Shown here piece by piece: positions 1 to 64,000 of a DNA stretch of 64,000 bases. The stretch covers positions 62,001 through 126,000 of the forward strand of contig CALSLK010000006.1 of assembly GCA_943787175.1 (NCBI GenBank), in the 5' to 3' direction. This stretch comes from an uncultured Alphaproteobacteria bacterium. Its GTDB lineage: Bacteria; Pseudomonadota; Alphaproteobacteria; SP197. The notes under the pieces are model-generated. The model saw only the letters and a list, made by a program, of their open reading frames with translations, searched no databases and was not told where the DNA came from. A program made the translations under genes and the position numbers. How positions within the stretch are numbered: the stretch's first letter is position 1; each line of letters begins with the position of its first letter.

Positions 1-359
1 CAGGGTGGCAGTTTAGAACGCCCATCGGAGCAGCATGCAGCAACACCGTGTCGACAATGCGCGGCGTACCGGCATTGACCAGCAAATCAAGCTCCAGCGA
101 CCTCACCAATTCCAGGCAGTCCGGCACCGTTGTGATCTGAGACGTAAAACCTGGGAGGTCTCTCAGGCAGAGGAAGAACTGGCAGCCTTCCTCCGGTGCG
201 TTGTTCATGAACACGCAAATCGCGAGCTTTGATAGTAGCGGGATCAACCAGTACCGCGTCGATCGCCACACCCCGTTCCAGCATAGCCTGCACAATGCGC
301 CCAGAAAGGATGCCATCGACTGTCGCCAACGCCCCGATCTTGAGCATGTTCCCGTTCAT
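1..359 (-). pseudogene. Formyltransferase family protein, 5' part, frameshifted, runs off the window
   Basis: Last visible gene of the nonulosonate operon. The N-terminus begins MLKIGALA and reads as a Rossmann-type formyltransferase until about position 120, then hits a stop. The other minus-strand frame immediately continues the same protein with LLVNAGTPRIVD and then GVLNCHP, the conserved core of 10-formyltetrahydrofolate-dependent sugar or methionyl-tRNA formyltransferases. So one indel lies near 110-125. The start overlaps the preceding gene's stop (ATGA), with a second possible ATG at 345-347. In this context an N-formyltransferase acting on an amino sugar of the nonulosonate is the likely role (inference). 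The C-terminus lies outside the window. Whether the frameshift is real or a sequence error cannot be told here. Confidence 0.7.
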
Positions 360-1474
360 GCCGTGGCTGCCTCAGGTCGGAGCAAGTGTGCAACCAGCCC
401 CAGATAACGTTGTGTCGCGCCCGACGGCAACAGTTCGTCACAGCGCTCAACGGTCTTTCCCGCGGATCCAAGAAAGGACAGCAGCATCCTCTTCAAGTCT
501 TCTCCTGTGGTGGCTACCGGAGTTGCGCCACCAGCGGTCGTCGGCAGCCAGGCCGCCTCCTTGATGTCCGGCAGCACTGAAAGTGTCGGCTTTTCCAACA
601 GGCAGGCCTCGACCAGGAGAAAGGTTGTCATGCCGATGACAAGATCGGCACAGGTAATCAGGTCCAGGGGGTCTCCGCCATGGCTGACGGCATCTATCCT
701 GTCGCGCAGCGCACCATAGTCCCCCGCCTGGTTCTTGGGATGGAGACGGAGCACGAAATGAGGCCGTGCCTCCATGCCTTCGAGAGTATCAAGCACCGCT
801 TCGAGAATGACGGTTGTGCGGTCATCGCTTGTGCCACTACCGACAAAGTCCGAACCGGGAGCGATCCGGCTCGCCAACGGATTCAGCCGACTAACTGCCT
901 CGGCCAGGAACACAACAAGCGGCTGGCCGGGTTTCAACCCTGGCGCCAGCCGAGCGCGAAACAAAGCGGTCGTCTCATCATCCATGGCCCGCCGACGGGC
1001 ACGCACGATGTCGTAATGGGGGTGGCCGCAGATCGTGATCCGGTCTGGACGGAAACCCAATCTTTCGTAGACCTTGGCGGTCGGGGAATCGGGCACAGCC
1101 AGCCAATCGGGAGCGTGATGAAGTGGATCGTCGCTCAAGCCGCGGAAACGGCGATCCGCATTGGCAAGCATGTCGATCGCCGCGACTGAGGGAATTGCGC
1201 GCGCACGGGCCGCCTCGATCATGGCCAGACTCGACCCCTCGCTATTCTCTGACGTTCCGGCCAGCACCAGGTCCGGCACCACAGAATCCAACGCATGCGC
1301 TGGTTCATCGCCGGGCCCATCATGCTGGTAACCCCGTGCGGTCAGAAATTCTGCCACACTGGAATCCGCAAGGAAGGTGACGTGATGGCCGGCCTCGCGC
1401 AGAGGAACCACGAGTGGGGCCACAACATTGGCTGCTCCGGGATCTTCGACATGCAGCAGGATACGGCTACTCAT
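356..1474 (-). CDS. GT-B-fold glycosyltransferase/epimerase-like protein of the nonulosonate operon
   Basis: A protein of about 372 residues starting MSSRILLHVEDPG. A longer reading begins 15 codons upstream, but ATG 1474 overlaps the preceding stop by ATGA like every other junction here. It has an N-terminal Rossmann-like half with a glycine/alanine-rich nucleotide-sugar loop, a middle ICGHPHYDIV segment, and a C-terminal half with HFVLRLHPKN and an acidic LITCADLVIGMTTFLLVE stretch. This layout resembles UDP-GlcNAc 2-epimerase/CDP-glycerol transferase-type GT-B proteins. I cannot assign a substrate. It may be a sugar-modifying enzyme or the transferase that attaches the nonulosonate. No signal peptide or membrane segment is visible. 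Confidence 0.6.
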   Translation of the reverse strand: MSSRILLHVEDPGAANVVAPLVVPLREAGHHVTFLADSSVAEFLTARGYQHDGPGDEPAHALDSVVPDLVLAGTSENSEGSSLAMIEAARARAIPSVAAIDMLANADRRFRGLSDDPLHHAPDWLAVPDSPTAKVYERLGFRPDRITICGHPHYDIVRARRRAMDDETTALFRARLAPGLKPGQPLVVFLAEAVSRLNPLASRIAPGSDFVGSGTSDDRTTVILEAVLDTLEGMEARPHFVLRLHPKNQAGDYGALRDRIDAVSHGGDPLDLITCADLVIGMTTFLLVEACLLEKPTLSVLPDIKEAAWLPTTAGGATPVATTGEDLKRMLLSFLGSAGKTVERCDELLPSGATQRYLGLVAHLLRPEAATA

Positions 1475-2451
1475 GATGCGACCAGCCGGGATGCCGCAGC
1501 AGGCCCGTCTTCGAGGCACTTAAGAATTCTGCCGCTGAATTTCTGGCGTCGTAGCTCCAGGACAAAGTGTGCCCGTGCGCGGTTGGTATCGCGTGCAACC
1601 ACAAGCACAAATTCCATGAGACGCTGCAGCAGCGGTTCGTCCTGCATCCCAAAGCTCAGATGAGGTGTGAGACCCTGGAAATCTGGATAAAGCAGTTGCG
1701 TTACAGGAACGTTGACCTCCAGCACTTCTGGCTTACGAGTCAGTGCGATCTGGCCGCCTTGACACAGGATGCTCATGTCCCAGAGAAAATATGGATCACC
1801 CGGGAGCCGTGCGATGGTGAGCGGCAGGTTGATACTGCCGTCCCGCAGGGCCAGAAGATTCGTGTCACCCGAGCAGCCTGCATGCTCGACTTGCCAGTTG
1901 CGATCCCACCATTGATGAAACAGGTCGAACATGTGGACCCCGGAATGAACGGCAGACCCCGAATGGGCAAAGGATGCCGATAGAGGATTGCCTAGTTCAC
2001 CACGTTCGATCATGCCTGCGACCATCTCGACACCGCCATGAAAACGGCGAGGGAAATCCACGAGAACAGGAACGCCCAGGGCAACAGCCCGTTGCAGCAA
2101 GTCGATGGCTTCATTGGGGTCCGTCGTGAGAGGTTTCTCCACAACAATCGCTCTGGGCCGGCGCGCCAGTGCATCAGCGAGATCACTGCCATGCCGGTCG
2201 TCAGGGGTGGCAATGCAGATAATATCCCAGCCACTATCGAGCCAGATGTCACGCTGACGAGGCGATTCTCTCACGACCCAACGCTGTTCTGCGATCTGCG
2301 CGCGCACAGGGTCAATGTCATAGAATCCGCCCAGCATCATGCCAGTCGTACGCTGGACTGCATGGGCAAGACTAAGCACGTCTTTACTGCCTGGAGCATC
2401 AAATCCCTGGGCCATTCGTCCCGCACCCATGATGCCGACAGAGAGCACCAT
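1471..2451 (-). CDS. Gfo/Idh/MocA family NAD(P)-dependent oxidoreductase
   Basis: 326 residues. The N-terminal dinucleotide-binding motif GIMGAGRMAQ starts at about residue 7, and the family signature EKPLTTDP is at about residues 100-110. The C-terminal half is the usual Gfo/Idh alpha/beta domain. Members oxidise or reduce sugar ring positions. Here it probably modifies the nonulosonate or one of its precursors. It is separated by only 2 bases from the upstream cytidylyltransferase gene and overlaps the downstream gene by ATGA. The substrate is not deducible from sequence. Confidence 0.75.
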   Translation of the reverse strand: MVLSVGIMGAGRMAQGFDAPGSKDVLSLAHAVQRTTGMMLGGFYDIDPVRAQIAEQRWVVRESPRQRDIWLDSGWDIICIATPDDRHGSDLADALARRPRAIVVEKPLTTDPNEAIDLLQRAVALGVPVLVDFPRRFHGGVEMVAGMIERGELGNPLSASFAHSGSAVHSGVHMFDLFHQWWDRNWQVEHAGCSGDTNLLALRDGSINLPLTIARLPGDPYFLWDMSILCQGGQIALTRKPEVLEVNVPVTQLLYPDFQGLTPHLSFGMQDEPLLQRLMEFVLVVARDTNRARAHFVLELRRQKFSGRILKCLEDGPAAASRLVAS

Positions 2452-2453
2452 GG

Positions 2454-3212
2454 TCAGGTGGCCCTTCCGGCGCGCACGTCAACACAACGTTGGTGAAGGC
2501 CATCATGCGCGCGGATCCAGGCAATCAATTCGGCTGCGCCATAGTGCGGTGCATTCGCGGCAAGGTCTTCATGCAGGGCCCTGATCAGATCGTAGTCCTC
2601 AGCATAATCGAGCGTGACGAGCAGGTCTTCAGCACCCATGCAGGCATCATGGGTGACGAAGTGCGGACACCAGCGACCCCCACTCTCGTGCCGGTAGAGC
2701 CCGAGTGAAACATGCTCCCGGTCATCGGGATCGTCCGTTTCCTTCTCCAGGGTGAACAGGGCCTGTGCCTCGAACGCCTGCACATCCAGGCCTGCGGGGA
2801 CGGCTCGATGAGTGCCGGTATTGCTGACATAGGCGTGATCACCGCGGGTTTCCAAAAAAGAAGCTAGGACCTCACCCACGATGGCGGGATCGAGCAAAGG
2901 ACAATCGGCCGTGATCTCGACACAAATATCAGCCTTCGACTGACGCAGCGCACCACAGACCCGACCCAGAACGTCGTCCTCACTCCCCCGAAAGACGCTG
3001 ATGCCAAGCTGCTCGCACAGAACAACAATGGGGTCGTCGGTGGCGTTGACGGTGGTTGCCACAACAATCTCATCGATTCCCGGCGCACGGGCCAAACGCT
3101 CCACCAGCACTTCCAGCAGCGGTTGTCCGCCGGCAGGCATCAGCACCTTGCCCGGAAGGCGCGACGAGGTCATGCGAGCCTCGATGGTTGCAACGACGCG
3201 CGGTTGGGTCAC
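2454..3212 (-). CDS. SpsF-type cytidylyltransferase (second copy)
   Basis: 252 residues of the SpsF/CMP-nonulosonate synthetase-like nucleotidyltransferase family. The N-terminus has IEARMTSSRLPGKVLMP, the family's nucleotide-binding signature with conserved R and K. VEITADCPLLDP follows, with the metal-binding Asp region. The protein would transfer CMP to a 2-keto-3-deoxy sugar acid. It is a paralogue of the gene at 7639-8382, so the operon encodes two such enzymes. They may act on different sugars or on modified and unmodified forms (inference). It starts inside the stop of the preceding aminotransferase gene. Confidence 0.75.
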   Translation of the reverse strand: MTQPRVVATIEARMTSSRLPGKVLMPAGGQPLLEVLVERLARAPGIDEIVVATTVNATDDPIVVLCEQLGISVFRGSEDDVLGRVCGALRQSKADICVEITADCPLLDPAIVGEVLASFLETRGDHAYVSNTGTHRAVPAGLDVQAFEAQALFTLEKETDDPDDREHVSLGLYRHESGGRWCPHFVTHDACMGAEDLLVTLDYAEDYDLIRALHEDLAANAPHYGAAELIAWIRAHDGLHQRCVDVRAGRAT

Positions 3213-4495
3213 ACCTGACCCTCGGCTGCGCGGTTAGAAAGAGCCGGCAGGTTGCTGAAGACCTTCTCGAAGGCAGCGATCACGTCTGCCACATCGTCAT
3301 CATCAAGCTCATAGGAGCAAACCCCAACCGTCAACAGTTCGCTGTCGTGATAGCGCTCCGCAACCGGGCAGAGGCCGCGCGTATAGGTGCGATCCGAAAG
3401 TGTGAACGGGAACCCGTCACGTCCGATCGCGACGCGGCGCTGGAAGGCGGGCAACAGGTAGAGTGGTGCAACATAACCCTGCCAGACAGGCGCGCCCTCT
3501 GCAGCAAGTGCGCGCACGACCGTGTCGCGCGAGACACCGGTCTCTGCTTCGTCATATCGCCCGCCCCAATGATAGAAGGCGTGACGACAATCCTCGCGCA
3601 CCATCGGCGGGGTCAGCCCGGGCAGGTCTTCGACCACACGTGACAGACGTAATGCAATTTCTTCGCGCCGTGCGACCAGGCTTTTGGCTTTCTTGAGCTG
3701 CTCGGTGCCGATGGCCGCGCTGAGTTCGGTGAGCCGGAAGTTGAAGCCTATCAGGTTCGTCGCATCCTCAATCTCCAGCGGCTCAACAACGTTTTCACCG
3801 TGATTTCGTATCAGGCGCAAACGCAGGGCAAAATCCTCATCATCGGTCGTGCAAACGCCGCCCTCACCGGTATGGAAATGCTTGTGATAATTGAGGCTGA
3901 ACACACCCATATGGCCGATCGTTCCGGCAAGCCGGCCACGCTCGGTCGCGAGCGGCCCCTGGGCATTGTCCTCGATCAACACGATGCCCTTTTCGTCGGC
4001 CAGCACACGCAACTCATGCAGTGCAGCGGGATGGCCAAACAGATTGACAACGATAATCGCACGGGTACGAGACGTGATCGCCTGGCGCACCAAGTTCGGA
4101 TCGAGACAGTAGGTGTCTGGTTCGATATCGACAAAAACCGGAATACCGCCGTAGATCAGGGGGGCCATAGCCGTTGCCGACATGGTGTAGGGCGGCACGA
4201 TGACCTCATCTCCCGGCGACACACCTGCCGCACCCACTGCGGCAATAAGCCCGGAGGTATTGGAGTTGACGGCAATGGCGTGGCCTACCTGGAACTGTTC
4301 CGCCCAGGCCGCTTCAAAGGCCCGCACTTCCGTGCCACCGTCAAAAGCTTCGCACCATGCGCCGACATAGCCCGAGAGCTCACCGGTTTGCATGACACGG
4401 TCGACCGCACGACGTTCTTCCTCACCAATGGTGCGATAAGGCAAAAGTTCGCGATCAATCTCGGGCTTGCCGCCCAAAAGTGCCAACGTGCTCAT
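3209..4495 (-). CDS. DegT/DnrJ/EryC1/StrS-family PLP aminotransferase
   Basis: 428 residues, a sugar aminotransferase of the DegT family. The substrate and PLP pocket residues VNSNTSGL (about 77-84) and VLIEDNAQG (172-180) are present, and the PLP Lys is K205 in the motif SLNYHKHFHTGEGG. It is distinct from PseC further up the operon, so it probably installs an amino group on another carbon or another sugar of the same glycan. Its start overlaps the stop of pseI (ATGA) and its end overlaps the next start. The exact substrate is unknown. Confidence 0.8.
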   Translation of the reverse strand: MSTLALLGGKPEIDRELLPYRTIGEEERRAVDRVMQTGELSGYVGAWCEAFDGGTEVRAFEAAWAEQFQVGHAIAVNSNTSGLIAAVGAAGVSPGDEVIVPPYTMSATAMAPLIYGGIPVFVDIEPDTYCLDPNLVRQAITSRTRAIIVVNLFGHPAALHELRVLADEKGIVLIEDNAQGPLATERGRLAGTIGHMGVFSLNYHKHFHTGEGGVCTTDDEDFALRLRLIRNHGENVVEPLEIEDATNLIGFNFRLTELSAAIGTEQLKKAKSLVARREEIALRLSRVVEDLPGLTPPMVREDCRHAFYHWGGRYDEAETGVSRDTVVRALAAEGAPVWQGYVAPLYLLPAFQRRVAIGRDGFPFTLSDRTYTRGLCPVAERYHDSELLTVGVCSYELDDDDVADVIAAFEKVFSNLPALSNRAAEGQV

Positions 4496-5568
4496 CCGTC
4501 GCGCGCTCCATCGCTGATGTCGTCGGTCTCAAGTGGTTTACCGCGCGAAATCGATCGCGCCGCCTTGCGACCCAACAAGTCGGGCAGCATCTTCGGCGCC
4601 AGTCCGTATCCCGGCCTGATCGAGCGCACATTCTCGTCAGTAAAAACTTCACCCTGGGCAATGTCAGCCACCACATAGAGCGAACGACGCAGCACCATGT
4701 TTCCGGCCTCGCTGGGTGAAGGGTCGCCGCGCACCGAACCCAGAGCAGCGTGTGCCTCACGGCAGCCATCAACCAGGGCCTTGAGTTCGTCAGGCTCCAG
4801 CGAGAACGCCGCATCGGGGCCACCATCCACGCGCGCCAGGGTCACGTGTTTTTCGATCACCGCCGCACCAAGCGCGATCCCGGCCATAGGCACAGCAATG
4901 CCTGGCGTATGATCCGAGAGGCCCGTCACCACATCAAAACTGCGAGCCAGGTCGGGAATGGTGCGCAGGTTCGAATCCTCGGGCGGCGTGGGGTATCCAC
5001 TGGTGCAATGGAGCAACACGAGACCGGCATCACTGGTATCACGGGCGGCCTTCACGGCATCGGCGATCTCGTCACGACGCGCCATCCCGGTCGAAATAAT
5101 GAGAGGTTTCCCCGTTGCTGCGGCATGACGGATAAGCGGCGTATCGATGATTTCGAATGAGGCGATCTTGTAGGCAGGCGCATCGAGGGTCTCGAGAAAG
5201 TCGACTGCCGTTGGGTCAAAGGGCGAACTCAGCACGACCATGCCAAGTTCTCGCCCACGGGCAAACAACGCCTCGTGCCATTCCCATGGCGTATGGGCTT
5301 CCTGATACAGGTCATAGAGACGCCGACTGTCCCACAATCCGCCTTTGATCAAGAACTCGGGCCCATCATGGTCAATGGTGATGGTATCGGCCGTATAGGT
5401 CTGCAGCTTGACCGCGTCGGCTCCTGCCTCGGCAGCGGCCTCGACCAGACGCATGGCACGTTGCAGTTCGCCATTATGGTTGCCCGATAGTTCAGCAATG
5501 ACAAAGGGAGGTGCATCGCCGCCGATTTGCCGCCCTGCAATCTTGACCACGTTTCTGTCCTTCATCAT
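4492..5568 (-). CDS. pseI: Pseudaminic acid synthase
   Basis: About 358 residues starting MMKDRNVVKIAG. An upstream in-frame extension exists, but ATG 5568 shares one base with the preceding TGA and gives the usual family length. It condenses phosphoenolpyruvate with 6-deoxy-AltdiNAc to form pseudaminic acid. The NeuB-type barrel carries FVIAELSGNHNG, KLQTYTADT, YKIASFEI, the SDHTPGIAVP loop and GAAVIEKHVTL with the catalytic Glu/Lys/His. A C-terminal SAF (antifreeze-like) domain follows (RRSLYVVADIAQGE onward). Presence of PseB, PseC and PseG upstream favours PseI over NeuB or LegI. Confidence 0.88.
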   Translation of the reverse strand: MMKDRNVVKIAGRQIGGDAPPFVIAELSGNHNGELQRAMRLVEAAAEAGADAVKLQTYTADTITIDHDGPEFLIKGGLWDSRRLYDLYQEAHTPWEWHEALFARGRELGMVVLSSPFDPTAVDFLETLDAPAYKIASFEIIDTPLIRHAAATGKPLIISTGMARRDEIADAVKAARDTSDAGLVLLHCTSGYPTPPEDSNLRTIPDLARSFDVVTGLSDHTPGIAVPMAGIALGAAVIEKHVTLARVDGGPDAAFSLEPDELKALVDGCREAHAALGSVRGDPSPSEAGNMVLRRSLYVVADIAQGEVFTDENVRSIRPGYGLAPKMLPDLLGRKAARSISRGKPLETDDISDGARDG

Positions 5569-7025
5569 CAAGCCGCCACTGGCAGTTGGTGCAACAGGCC
5601 ATCGCCCGACGGGACATAACCTGCCCGTTCGAAGAGATTGAGTGAGGCTGTGTTCTCCGGCTTGACAAACGCCGTCAGGCGGTCGCGTGGAGCAAGCCTG
5701 CGCACCAGAGCAAGTGCGGCCCACCCGACACCCTGCCCACGACGTTCGGGCGCAACCACGATGGAGACTTCCGAGCCTGCTGCCCTGCGATCAAGCCGGA
5801 CAAGCCCAACTGCCTGGCCATCGAGCTCAACCATTGCGAACAGGCAATCTTCATCAGCAAGACGACGATCGAGCCAGACGACATGATCGTCCCAGGCGGG
5901 GACTTCAGGATTGCGCGCAAACTGCCGAGTCTGGGGGGCAGACTGCCAAAGGAACATCTGTTCAGCATCATCTGTCTCGACCTTGCGCAGGGCGACAGTA
6001 TCACCCGATGCCAGGGACTGCGTCGAGACCGCAGCCATTGCAAACCTGCGGGTTCCGTAGCCATCGCAAAGAGCCCCCGCTCCCTCGCTCATGGCCTTGA
6101 GCCCAGCGGGGTCAGCCGCGAGGCTCGCGAGGAGGGAAGCCAGGGCATTGCTGTCCAGACATTCGATGCAGCCTGCCAGTCGTGCAGCCCCGGCAGCTTC
6201 CAGACCGGCAGCCACAAACTTCTGATTATCGGCAACGACCACCAGAACAGTCGGCAAGGCCAGTGCGCACCGTTCCAGTGCACCGCCGCCGCCCGCGCCA
6301 ATGGCAAGATCAGCAGTGGTCATCAGAACAGCCATAGCCTGGGCGTCGATGTCGACATGAACAGTGAGGCCAGAATCAGCTTCACGCTCCAGTCGTGTCC
6401 GATGTGGTGCGCCTGCACCCAGAACGATATCGATGGCTGCTTCGGGCAAGGCCGAACGCACGGCATGTAGCGCCAGGGTCGCAAGGTCAGCTTGATCGAC
6501 CTGACCAGGCATCACCAGAACACGGCCCACACGATCGGGCCCTCTGCGTTCCAGGGCTTGGGGACGCCGACGGCGAAAGGCCGAGCGCAAGAGCGCATAA
6601 CGTGCGCCAAGCAGCATCCTGCAGGAAGCCGGGACGTTGCTGATGTGCCGGTCTGATGTCACGCCGGGCGTGGGATCAAGCAAGGCTTCACAGTCATGGC
6701 GGCGATCACCAAGGTCATCGATCACTAACAATCGGTTTGTCCGGCCGCGTTGTTCGCGCTCCAGCACCTGGTCCACGCCATAGTCATCGATCACGAGCAG
6801 GTCCGTAGGCGTAGCTGAATCCAGGTTCGTAAGGGGCACCGTGCCACGCCGGAGGGCGCCGACCACATCGGGCGCCTCATCGTTACATTCGAGAGCACAG
6901 TTCCAGCCAAGCGACCCCAGCTCCTCAGCCAGGGAGAGGCATCGGATCGCATGGCCACCACCAATGTGTGTGCCCGCGCGAAATCTGAAAACCGCGTCCA
7001 GGGTCACCGCTTTTCCATCAGCCAC
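5568..7025 (-). CDS. pseG: PseG UDP-sugar hydrolase fused to a GNAT acetyltransferase (PseH-like)
   Basis: 485 residues, two domains. Residues 1 to about 335 are PseG, which removes UDP from UDP-2,4-diacetamido-trideoxy-altrose. The signature IGGGHAIRCLSLA carries the catalytic His25, and a GT-B-like C-terminal half includes LAIGAGGGGALERCALALP. Residues about 345-485 are a GNAT domain starting at TVALRKVETDDAEQMF, with the acetyl-CoA loop ERRGQGVGWAAL and a C-terminal FERAGYVPSG. PseH performs N-4 acetylation just before PseG acts, so the fusion joins consecutive steps. It overlaps the methylase gene by about 22 bases. No separate pseH is seen in the operon. Confidence 0.85.
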   Translation of the reverse strand: MADGKAVTLDAVFRFRAGTHIGGGHAIRCLSLAEELGSLGWNCALECNDEAPDVVGALRRGTVPLTNLDSATPTDLLVIDDYGVDQVLEREQRGRTNRLLVIDDLGDRRHDCEALLDPTPGVTSDRHISNVPASCRMLLGARYALLRSAFRRRRPQALERRGPDRVGRVLVMPGQVDQADLATLALHAVRSALPEAAIDIVLGAGAPHRTRLEREADSGLTVHVDIDAQAMAVLMTTADLAIGAGGGGALERCALALPTVLVVVADNQKFVAAGLEAAGAARLAGCIECLDSNALASLLASLAADPAGLKAMSEGAGALCDGYGTRRFAMAAVSTQSLASGDTVALRKVETDDAEQMFLWQSAPQTRQFARNPEVPAWDDHVVWLDRRLADEDCLFAMVELDGQAVGLVRLDRRAAGSEVSIVVAPERRGQGVGWAALALVRRLAPRDRLTAFVKPENTASLNLFERAGYVPSGDGLLHQLPVAA

Positions 7026-7642
7026 CAGGTCAGGTTGTCCAGACCCGTGGTGCGTTTCCAGGCAAAGCCATAATCGAGTATCTGGAGTTCAGGAAACGAA
7101 TCCATCCAGAACGATCCGAAGTCACGCTTGAACAGACGCTCGGAATGTCCGCGATAACCAATCTCCTCAGCCTTGTTGGAGAAGTATTCGATACAGACGA
7201 CGTAGCGTCGCGCCACACGATAGATTTCACTGCATGACGCCAGCAGATCATCGGGATGAATGTGGATCAACACGCCGCTGGTGAAAGCCAGATCGACGGC
7301 ACCATCAGCAAGGTCGATGTTGGCGGCAAACCCCTCATGCACATTGTCGGCTGGCACAACGCCATCATCAACCAGAACGCCGCGCGCCTTGCCGTTGGGC
7401 TCGATTGCGAAAAACTCGGCATCGCTGATTTGGCGCAGGGCGCGCAGGTTGTTACCGATGTTGGCGCCGACCTCCAGGATGCTCTGGGGCGCGGCACCTT
7501 CCAGGCGCGCCATGATGGGTGCCCACAAGGCAACCCGCGCACGCAGCTCACGTGCCGAGTTGGTGTTGCGGTCGGTGTAGTCGTTGCCGAATTCGCCACG
7601 CCAGAATTTAAGCTGTTCACTCTTGCTGGGGTCAGTTGTCAT
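7004..7642 (-). CDS. Pseudaminic acid biosynthesis-associated methylase
   Basis: 212 residues, class I SAM-dependent methyltransferase fold. It starts with the characteristic QLKFWRGEFGNDYTDRN, then motif I SILEVGANIGNN, the acidic FAIEPNG, and DLAFTSGVLIHIHPDD, and ends with a Trp-rich TTGLDNLTWWLMEKR. This arrangement matches the methylase family repeatedly found beside pse genes, whose methylated product is not firmly established. Its start overlaps the cytidylyltransferase stop by ATGA, and its end overlaps pseG. Confidence 0.82.
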   Translation of the reverse strand: MTTDPSKSEQLKFWRGEFGNDYTDRNTNSARELRARVALWAPIMARLEGAAPQSILEVGANIGNNLRALRQISDAEFFAIEPNGKARGVLVDDGVVPADNVHEGFAANIDLADGAVDLAFTSGVLIHIHPDDLLASCSEIYRVARRYVVCIEYFSNKAEEIGYRGHSERLFKRDFGSFWMDSFPELQILDYGFAWKRTTGLDNLTWWLMEKR

Positions 7643-8382
7643 GGCCTGGTCTCCTGGGGCAACGCGTCGTGATGATCAGCGTTGAGGGTTGCAATCTCTG
7701 GGTGCACGTCGAGCACATCAGCGATTTCCAAATAACCTGCGATATGCGGCAGGGGCTGCAGGTGGTCGAACAAGGCCTCGAAAAAGGCATAGTCCTCGGG
7801 ATGGTCGAGCGTCCAGCGGCCCGCGACGGCATCGCCACCGGGCCCATCAAGCGTGACCCGCCTGATCTCTGGACTGCGTCGCAGCCACGGCGTGACGTGC
7901 TCTCGATCATGAGGCTCGCGTGCTTCTTTGCCGGCGCGTTCCAGCGCGGTGCGCGTCATGGCCTCGCAATCGAGCCCATGGGGCCAAGCGCGGGGCATGT
8001 TGTTACAGGCATAGTCGGCACCCGACGCGTCCAGCGCAGCCAAGACCTGGCCGCAGATATCCGGGTCGATGGCAGGACAATCGCTGGTCACACGCATGAT
8101 GATGTCGGCCTCCACGGCGCGCGCTGCTTTGAGGTAACGAGCGAGAACATCTTGCTCGTCCCCCGCTACGACAACCGCACCGGTCTGCCGGGCCTCATCG
8201 GCCAGGCCGGATCCACCCTCGCCCTCTGGAATGGCGCAACACACGACATCCACACCCGGAATGGCCCGGCAACGTGTCAGAACATGTTCCAGTACCGTAT
8301 GTCCGGCCAGCGGCAACAAGACCTTGCCGGGCAACCGGGTCGAGGTCATGCGCGCCTGCACGATGACAGCAGTGACACTCAC
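7639..8382 (-). CDS. pseF: SpsF-type cytidylyltransferase, probable CMP-pseudaminate synthetase
   Basis: 247 residues, SpsF family. N-terminal VQARMTSTRLPGKVLLP nucleotide-binding signature, then RVTSDCPAIDPD with the metal-binding Asp. Activates the finished sugar acid with CMP. It lies between pseC and the methylase/pseG genes, which fits the PseF step better than the second copy at 2454-3212, but the division of labour is inferred. The start is GTG at 8382, sharing GTGA with the stop of the small zinc-ribbon gene; no other start keeps the N-terminal signature intact. Confidence 0.75.
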   Translation of the reverse strand: MSVTAVIVQARMTSTRLPGKVLLPLAGHTVLEHVLTRCRAIPGVDVVCCAIPEGEGGSGLADEARQTGAVVVAGDEQDVLARYLKAARAVEADIIMRVTSDCPAIDPDICGQVLAALDASGADYACNNMPRAWPHGLDCEAMTRTALERAGKEAREPHDREHVTPWLRRSPEIRRVTLDGPGGDAVAGRWTLDHPEDYAFFEALFDHLQPLPHIAGYLEIADVLDVHPEIATLNADHHDALPQETRP

Positions 8383-8558
8383 GAGAGACGCACCGGAAGG
8401 CTGCGCTCACCCAGGAACCGCTTGGCGCCCTTGGGGGTCAATTCGGTAAACCGGAATATGCTGGCCGAAGCGACACAGGCGCTACACACACCGTTCTCGT
8501 TAAACTGCAGGTCGGGTTTCGTTTCGGGGTAAAGACAGGTGGCGCAATAACGGACCAT
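8379..8558 (-). CDS. 59-residue zinc-ribbon protein resembling the N-terminus of N-acetyl sugar amidotransferases
   Basis: Small ORF starting MVRYCATCLYPETKPDL and containing two CxxC pairs (YCATC and VCSAC), about 17 residues apart. This pattern matches the N-terminal zinc-binding module of WbpG/PseA-type N-acetyl sugar amidotransferases, but the ATP-pyrophosphatase domain is absent. The rest is a basic 30-residue tail. It has its own Shine-Dalgarno (GAGG, 4 bases before ATG 8558), sits 6 bases after the pseC stop and ends in a GTGA overlap with pseF, so it appears to be a maintained translationally coupled gene rather than debris. Possible roles are a zinc/iron-binding subunit or a regulator. 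A degraded amidotransferase is the alternative. Confidence 0.65.
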   Translation of the reverse strand: MVRYCATCLYPETKPDLQFNENGVCSACVASASIFRFTELTPKGAKRFLGERSLPVRLS

Positions 8559-8564
8559 GATCCC

Positions 8565-9773
8565 TCAAGCTGACGGCGGCAGAAGACGGGTGAGAGCTTC
8601 GACAACCCGGTCGACATCGCTGTCGGCCATGGCCGGGAAGAGCGGCAGGCTGAGACAACCTGCGTAATAGGTATCGGCACCGGGCAGATCGAGATCGGGA
8701 TAGAGCGCCCGGTAATACGGCTGGCGATGCACGGGAATGTAGTGAACCTGGCTGCCGATCCCAGCCCCACGCAGCCCATGGATCAGGGCTGCGCGGTCCA
8801 TGCCGACAGCATCAAAATCAATCTGGACGGCATAGAGATGCCAGCCGCTCTCACCCCAGGAAACCCGCGAGACTGGACGCAAGAGCGGAGCCAGACCCGC
8901 CAAAAGCACGTCATAGCGCGCGGCCAATTCGGTGCGGCGAGCAACAAAACGGTCGAGCTTGGCAAGCTGGGAAAGACCCAGCGCACAATGAATATCGCTG
9001 GCTCGGTAGTTCAGCCCTGCTTCGACTTGTTCATAATACCAGGGATTAGGATTGCCAGCCTGATCAAGCGCCATCTCTGGCTGGACGAAGTCGGCAGGAT
9101 CTCGCGTCAGTCCGTGGGACGCCAGACGGCGCAGGCGGGTGGCGAGCTGGCCATCATCGGTCGTCAGGATTCCACCCTCGCCCATGGCGATCGACTTCAC
9201 GGGGTGGCCCGAAAACATTGCCAGGCGCGAGGTCTTGCCCGAACCGATCGAGTGGCCGCAGACCGTACCACCCAGCGCGTGGCAGGCATCCTCGACAAGA
9301 TCGAGCCCATGACGGCGCGCGACCTCTCCAATACCCACCATGTCGCAGGGCTGGCCATTGAGATGGACCGGCAACGCAACGCGTGGTCTGGCTGCACCGC
9401 GATAGCTGCTCAACGCTGCTTCAAGCTGTTCTGGGCCCATCAGGCCGTTGGCTGGATCGACATCGGTGAAAATGACATCAGCACCGGCAAGCCGCACCGC
9501 ATTGGCCGTCGCGACAAAGGTCATCGATGGCACCAGGGCGGCATCGCCGGGTCCCAGATCGAGCGAAAGCGCGGCAAGGTGAAGGGCAGCCCCACCACTG
9601 CTGACGACAACCGCATGGTCGGCGCCGACGCAATCGGCAAATGCCTTTTCAAAGGCAGCCACGGCCGGACCTGTGGTGAGGTAGTCACTGCTCAGAACCG
9701 CAACCACGGCGGCAACATCATCGTCGTCCACCGATTGGCGGCCATAGGGTAGAAAATCAGTCGTGGAGATCAA
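8565..9773 (-). CDS. pseC: UDP-4-amino-4,6-dideoxy-N-acetyl-beta-L-altrosamine transaminase
   Basis: 402 residues, DegT-family PLP aminotransferase that aminates the 4-keto sugar made by PseB. VVSSGGAALHLAAL forms the phosphate cup, LVEDACHALGG holds the PLP Asp, and FSGHPVKSIAMGEGG contains PLP Lys193. The N-terminal FLPYGRQSVDDDDVAAV is typical of PseC. It overlaps pseB by ATGA. Closest alternatives are other sugar 4-aminotransferases, but the pairing with pseB makes PseC by far the likeliest. Confidence 0.87.
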   Translation of the reverse strand: MISTTDFLPYGRQSVDDDDVAAVVAVLSSDYLTTGPAVAAFEKAFADCVGADHAVVVSSGGAALHLAALSLDLGPGDAALVPSMTFVATANAVRLAGADVIFTDVDPANGLMGPEQLEAALSSYRGAARPRVALPVHLNGQPCDMVGIGEVARRHGLDLVEDACHALGGTVCGHSIGSGKTSRLAMFSGHPVKSIAMGEGGILTTDDGQLATRLRRLASHGLTRDPADFVQPEMALDQAGNPNPWYYEQVEAGLNYRASDIHCALGLSQLAKLDRFVARRTELAARYDVLLAGLAPLLRPVSRVSWGESGWHLYAVQIDFDAVGMDRAALIHGLRGAGIGSQVHYIPVHRQPYYRALYPDLDLPGADTYYAGCLSLPLFPAMADSDVDRVVEALTRLLPPSA

Positions 9774-10804
9774 ACGCCGGCAACCTCGATCAGATGGCGC
9801 AGGACCTCTACCGAGGCGATGTCATCGTTGTCATGGCTGGTAAACGAAAAGTCCGATGGCACGGGAACGTTGCCCTCATATTCCACCGTCTCAGACTCAT
9901 CACCCCAGGACTGCCAGGCGGGCTGAATGACGTAACGGTCTTCCAAGGCAACGGTCGTGCGTGCATCGCCTTCGGTGATCATCTCTTCATGCAGCTTTTC
10001 GCCCGGACGGATGCCGACCATGCGATGAGCCATATCCGGGGCAACCGCCAGGGCAAGAGCCGTGACGGTCGAGGAGGGAATTTTCGGCACGAAGATTTCA
10101 CCGCCCTGCATCAGCGCCAGCGAGGAGAGCACGAAGTTGATGCCCTGATCGAGGGTGATCCAGAACCGGGTCATGCGTTCATCAGTGATCGGTAGATCTA
10201 GCGCGCCTTCGGCCATCAGACGTCGGAACAGGGGAACCACGCTGCCGCGTGAACCAAGGACATTGCCGTAGCGCACGACGCTGAAGCGTGTGCCCATGCC
10301 ACCGGCCATGTTGTTGCCGGCCACGAAGATCTTGTCGGACGCAAGCTTGGACGCGCCATAGAGATTGATCGGGCTTGCTGCCTTGTCGGTGGAAAGCGCA
10401 ACCACTTTCTTAACGCCCGTTCGGATCGCTGCCTGCACGACGTTTTCTGCGCCCAACACGTTGGTGTGGATGCACTCGAAGGGGTTGTACTCGGCGGCGA
10501 GGATCTGTTTCAACGCCGCAGCGTGGATCACGATGTCGATCCCGCGCATGGCACTTTCCAGGCGATCACGATCACGCACGTCGCCAAGAAAGAACCGCAT
10601 GCAGGCATGATCGCCGATAAGGGGATCCTGCTGCATTTCATACTGCTTGAGTTCGTCGCGCGAAAACACCACCAGGCGCGCCGGCTTCCAGCGCGCAAGG
10701 AAGCTACGAATGAAGGCTTTGCCAAAGCTTCCCGTGCCACCGGTCACCAGAACGGAAGCACCGTTAAGGTCCTGCATGGGGCTATCGAATGCGCGAAGGG
10801 TCAT
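9770..10804 (-). CDS. pseB: UDP-N-acetylglucosamine 4,6-dehydratase (inverting)
   Basis: 344 residues, extended SDR. First step of pseudaminic acid synthesis: dehydration at C4/C6 with C5 epimerisation of UDP-GlcNAc. VLVTGGTGSFGKAF binds NADP, and STDKAASPINLYGASKL holds the Thr-Asp-Lys catalytic set and the SDR Tyr/Lys. The C-terminal half has the family's GEKLHEEMI motif. ATG 10804 gives MTLRAFDSP; an in-frame ATG nine codons later (10777) is also possible. It is the first gene of the operon, preceded by about 320 bases of leader. Confidence 0.88.
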   Translation of the reverse strand: MTLRAFDSPMQDLNGASVLVTGGTGSFGKAFIRSFLARWKPARLVVFSRDELKQYEMQQDPLIGDHACMRFFLGDVRDRDRLESAMRGIDIVIHAAALKQILAAEYNPFECIHTNVLGAENVVQAAIRTGVKKVVALSTDKAASPINLYGASKLASDKIFVAGNNMAGGMGTRFSVVRYGNVLGSRGSVVPLFRRLMAEGALDLPITDERMTRFWITLDQGINFVLSSLALMQGGEIFVPKIPSSTVTALALAVAPDMAHRMVGIRPGEKLHEEMITEGDARTTVALEDRYVIQPAWQSWGDESETVEYEGNVPVPSDFSFTSHDNDDIASVEVLRHLIEVAGV

Positions 10805-10900
10805 GGATGCTTCTTGCTGATCTTGAGGGTGTAGGGTTGACAGGGTACAGGATGTTGTGGCTTCGAGCCAAATTCACCACGCTACCGCAGGCCGGGTGAA

Positions 10901-10915
10901 GCACTGATTCAGTGC
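10901..10915. promoter_or_regulatory. 15-bp perfect palindrome upstream of pseB
   Basis: GCACTGA-T-TCAGTGC, perfectly symmetrical, about 100 bases upstream of the pseB start. Likely an operator. The binding protein is unknown. It is unlikely to be an intrinsic terminator because no T-run follows on either strand. Confidence 0.4.
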
Positions 10916-10938
10916 GTCCGCCAGCCTTGATCCACAAT

Positions 10939-10953
10939 GTTCATCACATGAAC
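10939..10953. promoter_or_regulatory. Second perfect inverted repeat upstream of pseB
   Basis: GTTCAT-CAC-ATGAAC, about 38 bases centre to centre from the other dyad and about 140 bases upstream of pseB. Candidate regulator site, placed near where a promoter for the minus-strand operon would be expected. Confidence 0.4.
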
Positions 10954-11125
10954 GCTAGGGTCAAGTTCAATTTCTGAACGCCTGATCTGCGTTTCCCGCA
11001 TTGTGGGTCTTGCAGGGGGAGTTGACCGGTGGATTCGCCCTGGGGAGCAGACGGGCCGAGACCACGCAACTGCCGTGAGCGGCCCGAGGAGAGGCCGTCA
11101 TCAGAGGGTGCAAACCGCTTTGACT

Positions 11126-11992
11126 TCATCCCTTCCCCGACATCGACCTGCTGTTGCCCTCAAACGCACCACGCGCCGTAACGATCAACTGTGCGACGAG
11201 ATCGACGGTGCGGCGAACTGCGGGCTGGTGACGGTCCTCACCATGAACGACAAGCCACTGTTCATGTGAAAGAGCAGGGATGATCGAGCCGCTCCGAACC
11301 AGCCCGGCCTCATCATCACCGACAAAGCATGGCAAAACGACCTGACCAACACCCTGCATTGCCAGGTCCACCAGCGAGCGCGGATTGGTAACTTCAAACC
11401 TGATTTTGTTTTCTTTGTGCGTTCTGACCCAGTTCGCTGACGGGGTTTGCGTGGTTGATACGATCCAATGGTCCTGCAACGGATCAGTAGATGCTGCGTA
11501 AGGGGCAAACACAACGCGCGTGGTTTTCCTGGCCGCAAGTGCCGCTTCTTCCGGGCGGGAGTTTCTGATCCCGATTGTAGCCTCTCGCCGACCGATGTGA
11601 TGGCGTGTTTCTGCGGCACGGAACACCAGTCTTGCGTCGTCCGTGGCGATATCGCGAACGTGTTTGGTCAAGAACCGTGTCATCCAGGTTCCGGCCGTTA
11701 TGTAAATTGGTAGATGGGCAACCCGGTCTTTTCGGCGCCTCTCGATTCCAAGAATGTGCTCCTCGACCGCTTCTGCCTCAGCAAGCAGGTCTTGCCCCGC
11801 CTGGGTAAGTTCGTAACCACGGGGTAACCGATTGAACAGCACGTCGCCAATTGCCTGTTCAAGTACGACCATATGCCGACCAAGTGAGGGTGCGCTCAGA
11901 CCACAGATCCTTGCACCGGCGTTAAGCCCTCCCCCGCGCGCGACCGCAAGAAACAGGTTCAGATCAGACCAATCCATCATCGTTTCATTCAT
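11126..11992 (-). CDS. LysR-family transcriptional regulator
   Basis: 288 residues. The N-terminal winged helix-turn-helix covers about residues 7-65 (WSDLNLFLAVARGGGLNAGA, then APSLGRHMVVLEQAIGDVLF). A periplasmic-binding-like effector domain follows. It is divergent from an aldo/keto reductase gene with a 76-base shared region containing a TTTC-N11-GAAA site, the classic arrangement for a LysR regulator controlling its neighbour and itself. The effector is unknown. ATG 11992 is used; two internal ATGs four and five codons later are alternatives. Confidence 0.85.
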   Translation of the reverse strand: MNETMMDWSDLNLFLAVARGGGLNAGARICGLSAPSLGRHMVVLEQAIGDVLFNRLPRGYELTQAGQDLLAEAEAVEEHILGIERRRKDRVAHLPIYITAGTWMTRFLTKHVRDIATDDARLVFRAAETRHHIGRREATIGIRNSRPEEAALAARKTTRVVFAPYAASTDPLQDHWIVSTTQTPSANWVRTHKENKIRFEVTNPRSLVDLAMQGVGQVVLPCFVGDDEAGLVRSGSIIPALSHEQWLVVHGEDRHQPAVRRTVDLVAQLIVTARGAFEGNSRSMSGKG

Positions 11993-12002
11993 GAAATGAC
12001 CC

Positions 12003-12021
12003 TTTCAAAAATTGTGGGAAA
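12003..12021. promoter_or_regulatory. Candidate LysR box in the divergent promoter
   Basis: TTTC, 11 bases, GAAA: a perfect T-N11-A dyad of the length bound by LysR-type regulators. It lies 11 bases upstream of the LysR gene start and 48 bases before the divergent aldo/keto reductase gene. Confidence 0.5.
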
Positions 12022-12068
12022 TCAATGTGAGGCCCATGAAATAGGCTCTCCCATCACTTCAAAAATAG

Positions 12069-13067
12069 ATGGGCAAGGACATGGAAAGCAAGCTGAAGGC
12101 TGCACCGCGCATTGGAATGGGGTGTTGGGCTATTGGAGGTTCCTTCTGGTCCGGTGACGTTCCGGTAGGATATTCCGGCGCCAACGATAAGGATTCCAAG
12201 CGAGCAATCGATGCAGCTTGGTCTGCCGGCATCCGGGTCTTTGATACATCGGCAGTTTACGGCGTGGGGCACTCAGAGACCTTACTTGGCGAGGTGCTGA
12301 GCGATCGTCCTGACGCAATTATCGTGTCTAAGTTCGGACACTCGTTTGACGCCAAGACCAGGCAAATGACGGGCCCACGATTTGATGCCGCCTACATCAG
12401 AGACTCCTTGGAACAGAGTCGTAAGCGCCTGCGGCGTGACCAGATTGATGTCCTGTTGTTGCACCTCAACGACCTATCGATCGAAGAGGCCAAACCGGTC
12501 TTTGACACGCTTGAGGACCTGCGATCCCGAGGCCATGTTGCTTAATATGGATGGAGCACTGACTTCTGGGACAGCCTCACTGCTGTGGCCAACCGTGAGG
12601 GTTTCACGACGGTTCAACACGCAATGAACCTCTTCTTTGACGCCCCCTCACTGAGCGCGACCACAGAGGCCCATGGCCTGATTCAATTGAACCGATCGCC
12701 TCTGGCCATGGGTGTTCTGACTGGCAAATTCCAAGATGGTCGTCATGTCGGCAACGACGACGTTCGCAGCAACGATCCCAGCTGGCAGGGTTACTTCGAA
12801 GGTGGCGTAGCCAGATCTGATTACACGCACCAGCTCGACGCGGTGAAAGAGCTGATCACAGTCGGGGAGCGCACGTTGGCACAGGGCGCATTGTGTTGGC
12901 TCCTGGCAAAGTCGCCGCACACACTCCCTTTGCCTGGAGCAAAAACAGCCCAACAAGCAGAAGAAAACGCTGCAGCTTTGGAGTGTGGGCCGCTTCCAGC
13001 GAGCGTCATGGAGGAAATCGAAACCGTTCTGAATCGTCCGCCGGAGGGAGCCGCACGCGCAAGATAA
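12069..13067 (+). pseudogene. Aldo/keto reductase interrupted by one in-frame TAA
   Basis: About 332 codons in a single frame, broken only by TAA at 12543-12545. Before it: IGMGCWAIGG, FDTSAVYGVGHSE (catalytic Asp and Tyr), DAIIVSKFG (Lys) and IDVLLLHLND (His). After it: YGWSTDF, TTVQHAMNLF, RSPLAMGVLTGKF and LPLPGAKTAQQAEENA, the C-terminal coenzyme-binding site. Both halves belong to one NAD(P)H-dependent aldo/keto reductase. The sense codon was probably AAA or CAA, one substitution away. Nothing suggests readthrough. It is divergent from and probably regulated by the LysR gene. Confidence 0.82.
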
Positions 13068-13167
13068 GCACGCGCTGACGCCCAGACTTCCGAACCTGGC
13101 CATGCAAGGAAGTTTGACAGGCGGGCTCAAGCTTTAGAAGCTGACGCCGCAATCCTTGGAAATCCCC

Positions 13168-14364
13168 ATGCAGACACTGCGCGCGACCACATCCCAGACC
13201 CTGGAAACCATGGCCAGCATGGCAGCAGAGGGCAATGCCGGCTGGCGGACGCTGCCACCTGACGCCTATTGCAACCCGGAGATTCATGCGCTTGAGCGCG
13301 AGCGTATCTTCCGCGCAGGCTGGATTGCGATCGGGCGCGCCGACCAGGCCGCCGAGGCGGGCGCCTATGTCACGCGCGAGATTCTGGGCGAGCCCATCGT
13401 CATGCTGCGCGGCAACGATGGGGAGCTGAGGGTCTTTTCCAACATCTGCCGCCATCGCTGGATGAAACTGCTGGAAGGGACAGGGCGCAAGGCTGTGATC
13501 ACCTGCCCTTATCATGCTTGGGTCTATGGTCTCGATGGTGCTCTGCGCCGCGCGCCCGAGATGGAACAGCACCCGGACTTCGACCCTGCGACCTGCGCGC
13601 TTGAAACCGTGAACCATGAAATCTGGCAGGGTTTCGTCTACGTCAATCTGGACGGTAGGGCGGATGCACTGGCACCACGCCTGTCCGATCTGGACCCGCG
13701 CATCGCGGCCTATGATCTCGACACCTGGGTCACCGCCGACACGGTCGATTGCGGCATCATCCCGTGGGACTGGAAGGTGATGCAGGATAACGGCGAGTGT
13801 TATCACCACGCCGGTCTGCACCCCCAGACCTTCCAGGATGTCTTTCCCGGTGAGGAAGCCGGTGCCGTGACCGGCGATGAGTGGTCGATGCTGTGGACTC
13901 CGGCGCGACAGGAAGTGCTGGAAAAAACCGGGTCCGGTGAAGCTGTCATGCCCGGCTGTTACTTCACGCCGCTGGAAGGCTTGGACGACTTTCAGCGCAC
14001 CAACTTCCTGCTGATTTATGTTCTGCCCAACTTCTTCATCTACCTGCAGCCAGATTGCGGCCTGCTGATCCGCGTCGAGCCGGTCGAGGCTGGACGCTCA
14101 CGCATGGCGGCCGATGTTCTGGTTCCCGCCAGTGCGCGCGAACGGCCCGATTATTCAGAGCAGCTCGCTGCTTTCACCGCGTTTTTCAATCGCTTCAACG
14201 ATGAAGACGGCCCGGTCAACACTGCAATCCAGAAGGCCTTGGAAACCGGCCGCGCCGGGCAGGCGCCGCTCTCTCATCTCGAAGCCCACAACCGCCATGT
14301 CGCCTGGTGGGTTTCACGCAAGCTTACGCAGGACAAAACGGCTGCGGCGCTGGCTGCAGAATAG
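13168..14364 (+). CDS. Rieske non-haem iron oxygenase alpha subunit, betaine/quaternary-amine demethylase type
   Basis: About 398 residues starting at ATG 13168 (MQTLRATTSQTLETM); a TTG four codons earlier is less likely. The Rieske [2Fe-2S] ligands are CRHRW and CPYHAW, and the mononuclear iron site is in NGECYHHAGLHP. The overall length and the C-terminal RxEPVEAGRSRM segment resemble GbcA, choline monooxygenase and carnitine oxygenase-type subunits. These oxidise N-methyl groups of quaternary amines using an NAD(P)H reductase partner, which is not in this window. Nearby sarcosine oxidase genes support a glycine-betaine or related substrate (inference). Confidence 0.8.
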   Translation: MQTLRATTSQTLETMASMAAEGNAGWRTLPPDAYCNPEIHALERERIFRAGWIAIGRADQAAEAGAYVTREILGEPIVMLRGNDGELRVFSNICRHRWMKLLEGTGRKAVITCPYHAWVYGLDGALRRAPEMEQHPDFDPATCALETVNHEIWQGFVYVNLDGRADALAPRLSDLDPRIAAYDLDTWVTADTVDCGIIPWDWKVMQDNGECYHHAGLHPQTFQDVFPGEEAGAVTGDEWSMLWTPARQEVLEKTGSGEAVMPGCYFTPLEGLDDFQRTNFLLIYVLPNFFIYLQPDCGLLIRVEPVEAGRSRMAADVLVPASARERPDYSEQLAAFTAFFNRFNDEDGPVNTAIQKALETGRAGQAPLSHLEAHNRHVAWWVSRKLTQDKTAAALAAE

Positions 14365-14372
14365 TCCGGCGT

Positions 14373-15368
14373 TCAGGTCTTTTCTTCGAGGCTGGCAATC
14401 AGGCGATCGATGTCGGCTGTCGCATTCCGCAGTGAAGCGACGATGACTTCGGGATCATCTGCGATGGGCAGTTGCTCGATCAGGCTTTCCAGTTTCACAC
14501 CCGACTGCCAGGCCGCGTGTCGTGCCAGCTCGGCCAGGATGCCCGGCTCACCCCAGGTCGTGATGCGTTCCACCTTGGTGGGATCATCGCCTGATTGATC
14601 TGCCGTGACGTAACCCGGCACCAGAGTGATGCGCTCGGCAACCTCGAACAGGCGCGTTGCCCGGTGCAACACGAGGTGGCCCTGCTGAAACAGCGCGTAG
14701 CCGGGGCCGGGGAAATGGATGGTCTCGACCAGTTCGGCCGGCAGGTCATCGGCAAAGCCCTCAGTGAGTTCTGATACCTGTGTGCCCAGAAGATCAGCAG
14801 CATGTTCCATGGTGCCGCGGAAGAACTCGAAGCGCCCACCGTTGAGTGTCGCTGGGTCGCTGGCCATCAGGACATAATCGAAACCGATGGAATCAACATG
14901 CCAGTTGTCGACCGCCTTGGAGAGATCATCGGGCGCGTAGTTGATGTAGACCTGTTGGGACGGCATCGAATGGGGCAGCAACCGCGTCCCGGCAATCTCC
15001 GAAAGGAAGATTGCGATCTCGGGACTGTTGGTCAGGTCACGCAGGAACCGCGAGCGATAGACTGCGCCCGGCACATAAGAGCTGGTGCGCTGGCCCTCTT
15101 CCATGCGTCGTGCCTCACGCAGGGCCCGGCAGACTGCCTGAACCGCGGCAACGCCTTCGTCACTCAACAGGCGAAATGGCCCCGCCGCTGCGACCCTAGA
15201 AGGTGTCGCGGCGATGACATCACCGCCATAACCGAAGTCGGCCAGTGTCCAGATGTGTGCGGGGGCTTCAAGGGCCAGATGCCGGGCAGGCTCGAACACC
15301 GGCTCATCAACAAGGGCCTGGTAACCCTTGGGCATGGAGTTCGGGAACGGGTTTGGCAAAGCCGTCAT
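14373..15368 (-). CDS. Putative Fe(II)/2-oxoglutarate oxygenase-like protein
   Basis: 331 residues, cytosolic. A possible iron-binding H-x-D occurs in NWHVDSIGFD (about residue 160) and a distal His in QQGHLVLHRATRL (about residue 230), the spacing of a double-stranded beta-helix oxygenase. YALFQQGH resembles the strand before the distal His of phytanoyl-CoA dioxygenase-type proteins. It lies convergent with the Rieske oxygenase gene and next to soxG, so a role in N-methylated amine or amino-acid catabolism is plausible. I do not recognise the exact family. Confidence 0.5.
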   Translation of the reverse strand: MTALPNPFPNSMPKGYQALVDEPVFEPARHLALEAPAHIWTLADFGYGGDVIAATPSRVAAAGPFRLLSDEGVAAVQAVCRALREARRMEEGQRTSSYVPGAVYRSRFLRDLTNSPEIAIFLSEIAGTRLLPHSMPSQQVYINYAPDDLSKAVDNWHVDSIGFDYVLMASDPATLNGGRFEFFRGTMEHAADLLGTQVSELTEGFADDLPAELVETIHFPGPGYALFQQGHLVLHRATRLFEVAERITLVPGYVTADQSGDDPTKVERITTWGEPGILAELARHAAWQSGVKLESLIEQLPIADDPEVIVASLRNATADIDRLIASLEEKT

Positions 15369-15450
15369 GACTGAAGCCTAACACCACATCTGGCGATGTG
15401 TCTTGCCAAAGGCGTCGCCGAAAAGTTCGTGGTTTCCCAGCAGTGGCTGC

Positions 15451-16152
15451 TCAGCCAGCCAGCGCCCGCACGGCTTCCAGACCTATCGCGCGGCCATCGA
15501 ATTCAGCCATGGCGTCGGTCAGGCATTCCCACATGTAAACGATCGACGCGCTGTCGAGCACCATGTCGAGGGCGTAGGTGTCGCCGCGGTCGTTGCGGAT
15601 CAGGATGGCGTTCATGCGCGCCACGCTGGTCTGGACGATTGCGTGGTTGGCGAAGCGGTGGGCACGCAGGTCGATGCCGCACATCTTGGCCATCATGTGG
15701 GGCACGCTGGTGCCGGTGATGGCGATACGCGCATTGGTGTCCGACCGGGGCACCGGGAAACACACCGCGCCTTCCTTGGTCCAGGCATCAGCCAGTTTGT
15801 CGATGGTTGCAGATGCGCCACCGTCGTCAGACAGCAGCAGCAATTCACCACCGGAAAGGCGGCAGGCAAGCGTACCGTCGGCCTGGGCCCGGGCCTGGTT
15901 TGGTTCGGGCAGGTCAACGCCCTGGCCTGCGGTCCAGCCAGCCATGTCCCAACCCTTGTAGCCGGCGCGCGGCAGGGCGGTGAGATCAGCGATGCCAAGC
16001 TGCGCAGCGCCCTGGGCTTCGACAGGTACGTCGCCAAAGCTGGCAGGGCAGGCAAAACCGTTCACCTCGACCCACTGGGCGCCCAGACCGGCGCTTACGC
16101 GGTAGAGATTGGAGCGGCGGATGCTATCGGTCGGGGAGATTGCGTCTGGCAT
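15451..16152 (-). CDS. soxG: Sarcosine oxidase subunit gamma
   Basis: About 233 residues from ATG 16152 (MPDAISPTDSIRR), one base after the soxA stop. A longer in-frame reading upstream overlaps soxA and is unlikely. Shares the GcvT-like fold of aminomethyltransferases, with conserved C-terminal MNAILIRNDRGDTY and FDGRAIGLEA. As the small gamma subunit it completes the alpha-beta-gamma-delta enzyme that oxidises sarcosine to glycine, H2O2 and a tetrahydrofolate-bound one-carbon unit. Last gene of soxBDAG. Confidence 0.85.
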   Translation of the reverse strand: MPDAISPTDSIRRSNLYRVSAGLGAQWVEVNGFACPASFGDVPVEAQGAAQLGIADLTALPRAGYKGWDMAGWTAGQGVDLPEPNQARAQADGTLACRLSGGELLLLSDDGGASATIDKLADAWTKEGAVCFPVPRSDTNARIAITGTSVPHMMAKMCGIDLRAHRFANHAIVQTSVARMNAILIRNDRGDTYALDMVLDSASIVYMWECLTDAMAEFDGRAIGLEAVRALAG

Positions 16153-16153
16153 C

Positions 16154-19108
16154 TCACATCTCCTGGCGGGCGTTATCGGGATCGTAGAACGGCAGTGGCA
16201 CGACCTTGCAATCGACAAGGTTGTTGAGATCCATCTTCACCTTCTTGCCGCTGACATGCCCGGAATCGATCCGGACCTGAAACCTGGAGCCAGGCTCGGC
16301 CTGATCCAATTCGACATAGGCAAGACCGATGGCTTTGCCGAGCGTCGGTGAATAGCTGCAGGACGTCACGCGACCGGCGATATCGCCATCCTTGATCACC
16401 AGATGGCATTCCTTGGGCAGGGTGGCGGCTTCACCACCGTCCAGTTCAAAGCCGACCAGCTTGCGGTCGAGATGTTCGCGGCGGATATCGATGGAACGTT
16501 TGCCGATATAGAACGGGCGTTTCTTGGCCAGCGCCCAGTCCATGTCGGCTTCCAGCGGATTGGTGAGGCCATCGGTGTCCTGGCTGACAATGATGTGGCC
16601 TTTTTCCAGGCGCAGCAGGCGCTGGCATTCGACACCAAAGGGCTTGATGCCGTGTTCGGCCCCGGCTTCCATGATGGCATCCCACAGCGCTTCGCCCGAA
16701 TGGGCGGGGCAATGGATTTCAAAGCCCAGCTCGCCGACGAAACCGACCCGCAACATGCGGCAGGGAATGCCCGCGACCGTGGCCATGCGCACGCCCATGT
16801 AAGGGAACCCATCGGCAGAGATATCTTCGTCGGTCAGCTTGGCCAGGACCTCGCGCGACTTCGGACCGGCGATGTTCACACCGCTATAGGCACCCGTGAC
16901 GTTGGTGACATCGACCTTCAGGCGCCACTGGGCATTCCAGAACAGCATCTCCTTGTAAACGCCATCCACGCCCGACGTCGTCGCGGTGACATAGAAATGG
17001 TTGTCATCGAATCGACAGGCGACACCGTCGTCGGTGATGACGCCCGTCATGTCGGTCATCAGCGTATAACGCGCGCGGCCCACCTGCTGCTTCTTGTAGG
17101 CCCAGGTGTACATGCGCTCCATCATCTCGGCCGCATCGGGCCCCCGGATCTCCAGGCCACCCAGCGTCGAGACATCGATCAGGCCGACATTCTCGCGCAC
17201 GTTCCTGGCTTCGCCGTGGATCGCTGCCGTGCGGTCGCTGCCCGCACCGTAGACCTCCGGGCGATACCACAGACCTGCCAACATCATGGCGGCACCGGCT
17301 TCGGCGTGGCGGTGATGCATGGAGGTCATGCGCTTGGGCTCGAAGCTGCGGCCGGCCAGCACGCCGATCTTCTCGGCGGTATAGGGCGGGCGCTGCGTCG
17401 TCATGCCCGCTTCGTTGACGCTCAGGCCATTGGCCTTCGCGTTCAGGCGAATGGCATTGAGCCAGGAATGACGCCCCTGGCTGGGGCCCATGCCGCAGGT
17501 CGAGAAGCGTTTCATCAGCTCGATATGGGCGTACCCCTCGGCCACGGCGTTGTTGAGGTCGTGGATCTGCAGGTCTTCGTCAAAGTCGATGAAGTCCTTG
17601 CCCTTGGCATGTTCAAACATGGGCCAGGGATGGTTCTGGCCCATCTCGCCCTTGTCATTGCGCACACTGGGAATTGCACTCTTGGTAAAGCCAGCGTCCT
17701 TGGCGGCCGACCAGCCGGCTGCGCGGCCCTGCTCGATCACCGTGTCGATCAGGAAGCAGCCAGCAACCGAACCAGCGGCATGCATGCCCTCGGGCAGTTC
17801 CGTAATCTCGAACATCGAGGTGGCATCGTTGTAGGGCGTCTTGCCCCCGGCATGCCAGATCAGGTTCGCGGTAGGCTGCCAGCCGATCGAGGAAATGATG
17901 GTATCGCAGTCAAATACGTCATGACGGTCAGCGACCCGTCCCTCGCCCGTGATCTTGGCGATACGCGCACTTTCGATGCCATTGAGATGTGGCTTGGCGA
18001 CTGCCTCATAAACTGTCGCGCCCAGGGAAATCGGCACACCATGATCAGCAACCGCATCTGCCAGTTCATGGTTGGGCCGCTCGGAGCTGAGGTCGGCGAC
18101 GCAGGCCACATCAACGCCCGATTCAATGAGATCAAGGGCCGTTGCATAACCATCAGCGTTGGACGTGGCCACCACGGCGCGCTCACCGGGCTTGGCGCCA
18201 TAACGGTTCATCAGGCGCTGGGCGGCTGAACCGTACATCACGCCGGGCAGATCGTTGTTGCGGAAGACCAGCGGCTGTTCGTAACTGCCGGTCGCCACGA
18301 CCACGGCCTTGGCACGCAGCTTGAACATGCGATTGCCCTGGATGACGGGCATGAAGTGATCGGTGAACCAGCCGTTGCAATAAGCACCTTCAAGGATGCG
18401 GATGTTGCTCTTGGCACGTACAGCCGAAATCAGGCTCGCGCGTTCTGCGGCAGCACGGTTGCCTTCGGCATCGAAGCGGGCATAGGTGAGCGAACCACCG
18501 ATCTCCGGGTTCTCCTCGACCAGCACAACCTCGATATCGTCGGACGTTTCGGCGGCTTCCAGTGCAGCAGACATGCCGGCTGGACCACCGCCGACAACAC
18601 AGACATCAGCCCACAGGTATTGCTTGTCGAAATAGCCGTGAGGGGCGTTGAGATCGACCTTGCCCAGGCCCGCCATGCGTCGAATGATCGGCTCCCAATA
18701 CTTCCAGGCGCCCTTGGGCCGGAAGAACGTCTTGTAATAGAACCCAACGGGCATGAACTTGCCGAACTTGTCGAGGATCTGCGCGCGGTCGTGATCCAGG
18801 CTGCCCACGAAGTTTTGGGCTTCGACCACCATGCCGGGTTCAATGACGCGGTTATCGGCCACCACGCTGGGTTCATCACCAATCTGGACAAGACTGTTGG
18901 CATCATGACCTGCAGCCGAAAGCGTGGCGCGGGGGCGGTGATACTTGAACGAGCGGGAAAGGGTCTTCACGCCATCGGCCCAGAGCGCGCTGGTGATGGT
19001 GTCACCTTTCAGGCCGACACGTTTCTTGCCGTCAAAGGTGAATTCGACCGGCTCGTTGCGGTCGACCAGCAGGCCACGGGGTGAAGGCAGACGGTTGTTG
19101 GCGGACAT
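16154..19108 (-). CDS. soxA: Sarcosine oxidase subunit alpha
   Basis: 984 residues, normal family length. The N-terminal 100 residues form the 2Fe-2S-ferredoxin-like small domain without cluster cysteines (VEFTFDGKKRVGLKGDTITS, then SFKYHRPRATLS). An NAD-binding oxidoreductase core follows: DVCVVGGGPAGMSAALEAAE near residue 170 and VVVATGSYEQP near 268. The last 380 residues are an aminomethyltransferase (GcvT) domain with GLIDVSTLGGLEIRGPDA, GFVGELGFEIH and the folate-binding region. It holds NAD and binds tetrahydrofolate in the heterotetramer. Five bases after soxD. Confidence 0.93.
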   Translation of the reverse strand: MSANNRLPSPRGLLVDRNEPVEFTFDGKKRVGLKGDTITSALWADGVKTLSRSFKYHRPRATLSAAGHDANSLVQIGDEPSVVADNRVIEPGMVVEAQNFVGSLDHDRAQILDKFGKFMPVGFYYKTFFRPKGAWKYWEPIIRRMAGLGKVDLNAPHGYFDKQYLWADVCVVGGGPAGMSAALEAAETSDDIEVVLVEENPEIGGSLTYARFDAEGNRAAAERASLISAVRAKSNIRILEGAYCNGWFTDHFMPVIQGNRMFKLRAKAVVVATGSYEQPLVFRNNDLPGVMYGSAAQRLMNRYGAKPGERAVVATSNADGYATALDLIESGVDVACVADLSSERPNHELADAVADHGVPISLGATVYEAVAKPHLNGIESARIAKITGEGRVADRHDVFDCDTIISSIGWQPTANLIWHAGGKTPYNDATSMFEITELPEGMHAAGSVAGCFLIDTVIEQGRAAGWSAAKDAGFTKSAIPSVRNDKGEMGQNHPWPMFEHAKGKDFIDFDEDLQIHDLNNAVAEGYAHIELMKRFSTCGMGPSQGRHSWLNAIRLNAKANGLSVNEAGMTTQRPPYTAEKIGVLAGRSFEPKRMTSMHHRHAEAGAAMMLAGLWYRPEVYGAGSDRTAAIHGEARNVRENVGLIDVSTLGGLEIRGPDAAEMMERMYTWAYKKQQVGRARYTLMTDMTGVITDDGVACRFDDNHFYVTATTSGVDGVYKEMLFWNAQWRLKVDVTNVTGAYSGVNIAGPKSREVLAKLTDEDISADGFPYMGVRMATVAGIPCRMLRVGFVGELGFEIHCPAHSGEALWDAIMEAGAEHGIKPFGVECQRLLRLEKGHIIVSQDTDGLTNPLEADMDWALAKKRPFYIGKRSIDIRREHLDRKLVGFELDGGEAATLPKECHLVIKDGDIAGRVTSCSYSPTLGKAIGLAYVELDQAEPGSRFQVRIDSGHVSGKKVKMDLNNLVDCKVVPLPFYDPDNARQEM

Positions 19109-19113
19109 GGCGC

Positions 19114-19425
19114 CTACTCCTTCGCTGCGGGGGCGGCAGGTGCTTCAGACGCGGCAAAATCGACGCGGTCCTTAAAAACCTCATTTGCCGGATAGGTTTT
19201 CAGGATCTCGTCGGTGCGGGTATCGCGCTCGGCGATGAACCAATAGGCCGTGGGCGTGTGGTACCACCATTCGCGCACCACTCCGGCCGTGTTGTTCTCC
19301 AGATAGACAAAGTCGATCCAGGTTTCGTTGTCGCAATCGGGCGCGGGCAAATCGAGCACTTCGCCGCCATAGGCGAACTCTGAAATGTTGCGCGGTCCGT
19401 TGAGCGGACAAGGCATGATCTTCAT
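19114..19425 (-). CDS. soxD: Sarcosine oxidase subunit delta, variant without the CxxC zinc pair
   Basis: 103 residues. Begins MKIMPCPLNGPRNISEF; classical SoxD carries a CPxCG zinc ligand pair here, whereas this protein keeps only Cys6 and has Asn at the second position. The rest is typical: EWWYHTPTAYWFIAERDT. The alanine-rich C-terminal tail (SEAPAAPAAKE) is likely disordered. It lies between soxB and soxA with gaps of 12 and 5 bases. The CPxNGPR form may be a recognised subfamily that binds no zinc. Confidence 0.88.
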   Translation of the reverse strand: MKIMPCPLNGPRNISEFAYGGEVLDLPAPDCDNETWIDFVYLENNTAGVVREWWYHTPTAYWFIAERDTRTDEILKTYPANEVFKDRVDFAASEAPAAPAAKE

Positions 19426-19437
19426 CGCGCCGTCTCC

Positions 19438-20694
19438 CTAATGGCCAACACTGGCGGCACCCTTTTCGCCGACCAGTTTGAAATCGTGAAAACGCTGCAG
19501 GGCAAAGGGCTGAATGGTTTCGGGCACCTTGCCCGTTGCCAGCATCTCGGCATTGCGCTTGCCGCAGACCGGTGTGGCCTTGAAACCCCACGTGCCCCAA
19601 CCGGCATCAATGTAATAGTCGTCGACCGGCGTCTCGCCCATGATCGGCGCAAAGTCGGGCGTCATGTCGGTCATGCCGGCCCATTGGCGCAGCAGCTTTA
19701 CCTCGCCGATATAGGGCAGCAGCTCCATCATGTGCATCATCAGGCCCTCTTTGAAATCAAGGGTCGAGCGCGTCATGTAGACGCCATAGGGATCGGTCGA
19801 TCCGCCCATCACCAGTTCGCCGCGCGAGGACTGGCTGACATAAACGTGCAGGCTGCCCGAAACCACGATGGCATCCAGGAACGGCTTCAACGGCTGGCTG
19901 ACGCAGGCCTGAAGCGGAATGGTCTTCAGCGGCAATTTGAAACCTGCCATGTCGGAGACCACACCCGACATGCCTGCGACACACTGGATGACCTTGCCGG
20001 CCTTGATGGTGCCGCGGTTGGTGTGAACGCCGGTGACCCGCTGCGGGCTGCCGTTTGCCTTGGTGATCTCGAAGCCGGTCACTTCGGTGTTCTGATGGAT
20101 ATGGACACCGCGTTTTGCAGCACCGGCGCCATAACCCCATGCCACCGCATCGTGGCGTGCGATGGCACCTGGCGCATGGAACAGCGCGCCCATGATGGGA
20201 TAGCGCACATCTTCGGAATAGTTAAGTTCGGGCACCATCTTCTGGAGCTCGTCACGCAGCACCAGCTCGGATTCGATGCCCATGTGTTTGTTCACCTCGG
20301 CACGCCAGCGCATGGTGCGGATCGCGCTGTCAGTATGGGCCAGCGTGAAATGGCCGCGCTCGGAATACATGAGGTTCATGTCGAAATCGTTGGCGAGGTC
20401 CTTATAGAGGGTCACCGATTCGTCATAGAACTTCACGCCTTCAGGGGTCAGGTAGTTGGAGCGGATAATGGTCGTATTGCGGCCCGTGTTGCCGCCGCCG
20501 ACATAGCCTTTTTCCAACACCGCAACATTGGTGATGCCGTGATCAGCCGCCAGGTAATAGGCCGTGGCCAGACCATGGCCGCCGCCACCCACAATGACGA
20601 TGTCATAGGAGTCCTTGAGATCGGTCTCGGCGGGCAGAGCGCGGGGGACCGGATGACCTTTGGAAAGGCCGTATTTGAGCAGGGTAAACGACAT
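19438..20694 (-). CDS. soxB: Sarcosine oxidase subunit beta
   Basis: 418 residues from ATG 20694 (MSFTLLKYGLSKGHPVPR), preceded by GGGAG; an upstream extension of 15 codons lacks support. The FAD-binding motif is DIVIVGGGGHGLATAYYLA, with the GNTGRNTTIIRSNYL loop and the C-terminal WAGMTDMTPDFAPIMGETP of DAO-family flavoproteins. GAIARHDAVAWGY is in the region that carries the covalently bound flavin His in this family. Catalytic dehydrogenase subunit and first gene of soxBDAG, downstream of the promoter at about 20.84 kb. Confidence 0.93.
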   Translation of the reverse strand: MSFTLLKYGLSKGHPVPRALPAETDLKDSYDIVIVGGGGHGLATAYYLAADHGITNVAVLEKGYVGGGNTGRNTTIIRSNYLTPEGVKFYDESVTLYKDLANDFDMNLMYSERGHFTLAHTDSAIRTMRWRAEVNKHMGIESELVLRDELQKMVPELNYSEDVRYPIMGALFHAPGAIARHDAVAWGYGAGAAKRGVHIHQNTEVTGFEITKANGSPQRVTGVHTNRGTIKAGKVIQCVAGMSGVVSDMAGFKLPLKTIPLQACVSQPLKPFLDAIVVSGSLHVYVSQSSRGELVMGGSTDPYGVYMTRSTLDFKEGLMMHMMELLPYIGEVKLLRQWAGMTDMTPDFAPIMGETPVDDYYIDAGWGTWGFKATPVCGKRNAEMLATGKVPETIQPFALQRFHDFKLVGEKGAASVGH

Positions 20695-21039
20695 TGGGAG
20701 AACTCCCGGGGCGAGCTGAAGGCAAGCTACCGCATACAATGGGGTCCGTCAGCACCCCTGAACGAATGCCTTGCGGTTTAGACCAGCGTTCCTGGCCTGT
20801 CCATGATCAAGTAGACCTTTGAGGTCCAATTTTATACCAAGATCAGCCAATTCAACCCAATTTGGCGATGTCCATTTGGGTAGCAGCGTGAATCCGCCCG
20901 CCATGTGTTATGATTTGTGTGATCGCGAAGCGCCGATTGGCCGTTCAGCCTTTCTGTGGGCAGGTTGCTACGCGCCATAGGATCCCTGAAAAACATTGGC
21001 ACGGCCTTTGTGGCACGCCAGTCATCTGGAACACGAGAC
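20695..21039. other. Intergenic region between soxB and the transglutaminase-like gene
   Basis: 345 bases with divergent genes on both sides. It contains the candidate soxBDAG promoter and dyad (20814-20860). I see nothing else that stands out, and the short open frames here have no recognisable product. Confidence 0.6.
20814..20860 (-). promoter_or_regulatory. Candidate sigma-70 promoter of soxBDAG with overlapping dyad
   Basis: On the minus strand TTGGGT (20860-20855), an 18-base spacer, then TATAAA (20836-20831). Just downstream lies a perfect dyad, GACCT-TTG-AGGTC (20814-20826), overlapping the expected start site and about 120 bases before the soxB ATG. That position suits repression. 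The regulator is unknown. Confidence 0.5.
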
Positions 21040-21936
21040 ATGCTCATCCGGTTCGGATTCGAGATTACCCTGACCTGTCAGACGCCCGTGCCCATGTTGC
21101 TGGCACTTTCGCCCCATCCCGACTGCACGGCGCGCTTTATCGGTTCGACCGAAATCCACACCACGCCAGAGATCACGCAAACCAGCTATCAGGATCTGTT
21201 CAACAACCGCATCACCCGCATCGTCGCACCTCCGGGCAATCTGACCTTGTGGTCCGACTGCATCGCCGACATCGCCGAACCGATGGATCTTAGCGCGCTG
21301 GGCACCGATCAGTGTGCGGTCGAAGAGCTGCCATCAGAGACGTTGCTGTATCTCACTCCCAGCCGCTACTGCGAGTCCGACGAGCTGGTCGACTTCGCCT
21401 GGCAACAGTTTGGCCATATCCAGACCGGCTGGCCGCGTGTCCAGGCAATCTGCGACTTTGTCCATGACCGCACCACCTTCGATTACAAGTTCGGGCGTCC
21501 GACCAAGACGGCCCACGATGCCTTCCGCGAGAAATCCGGCGTGTGCCGTGATTTCGCGCATCTGATGGTAACCCTGTGCCGGGCCATGAACATTCCAGCG
21601 CGGTACGTCAGTGGTTATCTCGGTAACATCGGCGTTCCTGACACCGGCCTGGGCGATTTCAGCGGTTGGACCGAGGTCTATCTGGGTGGACGGTGGTACA
21701 CGTTCGACGCACGTCACAATGTTCCCCGCCTTGGACGCATCCTGATGGTACGCGGACGTGATGCCGCTGACGTCGCGATGATCACGTCGTTCGGCGCCTA
21801 TGAACTGACGGGCTTCAGGGTCTGGACCGATGAAATGGCCGACCGCACGGCCGACGAGGATTTCAGCACCCTGATGTCGAGCCTTCCCGATAACGAAGGA
21901 TTGGTCACGCCTTCATCGGCCAGGATCACAATCTAG
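21040..21936 (+). CDS. Transglutaminase-like domain protein
   Basis: About 298 residues from ATG 21040 (MLIRFGFEITL); an upstream extension of 28 codons is possible but not supported. An N-terminal beta domain is followed by a transglutaminase-like core. The nucleophile Cys is in SGVCRDFAHLMVTLCRA, and the acidic position is in RWYTFDARHN. Where the core family normally has His (HAW), this protein reads DFSGWTEVYL, with Ser. A conserved C-terminal RGRDAADVAMITSFG follows. Such proteins are bacterial cysteine protease/amidase homologues of unknown substrate. No signal peptide. Confidence 0.75.
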   Translation: MLIRFGFEITLTCQTPVPMLLALSPHPDCTARFIGSTEIHTTPEITQTSYQDLFNNRITRIVAPPGNLTLWSDCIADIAEPMDLSALGTDQCAVEELPSETLLYLTPSRYCESDELVDFAWQQFGHIQTGWPRVQAICDFVHDRTTFDYKFGRPTKTAHDAFREKSGVCRDFAHLMVTLCRAMNIPARYVSGYLGNIGVPDTGLGDFSGWTEVYLGGRWYTFDARHNVPRLGRILMVRGRDAADVAMITSFGAYELTGFRVWTDEMADRTADEDFSTLMSSLPDNEGLVTPSSARITI

Positions 21937-21992
21937 CCCAGAAGTTCTGCCTACACTTGCGGCTTCACGACAAACATCGCAAAAACAGAGTC

Positions 21993-22937
21993 ATGAAACT
22001 GACCTATCTGAGCCGATTGATCGTCCTTCTGGCGATGTCCTTCTCACTCCCCGTGCTGGCCGACGCACAGGGTGATATCGAGGCCGCCTATCTCGCCGCC
22101 GAGTCGGGCGATATCGAAACCTCGCGCCGTCTGCTGACCCAGGCCATCGAGTCAGGAGAGCTTGAGCCCGAGCAACTCGCGGTGATGTTCCAGAATCGGG
22201 GTGTCATTGCCCAGATGCAGGGCCAGCACGAAGTTGCCGTGCAGGATTTCAACGCAGCCATTGCCATCGCACCAACCTATTCTGATGCGCTCTACAATCG
22301 TGGCGTGGCCCTGATGGCAATCGGCCGCTTTGCCGACGCCGCAACCGACTTTGCCGCTGTCACGCGTGAACAACCCGCTGCGGCCGACGCGCACGCCAAC
22401 CTGGCCGAGGCACAGGTTGCCATGGGCAGCATTCTGGATGCGTTGGCGAGTTACGATCGCGCCATCGCGCTTGCCCCGACCGAAGGCCTGCTGCTGGTGG
22501 GGCGCGCCAGAGCGCGGCGCATGGCCGGCGACATGACCGGCGCGATTATCGACTACGACGCGGCTCTGACCTATTTCGGCGCCCAACCACAGCTCTATCT
22601 GGAGCGCGGCCAGACCAAATCGTCTGATGACGACTATTCCGGCGCGCTTGAGGACTACAACCGGGCCATCGAACTCGACCCGCTCTGGCCCGAACCCCAG
22701 ATTGCGCGCGGCTTCCTTTATGGCAAACAGGATCTCTATGATCTCGCTCTGATCGAGTTTGCCGACGTCATCGCCCGCGCGCCCGATGCCGGCGAAGCCT
22801 ATTTCGGACGCGGCCTGGCCTATCGCGCTTTGGGCGATCACACCTCTGCCGAAGAAGATTTCATGATGGCCTTTGCCCTGGGCGTTGAAAGCAGACTCCT
22901 GGACGAGCGCCTGCGTGAGATGGGCGTGATCGACTAG
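21993..22937 (+). CDS. Secreted tetratricopeptide-repeat protein
   Basis: About 314 residues from ATG 21993 (MKLTYLSRLIVLLAMSFS), with a signal peptide and a likely cleavage after LADA. The mature part has seven to eight TPR units, for example AVQDFNAAIAIAPTYSDALY, FADAATDFAAVTREQ, ALASYDRAIALAPTEG and ALEDYNRAIELDPLW. TPR arrays mediate protein contacts. No catalytic domain is visible. It follows the transglutaminase-like gene in the same direction by 56 bases. A periplasmic scaffold is likely. Confidence 0.8.
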   Translation: MKLTYLSRLIVLLAMSFSLPVLADAQGDIEAAYLAAESGDIETSRRLLTQAIESGELEPEQLAVMFQNRGVIAQMQGQHEVAVQDFNAAIAIAPTYSDALYNRGVALMAIGRFADAATDFAAVTREQPAAADAHANLAEAQVAMGSILDALASYDRAIALAPTEGLLLVGRARARRMAGDMTGAIIDYDAALTYFGAQPQLYLERGQTKSSDDDYSGALEDYNRAIELDPLWPEPQIARGFLYGKQDLYDLALIEFADVIARAPDAGEAYFGRGLAYRALGDHTSAEEDFMMAFALGVESRLLDERLREMGVID

Positions 22938-23034
22938 GCCCGATCTGGAGCGGCAGCCTCGTCAGCGGCTTGCCATATAGAAAGCGACCGCTTTATATAA
23001 CGCCTCCTGCAAACATTTTGTGGAGGCGTCCGAC

Positions 23035-23823
23035 ATGACCGTTCCAGAGAACATGGAAGGCCGGTGCATTGTCATCACCGGCGCTGGACGCGGTCTGGGC
23101 GCAGCCTTTGCCATCGTTCTGGCTGATGCCGGAGCCAAAGTCGTCCTGACAGGCCGAACGCCTGGCCCTCTCGAAAGCACGCGTGATGCCATCACACAAC
23201 GCACAGGCCAGCACCCGGACATCCAGATCCTTGATCTCTCCAGCCCTCTGGATGCCGCACAGATCGCGCGCGACCTTGCTGGCCGAAACAATGGCATCGA
23301 CGGACTCATCAACAACGCTGCAACCTGGCAAACCGGCAGTCTGGCCGATCACGACGATGCCGAGATTGCTGCCGTGATCAATTCGCACGTGACCGGGTCA
23401 TTGCTGGTCACCAGGGCACTCGCACCGGCCCTCACGGCCGCGCCGGCGGCCGATATCATCAATATCGTCTCGACCTCCGGGCTTCCCAACACCCCGCTTT
23501 ATGGAGCCTCGGTCGCCTTCCACGCAGGCAAACACGGCCAGGCCGGCATGAGTGAAGCGCTGCGCCAGAGCTTTGCTGGCACCAACGTGCGCGTGACCGC
23601 ACTCTTCCCCCCCGACCTCGACACCATGACGCCGCTTGATCCCGAATGGAATCTGAGCCCGACCCGGCGTGCCAACCAGAAAGTCACCAGCCGCGATGTC
23701 GTGGAAACAGCCCTGTTCGCCATGACACGGCCCCGCAACTGCACGCTTGCCAGCATCGTTTTCGATTCCGATGCAGGTGGTCTCTATCCCGACGACACAC
23801 CACGCCACGGGCAGACATCTTGA
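23035..23823 (+). CDS. Short-chain dehydrogenase/reductase family protein with Phe at the catalytic Tyr position
   Basis: 262 residues from ATG 23035 (MTVPENMEGRCIVITG), with GGAGG 7 bases upstream. NAD(P) motif TGAGRGLG and LINNAATW are intact. In the catalytic region the usual YxxxK reads FHAGK (Phe162, Lys166): residues after it, HGQAGMSEALR, align with the standard segment following the catalytic Tyr. A nearby Tyr (LYGASVA) is six residues earlier and not in register. Activity is therefore doubtful, or an alternative acid may serve. Substrate unknown. Confidence 0.82.
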   Translation: MTVPENMEGRCIVITGAGRGLGAAFAIVLADAGAKVVLTGRTPGPLESTRDAITQRTGQHPDIQILDLSSPLDAAQIARDLAGRNNGIDGLINNAATWQTGSLADHDDAEIAAVINSHVTGSLLVTRALAPALTAAPAADIINIVSTSGLPNTPLYGASVAFHAGKHGQAGMSEALRQSFAGTNVRVTALFPPDLDTMTPLDPEWNLSPTRRANQKVTSRDVVETALFAMTRPRNCTLASIVFDSDAGGLYPDDTPRHGQTS

Positions 23824-23859
23824 GCGACAATGTCAGATATCGAAGCCTGACGTCTCCGC

Positions 23860-25053
23860 CTAGAGTTTCCACTCGCGCGGCACAAACAGGCCCTGGGCAA
23901 TCAGGCGTGTCTTAGCGTCCTGGTCGCCGGGCAACAGCTCTGCCAAGCGTCGCATCGTCAGTCCGAAGGAGCTGCGGGTCCAGTACCAGCGGCGAATGGC
24001 AAAGGGCGCATCGCCGCCCAGATGCACGGCAGTCTGACCAAAGGCGTCGGTAAGATCCTGTGATCCGTACTTGATGACATGAGCACGTTCACGCTTGGGA
24101 ATATCATCGCTGGGCCCCTGTCGCAGATAGGACGCAAAGATCGCAGACATCTGCGACAACGTACGGCCCGAAAGGCCAACCAGCGTCCAGCCATCGGCCC
24201 GAACCGCATCCTGGTGCAGCGGAACCAGAGTAGCGACATCGCGCTCCAGCCGATCAGCAAGGTCAGCATTCGAGATCGACTCATCCACCGCCTCAAGGTT
24301 CATCGGCGGCACCCAGCCATCGGGATCAGCTGTGGCGGGAGGTTCCACATCGAAGCTCTCGAGCACGGGTCCCGCCGGGCGATCCAGCAGGTCGAGCGCT
24401 CCCCGCAACACACGCATCTGCAATTCCTGATTGTCTGGTGCGCCAAAGGTGCGTCCGTACCAATAAGGCACCCACAGGGCCCGGGGCGGTTTCTGGCCTT
24501 GCGCATGATGATGCACAAGCGCCACCAGGGTGGTCGCAAGGCCTTGTCGTTCCAGAATATGTGCCAGCACGCTCACGGCGCGCGTACACGCTGGTCAGAC
24601 CGGGGCCAGTACCACGGTATTGACGCCCTCGGCCTTCATCGCCGCCGCCACGGTTTCAGCGTGGGGGATGAACTGCTCCGGCGCCTCAGATCCACCCATG
24701 AAAGAATAATGCGTCGGTGCAACCGAACCAAGACTGCCTTGCGCAACCAGCTCATCGAGCCGATCAAAGGGCAGATAGAGGTTGCGATCCCTCATGAACC
24801 CCGTGCGGTCGAAGTTGACCGAGATATGGCTGAGGTGAAAATCAACCTGCTCACGGGGAAAGCTGCGCCAGTCATGACCGTTCCATGCGAACGGCTTGTC
24901 ACCGGCAGCATGGATACCCGCCGATGATACAACGGCAACCCGGCGTTCCTCCGGTGGTGGTGGCGTTACCCACGGCCGATCCTCGAAATCGACATAGTCA
25001 TAACTCGATGACGAGGCGCGTGATGCCTCGCTGAGGTCGCTCCATTTGACCAC
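23860..25053 (-). CDS. GrdB-like selenoprotein (glycine/sarcosine/betaine reductase selenoprotein B family), UGA read as Sec
   Basis: 397 residues if TGA at 24597-24595 is read as selenocysteine 153. Before it the protein has VAVVSSAGIHAAGDKPF, DFHLSHISVNFD and GSVAPTHYSFMGG; directly after it, in the same frame, PACTRAVSVLAHILERQGL and GAPDNQELQMRVLRGALDLL. Both halves belong to the selenoprotein B family, and the TGA falls on the first residue of its CPxC redox motif (U-P-A-C156). A stable hairpin follows the TGA at once. GTG 25053 is preceded by AGGGAG at 7 bases; a longer ATG reading at 25107 lacks such a site. The gene follows HIT and EamA genes. The family's anaerobic members act in amino-acid reductases; the role of proteobacterial homologues is unclear. 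A Cys-to-stop mutation is the alternative. Confidence 0.75.
24564..24594 (-). promoter_or_regulatory. SECIS-like hairpin directly after the in-frame UGA
   Basis: 31 bases beginning right after the TGA (minus strand). Nine pairs from CCAGCGUGU with GCGUGCUGG-side partners (three wobble), one A-A mismatch, then three more pairs closing a GCGCC loop whose first base is G. Bacterial SECIS elements are hairpins immediately 3' of UGA with a G near the start of the apical loop. The loop begins 13 bases after UGA, slightly closer than in E. coli fdhF. An alternative inner fold gives a 9-base loop that also starts with G. Confidence 0.6.
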
Positions 25054-25114
25054 GGTCAATCTCCCTAGTGTTCCAGGCCACCTTACCGACGCCCAATCGT
25101 GAGACAACCGGGGT

Positions 25115-26056
25115 TCAGGGTTTACGCCCCCACCGGGGCAAACGACCTTCCAGGGCCAGGATGCTGGCGATCACCAGTGCCGCACCGGCCAGTTGTTCCC
25201 AGGCCATGGTTTCATCCAGAAGCACCCAGGCCAGCACCAGCGTGGCGACAGGGCCGACTGTGGAGATCAGCGCCGAGCGCGATGCCCCGACCCTGCGGAT
25301 GCCTTCGGTGATGAGCAGAAACGGAACGACCGAGCAGAACAGCGCCATGACTGCAATCCAGCCAAAGGCGGTCCAGCCTGTCGCCAGATTCTCGATCGGC
25401 GTGGTGATCAGGAAATGGAGATCGGTTCCAAGCGCCGCACCGATAATGGCAGACATGGCCATACGCGCGCTGCCCAACCGGGGACCCAGCGCCTGGTTCA
25501 TCATGTAATAGATGGCAAAGACAAAGGCCGAAGCGATCGCCCACAGACCACCTTCCAGATTGGCAAGGAAGAGCTGGAAATCGGCAATGCCCATGACCAG
25601 CACAATGCCGGTTTCAGCCAGGACCAGCGCAACAATCTGACGCGGCGGCGGTGGGCGGCGGCGGCGTATGCTGTCGAGTACCAGCACGAAGACAGGAAAG
25701 CTGAAAAGCAGTACCCGCTCGACCGAAACGTCGATCATGGTAAGTGCCGTGAAATCAAGCACGCCGGCGACATAGTACCCAACAACGCCGGCCAGCATGG
25801 CCATGACGAAGTCACGCGGTGCCATCTTCAGGGCAGCAGGACTTCCGGTGATGTAGATCGCGACTGCGGCAATCATGGGCAGGGCCAGCGTGTAGCGGAT
25901 CGCCAGGAGCGTGGCGACATCGACCCCTTCGGCAAAGATGTATTTGGCAAGGATGCCCTTGAGCGCCAGAGCCAGCGCCGAAATGACGACACAGAAAATA
26001 CCGATCAGTTCACGGCGGCGATCCGATGGATCAACGGGCGCCGATGCAACCGTCAC
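25115..26056 (-). CDS. EamA/DMT-superfamily transporter
   Basis: 313 residues with ten predicted hydrophobic segments in two EamA repeats, e.g. LIGIFCVVISALALALKGIL and LEGGLWAIASAFVFAIYYMM. Drug/metabolite-transporter fold, inner membrane, substrate unknown. The start is GTG 26056, sharing GTGA with the stop of the HIT gene. It ends 62 bases before the selenoprotein gene, so the three probably form one transcript. Confidence 0.85.
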   Translation of the reverse strand: MTVASAPVDPSDRRRELIGIFCVVISALALALKGILAKYIFAEGVDVATLLAIRYTLALPMIAAVAIYITGSPAALKMAPRDFVMAMLAGVVGYYVAGVLDFTALTMIDVSVERVLLFSFPVFVLVLDSIRRRRPPPPRQIVALVLAETGIVLVMGIADFQLFLANLEGGLWAIASAFVFAIYYMMNQALGPRLGSARMAMSAIIGAALGTDLHFLITTPIENLATGWTAFGWIAVMALFCSVVPFLLITEGIRRVGASRSALISTVGPVATLVLAWVLLDETMAWEQLAGAALVIASILALEGRLPRWGRKP

Positions 26057-26427
26057 GACGCAAGCAACGGACCAAGGTTCTTTCCAGCCAGAATGTGAAC
26101 ATGGAAGTGGGGCACCACCTGGCCACTCTTCGTGCCCTGATTGGCAATCAGGCGATGACCTTCATCCGTCACGCCAAGCTCCCGGCAGATGTGCCCGACC
26201 GCGCGCCAGAACGCGATGATCTCGGCGTCGCTTGCATCACGATGAAAATCATCTTGGGCGATATAGCGGCCCTTGGGGATGACCAGAACATGCACCGGCG
26301 CGGCCGGCACGATGTCGTGGAATGCCAGCACATGGTCATCTTCAAAGACCGTTGTGTTGGGCAGCTCCCCCCGCAGGATCTTCGCAAAGATGTTGTCTTC
26401 GTCGTAAGTCTCGAAATCAATCGCCAT
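26053..26427 (-). CDS. HIT-family nucleotide-binding hydrolase
   Basis: 124 residues, normal for HINT-type proteins. The histidine-triad motif HFHVHIL is at about residues 109-115, preceded by NQGTKSGQVVPH. The N-terminal DNIFAKILRGELP is typical. Members hydrolyse purine nucleoside phosphoramidates or related AMP adducts. First gene of the HIT-EamA-selenoprotein group. Confidence 0.9.
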   Translation of the reverse strand: MAIDFETYDEDNIFAKILRGELPNTTVFEDDHVLAFHDIVPAAPVHVLVIPKGRYIAQDDFHRDASDAEIIAFWRAVGHICRELGVTDEGHRLIANQGTKSGQVVPHFHVHILAGKNLGPLLAS

Positions 26428-26493
26428 GGCCGTCCCCTTCCGTGCCGCGAATCCTTAGCGCGCTTTCCGTCTCACCGCCATGCTGGCACAAGC

Positions 26494-27326
26494 CTACAAC
26501 ACCTCAAGCGGGCGCTTCGACGTTGGTGGCGGGAATGCGCGATCGAGTTCCTCCAGGTCCTCTGATGTCAGGATCAGATCGGTAGCAGCCCGGTTGGCCT
26601 GGATGTGGTCGGGGTTCGATGCCTTTGGGATCGCGATGATATCGCCTTCGCGCATGGTCCAGGCCAGTGCGACGGCCATCTGCGTCGTGCCATGGCGCTC
26701 TGCGACGCCGGCAAGTTGCGGTTCGCTCATGGAACGGCCCTGCTCAAGGGGCGAATAGGCCATGGTGGGAACACCACGCTTGCGCAGCCATGGCAGAAGA
26801 TCGAATTCCACGCCACGCCGCGCAAGATTGTAGAGCACCTGGTTGGTGGCACAGGAACCACCTCCCTCTGCCGACCAGAGCGCCTCCATCTCGGGCGTAT
26901 CGAAGTTGGAAACGCCCCAGCGCAGAATCTTTCCCTGGGACTGCAGGGCCTCGAACCCCTCGATGGTTTCAGCGATGGGGTGGCTCCCGGCCCAATGGAG
27001 AAGATAAAGATCGATCCGATCGGTCCCCATGCGCGCCAGGCTGCGTTCACACGCCGCCGCAACGCCTTCACGGGAGGCGTTGTGGGGATAGACCTTGGAT
27101 ACGATGAACGCTTCGTCGCGCCGCCCGACCAGCGCCTGGCCGACAATTTCCTCGGCGCTGCCTTCACCATACATCTCAGCCGTGTCGATCAGCGTCATGC
27201 CCAGATCAAGCGCCAGGCGAACGGCGGCAACCTCACGGTCTGCCTGTGACGGGTCTTCACCCATGCGCAGGTGCCAAAACCAAGCTGGGGTAGCGGGGTG
27301 CCATCGGGCAGGGTGACGGTTTTCAT
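26494..27326 (-). pseudogene. Aldo/keto reductase, frameshifted near its N-terminus
   Basis: ATG 27326 opens MKTVTLPDGTPLPQLGFGT, a standard aldo/keto reductase start. One base is missing at about 27270, and the rest of the protein (MGEDPSQADREVAAVRLA onward) continues in another frame. The remainder is complete: TLIDTAEMYGEG (Asp, Tyr), AFIVSKVYP (Lys), DLYLLHWAGSHP (His), and C-terminal AIPKASNPDHIQAN. About 277 residues after repair. It lies directly after phoB but is unrelated to phosphate control. A single lost G (TGGCGC to TGCGC) explains the break. Confidence 0.8.
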
Positions 27327-27391
27327 GAACGCTCTCCGGTCTGATCCCATCAAGGATGACCGCCCCGCCGGGGCCTGTCACCTGCTGAGCC

Positions 27392-28081
27392 TTATCCCGC
27401 GTCGAGCGCGTAACCGGCAGAGCGTACGGTGCGGATGAGTTCTCCGCCGCCATAAACATTGAGCGCCTTGCGAAGGCGGCCGATGTGGACGTCGACCGTG
27501 CGGGCCTCGACATAGATGTCGTTGCCCCAGATGCGGTCCAGCAGGTGCTCGCGGCTGAAGACACGTCCGGGATGCTCCATCAGAAAGCGCAGGATGGCGA
27601 ACTCCCGGGGCCCCAGATGCAGGGGCTCGCCGCCACGCGAAACCTTGTGAGCGGCAAGGTCCATGTGCAGTTCCCCATAAGACAGCGCCTCTTCGGCAAG
27701 GGCCGGACGGATGCGCCGCAACACGGCGCGCATGCGCGCCAGCAGTTCGGCAGGCGAGAACGGTTTGGGCATGTAGTCATCAGCGCCGCCCTCCAGGCCG
27801 CGCACGCGGTCCTGCTCTTCACCACGGGCGGTCAGCATGATGATGGGAATGTTGGCAAGCTCCGTGTCACGGCGCATCTGGCGGCAGACTTCGATGCCCG
27901 ACAAGGAAGGCAGCATCCAGTCCAGGATGACGATATCAGGAAGTTCCTCCCTTGCGATCAGCATCGCTTCCTCGCCATCGGCAGCCTGAAGCACGCGGTA
28001 ACCTGCCTTCTCCAGATTGTAGTGCAGCAGGGCCAGAATTGGCGCCTCATCATCGACGATAAGAACGGTTGCTTCCTGCAT
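27392..28081 (-). CDS. phoB: Phosphate regulon response regulator PhoB
   Basis: 229 residues. The receiver domain covers residues 1-125: acidic VDDE, phospho-acceptor Asp54 in VILDWMLPSL, Thr in IIMLTARGEE and Lys in PKPFSPAELL. The C-terminal OmpR-type winged helix has GPREFAILRFLMEHPG and VDVHIGRLRKALN. Phosphorylated by PhoR, it binds Pho boxes such as the one upstream of pstS. Its start shares one base with the phoU stop. Last gene of the locus. Confidence 0.95.
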   Translation of the reverse strand: MQEATVLIVDDEAPILALLHYNLEKAGYRVLQAADGEEAMLIAREELPDIVILDWMLPSLSGIEVCRQMRRDTELANIPIIMLTARGEEQDRVRGLEGGADDYMPKPFSPAELLARMRAVLRRIRPALAEEALSYGELHMDLAAHKVSRGGEPLHLGPREFAILRFLMEHPGRVFSREHLLDRIWGNDIYVEARTVDVHIGRLRKALNVYGGGELIRTVRSAGYALDAG

Positions 28082-28803
28082 CAGGTCTGCCCCGTCGCGT
28101 TGCCGTCATCGACCGTCACGACAGAGCTTGCCTTGGGGCGGTCTTCTCCGGGCAAGTGCCCCTGGATCATGTAGTGAACCATCTCGGCAATGTTGGTCGC
28201 GTGGTCACCGATGCGCTCGATGTTCTTGGCGACGAAATGGACATGGGTACCCGGTGCAATCAGCTTGGGGTCGGAAATCATGTCAGCCAGGATCGCCAGA
28301 AAGACGCTGTTGTACATCTCGTCGATCTGTTCATCCTGGTTCCAGACGCGCCGGGCCAGATCGGCATTGCCATCGCGGAAGGCATCGACAACATCGACGG
28401 TCATGCCATGGACGGCATTGCCCAGGCGGCGCAGCGCTTCACGCTGAGGCACATGGGAAACATCCTCGATCACCAGGCTCCGTTTGGAGATATTAGCGGC
28501 AAGGTCCCCCATGCGTTCCAGGTTCGCAGCAACCTTCAGCGCCGTTTTGACGCGCCGCAGGTCTTCAGCCAATGGCTGACGCAGAGCGATGATACGCGTG
28601 ACCAGTTCATCAACTTCACGCTCGTGATCATCAATGACGTGATCATGAGCAATCACCCGTCTGGCAAGGTCGTCGTCGCCGTCAACCAGCGCCTTGATGG
28701 AATTGCGTAGCTGGTCTTCGACCAGTCCGCCCATGGCGAGAATGTGGTGGTCGACGTTCTCCAGCTCACTTTCATAGGAGCGGACGGTGCGTTGGGTGGC
28801 CAT
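28081..28803 (-). CDS. phoU: Phosphate signalling protein PhoU
   Basis: 240 residues, all-helical, two PhoU repeats. Conserved metal-binding acidic patches are seen in ANLERMGDLAANI and NIERIGDHATNIAE. It links the Pst transporter to PhoR and keeps the Pho response off at high phosphate. It lies between pstB and phoB, 26 bases after pstB. Confidence 0.94.
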   Translation of the reverse strand: MATQRTVRSYESELENVDHHILAMGGLVEDQLRNSIKALVDGDDDLARRVIAHDHVIDDHEREVDELVTRIIALRQPLAEDLRRVKTALKVAANLERMGDLAANISKRSLVIEDVSHVPQREALRRLGNAVHGMTVDVVDAFRDGNADLARRVWNQDEQIDEMYNSVFLAILADMISDPKLIAPGTHVHFVAKNIERIGDHATNIAEMVHYMIQGHLPGEDRPKASSVVTVDDGNATGQT

Positions 28804-28829
28804 GGTGTATTCGCCTTTGTGTGAAACCG

Positions 28830-29681
28830 TCAGCCGAAGCGGCCGGTGATGTAATCCTTGGTCATCGATTCACCCGGGTTCTGGAAAACCTCAGCCGTGT
28901 CGTTGACCTCAATGAGACGCCCCAAGTGGAAGAATGCGGTCAACTGGGAAACACGCGCAGCCTGCTGAAGATTGTGGGTCACGATGACGATCGTGTAGTT
29001 GTCGCGCAATTCGTCGATCAGTTCTTCCACACGCGCCGTTGAAATCGGATCCAGTGCCGAACAGGGCTCATCCATCAGGATGACCTCAGGGCTGACTGCG
29101 ATGGTACGTGCAATGCACAGGCGCTGCTGCTGCCCACCCGACATGCCGGTTGCCATCTCACCCAGCCGGTCCTTGACCTCGTTCCAGAGGCCCGCGCGCT
29201 GCAGGCTTGATTCCACGATTCCATCAAGGTCTCCGCGATTGGTCGCCAGGCCGTGGATGCGCGGGCCATAGGCGACATTGTCATAGATCGACTTGGGAAA
29301 GGGATTGGGTTTCTGGAAGACCATGCCGACCCGCGCGCGCAACTGCACGACATCAACAGACCGGTCATAAACATCGGCACCATCCAGGGTGACATCACCT
29401 TCGATACGTACCCCTTCGATCGTGTCGTTCATGCGGTTCAGACACTGCAGGAACGTGGTCTTGCCGCAACCAGACGGGCCGATAAAGGCCGTGACCTTCC
29501 GTTCGGGCACATCAAGGTTGATGCCGGCCAGTGCCTGCTTGTCGGAATACCAGAGCTTGAGGCCACGGGCCTTCATCTTGACCGGACCGCCGAGTTCGGG
29601 GAGTCGCTCAGCCGGGATCGTGATCGCATCGGCGTGCGAAGCATCGCGTTCCCTCGCCGTTGCTTGTGTGACTGCTACCAT
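28830..29681 (-). CDS. pstB: Phosphate ABC transporter ATP-binding protein PstB
   Basis: 283 residues. Walker [13 protein letters not shown], signature [14 protein letters not shown], Walker [14 protein letters not shown] and the switch His in [12 protein letters not shown]. The [11 protein letters not shown]-terminal strand is typical of PstB. The first 35 residues are longer than in enteric PstB. Overlaps the end of pstA by 7 bases. Confidence 0.95.
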
Positions 29682-30952
29682 CTGACTTCAAACCTTTGTC
29701 TCAAGAATACCGCGACGCCATTCATGACGACCAGGAAGCCGAGCAGAACCATGATCGCAGCCGATGTTTTTTCAACAAACCCGCGTTCGGGGCTGTCGGC
29801 CCACAGGAAGATCTGGACCGGCAAAGCCGTTGCAGCATCCAGCGGGCCCGATGGCAGATCGACGATGAACGCGACCATGCCGATCATCAGCAGAGGCGCT
29901 GATTCGCCAAGCGCCTGAGCCATGCCGATGATCGCGCCCGTCAGCAACCGCGGCAGGGCCAGCGGCAAAACATGGTGGGCCACAACCTGCACCGGCGAAG
30001 CACCGACCCCCATTGCAGCCTCGCGGATCGAGGGGGGCACCCCCTTCAACGCGGCGCGCGTGGTGATAATGATCGTGGGCAGGGTCATCAGGGCCAGGGT
30101 CAGGCCGCCAACCAGCGGTGCCGAGCGCGGCAGGTGCATGAGATTGAGGAATACGGCCAGGCCCAGCAGTCCAAATACGATGCTGGGCACCGCAGCAAGG
30201 TTGTTGATATTGACCTCGATGATATCGACCCAGCGGCGCTTGGGCGCGAACTCTTCCAGAAACACCGCCGCGGCAACCCCAGTGGGGAACGAGACCAGAA
30301 AGGTGACCAGCAGCATCCAGAACGAACCCAGGATGGCACCGCCGATACCGGCCAGTTCAGGTTCGCGCGAATCACCTGTCGTGAAAAAGTTCCAGTTGAA
30401 CCCGGTGCGGATCTTCCCGTCGGCCTCCAGCCTGTCGATCCAGGCCATGGTCTGGTCATCCACCCGGCGCAGTTCTTCAGGCGCGGCACGATCGATATAG
30501 CCCTTGTTCAGCATGTCGATATCACTGGCAGCAGGCACCCACAGCGTGACCGTCTGGCCAATCAGCATGGGATCATCGACCACAGCGTTGCGCACAGCGA
30601 TGAAGCCGCCATTCGACACCAGCCCCAGGAGCGCGCGCATGGCGCTGCGGTCCGTGGCTTCCGGGAATTCCTGTTGCAGACCTTCAACCACAATCATGCG
30701 GAAGTTGCCGTCCCTGGGACTGTCCGCATCGATCAGATCAGGGGAATAGGTAACGGTGAGCTCCATCTGGGTCACCAGGAAGCCGGACCAGCCACGGCTT
30801 ACAATGCTGCCGATCAGCACGACCAGAAAGATCGCCGCCACTCCCAGTGCGCCAAGACACATCAGCTTGAAGCGACGCTCCCGCGCATAGCGCCGCCGTA
30901 ACCTGGCCTGAGCGGCCGGGCCACTGTGGATGGCAAAGGTTGGTTCGGTCAT
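29675..30952 (-). CDS. pstA: Phosphate ABC transporter permease PstA
   Basis: About 425 residues from ATG 30952 ([15 protein letters not shown]), one base after the pstC stop; an upstream extension overlaps pstC. The first TM segment is [21 protein letters not shown] long periplasmic insert of about 150 residues before the core makes this an alphaproteobacterial-type long PstA. The permease EAA motif is [21 protein letters not shown]. Inner membrane partner of PstC. Confidence 0.93.
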
Positions 30953-30953
30953 C

Positions 30954-32336
30954 TCATTCAACTTTCTCGCGGTACTTCTGAACGACCCGCAGCGCGATGA
31001 CATTGAGGCCCAGTGTGATGATGAAAAGCACCAGCCCCAAGGCAAAGGCGGCCAAGGTCTTTGCACTGTCAAACTCCTGATCACCAACGAGCAGGGTGAC
31101 GATCTGCACGGTCACCGTGGTCACCGCTTCCAGCGGGTTTGCCGTCAGGTTGGCAGCAAGCCCGGCAGCCATGACCACGATCATGGTCTCGCCAATGGCG
31201 CGGCTGACGGCCAGAAGAAGGCCCGCAACGATACCCGGCAGGGCAGCGGGAAGCACAACCCGGGTGATGGTTTCCTGACGCGTCGCGCCCAGGCCCAGGG
31301 ATGCGTCACGCAAGGCATTGGGCACGGCAGCCAATGCGTCGTCAGCCAGCGAGGAGACAAAGGGAATGATCATGATGCCCATGACCGAACCCGCGGCAAT
31401 TGCACTCTCTGAAGCAACCAAAAGCCCGATGCTTGCGCCGGCATCGCGCAGAGCAGGCGCGACGACCAGTGCTGCAAAAAAGCCGTAAACAACCGTGGGA
31501 ACACCAGCCAGAATTTCGAGCATGGGTTTGGCACCGGCGCGGAAACGCGGATGCGCGTATTCGGCCAGATAAACTGCCGACATCAGGCCGATGGGTGCCG
31601 CGACCAGCATGGCGATGAAGGTCACCATCAGGGTACCTGCGAACAGGGGCACGGCGCCGAATGCCCCCGACGAGCCAACCTGATCGGTGCGCATGGCAAT
31701 CTGGGGGCTCCACTGGAGTCCGAACAGGAACTCAAAGATCGGAACCTGACTGAAGAACCGGATCGATTCGAAGAGGACTGAAAAGACAATGCCGACCGTG
31801 GTCAGGATCGAAGCCGTAGCGGCCAGCAACAGGACGAACATCAACAGGCGCTCAACCGGCTGGCGCACACGCAATGCTGTGCTCAAACGACGATAGGCAA
31901 GCCCAAAGCCGATCAGCCCCAGACCCAGTGCACCCGCAAAGCCAATCCAATGCTCAAGCGTGCGCAAATTACCGAAGCGCTCTGAAGCGGCAACAAGCGC
32001 TGGTGTGACGTCGATGGCGGGCTGACCACCCTTGGCAAGAGTCTCGGCATCGGCCAGGAACCGGTTCAGGACCGGGCCGGATGCATCACGAAGTTCCTGG
32101 GGCAGCGAAGCGATGATTGCCGATTCAATGAGCTGATCACCGATGGTCAGAGCCGCGACCCAGATGACGATGGCAGGAAGACCGCAGGCCAGCGCCACAT
32201 ACCAGCCGTGATAGACCGGGCGCGAATGGAGCGCAGCTGTCTGTGATCGCGCAAGAGCCATGGCCCGCCTGCGACCCATGACATAGCCGGTGCAGGCAAG
32301 ACCCAGAAGAACGATGGTGAAAAAGGTGAGGCTCAC
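30954..32336 (-). CDS. pstC: Phosphate ABC transporter permease PstC
   Basis: 460 residues, longer than enteric PstC because of an N-terminal TM hairpin and a periplasmic insert (AETLAKGGQPAIDVTPALVA region). The core has six TM segments and the EAA-type loop RDASLGLGATRQETITRVVLP. VYLAEYAHPRFRAGAKPMLE and GVPTVVYGFFAALVV are characteristic of PstC. It follows the pstS terminator, so its transcription depends on readthrough or on an undetected promoter. Confidence 0.94.
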   Translation of the reverse strand: MSLTFFTIVLLGLACTGYVMGRRRAMALARSQTAALHSRPVYHGWYVALACGLPAIVIWVAALTIGDQLIESAIIASLPQELRDASGPVLNRFLADAETLAKGGQPAIDVTPALVAASERFGNLRTLEHWIGFAGALGLGLIGFGLAYRRLSTALRVRQPVERLLMFVLLLAATASILTTVGIVFSVLFESIRFFSQVPIFEFLFGLQWSPQIAMRTDQVGSSGAFGAVPLFAGTLMVTFIAMLVAAPIGLMSAVYLAEYAHPRFRAGAKPMLEILAGVPTVVYGFFAALVVAPALRDAGASIGLLVASESAIAAGSVMGIMIIPFVSSLADDALAAVPNALRDASLGLGATRQETITRVVLPAALPGIVAGLLLAVSRAIGETMIVVMAAGLAANLTANPLEAVTTVTVQIVTLLVGDQEFDSAKTLAAFALGLVLFIITLGLNVIALRVVQKYREKVE

Positions 32337-32353
32337 GGAAAACCCAAAGATCT

Positions 32354-32394
32354 AAAAGCAAAAAACCGGAGCCGGCCTTCAAGACCGGCTCCGG
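32354..32394 (-). terminator. Intrinsic terminator after pstS
   Basis: On the minus strand a perfect 10-bp stem (CCGGAGCCGG with CCGGCTCCGG, 32394-32366) with a 9-base loop, followed by TTTTTTGCTTTT. It lies between pstS and pstC and should attenuate transcription of the permease genes relative to the abundant binding protein. Confidence 0.88.
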
Positions 32395-32404
32395 GAAACG
32401 TCTG

Positions 32405-33451
32405 TTACATGCTCAGCGCAGCACCAGACCGGGCCGATTCCGCCATCGCGGCTCGATCTGCGTCAGGCAGAGGGATCAGGCCCTTGTCGGTCAGGTAGCC
32501 GAAGGTGCCCCAGGCATCTTCGCTGGTGAACTCGGTCACGAACTCCTCAATACCCGGCACAACACCGACATGGGCGTTCTTGACGTAGAAGAAGAGCGAG
32601 CGCGAAACCGGATAGACACCGTCAGCGATGTTATCGAAGGTCGGTTCGGCCCCGTTGATCAACGAACCCTGGATCTTGTCGATGTTCTGATCAAGGAACG
32701 AGAAGCCGAAGATGCCAAAGGCTTCGCGATCAGCTTCCAGCTTCTGGACGATCAGGTTGTCGTTCTCACCAGCTTCGACGAATGCACCGTCTTCGCGGAT
32801 CGAAGCACAAATCTGCTCATAACGATCCTCGTTGGTTTCCTCGATCATGGTAACGGCTTCAAAGTGCTCACAACCCCCTTCCATGACCAGCTCGACAAAG
32901 GCGTCGCGCGTGCCCGACGTTGGCGGCGGCCCCATCACACGAATTGCATAGGCGGGAAGCGATGGGTCGATCTCGTTCCAGTTGGTATAGGGATTGGCGA
33001 TGATGTTGCCGTTGTCGTCGGGCACCTCTGCGGCCAGTGCCATCCAGAGTGTCGGCACATCGATCTCCAGAACGTCGGACTGGCGCGAGTTACCCAGAAC
33101 AATGCCGTCAAAGCCGATCATCACCTCGGTGATTTCAGCAACACCGTTTTCGGCACACAGGGCGACTTCGCCTTCCTTGATGCGGCGCGAAGCGTTCGTG
33201 ATGTCGGGATATTCAACGCCCACACCTGAGCAGAAGAGTTTCAGGCCGCCACCCGAACCGGTCGATTCGACAACGGGGGTGGGGAAGTCGCTGGTCTGTC
33301 CGAACTGTTCGGCCACAGCGGTTGAAAACGGAAAGACTGTAGAAGAACCAACGATGCGAATGGTGTCACGGGTATCCTGCGCCACCGCACCGCCTGTCAG
33401 GGCGACCGTTGCGATGCCGGCAATGGCCAGGCTTTTTACGATTGAAGTCAT
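32405..33451 (-). CDS. pstS: Phosphate-binding protein PstS
   Basis: 348 residues from ATG 33451 with a GGAGGGG ribosome site. The signal peptide MTSIVKSLAIAGIATVALTG ends at about GAVAQ/D. The mature protein starts with the phosphate-loop IRIVGSSTVFPFS, followed by STGSGGGLKLFCSG and SGTRDAFVELV, the other phosphate contacts. Periplasmic high-affinity receptor for the PstCAB transporter. It is preceded by a Pho box and followed by a terminator. Confidence 0.94.
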   Translation of the reverse strand: MTSIVKSLAIAGIATVALTGGAVAQDTRDTIRIVGSSTVFPFSTAVAEQFGQTSDFPTPVVESTGSGGGLKLFCSGVGVEYPDITNASRRIKEGEVALCAENGVAEITEVMIGFDGIVLGNSRQSDVLEIDVPTLWMALAAEVPDDNGNIIANPYTNWNEIDPSLPAYAIRVMGPPPTSGTRDAFVELVMEGGCEHFEAVTMIEETNEDRYEQICASIREDGAFVEAGENDNLIVQKLEADREAFGIFGFSFLDQNIDKIQGSLINGAEPTFDNIADGVYPVSRSLFFYVKNAHVGVVPGIEEFVTEFTSEDAWGTFGYLTDKGLIPLPDADRAAMAESARSGAALSM

Positions 33452-33550
33452 GTCCCCTCCGGGGGTGTCGTGATCCAACTCGCGCCAGACCTTCCAGCGC
33501 GATTGCCGGGCGACCCTACGAGCGCTCCATGAATGATTTACTACGCTTGT

Positions 33551-33568
33551 ATGACACTTGCGTGACGG
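33551..33568 (-). promoter_or_regulatory. Pho box upstream of pstS
   Basis: Minus strand CCGTCAC-GCAA-GTGTCAT: two 7-base direct repeats with a 4-base spacer, close to the CTGTCAT consensus (five and six matches). It lies 100 bases upstream of the pstS ATG. An AT-rich TAGTAAAT at 33543-33536 could be the -10, at the spacing usual for PhoB-activated promoters. Confidence 0.75.
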
Positions 33569-33599
33569 CACCGGACAGCCGGTGGAAACGACTGAGTGT

Positions 33600-35027
33600 T
33601 CAGTTCTGAACGACTGGCAGCCAGACCGTAAAGGTCGAGCCCTCGCCAGGCGTGCTGGCGATCTGCAACTCGCCGCGATGGCGGTTGAGGACGTGTTTGA
33701 CGATGGCCAGACCCAGCCCGGTGCCCCCCATTTCCCGGCTCCGTGCCGTATCAATGCGATAGAACCGCTCGGTCAGTCGGGGGATGTGATGGGGCGCAAT
33801 GCCTTCGCCCTGATCTGTGATCGAAACCCAGACCAAGGGGCCAACCATAAGGCGCAGACCATTGGGCGCTGTTTCGGCCCGGCCTGCTTTGACGGAAACC
33901 CTGCTGTCGTGCCGGCCGTACTTGATGGCATTGGACATGAGGTTATAGAGCGCCTGCTCAATCTCTCCCTGGTCTCCGCGAACGGGCAACAGATCCGCCG
34001 CTGAATCCAACGACAGCGCGATGCCTTTCTCCTCGGCCTGGAACGCCAGAGAAGACGCCAGGCGCTCAAGCATGGCACCAAGCTCCACCGACCCCGTCGG
34101 CTGGGCGTGCTCTTTCAATTCGATGCGCGACAGGGAAAGCAGATCTTCGACCAGCTGTGCCATGCGCCGGCCCTGATCATCCATCATGCCCAGGAACCGG
34201 TCATAAGCGTCGGGATCGTCCCGGGCGGGGCCCTGGAGTGTTTCGATGCAGCCGATCAGGGTCGCCAGTGGCGAGCGGATTTCGTGGCTGGCATTGGCGA
34301 CAAAATCGACGCGCATCTGTTCAGTGCGGCGTAGCTCGGTCATGTCATGAAACATGGCCATCACGGCAGGGCTGTCGTCTGCTGCCACCGGCATGGGTGC
34401 AATCTCGACCGAGAACAGCCGCTCCACCTGCCCCGAGGAGACGGAAATTTCGATGCGTTCAACGGGTTCGCTGCCAAGCACCAGATCGACGGCCTCTTCC
34501 AGCGCCGGATTGCGCACCAGGCGCGTGACATCCTGGCCAATCGCCTCTTCACCAAACAGCCATCTGGCAGCCCGGTTCATGCGCATGACCCGGCGCGTGC
34601 GCGACAGCAGCAGAAGCGGGTCAGGCAGGGAATCGAGCATCCTGTCGGTTTCAGCCGAAAGCTGGTCAACATGCTCATCCCGGGCCTTGAGGATGCCGTG
34701 GACGCCACCCATCAGGCCTTCAATCGTGTCGCCGGCGACCCAGTGGCGCAACATCGGTGGCGTGGTGAGCACGTCACGTTCCTGTTGCACCAGCCAAAGC
34801 CCCATCTCCTCGAGATTACGCGCCAGCAACCGAAACAGAATTCCGGTCGCGGCTGCTATGACAACAAAACCGGCCAGCGCGGATAGGGGAGTGAGATCCC
34901 CCTGAAAATGCAGAAGCAGAAACACGCCGGCTTCAACGGCAATCAGCGGCGCTGCCCAGCGCAAACCAGAAACGGCAACGGCGCGCCGCACCGGAAGCGA
35001 CCCCGCACGGTGCTGTCGTTCCGCCAT
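33600..35027 (-). CDS. phoR: Phosphate regulon sensor histidine kinase PhoR
   Basis: 475 residues. Two N-terminal TM segments (WAAPLIAVEAGVFLLLHF and LAGFVVIAAATGILFRLLA), a PAS domain at about 115-215 (MLDSLPDPLLLLSRTRRVM), HisKA with phospho-His in NASHEIRSPLATLIG, and HATPase with N, G1 and G2 boxes (ALYNLMSNAIKYG, DQGEGIAPHH, GGTGLGLAIVKHV). Little periplasmic sensing domain, as expected for a kinase controlled by Pst/PhoU. It is upstream of pstS, separated by the Pho-box region. Confidence 0.92.
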   Translation of the reverse strand: MAERQHRAGSLPVRRAVAVSGLRWAAPLIAVEAGVFLLLHFQGDLTPLSALAGFVVIAAATGILFRLLARNLEEMGLWLVQQERDVLTTPPMLRHWVAGDTIEGLMGGVHGILKARDEHVDQLSAETDRMLDSLPDPLLLLSRTRRVMRMNRAARWLFGEEAIGQDVTRLVRNPALEEAVDLVLGSEPVERIEISVSSGQVERLFSVEIAPMPVAADDSPAVMAMFHDMTELRRTEQMRVDFVANASHEIRSPLATLIGCIETLQGPARDDPDAYDRFLGMMDDQGRRMAQLVEDLLSLSRIELKEHAQPTGSVELGAMLERLASSLAFQAEEKGIALSLDSAADLLPVRGDQGEIEQALYNLMSNAIKYGRHDSRVSVKAGRAETAPNGLRLMVGPLVWVSITDQGEGIAPHHIPRLTERFYRIDTARSREMGGTGLGLAIVKHVLNRHRGELQIASTPGEGSTFTVWLPVVQN

Positions 35028-35029
35028 GA

Positions 35030-37288
35030 TCAGGGCCCGACGTCGACCGCCGCCAGTGCGGCCATGTTGAGAAGATCGTTCACGGTTGCACCCAGACGCA
35101 CGATCTGCACCGGCTTTTCCAGACCCACCAGAATGGGACCGATGACCTGGGCGCCACCCATGGCTTCAACCAGCTTGTAGGAAATGTTGGCGGCATGGAG
35201 GCTGGGCATGATGAGTACGTTGGCCGGGCCCGACAGACGCGCGAACGGGTAGTAGGCAAGAGCCTCGGGGTTGAGCGCAGTATCGGGCGCCATTTCACCA
35301 TCAACCTCAAAGTCGACGCCGCGCTCTTCCAGAATGGCCACGGCACCACGCAGGTTTTCCGTCATCTCATGGCCGCGGCTGCCGAAATTGGCAAAGGAGA
35401 CCAGAGCCACCCGTGGCTCGATACCCAGATGCCGCACCTTTGCGGCAGCCTGCACCGTGATGTCGGCCAGTTGATCGGCACTGGGTCGCTCGTGGATCGT
35501 GCTGTCGGCGACAAACAGAACCTGGCTGCCTGACACCAGGATCGACATGCCAAAGACGATCTGACCCGCCTTGGCATCGAGCACACGCTGGATATGGGAA
35601 AGCGCACTGGCATAGTTGCGCGTCACGCCGGTCACCATGGCATCAGCGTCGCCTGCTGCCAGCATGGCCGCGGCAAACACGTTGCGATCCAGATTGATCC
35701 AGCGCTGGCAGTCACGCAGCAACGCGCCCTGGCGCTGCATGCGGGCATAGGTCAACTCGACATACCGCTCACGATTTCCGGTATCGCGCGCATTGGCAAT
35801 CGCAATGCGATCCGGGTTCACGCCCAGGGATTCCATCTGTTCGCGGATGCGGTCCTGGCGTCCGACCAGAATGGCGCTGCCCAGACCCTGGTCACGCCAG
35901 AGCGCTGCAGCACGGATCGTCTTTTCTTCTTCGCCCTCGGCAAAGACAACACGGGCCTGCTTGGCGCGCGCAGCCTCGAAGACCTCATTCATGCGTCCGG
36001 CAACCGGCGAGAGCCTGCCCGACAATTGCGCACGATAAGCGTCCATGTCGATGATCGGCTGGCGGGCTACGCCGGAATCCATCGCCGCCTTTGCCACGGC
36101 CGCAGGCACCCGGCTGATCAGACGGGGATCGAAAGGTTTGGGAATGATGTAGTCGGGCCCAAACCTCAGAAAGCTGCCGGTATAAGCAGAAGCAACCTCA
36201 TCGGGCACATCCTCGCGCGCCAATGCCGCAATGGCTTCGGCAGCCGCAATCTTCATGGCTTCGTTGATCGTGGTTGCACGCACATCCAGGGCGCCACGGA
36301 AGATATAGGGGAAACCCAGCACGTTGTTGACCTGGTTGGGATAGTCCGAACGGCCGGTCGCCATAATGGCATCGTCGCGCACCTCAAGAACCGCCTCTGG
36401 GGTGATTTCCGGGTCTGGATTGGCCATGGCAAAGATGATCGGATTGTCAGCCATGGACGCCACCATGTCGCGCGTCACCGCATCCTTGACCGAAACGCCC
36501 AGGAAAATGTCGGCGCCTTCCATGGCTTCTTCCAGGGTCCGCGCGTCGGTCTTGGCCGCGTGTGCCGACTTCCACTGGTTCATGTTCTCTTCGCGGCCCT
36601 GGAACACCACGCCCTTGGTGTCACACAGCAGCGCATTGTCATGGGGCAGACCAAAAGCCTTCATCAGTTCCAGACAGGCAATGCCGGCCGCACCCGCACC
36701 GTTCACCACGACCTTGCAGTTCTTGAGATCCTTGCCTGCAATTTCCAGTGCGTTGATGACACCGGCCTGGCAGATGATCGCCGTACCGTGCTGATCGTCA
36801 TGGAAGATCGGGATATCGACCAGTTCACGCAGGCGCTGTTCGATGATGAAACATTCCGGCGCCTTGATGTCTTCAAGATTGACGCCACCAAAGGTCGGGC
36901 TGATCAGGCGCACCGTGTTGACGATTTCGTCGACATCCTCGCTGTCGATCTCGATATCGATGCCGTCGACATCAGCAAACCGTTTGAACAGGACCGCCTT
37001 GCCTTCCATCACAGGCTTGGCGCCCAGCGCGCCCAGGTTGCCCAGACCCAGCACAGCCGTGCCATTGGAAACGATGGCGACCAGATTGCCCTTGGACGTG
37101 TAGTCGAACACCAGAGCGGGATCGCGAAAGATCTCCAGACATGGCGCAGCAACACCCGGCGAATAAGCGAGCGAAAGATCGCGCGCGGTATCGAGCGGTT
37201 TCGTGGGCGCAATCGCCAGCTTGCCCGGTCGCCCTTCGGCATGAAACCGCAGCGCTTCAGCGTCGCTGACCTTCGTCTGATCCGACAT
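35030..37288 (-). CDS. maeB: NADP-dependent malic enzyme with phosphotransacetylase-like domain
   Basis: 752 residues. The N-terminal 420 residues are malic enzyme: LSLAYSPGVAAPCLEI, AVLGLGNLGALGAKPVMEGK, FHDDQHGTAIICQAG (metal site) and GAGAAGIACLELM (NADP). The C-terminal 320 residues resemble phosphotransacetylase (VFAEGEEEKTIRAAALWRDQ onward) but in this fusion usually serve regulation by acetyl-CoA. It converts malate to pyruvate and CO2 with NADPH. Two bases separate its end from the phoR start. Confidence 0.94.
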   Translation of the reverse strand: MSDQTKVSDAEALRFHAEGRPGKLAIAPTKPLDTARDLSLAYSPGVAAPCLEIFRDPALVFDYTSKGNLVAIVSNGTAVLGLGNLGALGAKPVMEGKAVLFKRFADVDGIDIEIDSEDVDEIVNTVRLISPTFGGVNLEDIKAPECFIIEQRLRELVDIPIFHDDQHGTAIICQAGVINALEIAGKDLKNCKVVVNGAGAAGIACLELMKAFGLPHDNALLCDTKGVVFQGREENMNQWKSAHAAKTDARTLEEAMEGADIFLGVSVKDAVTRDMVASMADNPIIFAMANPDPEITPEAVLEVRDDAIMATGRSDYPNQVNNVLGFPYIFRGALDVRATTINEAMKIAAAEAIAALAREDVPDEVASAYTGSFLRFGPDYIIPKPFDPRLISRVPAAVAKAAMDSGVARQPIIDMDAYRAQLSGRLSPVAGRMNEVFEAARAKQARVVFAEGEEEKTIRAAALWRDQGLGSAILVGRQDRIREQMESLGVNPDRIAIANARDTGNRERYVELTYARMQRQGALLRDCQRWINLDRNVFAAAMLAAGDADAMVTGVTRNYASALSHIQRVLDAKAGQIVFGMSILVSGSQVLFVADSTIHERPSADQLADITVQAAAKVRHLGIEPRVALVSFANFGSRGHEMTENLRGAVAILEERGVDFEVDGEMAPDTALNPEALAYYPFARLSGPANVLIMPSLHAANISYKLVEAMGGAQVIGPILVGLEKPVQIVRLGATVNDLLNMAALAAVDVGP

Positions 37289-37438
37289 TCTTGTTTTCCG
37301 TGATGTGTTCTGAAATCAACGTAGCGCTCTGCTGCGCTGCAGCAAAGAGAAAGTCATAGGCGGAAAAATTGCGCTTCCGCCCGCCAGCCTCTTGTTTGTC
37401 GCCCCAAGCGGGATCAGGCTTCCGCGAACTTCAATGGA

Positions 37439-38095
37439 ATGACCACCATGGCAAGTGCTGTCCTGGACGACCCCGACATCCGATCCGTGCGCAACTGGAT
37501 GGCGAATCCGCCCGATACCGAGTCGGTCGCCAACTTCGTTCCCGGCCCCGGCATTGAACGGCTCGATCTCTCCTTTGATCTCGCCAAACTACGCACGGCC
37601 CTCGATGAGGCTCTGTCGATCCGTTCCTGGCATGGCGAGAGTTTCCGGGCTCTTCCCCTGACACGGCGCCCCGGCGACGACAGCGTCAGCGCCAACGATC
37701 TGTCGGGGCGTTACTGGATGCGGCGCGACGATCGTTATGTCGAAGAGCCGATGGAAGAGCTCGTCGATGAAGCCGCCTTCAGCGAATTCGAGCCGGCCTT
37801 TGCCGGCACCTATTTCGAGCATGTGCACACCGAGCTCACCAAACGCTTCACGATCGGGCGCATGCGGGTTCTGGCCAAGGACATCTACACCTGCAATTCC
37901 TGGCACCGTGACCCTGAACCGCGCCTGCACATTCCTATTGTTGCGAATCCAGGTTCGCTGTTCATCGTGAACCATCATGTCACACACCTGCCCGCCGACG
38001 GTTCCGTATACTTCACCGACACACGCGGCTATCACACTGCGCTCAACGGTGGCGGCGATGTCCGGGTTCACCTCGTCGCTGCACTCGTACGCTAG
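37439..38095 (+). CDS. Aspartyl/asparaginyl beta-hydroxylase-like Fe(II)/2OG oxygenase
   Basis: 218 residues. A cupin-like core near the C-terminus has NSWHRDPEPRLHIPIVANPG (iron His and Asp), then IVNHHVTHLPADGSVYFTDT and RGYHTALNGGGDVRVHLVAA with the distal His and the 2OG-binding Arg. Resembles the aspartyl/asparaginyl hydroxylase family. Substrate unknown; some relatives hydroxylate free amino acids. It is divergent from maeB and 15 bases before the threonine aldolase gene. ATG 37448 is an alternative start. Confidence 0.68.
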   Translation: MTTMASAVLDDPDIRSVRNWMANPPDTESVANFVPGPGIERLDLSFDLAKLRTALDEALSIRSWHGESFRALPLTRRPGDDSVSANDLSGRYWMRRDDRYVEEPMEELVDEAAFSEFEPAFAGTYFEHVHTELTKRFTIGRMRVLAKDIYTCNSWHRDPEPRLHIPIVANPGSLFIVNHHVTHLPADGSVYFTDTRGYHTALNGGGDVRVHLVAALVR

Positions 38096-38110
38096 AGCGG
38101 AGCTAACACC

Positions 38111-39178
38111 ATGGCCATGAATTCAGCATATCCCTCCGCTTCGGCTTCCCAGGCCAACGCGCCGGGTCTGATCGATTTTCGCAGCGACACCGTGACGCGG
38201 CCCGATGCCGCCATGCGGCAAGCCATGATGCAGGCAGAGGTCGGTGATGATGTCTATGGCGATGACCCAACGGTCAACGCACTGGAAGCCAAGGCGGCGG
38301 GACTTCTGGGCAAGGAGGCTGCGGTTTATTGCACATCGGGCACACAGGCGAACCTCTCAGCCATGCTCAGCCACTGCCAGCGCGGCGAAGAGATCATCGC
38401 TGGCCACGGATATCACGTGCTGGCGGCCGAAGCGGGAGGCTGTGCCGCACTGGGCGGCATCGTTCCCTGTGCCATTCCCACCGGAGCAGACGGTGGTCTC
38501 GACCCCGATGATATCGAAGCCGCGATCAAACCAGATGACCCGCATTGCCCTATCAGCCGCCTGATCAGCCTGGAAAACACCATGGGCGGGCGTGTCCAGA
38601 GTGTCGCGCGGCTGGAAGCGGCAGCAGCCGTCGCACGGCGCCACGGGCTTTCGGTCCATCTGGATGGCGCACGCCTGATGAATGCGTCCGTCGCACTGGG
38701 TGTTTCGGCCAAAGACCTCGCGGCCTGCGCCGACACCGTGACGATCTGCCTATCCAAGGGCCTTGGTGCGCCGGTCGGCACGGTTCTGGCCGGGCCCGCT
38801 GATGTGATTGCCAGGGCGCGGCGCCAGCGCAAACTGCTGGGCGGCGCCATGCGTCAGGCAGGGGTACTGGCAGCATGCGGGCTTTATGCGCTCGAGCACA
38901 ATGTTGAACGCCTGGCCGAAGATCACGCCAATGCCCGGCGTCTGGCGCAGGGCCTGGCCGAACTGCCCGGCTTCGAAATCGACCTGGAAAGCTGCCAGAC
39001 CAACATGGTCTTTGCCCGCCTGCCATCGGGCAATTGGGAGACGATCCTCGATCATGTCGGTGAAGCGGGTGTGACCATTTCCCATGGCCGGAACCTGCGT
39101 CTGGTCTGTCACAAGGACATCACGTCGGATGGCGTCGATATCGCCCTGCAGGCTTTTCAACAGGCGGCGACTTCCTGA
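38111..39178 (+). CDS. ltaE: Low-specificity L-threonine aldolase
   Basis: 355 residues, fold-type I PLP enzyme that splits threonine or allo-threonine to glycine and acetaldehyde. The N-terminus has IDFRSDTVTRPDAAMRQAM, then VGDDVYGDDPTVNALE, SGTQANLSAML (phosphate cup) and VHLDGARLMNAS with the PLP Asp. The PLP Lys is in TICLSKGLGAPVG. A first 20-residue Ser/Ala-rich leader is probably disordered. It has a GGAG ribosome site and follows the 2OG oxygenase gene. Confidence 0.92.
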   Translation: MAMNSAYPSASASQANAPGLIDFRSDTVTRPDAAMRQAMMQAEVGDDVYGDDPTVNALEAKAAGLLGKEAAVYCTSGTQANLSAMLSHCQRGEEIIAGHGYHVLAAEAGGCAALGGIVPCAIPTGADGGLDPDDIEAAIKPDDPHCPISRLISLENTMGGRVQSVARLEAAAAVARRHGLSVHLDGARLMNASVALGVSAKDLAACADTVTICLSKGLGAPVGTVLAGPADVIARARRQRKLLGGAMRQAGVLAACGLYALEHNVERLAEDHANARRLAQGLAELPGFEIDLESCQTNMVFARLPSGNWETILDHVGEAGVTISHGRNLRLVCHKDITSDGVDIALQAFQQAATS

Positions 39179-39255
39179 CCGTGTCTGGCTGCCAGCCCAA
39201 CCGATAACTGTGCTAGGTTCGGGGCAGTCCATTGATCCAGCCAGGAAGAGCCAAC

Positions 39256-42003
39256 GTGTCCCAGGATGCCGCAACAGGCACGCCCGAAGAGGCACCGCCG
39301 ACCGCCGTGGGAACCACAGGCGCACAGACCGGCGGTGGAAAGACCGGCAGTGGGCAGATGACGCCCATGATGGCGCAGTACTGGTCGATCAAGGAGGAAA
39401 ACCCGGCCACCCTGTTGTTCTTCCGCATGGGCGATTTCTACGAACTGTTTTTTGACGACGCGGTCCAGGCCGCAGCCGCGCTCGACATTGCCCTGACAAA
39501 GCGGGGCAAACATCTGGGCGAGGATGTCCAGATGTGCGGCGTTCCCGTCCATGCTGCAGAGACCTATCTTGAACGCCTGATCCGCCACGGCTTCAAGGTC
39601 GCGATCTGCGAGCAGGTCGAAGACCCTGCCGAAGCAAAGAAGCGTGGCCCGAAATCAGTCGTCAAACGCGATGTCACCCGCATCGTGACACCTGGCACCA
39701 TCACCGAAGACACCCTTCTGGACTCGCGCCGCTCGAACCATCTGGCTGCCCTGGCGCGCGCGCAGGACGAGATCGCCGTGGCCTGGATCGAGATGTCGAC
39801 CGGTGCCTTTGCTGTCGAGCCGGTCAGCCCTGCCGCCCTTGCCGCGTTGCTGGAGCGCGTCGCGCCCGCGGAACTGGTGCTGCCTGAACCCCTTTATGAT
39901 GATGACGATCTGGCCGACGCACTGGGCCCGCTACGCGACGTGCTTTCGCCTGAACCGGCTGCACGGTTCGACAGCCGCAGTGGCGAGCGGCGTCTGAAGG
40001 AACTCTTCGGGGTCGCGGCACTGGACGCCTTCGGACAGTTCGGCCGCGCGGAACTTGCGGCCATGGGCGGCCTCGTCGCCTATGTCGAACTCACCCAGAA
40101 GGGCAAGCTCCCCCGCCTGGGGTCCCCGCGTCGCCAGTCGCCCGGCGAAACCATGGCGATCGATGCCGCCACGCGGCGCAATCTCGAGATCATGCAGGCC
40201 CTGGACGGTTCGCGCCGCGCCAGCCTGCTGGGCGTCATGGATCAGCACCGTCACCGGCGTCGGCGCGCGCCAGCTGGCCCAGCGCCTTTCCGCGCCCCTG
40301 ACCGATCCTGCTGGCCATTGCGCGGCGCCATGACGCCGTGGCACGGCCTTTGCTGACGACCGCACCCTGCGCGAAGACACCCGGGCCCTGCTCGCTGAAA
40401 CCCCGGATCTGGAGCGTGCCCTGGGTCGCCTGTCCCTGGGCCGGGGCGGTCCCCGCGACCTTGTTTCCATCCGCGAGGGCCTGAAGGCCGGAGGCGCCAT
40501 CGCGCGCCGGCTCGCCGGCGTGCCCGACCTGCCCCGGTGAACTGGCCCACGCCATCACCCACCTTCAGGCCCCCCCCGACGTCGTGGCCCATCTTGATGC
40601 CGCGCTCGATGACGAGCCGCCCCTGCTGGCCCGCGACGGTGGTTTCGTGCGCACAGGGCCATGCCGAGGCGCTCGACGAGGCCAGAGCCCTGCGCGATGA
40701 CAGCCGCCGCCATATCGCTGCCCTGCAGACCCGCTATCAGGAGATGCCGCCGGCGTGCCGTCCCTGAAGGTGCGCCACAACAACATGCTGGGCTACTACG
40801 TCGAGACGACCCAGGCCCATGCCGACAAGCTCGACCGGGACACCTTCATCCATCGCCAGACCATGGCCAACGCCATGCGTTTCACGACCGTGGAGCTGGG
40901 CGAGCTGGAAGCAAAGATCTCCCAGGCCGGGGACCGCGCCGTTGCCCTGGAGCTCGAGGTCTTCGCCGCGCTGGTCGAGGGAACCCTCGCCGCCGGGGAC
41001 CGGATCGCGCGGGCCGCCACCGCCCTTGCCGCCATCGACGTTTCCTCGGCCCTGGCGTTGCTCTGCCAGCGAACGCAATTACAAACGCCGGCCGGTGATC
41101 ACCGACGACGTCGCCTTTGACATCTGTCGGCGGGCGCCATCCCGTGGTCGAGGCGCTGGCGGACCCGGCAACCGGCCAGGCCTTCATCGCCAACGATTGC
41201 CGTCTGGAGGACGAGGCCCGCCTGTGGTTGCTGACCGGGCCCAACATGGCCGGTAAATCGACCTTCCTGCGCCAGAACGCGCTCATCGCCATCATGGCCC
41301 AGATGGGCAGTTTCGTGCCCGCTGCCTCGGCCCGGATCGGCGTTGTCGACCGCCTCTTCAGCCGCGTGGGTGCGGCCGACGATCTTGCGCGCGGCCGTTC
41401 GACCTTCATGGTCGAAATGGTCGAAACCGCCGCCATCCTCAACCAGGCCGGCAGCCGCGCTCTGGTCATCCTCGACGAAATCGGACGCGGCACATCGCAA
41501 CCTTCGACGGGCTGTCCATTGCCTGGGCAACCCTCGAACATCTCCACGAGACCAACAACTGCCGCGCGCTCTTTGCCACGCACTATCACGAGCTCACCGC
41601 GCTGGCCGCCAGGCTCGACGCGCTCAAGCCCCACACCATGCGCGTCAAGGAATGGCAGGACGCCATATCGTCTTCCTCTACGAGGTCGGTCCCGGGGCTG
41701 CCGACCGCAGCTATGGCATCCATGTCGCCCAGCTGGCCGGCCTGCCGCCCGCCGTCATCACCCGCGCCGAAGAGGTCCTGAAGATCATCGAATCGGGCGA
41801 ACAGGGCAGCGCCCTGGTGCGCCTGGCCGACGACCTGCCCCTGTTCCAGGCCGTCGCCCACCAGCCCGCCAAGGCAGCCGTCGAGCAGGGACCTTCCCCG
41901 CTTGAAGAAGCCGTCGCGGCCATCGCGCCCGACGAGCTGACCCCGCGCGAGGCGCTCGACCTGATCTATCGGCTGAAGGACCTTGCGGAGCGCGGAGTCG
42001 TGA
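39256..42003 (+). pseudogene. mutS: DNA mismatch repair protein MutS, broken by about eleven small indels
   Basis: Starts at GTG 39256 ([15 protein letters not shown]). The mismatch-binding domain is intact ([29 protein letters not shown]), and the first 325 codons read in one frame. Frame then changes near 40243, 40309, 40344, 40534, 40655, 40747, 41063, 41125, 41497, 41653 and 41980, yet each piece continues the MutS protein: [51 protein letters not shown] (Walker A), [12 protein letters not shown] (Walker B) and [13 protein letters not shown]. After the last shift the TGA at 42001 overlaps the likely GTG start of glnD. About 915 residues after repair. Consensus errors are more likely than decay. 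Confidence 0.88.
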
Positions 42004-42060
42004 GCCGCAACCCTCAGGTTCCACAGAGCAGTCGGGCCATCGTCAGCCGGCGCAAGCTGG

Positions 42061-44760
42061 ATGCCGCCCTCGAGGCGCTGGAACGTCGGCGACGGCGCCG
42101 GGCTTCTGGCAACGCTGAGCAGCGCCGTGGAAACCGGCCGTGACGAGATCCAGCGTCGCCTGGAAGCCCATGCACCGGGTCCTGAACTGGTCGCCGGCAT
42201 GAGCCTGCTGATGGACGAAGTCATCAAGGCCATGATGCGCCACATCACCGAGCGTGTTTCGCCCAACCACAATCCGCTCAAAGCCGAGCGCATCGCCATT
42301 GTCGCGGTCGGTGGTTATGGGCGGGGTGAACTCGCCCCCTATTCCGACCTCGACCTGCTGTTCCTGCTCGCCTACAAACCCACGCCCTGGCAGGAGCAGG
42401 TCATCGAACGTGCGCTCTACCTGCTCTGGGACATGGGCCTGAAGGTCGGCCATGCCGTGCGCACCGTCGACGATACGATCCGTCGCGCCCAGGGCGACAT
42501 GACAATCCGCACCGCCGTGCTGGAAGCCCGCTTTCTCTGGGGCGATCGCAATCTCTATCGCTGTCTCGAGCGCCGCTTCGGCCGCGATGTCGTCTCTGAA
42601 TCCGGACCGGAGTTTGTTCACGCCAAGCTTGCCGAACGCGATGCACGCCACCTAAAGATGGGTGATTCCCGCTATGTGCTCGAGCCCAATGTGAAGGAGG
42701 GCAAGGGCGGCCTGCGCGATCTCCACACCCTCTTCTGGATCGCCAAGTACCTCTATCGCGTCAAACGCATTGCCGAGCTGGGCGAGGCCGGTGTCTTCAA
42801 CAAACTGGAGCTCTCGCGCTTCGCGCGCGCCGCGGATTTTCTGACCCGCGTACGCTGCCATCTCCATGTCATCAGCGGACGCGGCGAAGAACGGCTTACC
42901 TTCGATTCCCAGACCGAGATTGCCCGGCGCATGGGATTCTCCGACGGACGCAGCCAGCGCGCCGTCGAGCGTTTCATGAAACGCTACTTTCTCGTCGCCA
43001 AGGAAGTCGGCAATCTCACGCGCATCTTTGCTGCAGCCATCGAAGACAGTCAGGAGGCGCCACGCAACCGTGTGCGTTATGGCGTGGCCCGCGAAAAGAT
43101 CGGCATCTTTCCCGTCGAGGGCGGGCGTCTGGCGCTGCCCGACCGCCGCCATTTCGAGGAACATCCTCGCGACCTCATCGGCATGTTCGCCATTGCCCAG
43201 GAGCAGGGAATGGACCTGCACCCCCGCACCCTATGGGTCATGACCCAGAACATTGCCCGCCTGGACAACGACCTGCGGGAGGATCGGCAAGCCAACGACC
43301 TCTTCATGCAGATCCTGACCTCACGCAACGACCCGGCCCGCGCCCTGCGTTCCATGAACGAGGCCGGCGTGATGGGCCGTTTCCTGCCCGATTTCGGCAG
43401 GGTCGTCGCCCAGATGCAGCACGACATGTACCATGTCTATACGGTCGACGAGCATTCGATCCTGGCGATCAGCATTCTCTCGGGCATCGAACGCGGCGAG
43501 CTGGAGGATGAGCTGCCGCTTGCCACCGAAATCTTCCCCAAGATCCTGCAGCGCCGCGTGCTTTATCTTGCCGTTCTGCTTCATGACATCGCCAAGGGGC
43601 GCGGCGGAGATCACTCCATTCTGGGTGCAGAGGTCGCCGACGAACTGGGACCCCGTCTGGGTTTCAATGCCGAGGAAACGGAAACCGTCGCCTGGCTGGT
43701 ACGCCATCACCTGTTGATGTCGAACACCGCGTTTCGGCGCGACCTGACCGATCCCCAGACCATCGAGGATTTCGTCAAGGTCGTGCAATCGCTCGACCGC
43801 CTGCGCCTGCTGCTGGTGCTGACCGTTGCCGATATCCGCGCCGTCGGGCCCAAGGTCTGGAACGGTTGGAAGGGCGAGTTGCTGCGCGAACTCTACTATC
43901 GCGCCGAAGAGGTCATTTCCGGCGGTCATGGCGAGGCCATCGCGAAACAGCAGCGCGTCCAGTCCATCACCGATGCCCTGCGCGAAGGTTTGGGTAACTG
44001 GGACAGCCGTGCCGTGGATGTCCATATCGCCCGCCTCATCACACCCTATTGGCTGGCTTTCGACACCCCGACCCATCTGGCCCACGCAGAACTGATGCGC
44101 CGTGCCGAGGATGAAGGCGAGCGCGACCTCTCCTTTGCCGTCGAGACCCGTGCCGATCACTTCCGTGACGTCACGGAGGTGACGGTGTTCATCCCCGATG
44201 CGCGCGGTGTCTTTGCCCGATTGGCAGGCGCCATCGCCATCGCCGGTGCCAACATCGTCGACGCGCGCATTTTCACGACACTCGACGGCATGGCGCTTGA
44301 TACCTTCTGGGTTCAGGACGAACGCGCCGGTGCCTTCGACGACGAACGCCGTCTGGCACGCCTGAAGACGCTCGTGCGCCAGATCGCCGACGGTTCGCTC
44401 GACCTCGAGGGCGAAGTCGCGCGGCGGCGTCACGACTGGCAACACGCCATGACCCTGCCCGTCGCGCCGCGGATTCTGATCGACAACAACGCCTCAACCA
44501 AACACACCCTGATCGAGATCACGGCACGGGACCGTCTGGGCCTGCTTTATGATCTTGCCCGGGCCCTGACCGATCTGGGCCTCTCCATCGTCACGGCCCG
44601 TGTCGCGACCTTTGGGGAACGTGCCGTCGATGCATTTTATCTGCGCAACAGCTTTGGTCTGAAGATCACCAGCGAAGCGCAGCTTGCCAAGATTCGCACG
44701 CGCCTTATCGAGGTCATCGACGAAGCCGAAACCGCTGATTTCGCCGGCGCTGCGGAGTAG
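42061..44760 (+). CDS. glnD: Bifunctional PII uridylyltransferase/uridylyl-removing enzyme
   Basis: 899 residues in the open frame. The true start is probably GTG 42000: [23 protein letters not shown] in another frame reads like the GlnD N-terminus, and a +1 indel near 42085 joins it to this frame. The nucleotidyltransferase motif is [19 protein letters not shown], the HD domain [14 protein letters not shown], and two C-terminal ACT domains start at [15 protein letters not shown] and [15 protein letters not shown]. It modifies PII proteins in response to glutamine and is central to nitrogen control. Confidence 0.93.
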
Positions 44761-44763
44761 ACC

Positions 44764-46104
44764 TTGCAGCAGGTGATTTCCCGCGCCCACTGGCACGGCC
44801 GGGTCTGGCGCATGGCCTTTCCGATCATGCTGTCCAACCTGACGCTGCCCATCGTCGGGGCGGTCGATACGGCAATGGCAGGCCATCTGCCGGGCCCGGA
44901 ATATCTGGGCGGCGTTGCCGTGGCCGTCCTGATTTTCAGCTTTGCCTTCATGAATTTCAGTTTCATGCGCCTTTCAACCACCGGCTACATTGCCCAGGCC
45001 CTTGGGCGGGGCGACAGAGGCGAGCTCAAGGCCGTCATCCTGCGCGCAGGTATCCTGGCCTTCGCCATCGCTCTGCCGCTGATGGCCTTGCAGGGGCCCA
45101 TCCTCTGGGTCGCCCTGGAACTCATCAGCGCCAGCCCGGAGGTATCAGCCCAGGCTGCGGCCTACTTCAACGTGCGCATCTGGGCCGCACCTGCCGTGAT
45201 GGGCAACTTCATTGTGCTGGGTGTTTTGATCGGCATGCAGAAGGCCGGCTGGGCGCTTGGCGTACAGGTTGTCATTGCCGGCACCAATGTGATGCTTGAT
45301 CTGCTGTTTGTTCTTGAATTCGGCTGGGAAGTGCCGGGACTCGCCGGGGCAACTGTGCTTGCTGAGTATGCCGGCCTCATCGTCGGGGTGGTGGTGCTCA
45401 TGATTGTCGTCCCGGGCGCCCGCACCACCTGGCCGCTGGCCGCTGCCACCAGACTGACGGCCTACCTCCCGCTGCTTGCGCTCAATCGTGATCTTCTGAT
45501 CCGCACCCTGGTCCTTAGTCTGGCCTTTGCCGTCTTTGTAAGCCTGTCGGCACGCACCGGCGATGTGACGCTTGCGGCCAACGAAGTCCTGATGATGTTC
45601 CTGACCTTCGCCAGCTTCGCGCTGGACGGTTTTGCCAATGCCTGCGAGGCGATCGTGGGCGAAGCCTACGGCAAGCGGGATCGCCGTTCGATGCAGAACG
45701 CGGTCGCGGTCTCGACCGTCTGGGCCGGGCTGACCGCCAGCGTGTTCTGTCTGGTCTTTGCCGTCTTCGGCGGTGGCATCATCAACCTCATGACCGATGT
45801 CGAAGAGGTGCGCGCCGTTGCCAGGGATTATCTGCCCTATGCCGTCCTGATGCCGCTGTTTGGTGTCTGGTCGTTCCAGCTGGATGGCATCTTCATCGGC
45901 ACAACGCGAGGCCGGGACCTGCGCAACGCCATGCTCATCTCCACCGTGGTCTATCTGCCCGCGAGCTATCTGCTGTGGCTGGAACTGGGCAACCACGGCC
46001 TCTGGATCGCTCTCATCGTGCTCTTCGTCCTGCGCGCGCTCACCCTGTGGGTGCGTTATCCCCGCCTGATCCGCGAGACCGAGACCGAGACCGCGTCAGT
46101 CTGA
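44764..46104 (+). CDS. MATE-family efflux transporter (DinF-like)
   Basis: 446 residues with twelve hydrophobic segments. The N-terminal FPIMLSNLTLPIVGAVDTAM is the DinF/NorM signature, and the second half starts near LNRDLLIRTLVLSLAFAVFV. Inner membrane multidrug/toxic-compound antiporter. The start is TTG 44764, 8 bases after GGAG and 3 bases after the glnD stop; GTG 44773 is an alternative. Its last bases overlap the convergent sterol desaturase gene. Confidence 0.86.
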   Translation: MQQVISRAHWHGRVWRMAFPIMLSNLTLPIVGAVDTAMAGHLPGPEYLGGVAVAVLIFSFAFMNFSFMRLSTTGYIAQALGRGDRGELKAVILRAGILAFAIALPLMALQGPILWVALELISASPEVSAQAAAYFNVRIWAAPAVMGNFIVLGVLIGMQKAGWALGVQVVIAGTNVMLDLLFVLEFGWEVPGLAGATVLAEYAGLIVGVVVLMIVVPGARTTWPLAAATRLTAYLPLLALNRDLLIRTLVLSLAFAVFVSLSARTGDVTLAANEVLMMFLTFASFALDGFANACEAIVGEAYGKRDRRSMQNAVAVSTVWAGLTASVFCLVFAVFGGGIINLMTDVEEVRAVARDYLPYAVLMPLFGVWSFQLDGIFIGTTRGRDLRNAMLISTVVYLPASYLLWLELGNHGLWIALIVLFVLRALTLWVRYPRLIRETETETASV

Positions 46105-46866
46105 ACCCTTCCGGAACGGCAGGACGGCAAGACGCCCGAGCGGCAATTCAGGCTCGCCCTCCACACCCAGGGTCATGGCCGGTGTCCGTTGTGTCGGGCT
46201 GGCGCTGGCGAACAACCTGTCCCACACCGAGAGAATCGTGGCGTAGTTGGAATCGGTCTCGGCGCGGCGGTCATGATGGTGCACCCAGTGAATGCCCGGC
46301 GTGACGATGACCCGGGAAAGGCCGCGCTCCAGCCAGGGGGCCAGGCGCAGGTTGGAATGTTGAAAGGCCGCCGCCATCAGCACCAGGGCCTCGAAGATCA
46401 GCACGGATTCCAGCGGCATCCCAAACAGGACGATCACGCCGGCGCGGACCAGCGCCGAGAGCAGGACCTCGCCGGGGTGAAACCGGACCGAGGTCGAGAC
46501 ATCAAGCGCCTGATCGCGATGATGGACCTGATGAAAGCGCCACAGGAACGGGATGACATGGTTGAGCCGGTGCCAGCCATAGATCCAGCAATCGAGCAGC
46601 AGCAGGTCAAGCCCCAGTCCCGGCAGACCCGACCACCATTCGGGCCGCCAGCCCAAACCATGCCGGGCGGCGAACACCGTGACCGGCACCACCACTGCAA
46701 GGGATAACAAACTGTTGCCCGCCCAGAACGCCAGATTCCGCACCAGGCGGGGCCAGCGGAAGGTCCCGGGCACCGACGGCAGCAGCCGCTCCGCCAGAAA
46801 CAGGACGACCAGCACACCAAGCGCCACACCCTTGATCAGGATCAGATGGTCGGTCACATCGGGCAT
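46096..46866 (-). CDS. Sterol desaturase/fatty acid hydroxylase superfamily protein
   Basis: 256 residues, integral membrane. The three histidine boxes of the di-iron site are HRLNH, HQVHH and HWVHHH, with another His in FRFHPGE-like VRFHPGEV. Four hydrophobic stretches, e.g. ILIKGVALGVLVVLFLAE. Substrate could be a lipid or sterol-like molecule. It overlaps the end of the MATE gene by 9 bases on the opposite strand. Confidence 0.85.
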   Translation of the reverse strand: MPDVTDHLILIKGVALGVLVVLFLAERLLPSVPGTFRWPRLVRNLAFWAGNSLLSLAVVVPVTVFAARHGLGWRPEWWSGLPGLGLDLLLLDCWIYGWHRLNHVIPFLWRFHQVHHRDQALDVSTSVRFHPGEVLLSALVRAGVIVLFGMPLESVLIFEALVLMAAAFQHSNLRLAPWLERGLSRVIVTPGIHWVHHHDRRAETDSNYATILSVWDRLFASASPTQRTPAMTLGVEGEPELPLGRLAVLPFRKGSD

Positions 46867-46943
46867 CGCGTTTCGCGTTATCCTCTTCAGCCATCGATAT
46901 GGTACGCTTTTGCCTTCATCTCTGCGAAACCTGCGATCACATC

Positions 46944-47751
46944 ATGACACATCAAGGTCCCCTGCCGTTTGTCGGCATTCCCTGCGATCTGCGCCAGATC
47001 GGCATTCATCCCATGCATGTGGTCGGCGAGAAGTACATCAACGCCGTCGCCCACGGGGCCGGCGTGATGCCCATGCTGATGCCCTGCTTCGGCGAGGGTG
47101 ACGATCTCGAACCGCTGGAAAATCTTTATAGCGTCGATGACCTGCTCGACCGCGTCGATGGTGTCTTCCTGCCCGGCAGCCCCAGCAATGTCGGGCCGCA
47201 TCATTACGGTGGTCATGACCCGCGTCCCGATACCCTGCAGGACCCCCAGCGCGATGCACTCACCCTGCCAATGATCCGCCGCATCGTGGAGCGCGGCATT
47301 CCCCTGTTTGCCGTGTGCCGTGGCATCCAGGAACTGAACGCAGCACTGGGCGGCACGCTCTTCCAGCATGTCGAAGAACAGCCCGGTCGCATGGATCATC
47401 GCGAGAACAAGGACGATCCGCGTGAGAAACAATACGGCCCCGCGCACAGCATCACTGTCACCCCCGGTGGCGTGCTGCACGGCATCACCGGGCTCGAGAC
47501 CTATGAGATCAACTCGATCCACGGCCAGGGCGTTGATCAGCCCGCCGAGCGCCTGTCAGGTCGAGGCCGTTGCGCCCGACGGCCAGGTCGAGGCGGTTTC
47601 CGTCAAAGGCGCGCCCTTCCTGCAGCTGGGCGTGCAATGGCATCCGGAATGGCGCTTCCGCGAACGCAAGCCCGACCACGCCCTTTTCACCGCCTTTGGC
47701 GAGGCCTGCCGCGCCTATGGCGCGGCCCGCCTTGCCGCCTCGGCAGCCTGA
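46944..47751 (+). pseudogene. Class I glutamine amidotransferase, gamma-Glu-GABA hydrolase (PuuD) type, one frameshift
   Basis: About 269 residues from ATG 46944 (MTHQGPLPFVGIPCDLR). The catalytic Cys is in LFAVCRGIQELNAALGG, DGVFLPGSPSNVGPHHY is the oxyanion region, and the His is in LGVQWHPEW. One extra base at about 47553 moves the last 65 codons (QVEAVAPDGQVEAVSVKG onward) to another frame. PuuD homologues hydrolyse gamma-glutamyl-GABA in putrescine use. The following gene is a glutamine synthetase-like ligase, and a class III aminotransferase lies about 6 kb away, in line with polyamine catabolism. Confidence 0.82.
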
Positions 47752-47768
47752 ACCAGAACGGAGTTTTC

Positions 47769-49129
47769 ATGTCCATCGATCCTGAATCCTGGCTGCGCGA
47801 ACACGGCATCAACGAAATCGAATGCATGGTCGCCGACCTCACCGGCATGCCGCGCGGCAAGATCCTGCCCCGCGACCGGTTCCTGCGTGCCCTCACCGAC
47901 AAGTCCCTGCGCATGCCGGGCGACGTCTTCTACCAGACCGTCACCGGCGAATACCCCGAACCCTATCCGGGCGACGAAACCTCGCCCGACATGATCCTTT
48001 ACCCCGATGTCGAGACCCTGCGGCGCGTGCCCTGGTATGACGATCCCAACGGCCCAGGTCATGTGCCATGTCACCTGGCGTGACGGCTCGGATGTGCTCA
48101 CCTCCCCGCGCGGCGTGCTGCAGCGTGTGCTCGACCTCTATAGCCGCCAAGGGCCTGGTTCCCGTGGTCGCCCCGGAACTGGAATTCTATCTGGTCGCCA
48201 AGAATGTCGATCCCGACTATCCGCTTGGAGCCCCCCGTGGGCCGTTCCGGGCGCACGGAGTCAGGTCGCCAGGCCTATGGCATCGATGCCGCCAACGAGT
48301 TCGATCACGTGGTCGATGACATCTATGACTTCTGCGAGGCCGCCCGGGTCGACCTCGACACGCTGATCCACGAAGCCGGTCCCAGCCCAGCTGGAGGTCA
48401 ACTTCAACCACGGCGACCCCATGGCGCTGGCCGACATGGTCATGGTCTTCAAGCGCGTCTGCCGCGAAGCCGCCCTGCGCCACAACGTCTACTGCACCTT
48501 CATGGCCAAACCCATCGAGGGCGAGGCCGGCAGCGCCATGCACATCCACCAGTCCGTCGTGAAGGCGGGCGAAGGCGGCAAGAACATCTTCGCCGATGCC
48601 AAGGGCAAGGACACAGAGGTCTTCCACCACTATATCGGCGGCCTGCAGAAAGTTCCTGCCCAGCGCCATGCCGCTTTTTCGCGCCCAACGTGAATTCAGC
48701 TATCGCCGCCTGCGCGCCGACAGCGATGCGCCGATCAACACCCATTGGGGATTCGAGAACCGCACCGTGGGCCTGCGCGTGCCGGAATCCGACCGCAAGG
48801 GACGGCGCATCGAGAACCGCGTGCCCGGCGTCGACGTGAACCCCTATCTCGCCATGGCCGCCACGCTGGCCTGCGGTTACCTGGGCATGGAACGCAAGAT
48901 CGAGCCCAACAAGACCATGCACGGACAACGCCTATCTACGTGAAGAGCCACGGCCTGCCCCGCCACCTGCCCGACGCCCTGCATGCGCCTGCACCGCTGC
49001 AAGGAACTGCGCGACATCCTCAGCGACGAGTTCGTCGATCTCGTGGTCGCGGTCAAGCAGGCCGAACACGACGAATACCAGGACGTCATCAGCCCGTGGG
49101 AGCGCCAGCACCTGCTACTGAACGTTTAG
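47769..49129 (+). pseudogene. Glutamine synthetase family protein (PuuA-like), broken by about nine indels
   Basis: Start ATG 47769 (MSIDPESWLREHGINEIEC). Pieces in three frames continue one type III/PuuA-like glutamine synthetase: VMCHVTWRDGSDVLTSP, GLVPVVAPELEFYLV (metal Glu), LEVNFNHGDPMALADMVM, YCTFMAKPIEGEAGSAMHIH (ATP/metal His), SDAPINTHWGFENRT, RIENRVPGVDVNPYLAMA and a C-terminal RLHRCKELRDILSDEF. Shifts fall near 48056, 48150, 48233, 48383, 48645, 48679, 48703, 48923 and 48983. About 450 residues after repair. Probably gamma-glutamylates an amine such as putrescine rather than ammonia. Confidence 0.8.
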
Positions 49130-49220
49130 GGCGCTGTGTACCTTCGGATTCACCTGGCCTTCTAATCCGCGCAGGCGTTTCTGACAGCCGCACTTTTTCT
49201 GCGGCCGGCTGAGAAGCATG

Positions 49221-49237
49221 TGTGCATCGTATGCACA
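49221..49237. promoter_or_regulatory. 17-bp dyad upstream of the CoA-transferase gene
   Basis: TGTGCAT-CGT-ATGCACA, perfect 7-bp arms, about 104 bases before ATG 49341. The symmetry and spacing fit a repressor operator, for instance of the GntR/FCD kind, but no such regulator is encoded nearby. No T-run follows, so it is not a terminator. Confidence 0.45.
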
Positions 49238-49340
49238 ACGCCTCCTGGGAAATGTGGACCCAGAGACCCGGCCGTCATGACGTTGTGGCGTTTGTGATGC
49301 AAACCCTGTTCGTGTGATGATTGAATCCGAGGTCTTCCAC

Positions 49341-50643
49341 ATGAATCCTGCAGCGCTCTATTCAGGAGAAACTCCTATCGCCGGACCATGCCGCAGCGCT
49401 TGTCCCCTGATAACAGCGATGTTGCCATGGGCATGGCGGCTTCGGAGCCGCCTGCACTTGTTGGCGGCGCTTGCCGCACGGGCCCGATCACATGAGCTGA
49501 GCGCGCTGCGACTGTGGTACTTTCACTCCATGGAGCATGCCCGCGCGACCGTCCTGCAGCGTGAGCTGCTGGACCGCATCCATCCCCATTGCATGTTCAT
49601 GAGCAGGAGTCGAACGCGCGCTGATCCGGGCACGGCCACGAGGACGCAGCGCTGATCCATTTTGCCCCGGTGGCCTTCAGCGAGGCGCCGCGCCTGCTCA
49701 GCAGCCAGATCGCGCTCCGATGCCTGCATCACCACGGTGTCGCCCATGGACCGCCATGGCTACTTCACCTTCGGCACCAACAACGATTACATCAGCGCTC
49801 GCTGCCCGCAGCGCGGAAAAGCTGATCGTTGAAGTCAATCCGAACATGCCGCGTGTCCATGGCGAGTCGCCGCTGCATGTGTCAGAGGTCGATGCCATCG
49901 TTGAACATGCAGCTCCACTGCAGGAGGTGCGTGAGGCAAAGCCGCGTGAAGCCGACGATGCCATTGCCGACCATATCGCCGCGATGATCGATGATGGCGC
50001 ATGTCTGCAGATGGGCATCGGCAATCTGCCGGGTGCAGTGTGCCGGCGGCTCAAGAACAGGCGAAATCTGGGTATCCATACCGAGTTGATGACCCCGCCC
50101 CTTGCAGAACTGGTCGAATGCGGTGCGGTTAACAATCAGGCCAAGGCAACCTATCGCGGGCGGAGCGTCTTTACTTTCGCGCTCGGCGATGCCGCGTTTT
50201 ACCGCTGGCTCGATGACAATCCGGCGGTCTACAGCCTGCCTGTGGATGTCGTGAACGATCCGCGCCACATCGCAAAAAATGACAACGTTGTCTCGGTGAA
50301 CGCCACACTGCAGGTCGACCTCAGCGGAGCGTGCAATTCCGAGCACATGCTGGGCCATCAATATAGCGGCTCGGGCGGGCAGCTTGATTTCGTGCGCGGC
50401 GCCAATGCATCGCACGGCGGCCTGTCGATCATTGCATGCCGTTCGACGGCTCAGGAGGGCTCTGTTTCGCGGATCGTGGCGCACCTCGACGGCCCCGTAA
50501 CAACCCCCCGCAACGATGTCCGCGTTATCGTTACGGAGTTCGGCCATGCCGATCTCTACGGCAAGACGCTGCGCGAGCGCGCAGAGGCGTTGATTGCCAT
50601 CGCCCATCCCCGTTTCCGCGACGAATTGGCGCGCGAGCTTTAA
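49341..50643 (+). pseudogene. Acetyl-CoA hydrolase/4-hydroxybutyrate CoA-transferase family, N-terminal third frameshifted
   Basis: About 430 residues from ATG 49341 (MNPAALYS), with GAGG upstream. The first 150 codons jump between frames several times (about 49367, 49410, 49465, 49605-49640, 49708, 49797) but assemble into LAARARSHELSALRLWYFHS, IHFAPVAFSEAPRLLSSQ and TTVSPMDRHGYFTFGTNN. From about 49800 the frame is intact: MGIGNLPGAVCRRL, GIHTELMTPPLAELVECGAV (catalytic Glu region), GSGGQLDFVRGA and RVIVTEFGHADLYGKTLRER. Transfers CoA between carboxylates. The dyad at 49221-49237 may control it. Confidence 0.8.
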
Positions 50644-50756
50644 AGCAACCATCGGCTCGCTGGCTCACGATGGTGTTGTAACGCCCGGCGCAAGAACCGG
50701 GTGGCAGGGTACAATCCGCTCCAGCACAACGGTCTCCGCAACCACTGGAGACCATC

Positions 50757-51230
50757 ATGTCCAAACTGCGTTATCTCGGCCTCGATACACCGGCCGTCCG
50801 CGCTATGCAGGCGGGGGGTGCCGATTCAAACGGTCAAGCACCCGAGCGCCACGTATCGGATGGCGGCGGCAATCCCTGCCGTCATTGCCTGGCCTACATC
50901 CCCGGCGGCCAGGCCATGCTGATCATCGGCCACCGGCCATTCCCGGCGACACAGCCCTATGCCGAGACCGGCCCGCTCTTCATCCATGCGCAAGCCTGCA
51001 CCCGCTACGCCGAAAACAGTGGCTTTCCTGAAGCTCTGAAAAACAGCACAGATTTCATCCTTCGCGGTTACGGCCACGACGACCGCATCGTCTATGGCTC
51101 TGGTTCGGTCGTCGCCACATCCGACATCCCCGCCCGTGCCACCGAACTCTTCACGCGCGACGACATCGCCTTTCTTCACCTGCGCTCCACGCCCAACAAT
51201 TGCTATCAATTGCGCATCGAACGGGGATAA
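50757..51230 (+). CDS. DUF1203-like protein
   Basis: 157 residues. Contains NPCRHCLAYIPGGQAMLII, YAETGPLFIHAQACTRY, HDDRIVYGSGSVV and a C-terminal HLRSTPNNCYQLRIER, the layout of DUF1203 proteins. Cytosolic, no known function. CRHC is a possible metal or disulfide site. ATG 50757 is preceded by a GGAG about 7 bases upstream. Confidence 0.75.
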   Translation: MSKLRYLGLDTPAVRAMQAGGADSNGQAPERHVSDGGGNPCRHCLAYIPGGQAMLIIGHRPFPATQPYAETGPLFIHAQACTRYAENSGFPEALKNSTDFILRGYGHDDRIVYGSGSVVATSDIPARATELFTRDDIAFLHLRSTPNNCYQLRIERG

Positions 51231-51265
51231 TTCCACCCAGAGCATGAGAGCAATGGGAGAGCGAG

Positions 51266-52015
51266 ATGGGCAAGGTGATGTTGATTTCAGGCGGCAGCCG
51301 GGGGATTGGCGCTGCAACCGCAAGGCTTGCGGCCCGCGACGGCTGGGATGTTGTGGTCAACTATGCGCGCAATCAGGACGCCGCGCGTTCGGTCGTCGCC
51401 GAGGTCGAGGCCGCCGGACGCAAAGCCGTGGCGATCCAGGCAGATACCGGCAACCCCGAAGACGTGGCGCGGCTCTTCACCGAGTCCGACGCTGCCTTCG
51501 GCAGGCTTGATGCCTTCGTCAACAATGCCGGCATCGTCAACAGGATGAGCCGGCTGGACGCCCGCGATCCCGCCGACCTGCAACGCATCATCGCGGTCAA
51601 CCTGACTGGTGCAATCCTGGGCTGCGCCGAAGCGGTGCGCCGCATGTCGACCAACCATGGTGGCAACGGCGGGTCCATCGTCAACGTCTCCTCAGTCGCC
51701 AGCCGCCTGGGCGGGGCTGGAAACTATGTCGATTACGCCGCGACCAAGGGCGGCATCGACAGCCTCACCATCGGGCTTGCACAGGAAGTCGCCGGAGAAG
51801 GCATCCGCGTTAACGCTGTGCGCCCGGGCGTCATCGACACCGACATTCACAACGACCTGGGCGATGCCCCCGGCCGCGTCGCCCGTCTGGGCGCAACCGT
51901 GCCGGCCAAACGCGCAGGCACCGCCGACGAGGTCGCCGAAACCATCGTCTGGCTCTGCTCGGACGCTGCCAGCTACGTCTCCATGAGTCTGATGGAGGTG
52001 TCTGGCGCGCGGTGA
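51266..52015 (+). CDS. Short-chain dehydrogenase/reductase (FabG-like)
   Basis: 249 residues. NAD(P) motif SGGSRGIGAATAR, NNAGIV, catalytic Ser in IVNVSSVASRLGG, and YAATK with the Tyr and Lys in place. The Arg pair downstream of the cofactor motif (VVNYARN) suggests NADP. Substrate unknown. It lies 36 bases after the DUF1203-like gene. Confidence 0.87.
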   Translation: MGKVMLISGGSRGIGAATARLAARDGWDVVVNYARNQDAARSVVAEVEAAGRKAVAIQADTGNPEDVARLFTESDAAFGRLDAFVNNAGIVNRMSRLDARDPADLQRIIAVNLTGAILGCAEAVRRMSTNHGGNGGSIVNVSSVASRLGGAGNYVDYAATKGGIDSLTIGLAQEVAGEGIRVNAVRPGVIDTDIHNDLGDAPGRVARLGATVPAKRAGTADEVAETIVWLCSDAASYVSMSLMEVSGAR

Positions 52016-52025
52016 CGGTGTGGTG

Positions 52026-53228
52026 TCAGTCCCACCACAACATCGGTGACGACGTCAGCAACTCAATGCCTTGCGCACCGACCAGCATGTTCTGTTCGAA
52101 CCCGGCGCTGCCCAGGCCCGGCAGGCCGAAGAAGGCTTCGACGCCCAGCGCCATGCCTTCTTCAAAGACATCGTCGTCATCACACATGGCGACACCCAGA
52201 TAGGGTTTCTCGAAGAAGAGCCCCAGGCCATGACCGAAATGGGGCCACTTCTCGGCCATCTGGTTGGATTCCGCACCGTACTGGCGCGACAGATCAAGCC
52301 CGTGCTGGGCGACCTGTTTGACCCGCACGCCGGGTTTGATCTGCTCCATCACCGCTTCAACGATGCGCGCGCCGGTCTCGACCATTTCCTTCTGTTCGGC
52401 TGATTCCGGTTTCCTGCCGCACACAGAGGTCCGTCCGGGGTCCTGATAATAGCCTTCGAACATGGGTCCATAGACCCAACCACGCACCAGATCGCCCTGT
52501 TTGGGGGCATCGTGGGTATAGGCGGCAATGGGGTTGGCAACGAACTGGTTGATGTTATCGCCATGACACGCTGGCAGAAAATGAACCGTGCCGCCCGAGC
52601 GCACGACCTCTCTTGCAGCCTCTGACGCGGCTTCGGTTTCCGAACGGCCCATGATGAGCCCTTCCATGAAACGGTTGAGCGCCCGGCTGGCCGTTGCGCC
52701 AGCGATGCGCATGGCGTCCTGCTCGCGCGGCGACTTGATGCGCCGGCAGGAAATCACGAGATCGTCCTCGATCTGCCAGTCGATGTCGGGCGCCTCTTCG
52801 CGCATCACGTTCCAGTAACGCAGCGGCACGACATCGCTGCCGACCAGACCCACCGGCCCCTTCAGGCCCAGTGCCTTCACCGCCTGGACGATGTCGCGGA
52901 ACGGCGTGTTCGACGAGACAATGCGGTCTGTGGAAATCAGATCCTCACGGATGCCCGGCTCATCGGCATGAAGCTCCGGCTTCTTGCCGACCTGCAGCAA
53001 CACCGAATTGAACGAACGCCCTTCAAAGATCGGGGAATCATAGCCCTGTCCCGAAGCGGTCGAGAAGAAGTTGGTGAGGTACAGCACATCGCCACAGCGG
53101 TCGTTGGTACCGCCCGAGCGCCCGAACACCACGGCGGTTTCCAACCCGCGTCGTTTCATCTCGGCTTCAACGGCGGCCCAGCGCACTTCGTACTCTTCGT
53201 TAGGAAAGAACCTGCCCAATTGTGCCAT
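52026..53228 (-). CDS. M24 (pita-bread) family protein lacking the first metal ligand
   Basis: 400 residues. N-terminal creatinase-like domain (residues 1 to about 165), then the pita-bread domain. Four canonical metal positions are seen: Asp in EGYYQDPGRT, His in FGHGLGLFF, Glu in GMALGVEAFFG and Glu in GFEQNMLV. The first Asp (in a VxIDxG-like strand) is replaced: the segment reads GDLVRGWVYGPM. This points to a creatinase-like or other metal-independent hydrolase rather than an aminopeptidase P. Substrate unknown; it is convergent with the SDR gene. Confidence 0.75.
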   Translation of the reverse strand: MAQLGRFFPNEEYEVRWAAVEAEMKRRGLETAVVFGRSGGTNDRCGDVLYLTNFFSTASGQGYDSPIFEGRSFNSVLLQVGKKPELHADEPGIREDLISTDRIVSSNTPFRDIVQAVKALGLKGPVGLVGSDVVPLRYWNVMREEAPDIDWQIEDDLVISCRRIKSPREQDAMRIAGATASRALNRFMEGLIMGRSETEAASEAAREVVRSGGTVHFLPACHGDNINQFVANPIAAYTHDAPKQGDLVRGWVYGPMFEGYYQDPGRTSVCGRKPESAEQKEMVETGARIVEAVMEQIKPGVRVKQVAQHGLDLSRQYGAESNQMAEKWPHFGHGLGLFFEKPYLGVAMCDDDDVFEEGMALGVEAFFGLPGLGSAGFEQNMLVGAQGIELLTSSPMLWWD

Positions 53229-53516
53229 GTCTTCGCTCCCTGCCTGTCATGTCGATCAAGGTTAGCAGGGCTATCAGCACCCCGTCACGACCCTCTCGCC
53301 ATGGGCGCTGCATTTGCGCTAGAATGAAGCCCATGAAACCGCGCCTTCATGATGTAAGCGACCTGACGCGCAGCCACGATCTGCTGATCCTGTGCGCGCG
53401 CATCGGCTTTAATCCATAGGCACCGTTCCGGATGCGGGCAGACCGCCAGCACCGACTTATGGCGGCATTGCGTAACAACGGTTTTCACTGTTTTCACAAT
53501 TTCGAGGAGTAACACC

Positions 53517-54881
53517 ATGGTCTCCAACATGACCGCGGTCCTGCAGGACATGGATCGCCAGCATCACATGCATCCCTTCAGCGACACCAAGGCGCTGAAC
53601 GAAAAGGGCGTGCGCATCATCACCAAGGCCGAGGGCTGCCACATGTGGACGTCCGAGGGCGAACGCGTGATGGATGGCATGGCGGGTCTTTGGTGCGTCA
53701 ACATCGGTTACGGCCGCAAGGAACTGGCCGAAGTCGCCTACAAGCAGATGCAGGAACTGCCCTATTACAACACGTTCTTCCAGACCTCGACGCAGCCTGC
53801 CACGGAGCTTTCCGCCAAGCTGGCCGAAGTCACGCCTGAAGGCCTCAATCACGTCTTCTATGCAAACTCCGGATCGGAAGCCAACGACACGATCGCCAAG
53901 ATGGTGCGCTGGTACTGGAACACAAAGGGCAAGAAGTCCAAGAAGACGATCATCAGCCGCGTGAACGCCTATCACGGTGTCACCATGGCTGCGGCCAGCC
54001 TGTGCGGCCTGTTTGGCATGCACCCGCAGTTCGACCTGCCGCTGCCCGGTTTCACGCATGCCGATTGCCCGCACTGGTACCGCTTTGGCGGCGACATGGA
54101 TCCTGAAGAATTCGGCATCCAGGCGGCCCGCTCGGTCGAAACGATGATCCTGCAACTGGGCGCAGAAAACGTCGGTGCCTTCATCGGTGAACCCATCATG
54201 GGTGCCGGCGGCGTGCTGGTTCCTCCCGCAAGCTACTGGCCGGAAGTCCAGCGCATCTGCCGCGAGCATGATGTGCTTGTCATTGCCGATGAAGTGATTT
54301 GCGGCTTCGGGCGCACCGGCACCTGGTTCGGCTCTGAACAGCTGGGCATCGATCCCGACTTCATGACCATGGCCAAGGGCCTGTCATCGGGCTACCAACC
54401 GATCAGCGGCGTCATGATCCATGACCGCATCGCCGACACACTCATCGACATCGGCGGCGAGCTCCAGCACGGCTTCACCTATTCGGGCCATCCCGTGGCA
54501 TCGGCCGTGGCGCTGGAGAACATCAACATCCTGCAGCGTGAAGGCATCGTCGAAACCGTCGGCGCCGAAACAGGCCCCTACTTCCAGGCACGCCTGCGCG
54601 AGCTGGTCGATCATCCCCTGGTCGGCGAGGTTCGCGGTCTGGGCATGATGGCTGCCGTCGAGATCGTCGAGGACAAGGCCATCCGCAAATCTTTCGATGG
54701 CTCCAAGGAAGCCGGCAGGATCGTGCGTGACCTGGCCTGGGATCGCGGCCTTCTGGTCCGCGCAACCGGCGACAGCCTGGTGATGTCACCGCCGCTGGTC
54801 ATGACCAAGGCCGACATCGACGAGCTGATGACGGCACTTTCGGGCGCGCTTGAGGCCGCTGAACCAGTGCTTCGCGGCTGA
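53517..54881 (+). CDS. Class III PLP aminotransferase, putrescine/omega-amino-acid:pyruvate type
   Basis: 454 residues. N-terminal HHMHPFSDTKALNEKGVRII, then ANSGSEANDTIAKMVRWYW, AYHGVTMAAASLCG, VIADEVICGFGRTG (PLP Asp) and TMAKGLSSGYQP (PLP Lys). This set is characteristic of SpuC-like putrescine-pyruvate or taurine/beta-alanine-pyruvate aminotransferases. With the PuuD- and PuuA-like genes nearby, putrescine or another diamine is the likely substrate. Ribosome site GAGGAG, and a strong terminator follows. Confidence 0.87.
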   Translation: MVSNMTAVLQDMDRQHHMHPFSDTKALNEKGVRIITKAEGCHMWTSEGERVMDGMAGLWCVNIGYGRKELAEVAYKQMQELPYYNTFFQTSTQPATELSAKLAEVTPEGLNHVFYANSGSEANDTIAKMVRWYWNTKGKKSKKTIISRVNAYHGVTMAAASLCGLFGMHPQFDLPLPGFTHADCPHWYRFGGDMDPEEFGIQAARSVETMILQLGAENVGAFIGEPIMGAGGVLVPPASYWPEVQRICREHDVLVIADEVICGFGRTGTWFGSEQLGIDPDFMTMAKGLSSGYQPISGVMIHDRIADTLIDIGGELQHGFTYSGHPVASAVALENINILQREGIVETVGAETGPYFQARLRELVDHPLVGEVRGLGMMAAVEIVEDKAIRKSFDGSKEAGRIVRDLAWDRGLLVRATGDSLVMSPPLVMTKADIDELMTALSGALEAAEPVLRG

Positions 54882-54906
54882 TCGTCGTTGAAGACTCTCC
54901 TGCATG

Positions 54907-54939
54907 CGACTCCCTTTGCCCCCGTGGTGAAGGGAGTCG
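54907..54939 (+). terminator. Intrinsic terminator after the aminotransferase gene
   Basis: Perfect 10-bp stem CGACTCCCTT/AAGGGAGTCG with a 13-base loop, then TTTGCCTTTG on the plus strand. It lies 25 bases after the aminotransferase stop and 28 bases before the next gene. The T-run is short, so termination may be partial. Confidence 0.7.
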
Positions 54940-54967
54940 TTTGCCTTTGTGACAAGGAACCACGACC

Positions 54968-55507
54968 GTGATCGGACGTTTTGCCCGCGGCATGAGCAAC
55001 AAGCTTCCCGCGCCGCTGATTGCCGGTGTGATCCTGTTTACCGTGGGTGTCTGGTTCGCCAGTGTTCCGCTGCGCCATGCCTATCCCACGGCCGACCAGC
55101 TGACCGTTCTGGAAGGCACGGCGTTCGATGCCATCGAGGTGCGCCGGAGGCGCGGCGCGTTCCTGCGTTTCCTGTCCGATGATGCGCTGGAGGTTCAGGG
55201 TGCGGTCAATCCTGGCGAGGAGATCGTGATCTACAGCACCTCCATGCCGCGCTACGATGACTTCAAGGCCGCGCTGGCACAAGGTCCCGGCAGGTTCCAT
55301 CGCTGGGATGAAGCACCCGACGAGCGCGAACGTTACGTGGTCTGGCAGTTCGAGAATGCCGATGGCACGCTGGTCACCCTGGATGAAAGTGTCGCTTCCC
55401 TGAAGGCTGCCCGTCTGGATGCGGCCTGGCTGCCCGGCGGCATTGGGGTCTTCGGCTTCCTGCTCATCCTTCACGGTTTGCGTCTGCGCCGCGCTGCTGC
55501 TGCCTGA
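54968..55507 (+). CDS. Hypothetical membrane protein
   Basis: 179 residues from GTG 54968 (MIGRFARGMSNKL); ATG 54992 is an alternative. One TM segment at residues 15-35 (PLIAGVILFTVGVWFASVPL), a hydrophilic middle of about 110 residues with mixed charge, and a second TM near the C-terminus (WLPGGIGVFGFLLILHGLRL). The middle is probably periplasmic with a beta-rich fold. I do not recognise the family. It lies upstream of a GST gene in the same direction. Confidence 0.65.
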   Translation: MIGRFARGMSNKLPAPLIAGVILFTVGVWFASVPLRHAYPTADQLTVLEGTAFDAIEVRRRRGAFLRFLSDDALEVQGAVNPGEEIVIYSTSMPRYDDFKAALAQGPGRFHRWDEAPDERERYVVWQFENADGTLVTLDESVASLKAARLDAAWLPGGIGVFGFLLILHGLRLRRAAAA

Positions 55508-55544
55508 GCCCGCAACCATCCACGACCTGCTGGAGAGCGACCCC

Positions 55545-56216
55545 ATGGGCAATCCTGAATACAGGCTTTACGGACATTTCGAGTCCGGCAACGTCTATAA
55601 GGCCGCCCTGTTGCTGGCACTGGCCGGCAAGGCCTACGAATTCCGCCATGTCGACATCTTTGCCGGTGCGACCAAGGCGGATGACTTCACGGCCCTGAAC
55701 CCTTTCCAGGAAATACCGGTGCTGGTCCATGGCAGCAGCACGATCACCCAGTCCGACGTCATCCTGCGTTACCTGGCCGACGACATCGGCCGCTTTGGCG
55801 GCAAGGATGCCGGGGAGCGCCGACGTATCCAGGAATGGATGGCCTGGACCAGCAACAAGTTCACCAACGGCATTGCCTCTGCGCGCTTCGGCACGCGCTT
55901 TGCCGGGTTTGATCCGGCTGTGATCACGTTCTTTCAGAAGCGCGCAGAAGCCGCCTTCGATCTGGTCGAGCGCCACCTTGCTGACCGCGAATGGTTGGTC
56001 GGTGACAGCCCGACCATCGCCGACTTCTCGGCTGCCGGTTACATCTTCCTTGCAGATGAAGCCGGGCTTGATACGAGTCCATGGCGCAGGATGCACGCGT
56101 GGATCGAGCGCCTTTCCCTGCTGCCGGGCTGGCATCACCCCGACAAGATGCCCCGAAAGGATGCCATCGTCGCGCCCACCGCGGTCTTCAACGCACCCGA
56201 CGATGACGACGTCTGA
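55545..56216 (+). CDS. Glutathione S-transferase family protein
   Basis: About 223 residues from ATG 55545 (MGNPEYRLYGHFESGNVYK). Thioredoxin-like N-domain with Ser in ESGNVYKAALLLA, NPFQEIPVLVHG with cis-Pro and TQSDVILRYLAD, then an all-helical C-domain (LADREWLVGDSPTIADFSAA). Its stop overlaps the next start as TGATG, so the nitroreductase-like protein is coupled to it. Confidence 0.85.
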   Translation: MGNPEYRLYGHFESGNVYKAALLLALAGKAYEFRHVDIFAGATKADDFTALNPFQEIPVLVHGSSTITQSDVILRYLADDIGRFGGKDAGERRRIQEWMAWTSNKFTNGIASARFGTRFAGFDPAVITFFQKRAEAAFDLVERHLADREWLVGDSPTIADFSAAGYIFLADEAGLDTSPWRRMHAWIERLSLLPGWHHPDKMPRKDAIVAPTAVFNAPDDDDV

Positions 56217-56800
56217 TGGCCCGGATCGACACGTTCCAGTCGCTGCTTTCGGCGCGCCGCACGCGCCGTGACTTTGCCGGTACTCCCCTTTCGCGCGTGC
56301 AAGTCGAAACCTTGCTTGCCTGTGGTCTTGGTGCCAGCGGCGACGGCCAAATGGTCGTTCCGTCAGCCGGAGCGCTCTATCCCATGCACCTCTTCCTCGT
56401 GGCTGGTGATGTCGAAGGCCTGCTGCCTGGTCTCCATGGCTGGTCTTCTCCAGAGGGTCTTGGCCCGCTTCTGCAATCAGGCGATCTGCGGCCCGGACTC
56501 CAACAGGCTGCGCTGGAGGAACAACCCTGGGTCGGGCGCGCCGCTGCCCTTATTGTCATCACCGCCGACATCGGTGCTGCCAACGCGGCATTCCATGAAC
56601 AACAGCCCGACGGCAAACGTGGTGAGCGGTATGCCGCCATGGAAGCCGGTGCTATTGCCCAGTCGCTCTATCTGGGTACCGAAGTCATGGGCCTTGCAGG
56701 CGTTCTGGTCGGCGGGATCGATGATGCAGAGATCAGCGTGGCTCTCGATCTCCCCGATGATCTCACGCCCCTTGCCTTGTTCGCTGTCGGCAATCGCTAA
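56216..56800 (+). CDS. Nitroreductase-fold protein, SagB-type oxidase-like
   Basis: 194 residues. FMN-contact N-terminus SARRTRRDFAGTPLSR, PSAGALYPMHLFLV as in SagB-type azoline oxidases, and ERYAAMEAGAIAQSLYLGTE, the dimer-interface helix of nitroreductases. No precursor peptide or cyclodehydratase gene is nearby, so RiPP processing is unsupported. It could be a flavin oxidoreductase working with the adjacent GST. Converges on murJ with a 4-base overlap. Confidence 0.78.
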   Translation: MARIDTFQSLLSARRTRRDFAGTPLSRVQVETLLACGLGASGDGQMVVPSAGALYPMHLFLVAGDVEGLLPGLHGWSSPEGLGPLLQSGDLRPGLQQAALEEQPWVGRAAALIVITADIGAANAAFHEQQPDGKRGERYAAMEAGAIAQSLYLGTEVMGLAGVLVGGIDDAEISVALDLPDDLTPLALFAVGNR

Positions 56801-58365
56801 CGCACAGCCTTCTTCAACGCTCTCTTGCGCATCATGTCCTTGAGATCGGCGAGGTTGAAGGCGCCCAGAAGCTGGCCCGCGATGGTGTAGACGCCAAGGC
56901 CCAACGCGACCATGCCAGCCAAAGCAAGTGCCTGAACCAGGATGCCTTCGGGCACAAAACGCACCGCCGCCCAGTTGCCTATCCACAAGGCAACGGCCAT
57001 CAGGGCCGAAGCAAAGAGAATGCGTGGCAGGCGGCGTTTGAGACGTTCGTCGGGACTGAAATGGCCGCGCTTGATGAGGATGTAACAAAGGATCCCACCG
57101 TTGATCCAGGCCGCACCTGCCGTGGCTAGCGCAATGCCGACATGGCCCAGCGACCAGATAAGCAGCATCATGATGCCAAGGTTGCTGAGCAGGCCCACGA
57201 CCGCGACCTTGACCGGCGTTTTGGTGTCCTTGCGCGCGAAGAAGCCCGGGGCAAAGACCTTGATCAGGACATAGGCAGGCAGGCCTACGGCAAAGGCAAC
57301 CAGGGCTGCGGCGCTCTGGGCCGTGTCGACTGCATCGAAGGCCCCGCGTTCAAACAGCACGGCGATGATCGGTTCGGCGATGATGGTGAGTGCAACCGCA
57401 CCGGGCAGGCAGAACAGCATGACCAGTTCAACAGCACGGCTTTGGCTGTCGTTGGCGCCCTTCTGGTCACCAGCCTGGATCTGGCGTGACAACAACGGAA
57501 GCAGGGCCGTGCCCACAGCAATGCCCACGACACCAAGGAGCAACTGGTTCACCCGGTCTGCATAATAGAGATAGGAGATCGAGCCGGTTGCCAGGAACGA
57601 GGCGACCCAGAGGTCGATCACCAGATTGATCTGCACGACACCGGCACCCAGTGCGGCGGGGCCAAAGAGTTTGAGCACCTGACGCACGCCCTTTGTGAGG
57701 CGCGGCCACAGCAGACGCGGCAGCATGCCGGCACGGCTGAGATTGGCCAGGAGCAGCAGAAGCTGTGCCACGCCGCCCAGCGTGACACCCCAGGCCAGCG
57801 CGTGGCCGGCCCCGATGTTGTCGGAGTAGTAGGCGACCAGTGCGGCAGCGATGAGGCTGAGGTTGAGCAGGATTGGAGCGGCGGCATAGGCGGCAAAGCG
57901 TCCGCTCGAATTCAGCATGCCGCCAAAGAGCGCGACCATCGAGATCAACAGCAGATAGGGAAAGGTGATGCGCGTGAGTTCGACCGCGAGCTTGAACTTT
58001 TCGGGCTCATCGACGAAGCCGGGCGCCAGACCCAGCATGACCCAGTGCATCCCGATCTCGAATACAACCGTGAGCACGACCAACGCCAGCAACAGGACGG
58101 CCATGGTTTCATCGGCCAGGCGTTTGGCTTCCGCCTTGCCCTCGCCCTCAAGCCTGCCAGCGAACAGGGGAATGAAAGCCGCGTTGAAGGCGCCTTCGGC
58201 AAACAGGCGGCGGAAGAAGTTGGGTAGCTTGAAGGCAACCAGGAATGCGTCCGCACCAATGCCCGCACCCAGCGCGGCGGCAAACAGCATGTCGCGCACG
58301 AAACCCAACACGCGGCTGATCGCGGTCAACCCGCTGACGGTCACAAAGGCACGGGCAAGGTTCAT
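56797..58365 (-). CDS. murJ: Lipid II flippase MurJ
   Basis: 522 residues with about fourteen TM segments. The N-terminal LTAISRVLGFVRDMLFAAAL and AFLVAFKLPNFFRRLFAEGA are the MurJ signature with its essential Arg residues. Moves lipid-linked peptidoglycan precursor across the inner membrane. Often clustered with glnD in alphaproteobacteria; here glnD is about 12 kb away. Confidence 0.94.
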   Translation of the reverse strand: MNLARAFVTVSGLTAISRVLGFVRDMLFAAALGAGIGADAFLVAFKLPNFFRRLFAEGAFNAAFIPLFAGRLEGEGKAEAKRLADETMAVLLLALVVLTVVFEIGMHWVMLGLAPGFVDEPEKFKLAVELTRITFPYLLLISMVALFGGMLNSSGRFAAYAAAPILLNLSLIAAALVAYYSDNIGAGHALAWGVTLGGVAQLLLLLANLSRAGMLPRLLWPRLTKGVRQVLKLFGPAALGAGVVQINLVIDLWVASFLATGSISYLYYADRVNQLLLGVVGIAVGTALLPLLSRQIQAGDQKGANDSQSRAVELVMLFCLPGAVALTIIAEPIIAVLFERGAFDAVDTAQSAAALVAFAVGLPAYVLIKVFAPGFFARKDTKTPVKVAVVGLLSNLGIMMLLIWSLGHVGIALATAGAAWINGGILCYILIKRGHFSPDERLKRRLPRILFASALMAVALWIGNWAAVRFVPEGILVQALALAGMVALGLGVYTIAGQLLGAFNLADLKDMMRKRALKKAVR

Positions 58366-58645
58366 GGGGCGGGATTTCTGCGCTGAAAGGACGGCATTTT
58401 CGTGGCGAACCGGTTGGTCCGGTTCAGGCTTCGCACTATCGCAGGAACGCTACCATGGGGGGTGTTGGAGAAAAACTCGGGTTCAACCCCATGCAAAGTA
58501 GAACGCATGGTTGTTCCCATTCGGAGCGTGCGACCCTGTGGCCACACTGTCGGGGCGTTCCATGCTCTGATCAAATGGCGCTTTCCATGACCGGGATCAT
58601 CCCCGGATCAGCGGCTATAGCAAGAAGCTTGTGGCCAACTGGTGC
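58366..58645. other. Intergenic region between murJ and dsbB
   Basis: 280 bases with no supported gene. A 7-bp inverted repeat, GAACCGG-TTGGT-CCGGTTC, sits at 58407-58425, about 40 bases upstream of the murJ start. It has no T-run and could be a regulatory dyad or a weak termination hairpin for dsbB. Confidence 0.5.
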
Positions 58646-59205
58646 TCAGTCGAACATCCAGTAATCGACGGGGTTATCCGGGCATTGAAAGGGTCCGCAT
58701 TCCACGAAGGTCAGCACGACATTCAGGAGAACACGGCAACGGCCAACAGGCAGGCGAGTTTGCCGAAGCCGGCAAGCCCGGTGGTGGTCGTATCCGTGTG
58801 CATGGCATCGCGATCCCACGCCCGGTTCCACAGCGCAAGCAGGGCAGCAACCCCGATGATGGTCATGGCAAAGATGAGGAACGCCCACGTGTAGTAGTGG
58901 TATCCCAGAATGGGCGAACCATAACCTGGCGTACCTGGAATGACGTGCAGGGAGATCTGGCGCAGGGAGACGGCCGCCCCGAACAGGGCGGCGATCAGGA
59001 TCACCCCGTAATGGCGTTGTTGGGGGCCGTAGATGACGTTGAGCATGAAGCCGAACATCACCGCGGCAAAGCCGATGCGCTGCAGCAGGCATAACGGGCA
59101 GGGAAGTTCGCCCAGGGCAAACTGGAGCACCACGCCCATGAAGAGGACCCCTGTGATGCCGAGCAGGCCAAGGGTGTTGAGCGCAACGATTGCATTCCTG
59201 TTCAT
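58646..59205 (-). CDS. dsbB: Disulfide bond formation protein B, frameshifted near the C-terminus
   Basis: About 186 residues from ATG 59205 (MNRNAIVALNTLGLLG). Four TM helices. First redox pair CPLC in GELPCPLCLLQRIGF. One frame stops at 58723, but the next frame continues NVVLTFVECGPFQCPDNP, which carries the second Cys pair. An indel near 58730 joins the two. Inner-membrane quinone reductase that reoxidises DsbA. A DUF5993-like small membrane protein precedes it, as is common for this DsbB subtype. Confidence 0.8.
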
Positions 59206-59213
59206 GGCGTCAC

Positions 59214-59369
59214 CTACAACAGGATTTCGAGATGGTCGGTCGCGTGATGATGAAACCAGAACAGGCCCAGGATCATGGATAAGGCGAAGAAGCCATAGCT
59301 CAGCTTTTTCCTGCCAATCAGGGCGCCGATCATGGCAAGGGCCACCACAAGCAGGATCAGACTCATCAT
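59214..59369 (-). CDS. Small membrane protein, DUF5993-like
   Basis: About 51 residues from ATG 59369 (MMSLILLVVALAMIGALIG); an extension to 59429 is less likely. Two hydrophobic segments and the C-terminal FWFHHHATDHLEI are the pattern of DUF5993. It ends 8 bases before dsbB and is presumably co-transcribed. Function unknown, possibly a DsbB partner. Confidence 0.75.
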   Translation of the reverse strand: MMSLILLVVALAMIGALIGRKKLSYGFFALSMILGLFWFHHHATDHLEILL

Positions 59370-59522
59370 GGTCAGGGCTTCCTTCCGCCACCCGGCGTTA
59401 TGGCCTTGATCCTGACTGTTTTGGGGCAATCATCAAGGGCTTGACGCATGACCCGCGACGTTTCCAGACCGGGAAGGGTGTGAAAGGGTGGCACCCAATC
59501 CTCAAAACACCGGAAAGACGCA

Positions 59523-60581
59523 ATGACATCCACCGCAGCTTCCAATTCCGGCCTGGAACAGCTCGCGTCCCTGCCCCGCTTTTCCCTGGCGCAATTGCCC
59601 ACGCCAATCCACCGGCTGGAGAACTTCGTGGCCCATGCCGGCGACATCGACCTGTGGATCAAGCGCGACGACCTGACCGGACTGGTCGGCGGCGGCAACA
59701 AGACCCGCAAGCTGGAATTCCTGATTGGCGATGCCAGGGCGCGCGGCTTCGACATGCTGGTGACCGTGGGTGCGATCCAGTCCAACCACACGCGCCAAAC
59801 CGCCGCAGCAGCAGCCAAGGCCGGCATGAAATGCGCCCTGCTCCACAACGGCTGGACGCAGGACGGCGGACCGGCCTATCGCAATGTCGGCAACATCCTG
59901 TTCAGCAACCTGATGGGTGCCGAGCTTTATCTCGACGAAACAGAACGTCCCATCGAGGACGAAGGACCACTGGAAGACCTGGTCGCACATCTGACTGCTC
60001 AGGGGCACAAGCCCTATTCCATTCCCGGCGGCGCATCGGACCACCCCTTAGGCAGCTTCGGTTATGCCGCCTGTGCCGCTGAAATCGTCGAGCAGTCCAG
60101 GAAACACGGCATCAGCTTCGACTACATCGTGCATTGCACCGGTTCCAGCAGCACGCAGTCTGGCCTGCTGGCCGGGCTGACGGCACTGGAATCAGACATC
60201 CGGGTGATCGGTGTTCCCGATGATGAGGAAACCGAGATCAAGAAAGGCCGCGTACTGCGCCTGGCCAATGCCGCACTGGAACATCTGGGCGCGCCGCAAC
60301 GGGTTAAACCTGAAGCAGTCGAGATCACGGTGGGCGATGCGAGCCCCTATGGCGTGTCGGATGCCACCACGTTTGAGGCCATCGGCCTGATGGCCCGCAC
60401 GGAAGGCCTGATCGCCGACCCGGTCTATGAAGGCAAGGCCGTGCGCGGACTGCTGGAGCTGGCAAAATCAGGCCGGTTTGAGCCCAACAGCAAGGTCCTT
60501 CTGATGCATCTGGGCGGCACCCCGGCAACCCACGCCTATGCCAACCAGTACGGCGAGATCGACTTCAAACCACTGCCTTGA
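59523..60581 (+). CDS. PLP-dependent L-cysteate sulfo-lyase/D-cysteine desulfhydrase homologue
   Basis: 352 residues, fold-type II PLP enzyme of the ACC deaminase/D-cysteine desulfhydrase family. LWIKRDDLTGLVGGGNKTRK holds the PLP Lys, AIQSNHTRQTAAAAA the phosphate-binding Ser-Asn-His, and HCTGSSSTQSGLLAGL the pocket. In marine alphaproteobacteria a close homologue, CuyA, acts on L-cysteate. Which substrate applies here is not resolvable from sequence. It is divergent from the DUF5993/dsbB genes. Confidence 0.8.
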   Translation: MTSTAASNSGLEQLASLPRFSLAQLPTPIHRLENFVAHAGDIDLWIKRDDLTGLVGGGNKTRKLEFLIGDARARGFDMLVTVGAIQSNHTRQTAAAAAKAGMKCALLHNGWTQDGGPAYRNVGNILFSNLMGAELYLDETERPIEDEGPLEDLVAHLTAQGHKPYSIPGGASDHPLGSFGYAACAAEIVEQSRKHGISFDYIVHCTGSSSTQSGLLAGLTALESDIRVIGVPDDEETEIKKGRVLRLANAALEHLGAPQRVKPEAVEITVGDASPYGVSDATTFEAIGLMARTEGLIADPVYEGKAVRGLLELAKSGRFEPNSKVLLMHLGGTPATHAYANQYGEIDFKPLP

Positions 60582-60595
60582 ACAGACGCCCTGCT

Positions 60596-61450
60596 TCAAT
60601 CCACTAGCGCGTCGGAACGCAGGCCTGCGCGTTCTTCATGGATGGGTAGGACGCGACCGTAGAGCTGCCTTGTGCGCTCGACACTGCCGACCATGCCGGG
60701 GATTTCGGCAAAACTGAAGATGCCGACATAACGGGCACGATTGCCCTGGACCGGGGAAACGTTGTGGAGGGCATAACGGCCTTTGAAGATCTGCAGGTCA
60801 CCAGGTTCCAGAGCCAGCGTGTGCACGCCAGCAGTATCGCCATCAAGCACTGCGCGGACGCTGTCGTAGTTTTCATCGGTTGGCGTGCGCAAGTTGGGGC
60901 AGTAGCGGAAAAGGCCACCGGCATCACCGTTCCGGATCGACAGGGTGACGGTGTAGTTGTTGGTGTCGAAATGCCAGGGGAAACCGCCGCCTGGTTCCAC
61001 GACATTGATGATCACGTCGGCCAGGGGATCATCGTACCGGAAGAAATGCTCCTCCTGCAGGGCTGCCTGAATGAAGGGCGCGAAGTACGGCGCTTCGTAA
61101 ATCGAGCGCAGCATGGAGTCAGGCCCGAAGTTATCGGCCGGCACAAAGGCGTTGGACCGCTCGTAAAACCGCCGTTTGGGATGATGGGCCGGCAGGCTTT
61201 CGTCATCCCGGCCAAAATAGGCGTTGGTGCGGTTGAAGTTGCGATGGGCAAAGGGCGCTGTGCGTTCAGCCTCGGCCTCCAGGTCGGCCAGACACTCGGG
61301 CCGCACGAACCCCTTCAGGACGGCACAGCCATCGTCACCCAGTTCCGCGCGAATGGCGGCAAGGCAGGCTTCAAAGGCCGGGTGATCGGGCTGATCGATG
61401 GGGTAACGCGCGAGGTTGATGATGGTCCCTGCATCCGGCGAAGCGGCCAT
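60596..61450 (-). CDS. Fe(II)/2-oxoglutarate-dependent oxygenase
   Basis: About 284 residues from ATG 61450 (MAASPDAGTIINLARYP), with GGAG upstream. The iron ligands are in GFPWHFDTNNYTVTLSI (His and Asp) and IFKGRYALHNVSPVQG (distal His), with the 2OG Arg in NRARYVGIFSF. A typical jelly-roll oxygenase of the HalD/phytanoyl-type set; substrate unknown. Lies directly downstream of the glutamate dehydrogenase gene, so amino-acid chemistry is plausible. Confidence 0.75.
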   Translation of the reverse strand: MAASPDAGTIINLARYPIDQPDHPAFEACLAAIRAELGDDGCAVLKGFVRPECLADLEAEAERTAPFAHRNFNRTNAYFGRDDESLPAHHPKRRFYERSNAFVPADNFGPDSMLRSIYEAPYFAPFIQAALQEEHFFRYDDPLADVIINVVEPGGGFPWHFDTNNYTVTLSIRNGDAGGLFRYCPNLRTPTDENYDSVRAVLDGDTAGVHTLALEPGDLQIFKGRYALHNVSPVQGNRARYVGIFSFAEIPGMVGSVERTRQLYGRVLPIHEERAGLRSDALVD

Positions 61451-61473
61451 GGCGTGGACTCCTTCTTCTGGCC

Positions 61474-64000
61474 CTAACCTGCGAGTGACCGCAGCGCCCG
61501 GCTGGCGACCGAAGCCATGGCCAGGTCGACCGGGGTGTTGGCGCTCTTTAGATCGGCCAGAACGGCGCGTGTGCGTGCCACGGCAGCACGGTTGGCGTCG
61601 ATCCATTTACCCGTCGCCTTGTCGGCGGGAATGCCCTGGGTCGAGGACATCACGGCCGTGGTGAGGGCGCGCTGCTGCTGGAAGCTCTCTTCAATCAGCG
61701 CCTGTTGGGCCAGACGGTCCCAGCGATCGTCAACCTTGAGACGCCCGACCATGTCACGCAGCCATTCGTTGCCCAGTTCCTCACCCACATCAAAGAAGAC
61801 GGTGGCGATATCGATGACATCCAGACCGGAGCTTTCCGCGCCATCGACGACATCACAGACTGCGGCAAGGGTGCGCAGGCTGGCGACCGTAGCCGCTGTG
61901 TCTTTCTGCACACCGGCTTTCTCATACCGTTCGGCAGCACGGCGCATGGACTGGCGGCGCGCCTTGGAGACAAGCTCCGGCAGTTTCTTCTGCAGGGCTT
62001 CAACTGCCGGGCGGAAGGCAGCGACCGTCTCACCCATGGCCATGGGCTGGGTGCGATGGCGCAGCATCCAGGAGGTGACACGTTCGACCAGCAGCATGGT
62101 TTCCTCGAACATGCCGGTCTGAACTTCAGCCTCGACCTTGTTGTCGAGGGCTTCAATGGCCGCCCAGACGTCACGCAGGCCAAAGGCGTCACGGGCCACG
62201 GCATAGGCACGCGCGACCTGATCGACGCCATGACCGGATTCCTCCGACAGGCGCCGCACAAAGGTGATACCCGCGCGGTTGACGATGGAGTTGGTCGTGA
62301 AGGTCGCGACAATCTCGCGGCGCAGACGGTGATCCATGATGCCGTCACGGAACCGTTCCTGCAGCGCCGCCGGGAAATAACGCACCAGATCACCTTCAAG
62401 GTCGGGATCATCGGGCAGGTCTGAAGCCAGCAGGGCGGGATAGAGATCCATCTTGGCATAGGCGAACAGAACCGAGAGTTCCGGGCGCGAGAAACGACGG
62501 CCGCGCTGGCGCCAATCGGCCAGTTCCTCATCATCGGGCAGGCCTTCGATACGCCGGTCGAGCAGGCCGGTCTGTTCGACCTCTTTCATGAAACGGATCT
62601 GTTCGTCGGTGCGCGTCTCGCCATGGCTCTGCAGCACGGTCAGCGCCTGGGTCTGGAGGTAGTTGTCACGCAGGACAAGATCGGCGACCTCATCGGTCAT
62701 CTCGACCAGCAGACGGTCGCGCTGCTTGAGCGTCATATCGCCACCGGTGACGACATCACCCAGCAGGATCTTGATGTTGACCTCGTGATCGCTGCAATCA
62801 ACGCCGGCGGAATTGTCGATGGCATCGGTATTGATGCGTCCGCCGGCCAGCGCATATTCGATGCGCCCGGCCTGGGTTGCGCCGAGATTACCGCCCTCGC
62901 CCACGACCTTGGCGCCCAGCTGATCACCGTTGACGCGCAGGGTGTCGTTGGCACGGTCGCCGACTTCCGCATGGCTTTCGTCCGTGGCCTTGATGTAAGT
63001 GCCGATGCCTCCGTTCCAGAACAACTCCACATCAGCCTTCAACATGGCGTGGATCAGTTCGTTTGGTGTGACGTGCTCGCTCTTGATGCCGAAACAGGCG
63101 CGGATTTCTTCGGTAAGCTGGAGCGACTTGGCACTGCGCTCGAAGATCACCCCGCCCTTTGAGATGAGGTCGGCGTTGTAGTCCGACCAGGAGGAGCGCG
63201 GCAGGTCGAACAGGCGCTGGCGTTCGGCAAAGCTGGTCGCCGCATCGGGGTTGGGGTCACAGAAGATATGAAGATGGTTGAACGCACCCACCAGACGGAT
63301 GTGCTGCGACAGCAACATGCCGTTGCCAAAGACATCGCCGGCCATGTCGCCGATGCCGATGACGGTGAAGTCTTCCTTCTGGATGTTCTTGCCCATTTCG
63401 CGGAAGTGGCGTTTGACCGCTTCCCAGGCACCGCGTGCGGTGATCGCCATCGCCTTGTGGTCGTAACCGGCTGAGCCGCCCGAAGCGAAGGCGTCATCGA
63501 GCCAGTGGCCGTATTCGCGCGCCACGGCATTGGCGATATCCGAGAAGGTTGCCGTGCCTTTGTCGGCAGCAACCACGAGATAGGGATCGTCGTCGTCATA
63601 GCGCACAACCCGTTCGCGCTGGATGATCTCGCCACCGACGATGTTGTCGGTTATGTCGAGCATACCGGCCATGAAGGTCTGGTAGCAGGCGATGCCTTCG
63701 GCCTGGAACGCTTCGCGCCCGCCTTCGGTCGGCGGACGTTTGACGACAAAGCCGCCCTTGGAACCCACAGGCACGATCACAGCGTTCTTGACCATCTGGG
63801 CCTTTACGAGACCCAGCACTTCGGTGCGGAAATCCTCACGCCGGTCCGACCAGCGGATACCGCCGCGTGCGACCGGACCGCCGCGCAGATGCACGGCTTC
63901 GACGCGGGCCGAATACACGAAGATTTCGCGCCAGGGCCGGGGTTCGGGCAGATCTTCCACCTTGCTGGAATCAAACTTGAACGAAACGTAATTCTTGTAT
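61474..64000 (-). CDS. NAD-specific glutamate dehydrogenase, large (about 180 kDa) type, C-terminal half, runs off the window
   Basis: 842 codons up to the window end; the gene continues beyond 64000. Catalytic domain: PVARGGIRWSDRREDFRTEV, VIVPVGSKGGFVVKRPP with the active-site Lys, YDDDDPYLVVAADKGTATFS, GGSAGYDHKAMAITARGAWE, VIGIGDMAGDVFGNGMLLS and GGVIFERSAKSLQL. The long helical C-terminal region of about 300 residues is typical of the 1600-residue form. It oxidises glutamate to 2-oxoglutarate and ammonia with NAD. Gene order places the 2OG oxygenase gene just downstream. Confidence 0.93.
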   Translation of the reverse strand, partial: YKNYVSFKFDSSKVEDLPEPRPWREIFVYSARVEAVHLRGGPVARGGIRWSDRREDFRTEVLGLVKAQMVKNAVIVPVGSKGGFVVKRPPTEGGREAFQAEGIACYQTFMAGMLDITDNIVGGEIIQRERVVRYDDDDPYLVVAADKGTATFSDIANAVAREYGHWLDDAFASGGSAGYDHKAMAITARGAWEAVKRHFREMGKNIQKEDFTVIGIGDMAGDVFGNGMLLSQHIRLVGAFNHLHIFCDPNPDAATSFAERQRLFDLPRSSWSDYNADLISKGGVIFERSAKSLQLTEEIRACFGIKSEHVTPNELIHAMLKADVELFWNGGIGTYIKATDESHAEVGDRANDTLRVNGDQLGAKVVGEGGNLGATQAGRIEYALAGGRINTDAIDNSAGVDCSDHEVNIKILLGDVVTGGDMTLKQRDRLLVEMTDEVADLVLRDNYLQTQALTVLQSHGETRTDEQIRFMKEVEQTGLLDRRIEGLPDDEELADWRQRGRRFSRPELSVLFAYAKMDLYPALLASDLPDDPDLEGDLVRYFPAALQERFRDGIMDHRLRREIVATFTTNSIVNRAGITFVRRLSEESGHGVDQVARAYAVARDAFGLRDVWAAIEALDNKVEAEVQTGMFEETMLLVERVTSWMLRHRTQPMAMGETVAAFRPAVEALQKKLPELVSKARRQSMRRAAERYEKAGVQKDTAATVASLRTLAAVCDVVDGAESSGLDVIDIATVFFDVGEELGNEWLRDMVGRLKVDDRWDRLAQQALIEESFQQQRALTTAVMSSTQGIPADKATGKWIDANRAAVARTRAVLADLKSANTPVDLAMASVASRALRSLAG

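Follow-up and report, generated by a model that had tools for sequence, protein, structure and literature searches.

An in-frame TGA, almost certainly a selenocysteine codon, in a PrdB/GrdB-like gene of an uncultured alphaproteobacterium

The window analysed here is a stretch of 64,000 nucleotides from an uncultured Alphaproteobacteria bacterium (GenBank assembly GCA_943787175.1, contig CALSLK010000006.1). On its minus strand, at 23860-25053, lies a gene that opens with GTG at 25053, runs for 152 codons, meets TGA at 24597-24595, continues for 244 codons and ends at the stop codon 23862-23860, which is the frame that a sequence-only reading of this DNA had described. GTG at 25053 is the likely start rather than TTG at 25107, because many homologues begin there, with the N-termini M-V-R-L or M-V-K-W aligned with it. 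The residues around Sec153 read V-U-P-A-C-T-R. The features of the locus are as follows.

23860..25053, minus strand: selenoprotein gene, 397 residues with Sec153 (read-through frame, homologues, dN/dS)
24595..24597, minus strand: TGA, selenocysteine codon almost certainly, residue 153 in the motif UPACTR (homologues; alignment with an annotated PrdB from Terrisporobacter, whose TGA codon 151 falls on this column)
24567..24583, minus strand: probable SECIS apical stem-loop, at bases 15-31 with the T of TGA as base 1 (covariation, 102 distinct sequences)
24334..24957, minus strand: PrdB/GrdB-like alpha/beta Sec domain, residues 33-240 (TIGR04483 match 35-223; Pfam GRDB; AlphaFold2 model; weak Rossmann-like matches)
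23863..24333, minus strand: C-terminal helical domain, residues 241-397, past the end of PrdB (whole-protein AlphaFold2 model and alignment)
25115..26056, minus strand: EamA-family transporter, 61 bases upstream (Pfam; beside the gene in the window, L056, L057 and L058)
26053..26427, minus strand: HIT-domain protein, overlapping the EamA gene (Pfam; also in L056, L057 and L058)
23020..23823, plus strand: short-chain dehydrogenase, convergent and in a different operon (Pfam; convergent in the window, L056, L057 and L058)

The EamA gene and the selenoprotein gene probably form one operon. The order of HIT gene, EamA transporter and selenoprotein on one strand, followed by the convergent dehydrogenase, is kept in the relatives L056, L057 and L058, the latter two being near-copies on different contigs. 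The sequence-only reading had also pointed to N-methylglycine catabolism, and sarcosine oxidase genes do lie near the window gene and are neighbours in L057 and its near-copy L058 as well, but their operon is separate from that of the selenoprotein and lies beyond the convergent and intervening genes. Window positions 13156-20739 hold a glycine betaine monooxygenase-like Rieske oxygenase (under cut-off) and the sarcosine oxidase operon, and the protein at 14373-15368 reaches 25.9 of the 26 bits of the HalD halogenase model, just below the cut-off.

The in-frame TGA is almost certainly the selenocysteine codon of a conserved gene. A paralogue on contig C11 of this genome, 41% identical, also carries TGA at this column, in the motif UPLCTC. 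The homologues had been expected to carry CPxC at this position, which mostly they do not: among 110 fetched loci (L026-L135, from a class search and a GTDB contig scan, with the genome's own paralogue and some twice-reached sites counted), the column holds TGA (Sec) with UPxC-type motifs in 109 and TGC (Cys) in one. This is a fair count in that Cys codons were also allowed, whereas earlier site lists, among them the one behind the stem covariation described below, were not, because their search pattern contained TGA. From the GTDB scan the 80 best of 99 loci were taken, so that near relatives are over-represented, and some sites were reached twice. The genome of the lone TGC locus gave no selA match, and this locus is one of three TGA-free long homologues with CPNC at the Sec column; in the same inspection, which G126, G255 and G303 lay outside, no motif was seen in the TGA-free match of G197 (L176). 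Some of the records (L079, L082, L094, L096, L097, L108, L118 and L081) are titled Bordetella parapertussis or Chitinophaga pinensis and look like environmental MAGs, so the titles may be wrong.

Selection has acted on both parts of the gene. In comparisons with L056 and L057, whose proteins are 73% and 70% identical to the window protein, dN and dS are 0.13-0.18 and 1.2-2.0 ahead of the TGA and 0.21 and 1.2-1.6 beyond it, giving a dN/dS of about 0.1-0.2 on either side, i.e., purifying selection. The presence of the TGA is also linked to selA. Relatives at E <= 1e-20 were found in 41 of 385 class genomes, 34 with TGA inside the match and 7 without; these counts mix full-length and short relatives and take a TGA anywhere inside the match, the column itself being inspected in the fetched loci only. 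A selA match above the curated cut-off is present in 56 of the 385 genomes, in 32 of the 34 TGA carriers and in none of the 7 TGA-free carriers (Fisher p 1.6e-6, kinship ignored). Two TGA-carrying relatives, G264 (L048/L165) and G314, have no listed selA match despite 100% and 95% completeness, for which a missing contig, another SelA or lost decoding are the alternatives. Since the paralogue, the homologues, dN/dS on both sides and the link with selA all agree, chance is excluded, and the earlier claim of one gene split by an in-frame TGA, a probable selenoprotein, is confirmed by these data and by the frame itself. Two reservations apply, namely broken selB and selD genes and a hairpin that is not significant when taken alone.

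The hairpin had been placed immediately after the TGA. Taken singly, the 48-base segment that starts with the TGA folds at -16.4 kcal/mol with a z of -0.49, and since 50 of 200 shuffles fold equally well, this lone hairpin proves nothing. What stands of the claim is a conserved covarying stem that begins 11 bases past the TGA and pairs bases 15-21 with 25-31 (T of TGA = 1). Across 102 distinct sequences its pairs are standard in 622 of 714 cells, compared with a mean of 594.6 and a maximum of 605 in 2000 shuffles, and with the 3' side slid by 1-3 bases at most 448 cells are standard. Pair 16-30 is standard in 99 of the 102 (C-G 77, U-A 18, U-G 2, A-U 1, G-C 1; 3 not standard) and reaches 90 at most in 2000 shuffles, while pairs 17-29 (58/102) and 21-25 (63/102) are often open; the Fisher tests in this covariation analysis ignore kinship. 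In the window sequence the stem has six pairs and a five-base loop, and 20 sequences hand-picked from the 102 for their variation fold to the same six-pair stem, the 102-sequence count being the fair one. Bacterial SECIS elements have a stem of fitting position and size, and the conserved 6-7 bp stem with its compensatory changes is thus a probable SECIS as judged from sequence. Rfam gave no match above gathering score over the window.

The Sec machinery of this genome lies on contig C31, where selA (573.9 bits) and the tRNA-Sec gene selC (68.4 bits vs gathering 47) are whole. Both other genes named for the search, selB and selD, are also present, but frame-broken in the assembly: selB is in pieces, and so is a fusion of a pyridine-nucleotide oxidoreductase with SelD. 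The use of TGA as a genome-wide sense codon was considered and rejected, given that selA and other contig C31 frames end at TGA and that tRNA-Sec is present. From the machinery, the stem and the conservation of the codon we infer that Sec is inserted in this strain.

The description of the protein as GrdB-like was right in part. Pfam GRDB (PF07355) gives 25.2 bits against a gathering score of 22, over positions 227-345 of 347, so what is common to both is the Sec half of GrdB. However, the best NCBIfam family is PrdB (TIGR04483; E 9.4e-30, 103.8 bits, below the cut-off of 300), and the window protein has an extra C-terminal helical domain. In an alignment of 47 members, made up of the genome's two own proteins and 45 of the 80 GTDB-scan loci picked as full-length, all 47 are recognised by TIGR04483 (E<=1e-3) and by GRDB (E<=0.01). 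The residues invariant in all 47 include R63, S78, D82, H115-M119, Sec/Cys153, C156, T157, E168 and W356. No PHROG match was obtained at E<=0.1, and a phage protein family was rejected as a candidate.

An AlphaFold2 model built with 47 sequences (pLDDT 92.3, pTM 0.91) predicts an alpha/beta domain up to about residue 240 and then helices from 262 to 386, with residue 153 following strand 146-150 and directly preceding helix 154-169. When solved structures were searched with this model, weak Rossmann-like matches were returned, and thioredoxin was absent among the listed matches. In the tree, from which the Cys form L175 was left out as cut too short, a long branch (1.98) sets off a clade of the window protein, L056 and L057 from the remaining 46 rows, which points to the window protein being a strongly diverged paralogue that kept Sec.

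A role in glycine, sarcosine or betaine reduction, as the sequence-only reading had it from the family, is not supported, for the genome yielded no match to GrdE/PrdA or GrdA. GrdE/PrdA (PF09338, a model that does recognise a PrdA) was not found in 25 of the 31 carrier genomes searched, among them the own genome, which is 91.8% complete; it is present in 6, all outside the class, and these matches indicate that the search works. GrdA was not found in any of the 10 class carriers searched (the own genome and nine relatives) and is present in the same 6 genomes that are positive for GrdE/PrdA. The 31 genomes comprise 10 of the 41 class carriers and the genomes of 21 of the 80 GTDB-scan loci. At 91.8% completeness the absence from the own genome is not absolute, and the nine relatives agree with it. 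As the partners were not found, the protein is not read as a known glycine, sarcosine, betaine or D-proline reductase. One genome recorded as SAR202 (G395, locus L095) has eight GrdE/PrdA-like matches, some partial, and one TGA-bearing GrdA match, which suggests an unusual load of glycine-reductase-like systems in this SAR202-type genome.

The neighbours of the family genes vary widely between lineages. In the second-paralogue group an amidohydrolase lies upstream on the same strand, 20-183 bases off, in 9 loci (L060/L143 being one site); none was seen up to 6 kb away in L091/L142 and L140. The genome's own second paralogue (L024, G000:C11:52000-71000) follows the amidohydrolase and adjoins a frame-broken betaine-homocysteine methyltransferase-like gene; this other end differs from that in relatives such as L059, where SelD follows, and a rearrangement or a contig fault could account for it. 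In 19 of 120 loci SelD is found no more than 200 bases from the family gene; among the 120, L023 lacks a family gene, and the pairs L060/L143 and L091/L142 each represent a single site. AIRS (SelD-type) domains top the flanking survey with 8 among 100 flanking proteins. The survey covered 100 of 183 listed flanking ORFs, some flanking ORFs being antisense artefacts of a simple ORF caller, and found 116 Pfam families (E<=1e-8).

We favour, with moderate confidence, the reading that the protein is a stand-alone Sec reductase of a small substrate that works without a pyruvoyl subunit (PrdA/GrdE) or GrdA. Judged from the machinery, the stem and the conservation, SelB and Sec-tRNA-Sec, guided by the downstream stem-loop, would insert Sec at UGA 153 instead of terminating. 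The model and alignment place the Sec after a strand and before a helix of the PrdB/GrdB-like alpha/beta domain, with Cys156 three residues on. The chemistry of PrdB and GrdB is the basis of the bond cleavage proposed: the selenolate would attack a small organic substrate or electrophile and lead to reductive cleavage of a C-N, C-S or similar bond, Cys156 would resolve the intermediate, and cellular thiols or thioredoxin would re-reduce the enzyme. Substrate binding or assembly may fall to the C-terminal helical domain. A bolder version, put forward tentatively and itself doubtful, has a self-sufficient selenium reductase whose own helical domain replaces the pyruvoyl partner and which cleaves small-molecule bonds in aerobic-looking bacteria (a description drawn from the window's oxidase and oxygenase genes only), the two paralogues acting on two substrates, one EamA-linked and one amidohydrolase-linked.

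Two other explanations of the TGA itself have to be weighed against a decoded selenocysteine codon. That it is a sequencing error or a recent nonsense mutation in a Cys protein is hardly conceivable: an error-prone stretch exists on another contig of the assembly, but the paralogue shares the TGA, as do 109 of 110 loci, the stem is conserved and selection persists after the TGA, so the homologues rule out an error or pseudogene unless all share the error. There is also a slim chance that the gene is a true selenoprotein gene whose decoding is being lost in this strain as selB and selD decay, selA and tRNA-Sec still being whole. Compared with the close relative L059, the selB-selD stretch (L023, G000:C31:36000-50000) has 47 indels over 6.9 kb, of which 46 are not a multiple of three and just 10 of the 47 lengthen a single-base run, as decay would allow. 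Against this, 44 of the 46 frame-breaking indels are insertions and are clustered in the 3' parts of selB and selD, and typical bacterial gene decay is unlike such an excess of insertions. Moreover, SelB and SelD are intact frames in the relatives L059 and L070, and in the tree the end branches of P0001 (0.067) and L056 (0.063) are similarly short. The window itself shows 8 indels, 6 of them frame-breaking, over about 10 kb of alignment with L057, and 4 indels, 3 of them frame-breaking, over 7.6 kb with L056. As such, the broken selB and selD are probably a local assembly fault rather than decay.

With regard to function, the protein could be a selenoprotein of a more general kind, a thiol-dependent detoxifying or peroxide/disulphide-reducing enzyme that cleaves no such bond, which we regard as unlikely though not negligible. 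The UxxC motif would suit it, and so would neighbours that vary between lineages over 116 Pfam families, as for a household function. However, the listed matches of the model are Rossmann-like and none is thioredoxin-like (which leaves room for other folds), residues around the Sec column are common to PrdB, and each paralogue has its own conserved gene partner, a transporter in one case and an amidohydrolase in the other, which suggests specific substrates. It is quite improbable that the protein is the selenoprotein B of a D-proline, glycine, sarcosine or betaine reductase acting in a complex. The GRDB score above gathering, the TIGR04483 E-value of 9.4e-30 and the nearby N-methylglycine catabolism genes are in keeping with such a role, but the scores fall far below the family cut-offs (PrdB 103.8/300, GrdF 38.3/800, GrdH 36.2/775), neither GrdE/PrdA nor GrdA turned up in the own genome, and the N-terminal half of GrdB is missing while a C-terminal domain is added. 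The stand-alone Sec reductase remains the reading that we carry forward.

Sec 'PrdB' proteins have been known from marine metagenomes since 2005. In the Sargasso Sea data, as given in the part of the source available, a Sec 'PrdB' with UxxC is the third most numerous selenoprotein family with 42 genes (PMC1088965), and the available part of the GOS study lists 235 Sec and 110 Cys sequences under Pfam PF07355 (PMC2398784). A 2026 review counts D-proline reductase TIGR04483 and GrdB among the verified families in its available text (PMC13188914); related literature was also drawn on in part (PMC1794560, PMC5029168). Compared by description, the marine-metagenome Sec 'PrdB' probably belongs to the same broad family as the window protein. 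In their available parts, the metagenome papers name the family after D-proline reductase and do not treat the absence of PrdA, the C-terminal domain or the genome context, and literature searches found no paper on the function of the partnerless PrdB-like form. These proteins are named for a reaction, yet a search of 31 carriers failed to find its known partner gene in 25 of them. Sec is kept in 109 of 110 long-form loci and Cys was seen only where no selA was found, which suggests a chemistry that profits from selenium, in a long-form Sec sample that leans to near relatives of a broad family with 110 Cys sequences in the GOS data (PMC2398784, available in part). The genome context makes the function testable, since the conserved pairs point to a transporter and an amidohydrolase.

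Among known systems, the PrdB of D-proline reductase has the homologous Sec domain with Sec at the same column. An annotated Terrisporobacter PrdB has 241 residues, adjoins prdA and ends where the extra domain of the window protein begins, whereas here the length is about 400 residues, the motif is UPxCTR instead of UGTCHR, the score is about one third of the PrdB cut-off and no PrdA/GrdE was found. Similarly, the C-terminal Sec half of GrdB, GrdF and GrdH of the glycine, sarcosine and betaine reductases aligns with the window protein, which lacks their N-terminal half and for which no GrdE or GrdA was found. The Sec lies in T/S-U-G-T in the four GrdB-type proteins compared and in V-U-P-x-C in the window family. 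Short alphaproteobacterial Cys forms (L178 and L179), with CPVC and CPIC at the motif, have about 300 residues and Cys instead of Sec, and are too short for the long helical domain; L178 scores 21.3 bits with Pfam GRDB, below the cut-off of 22, and RefSeq names such short Cys relatives 'glycine/sarcosine/betaine reductase selenoprotein B family protein'. Set beside these systems, the gene represents a variant architecture within a known selenoprotein superfamily.
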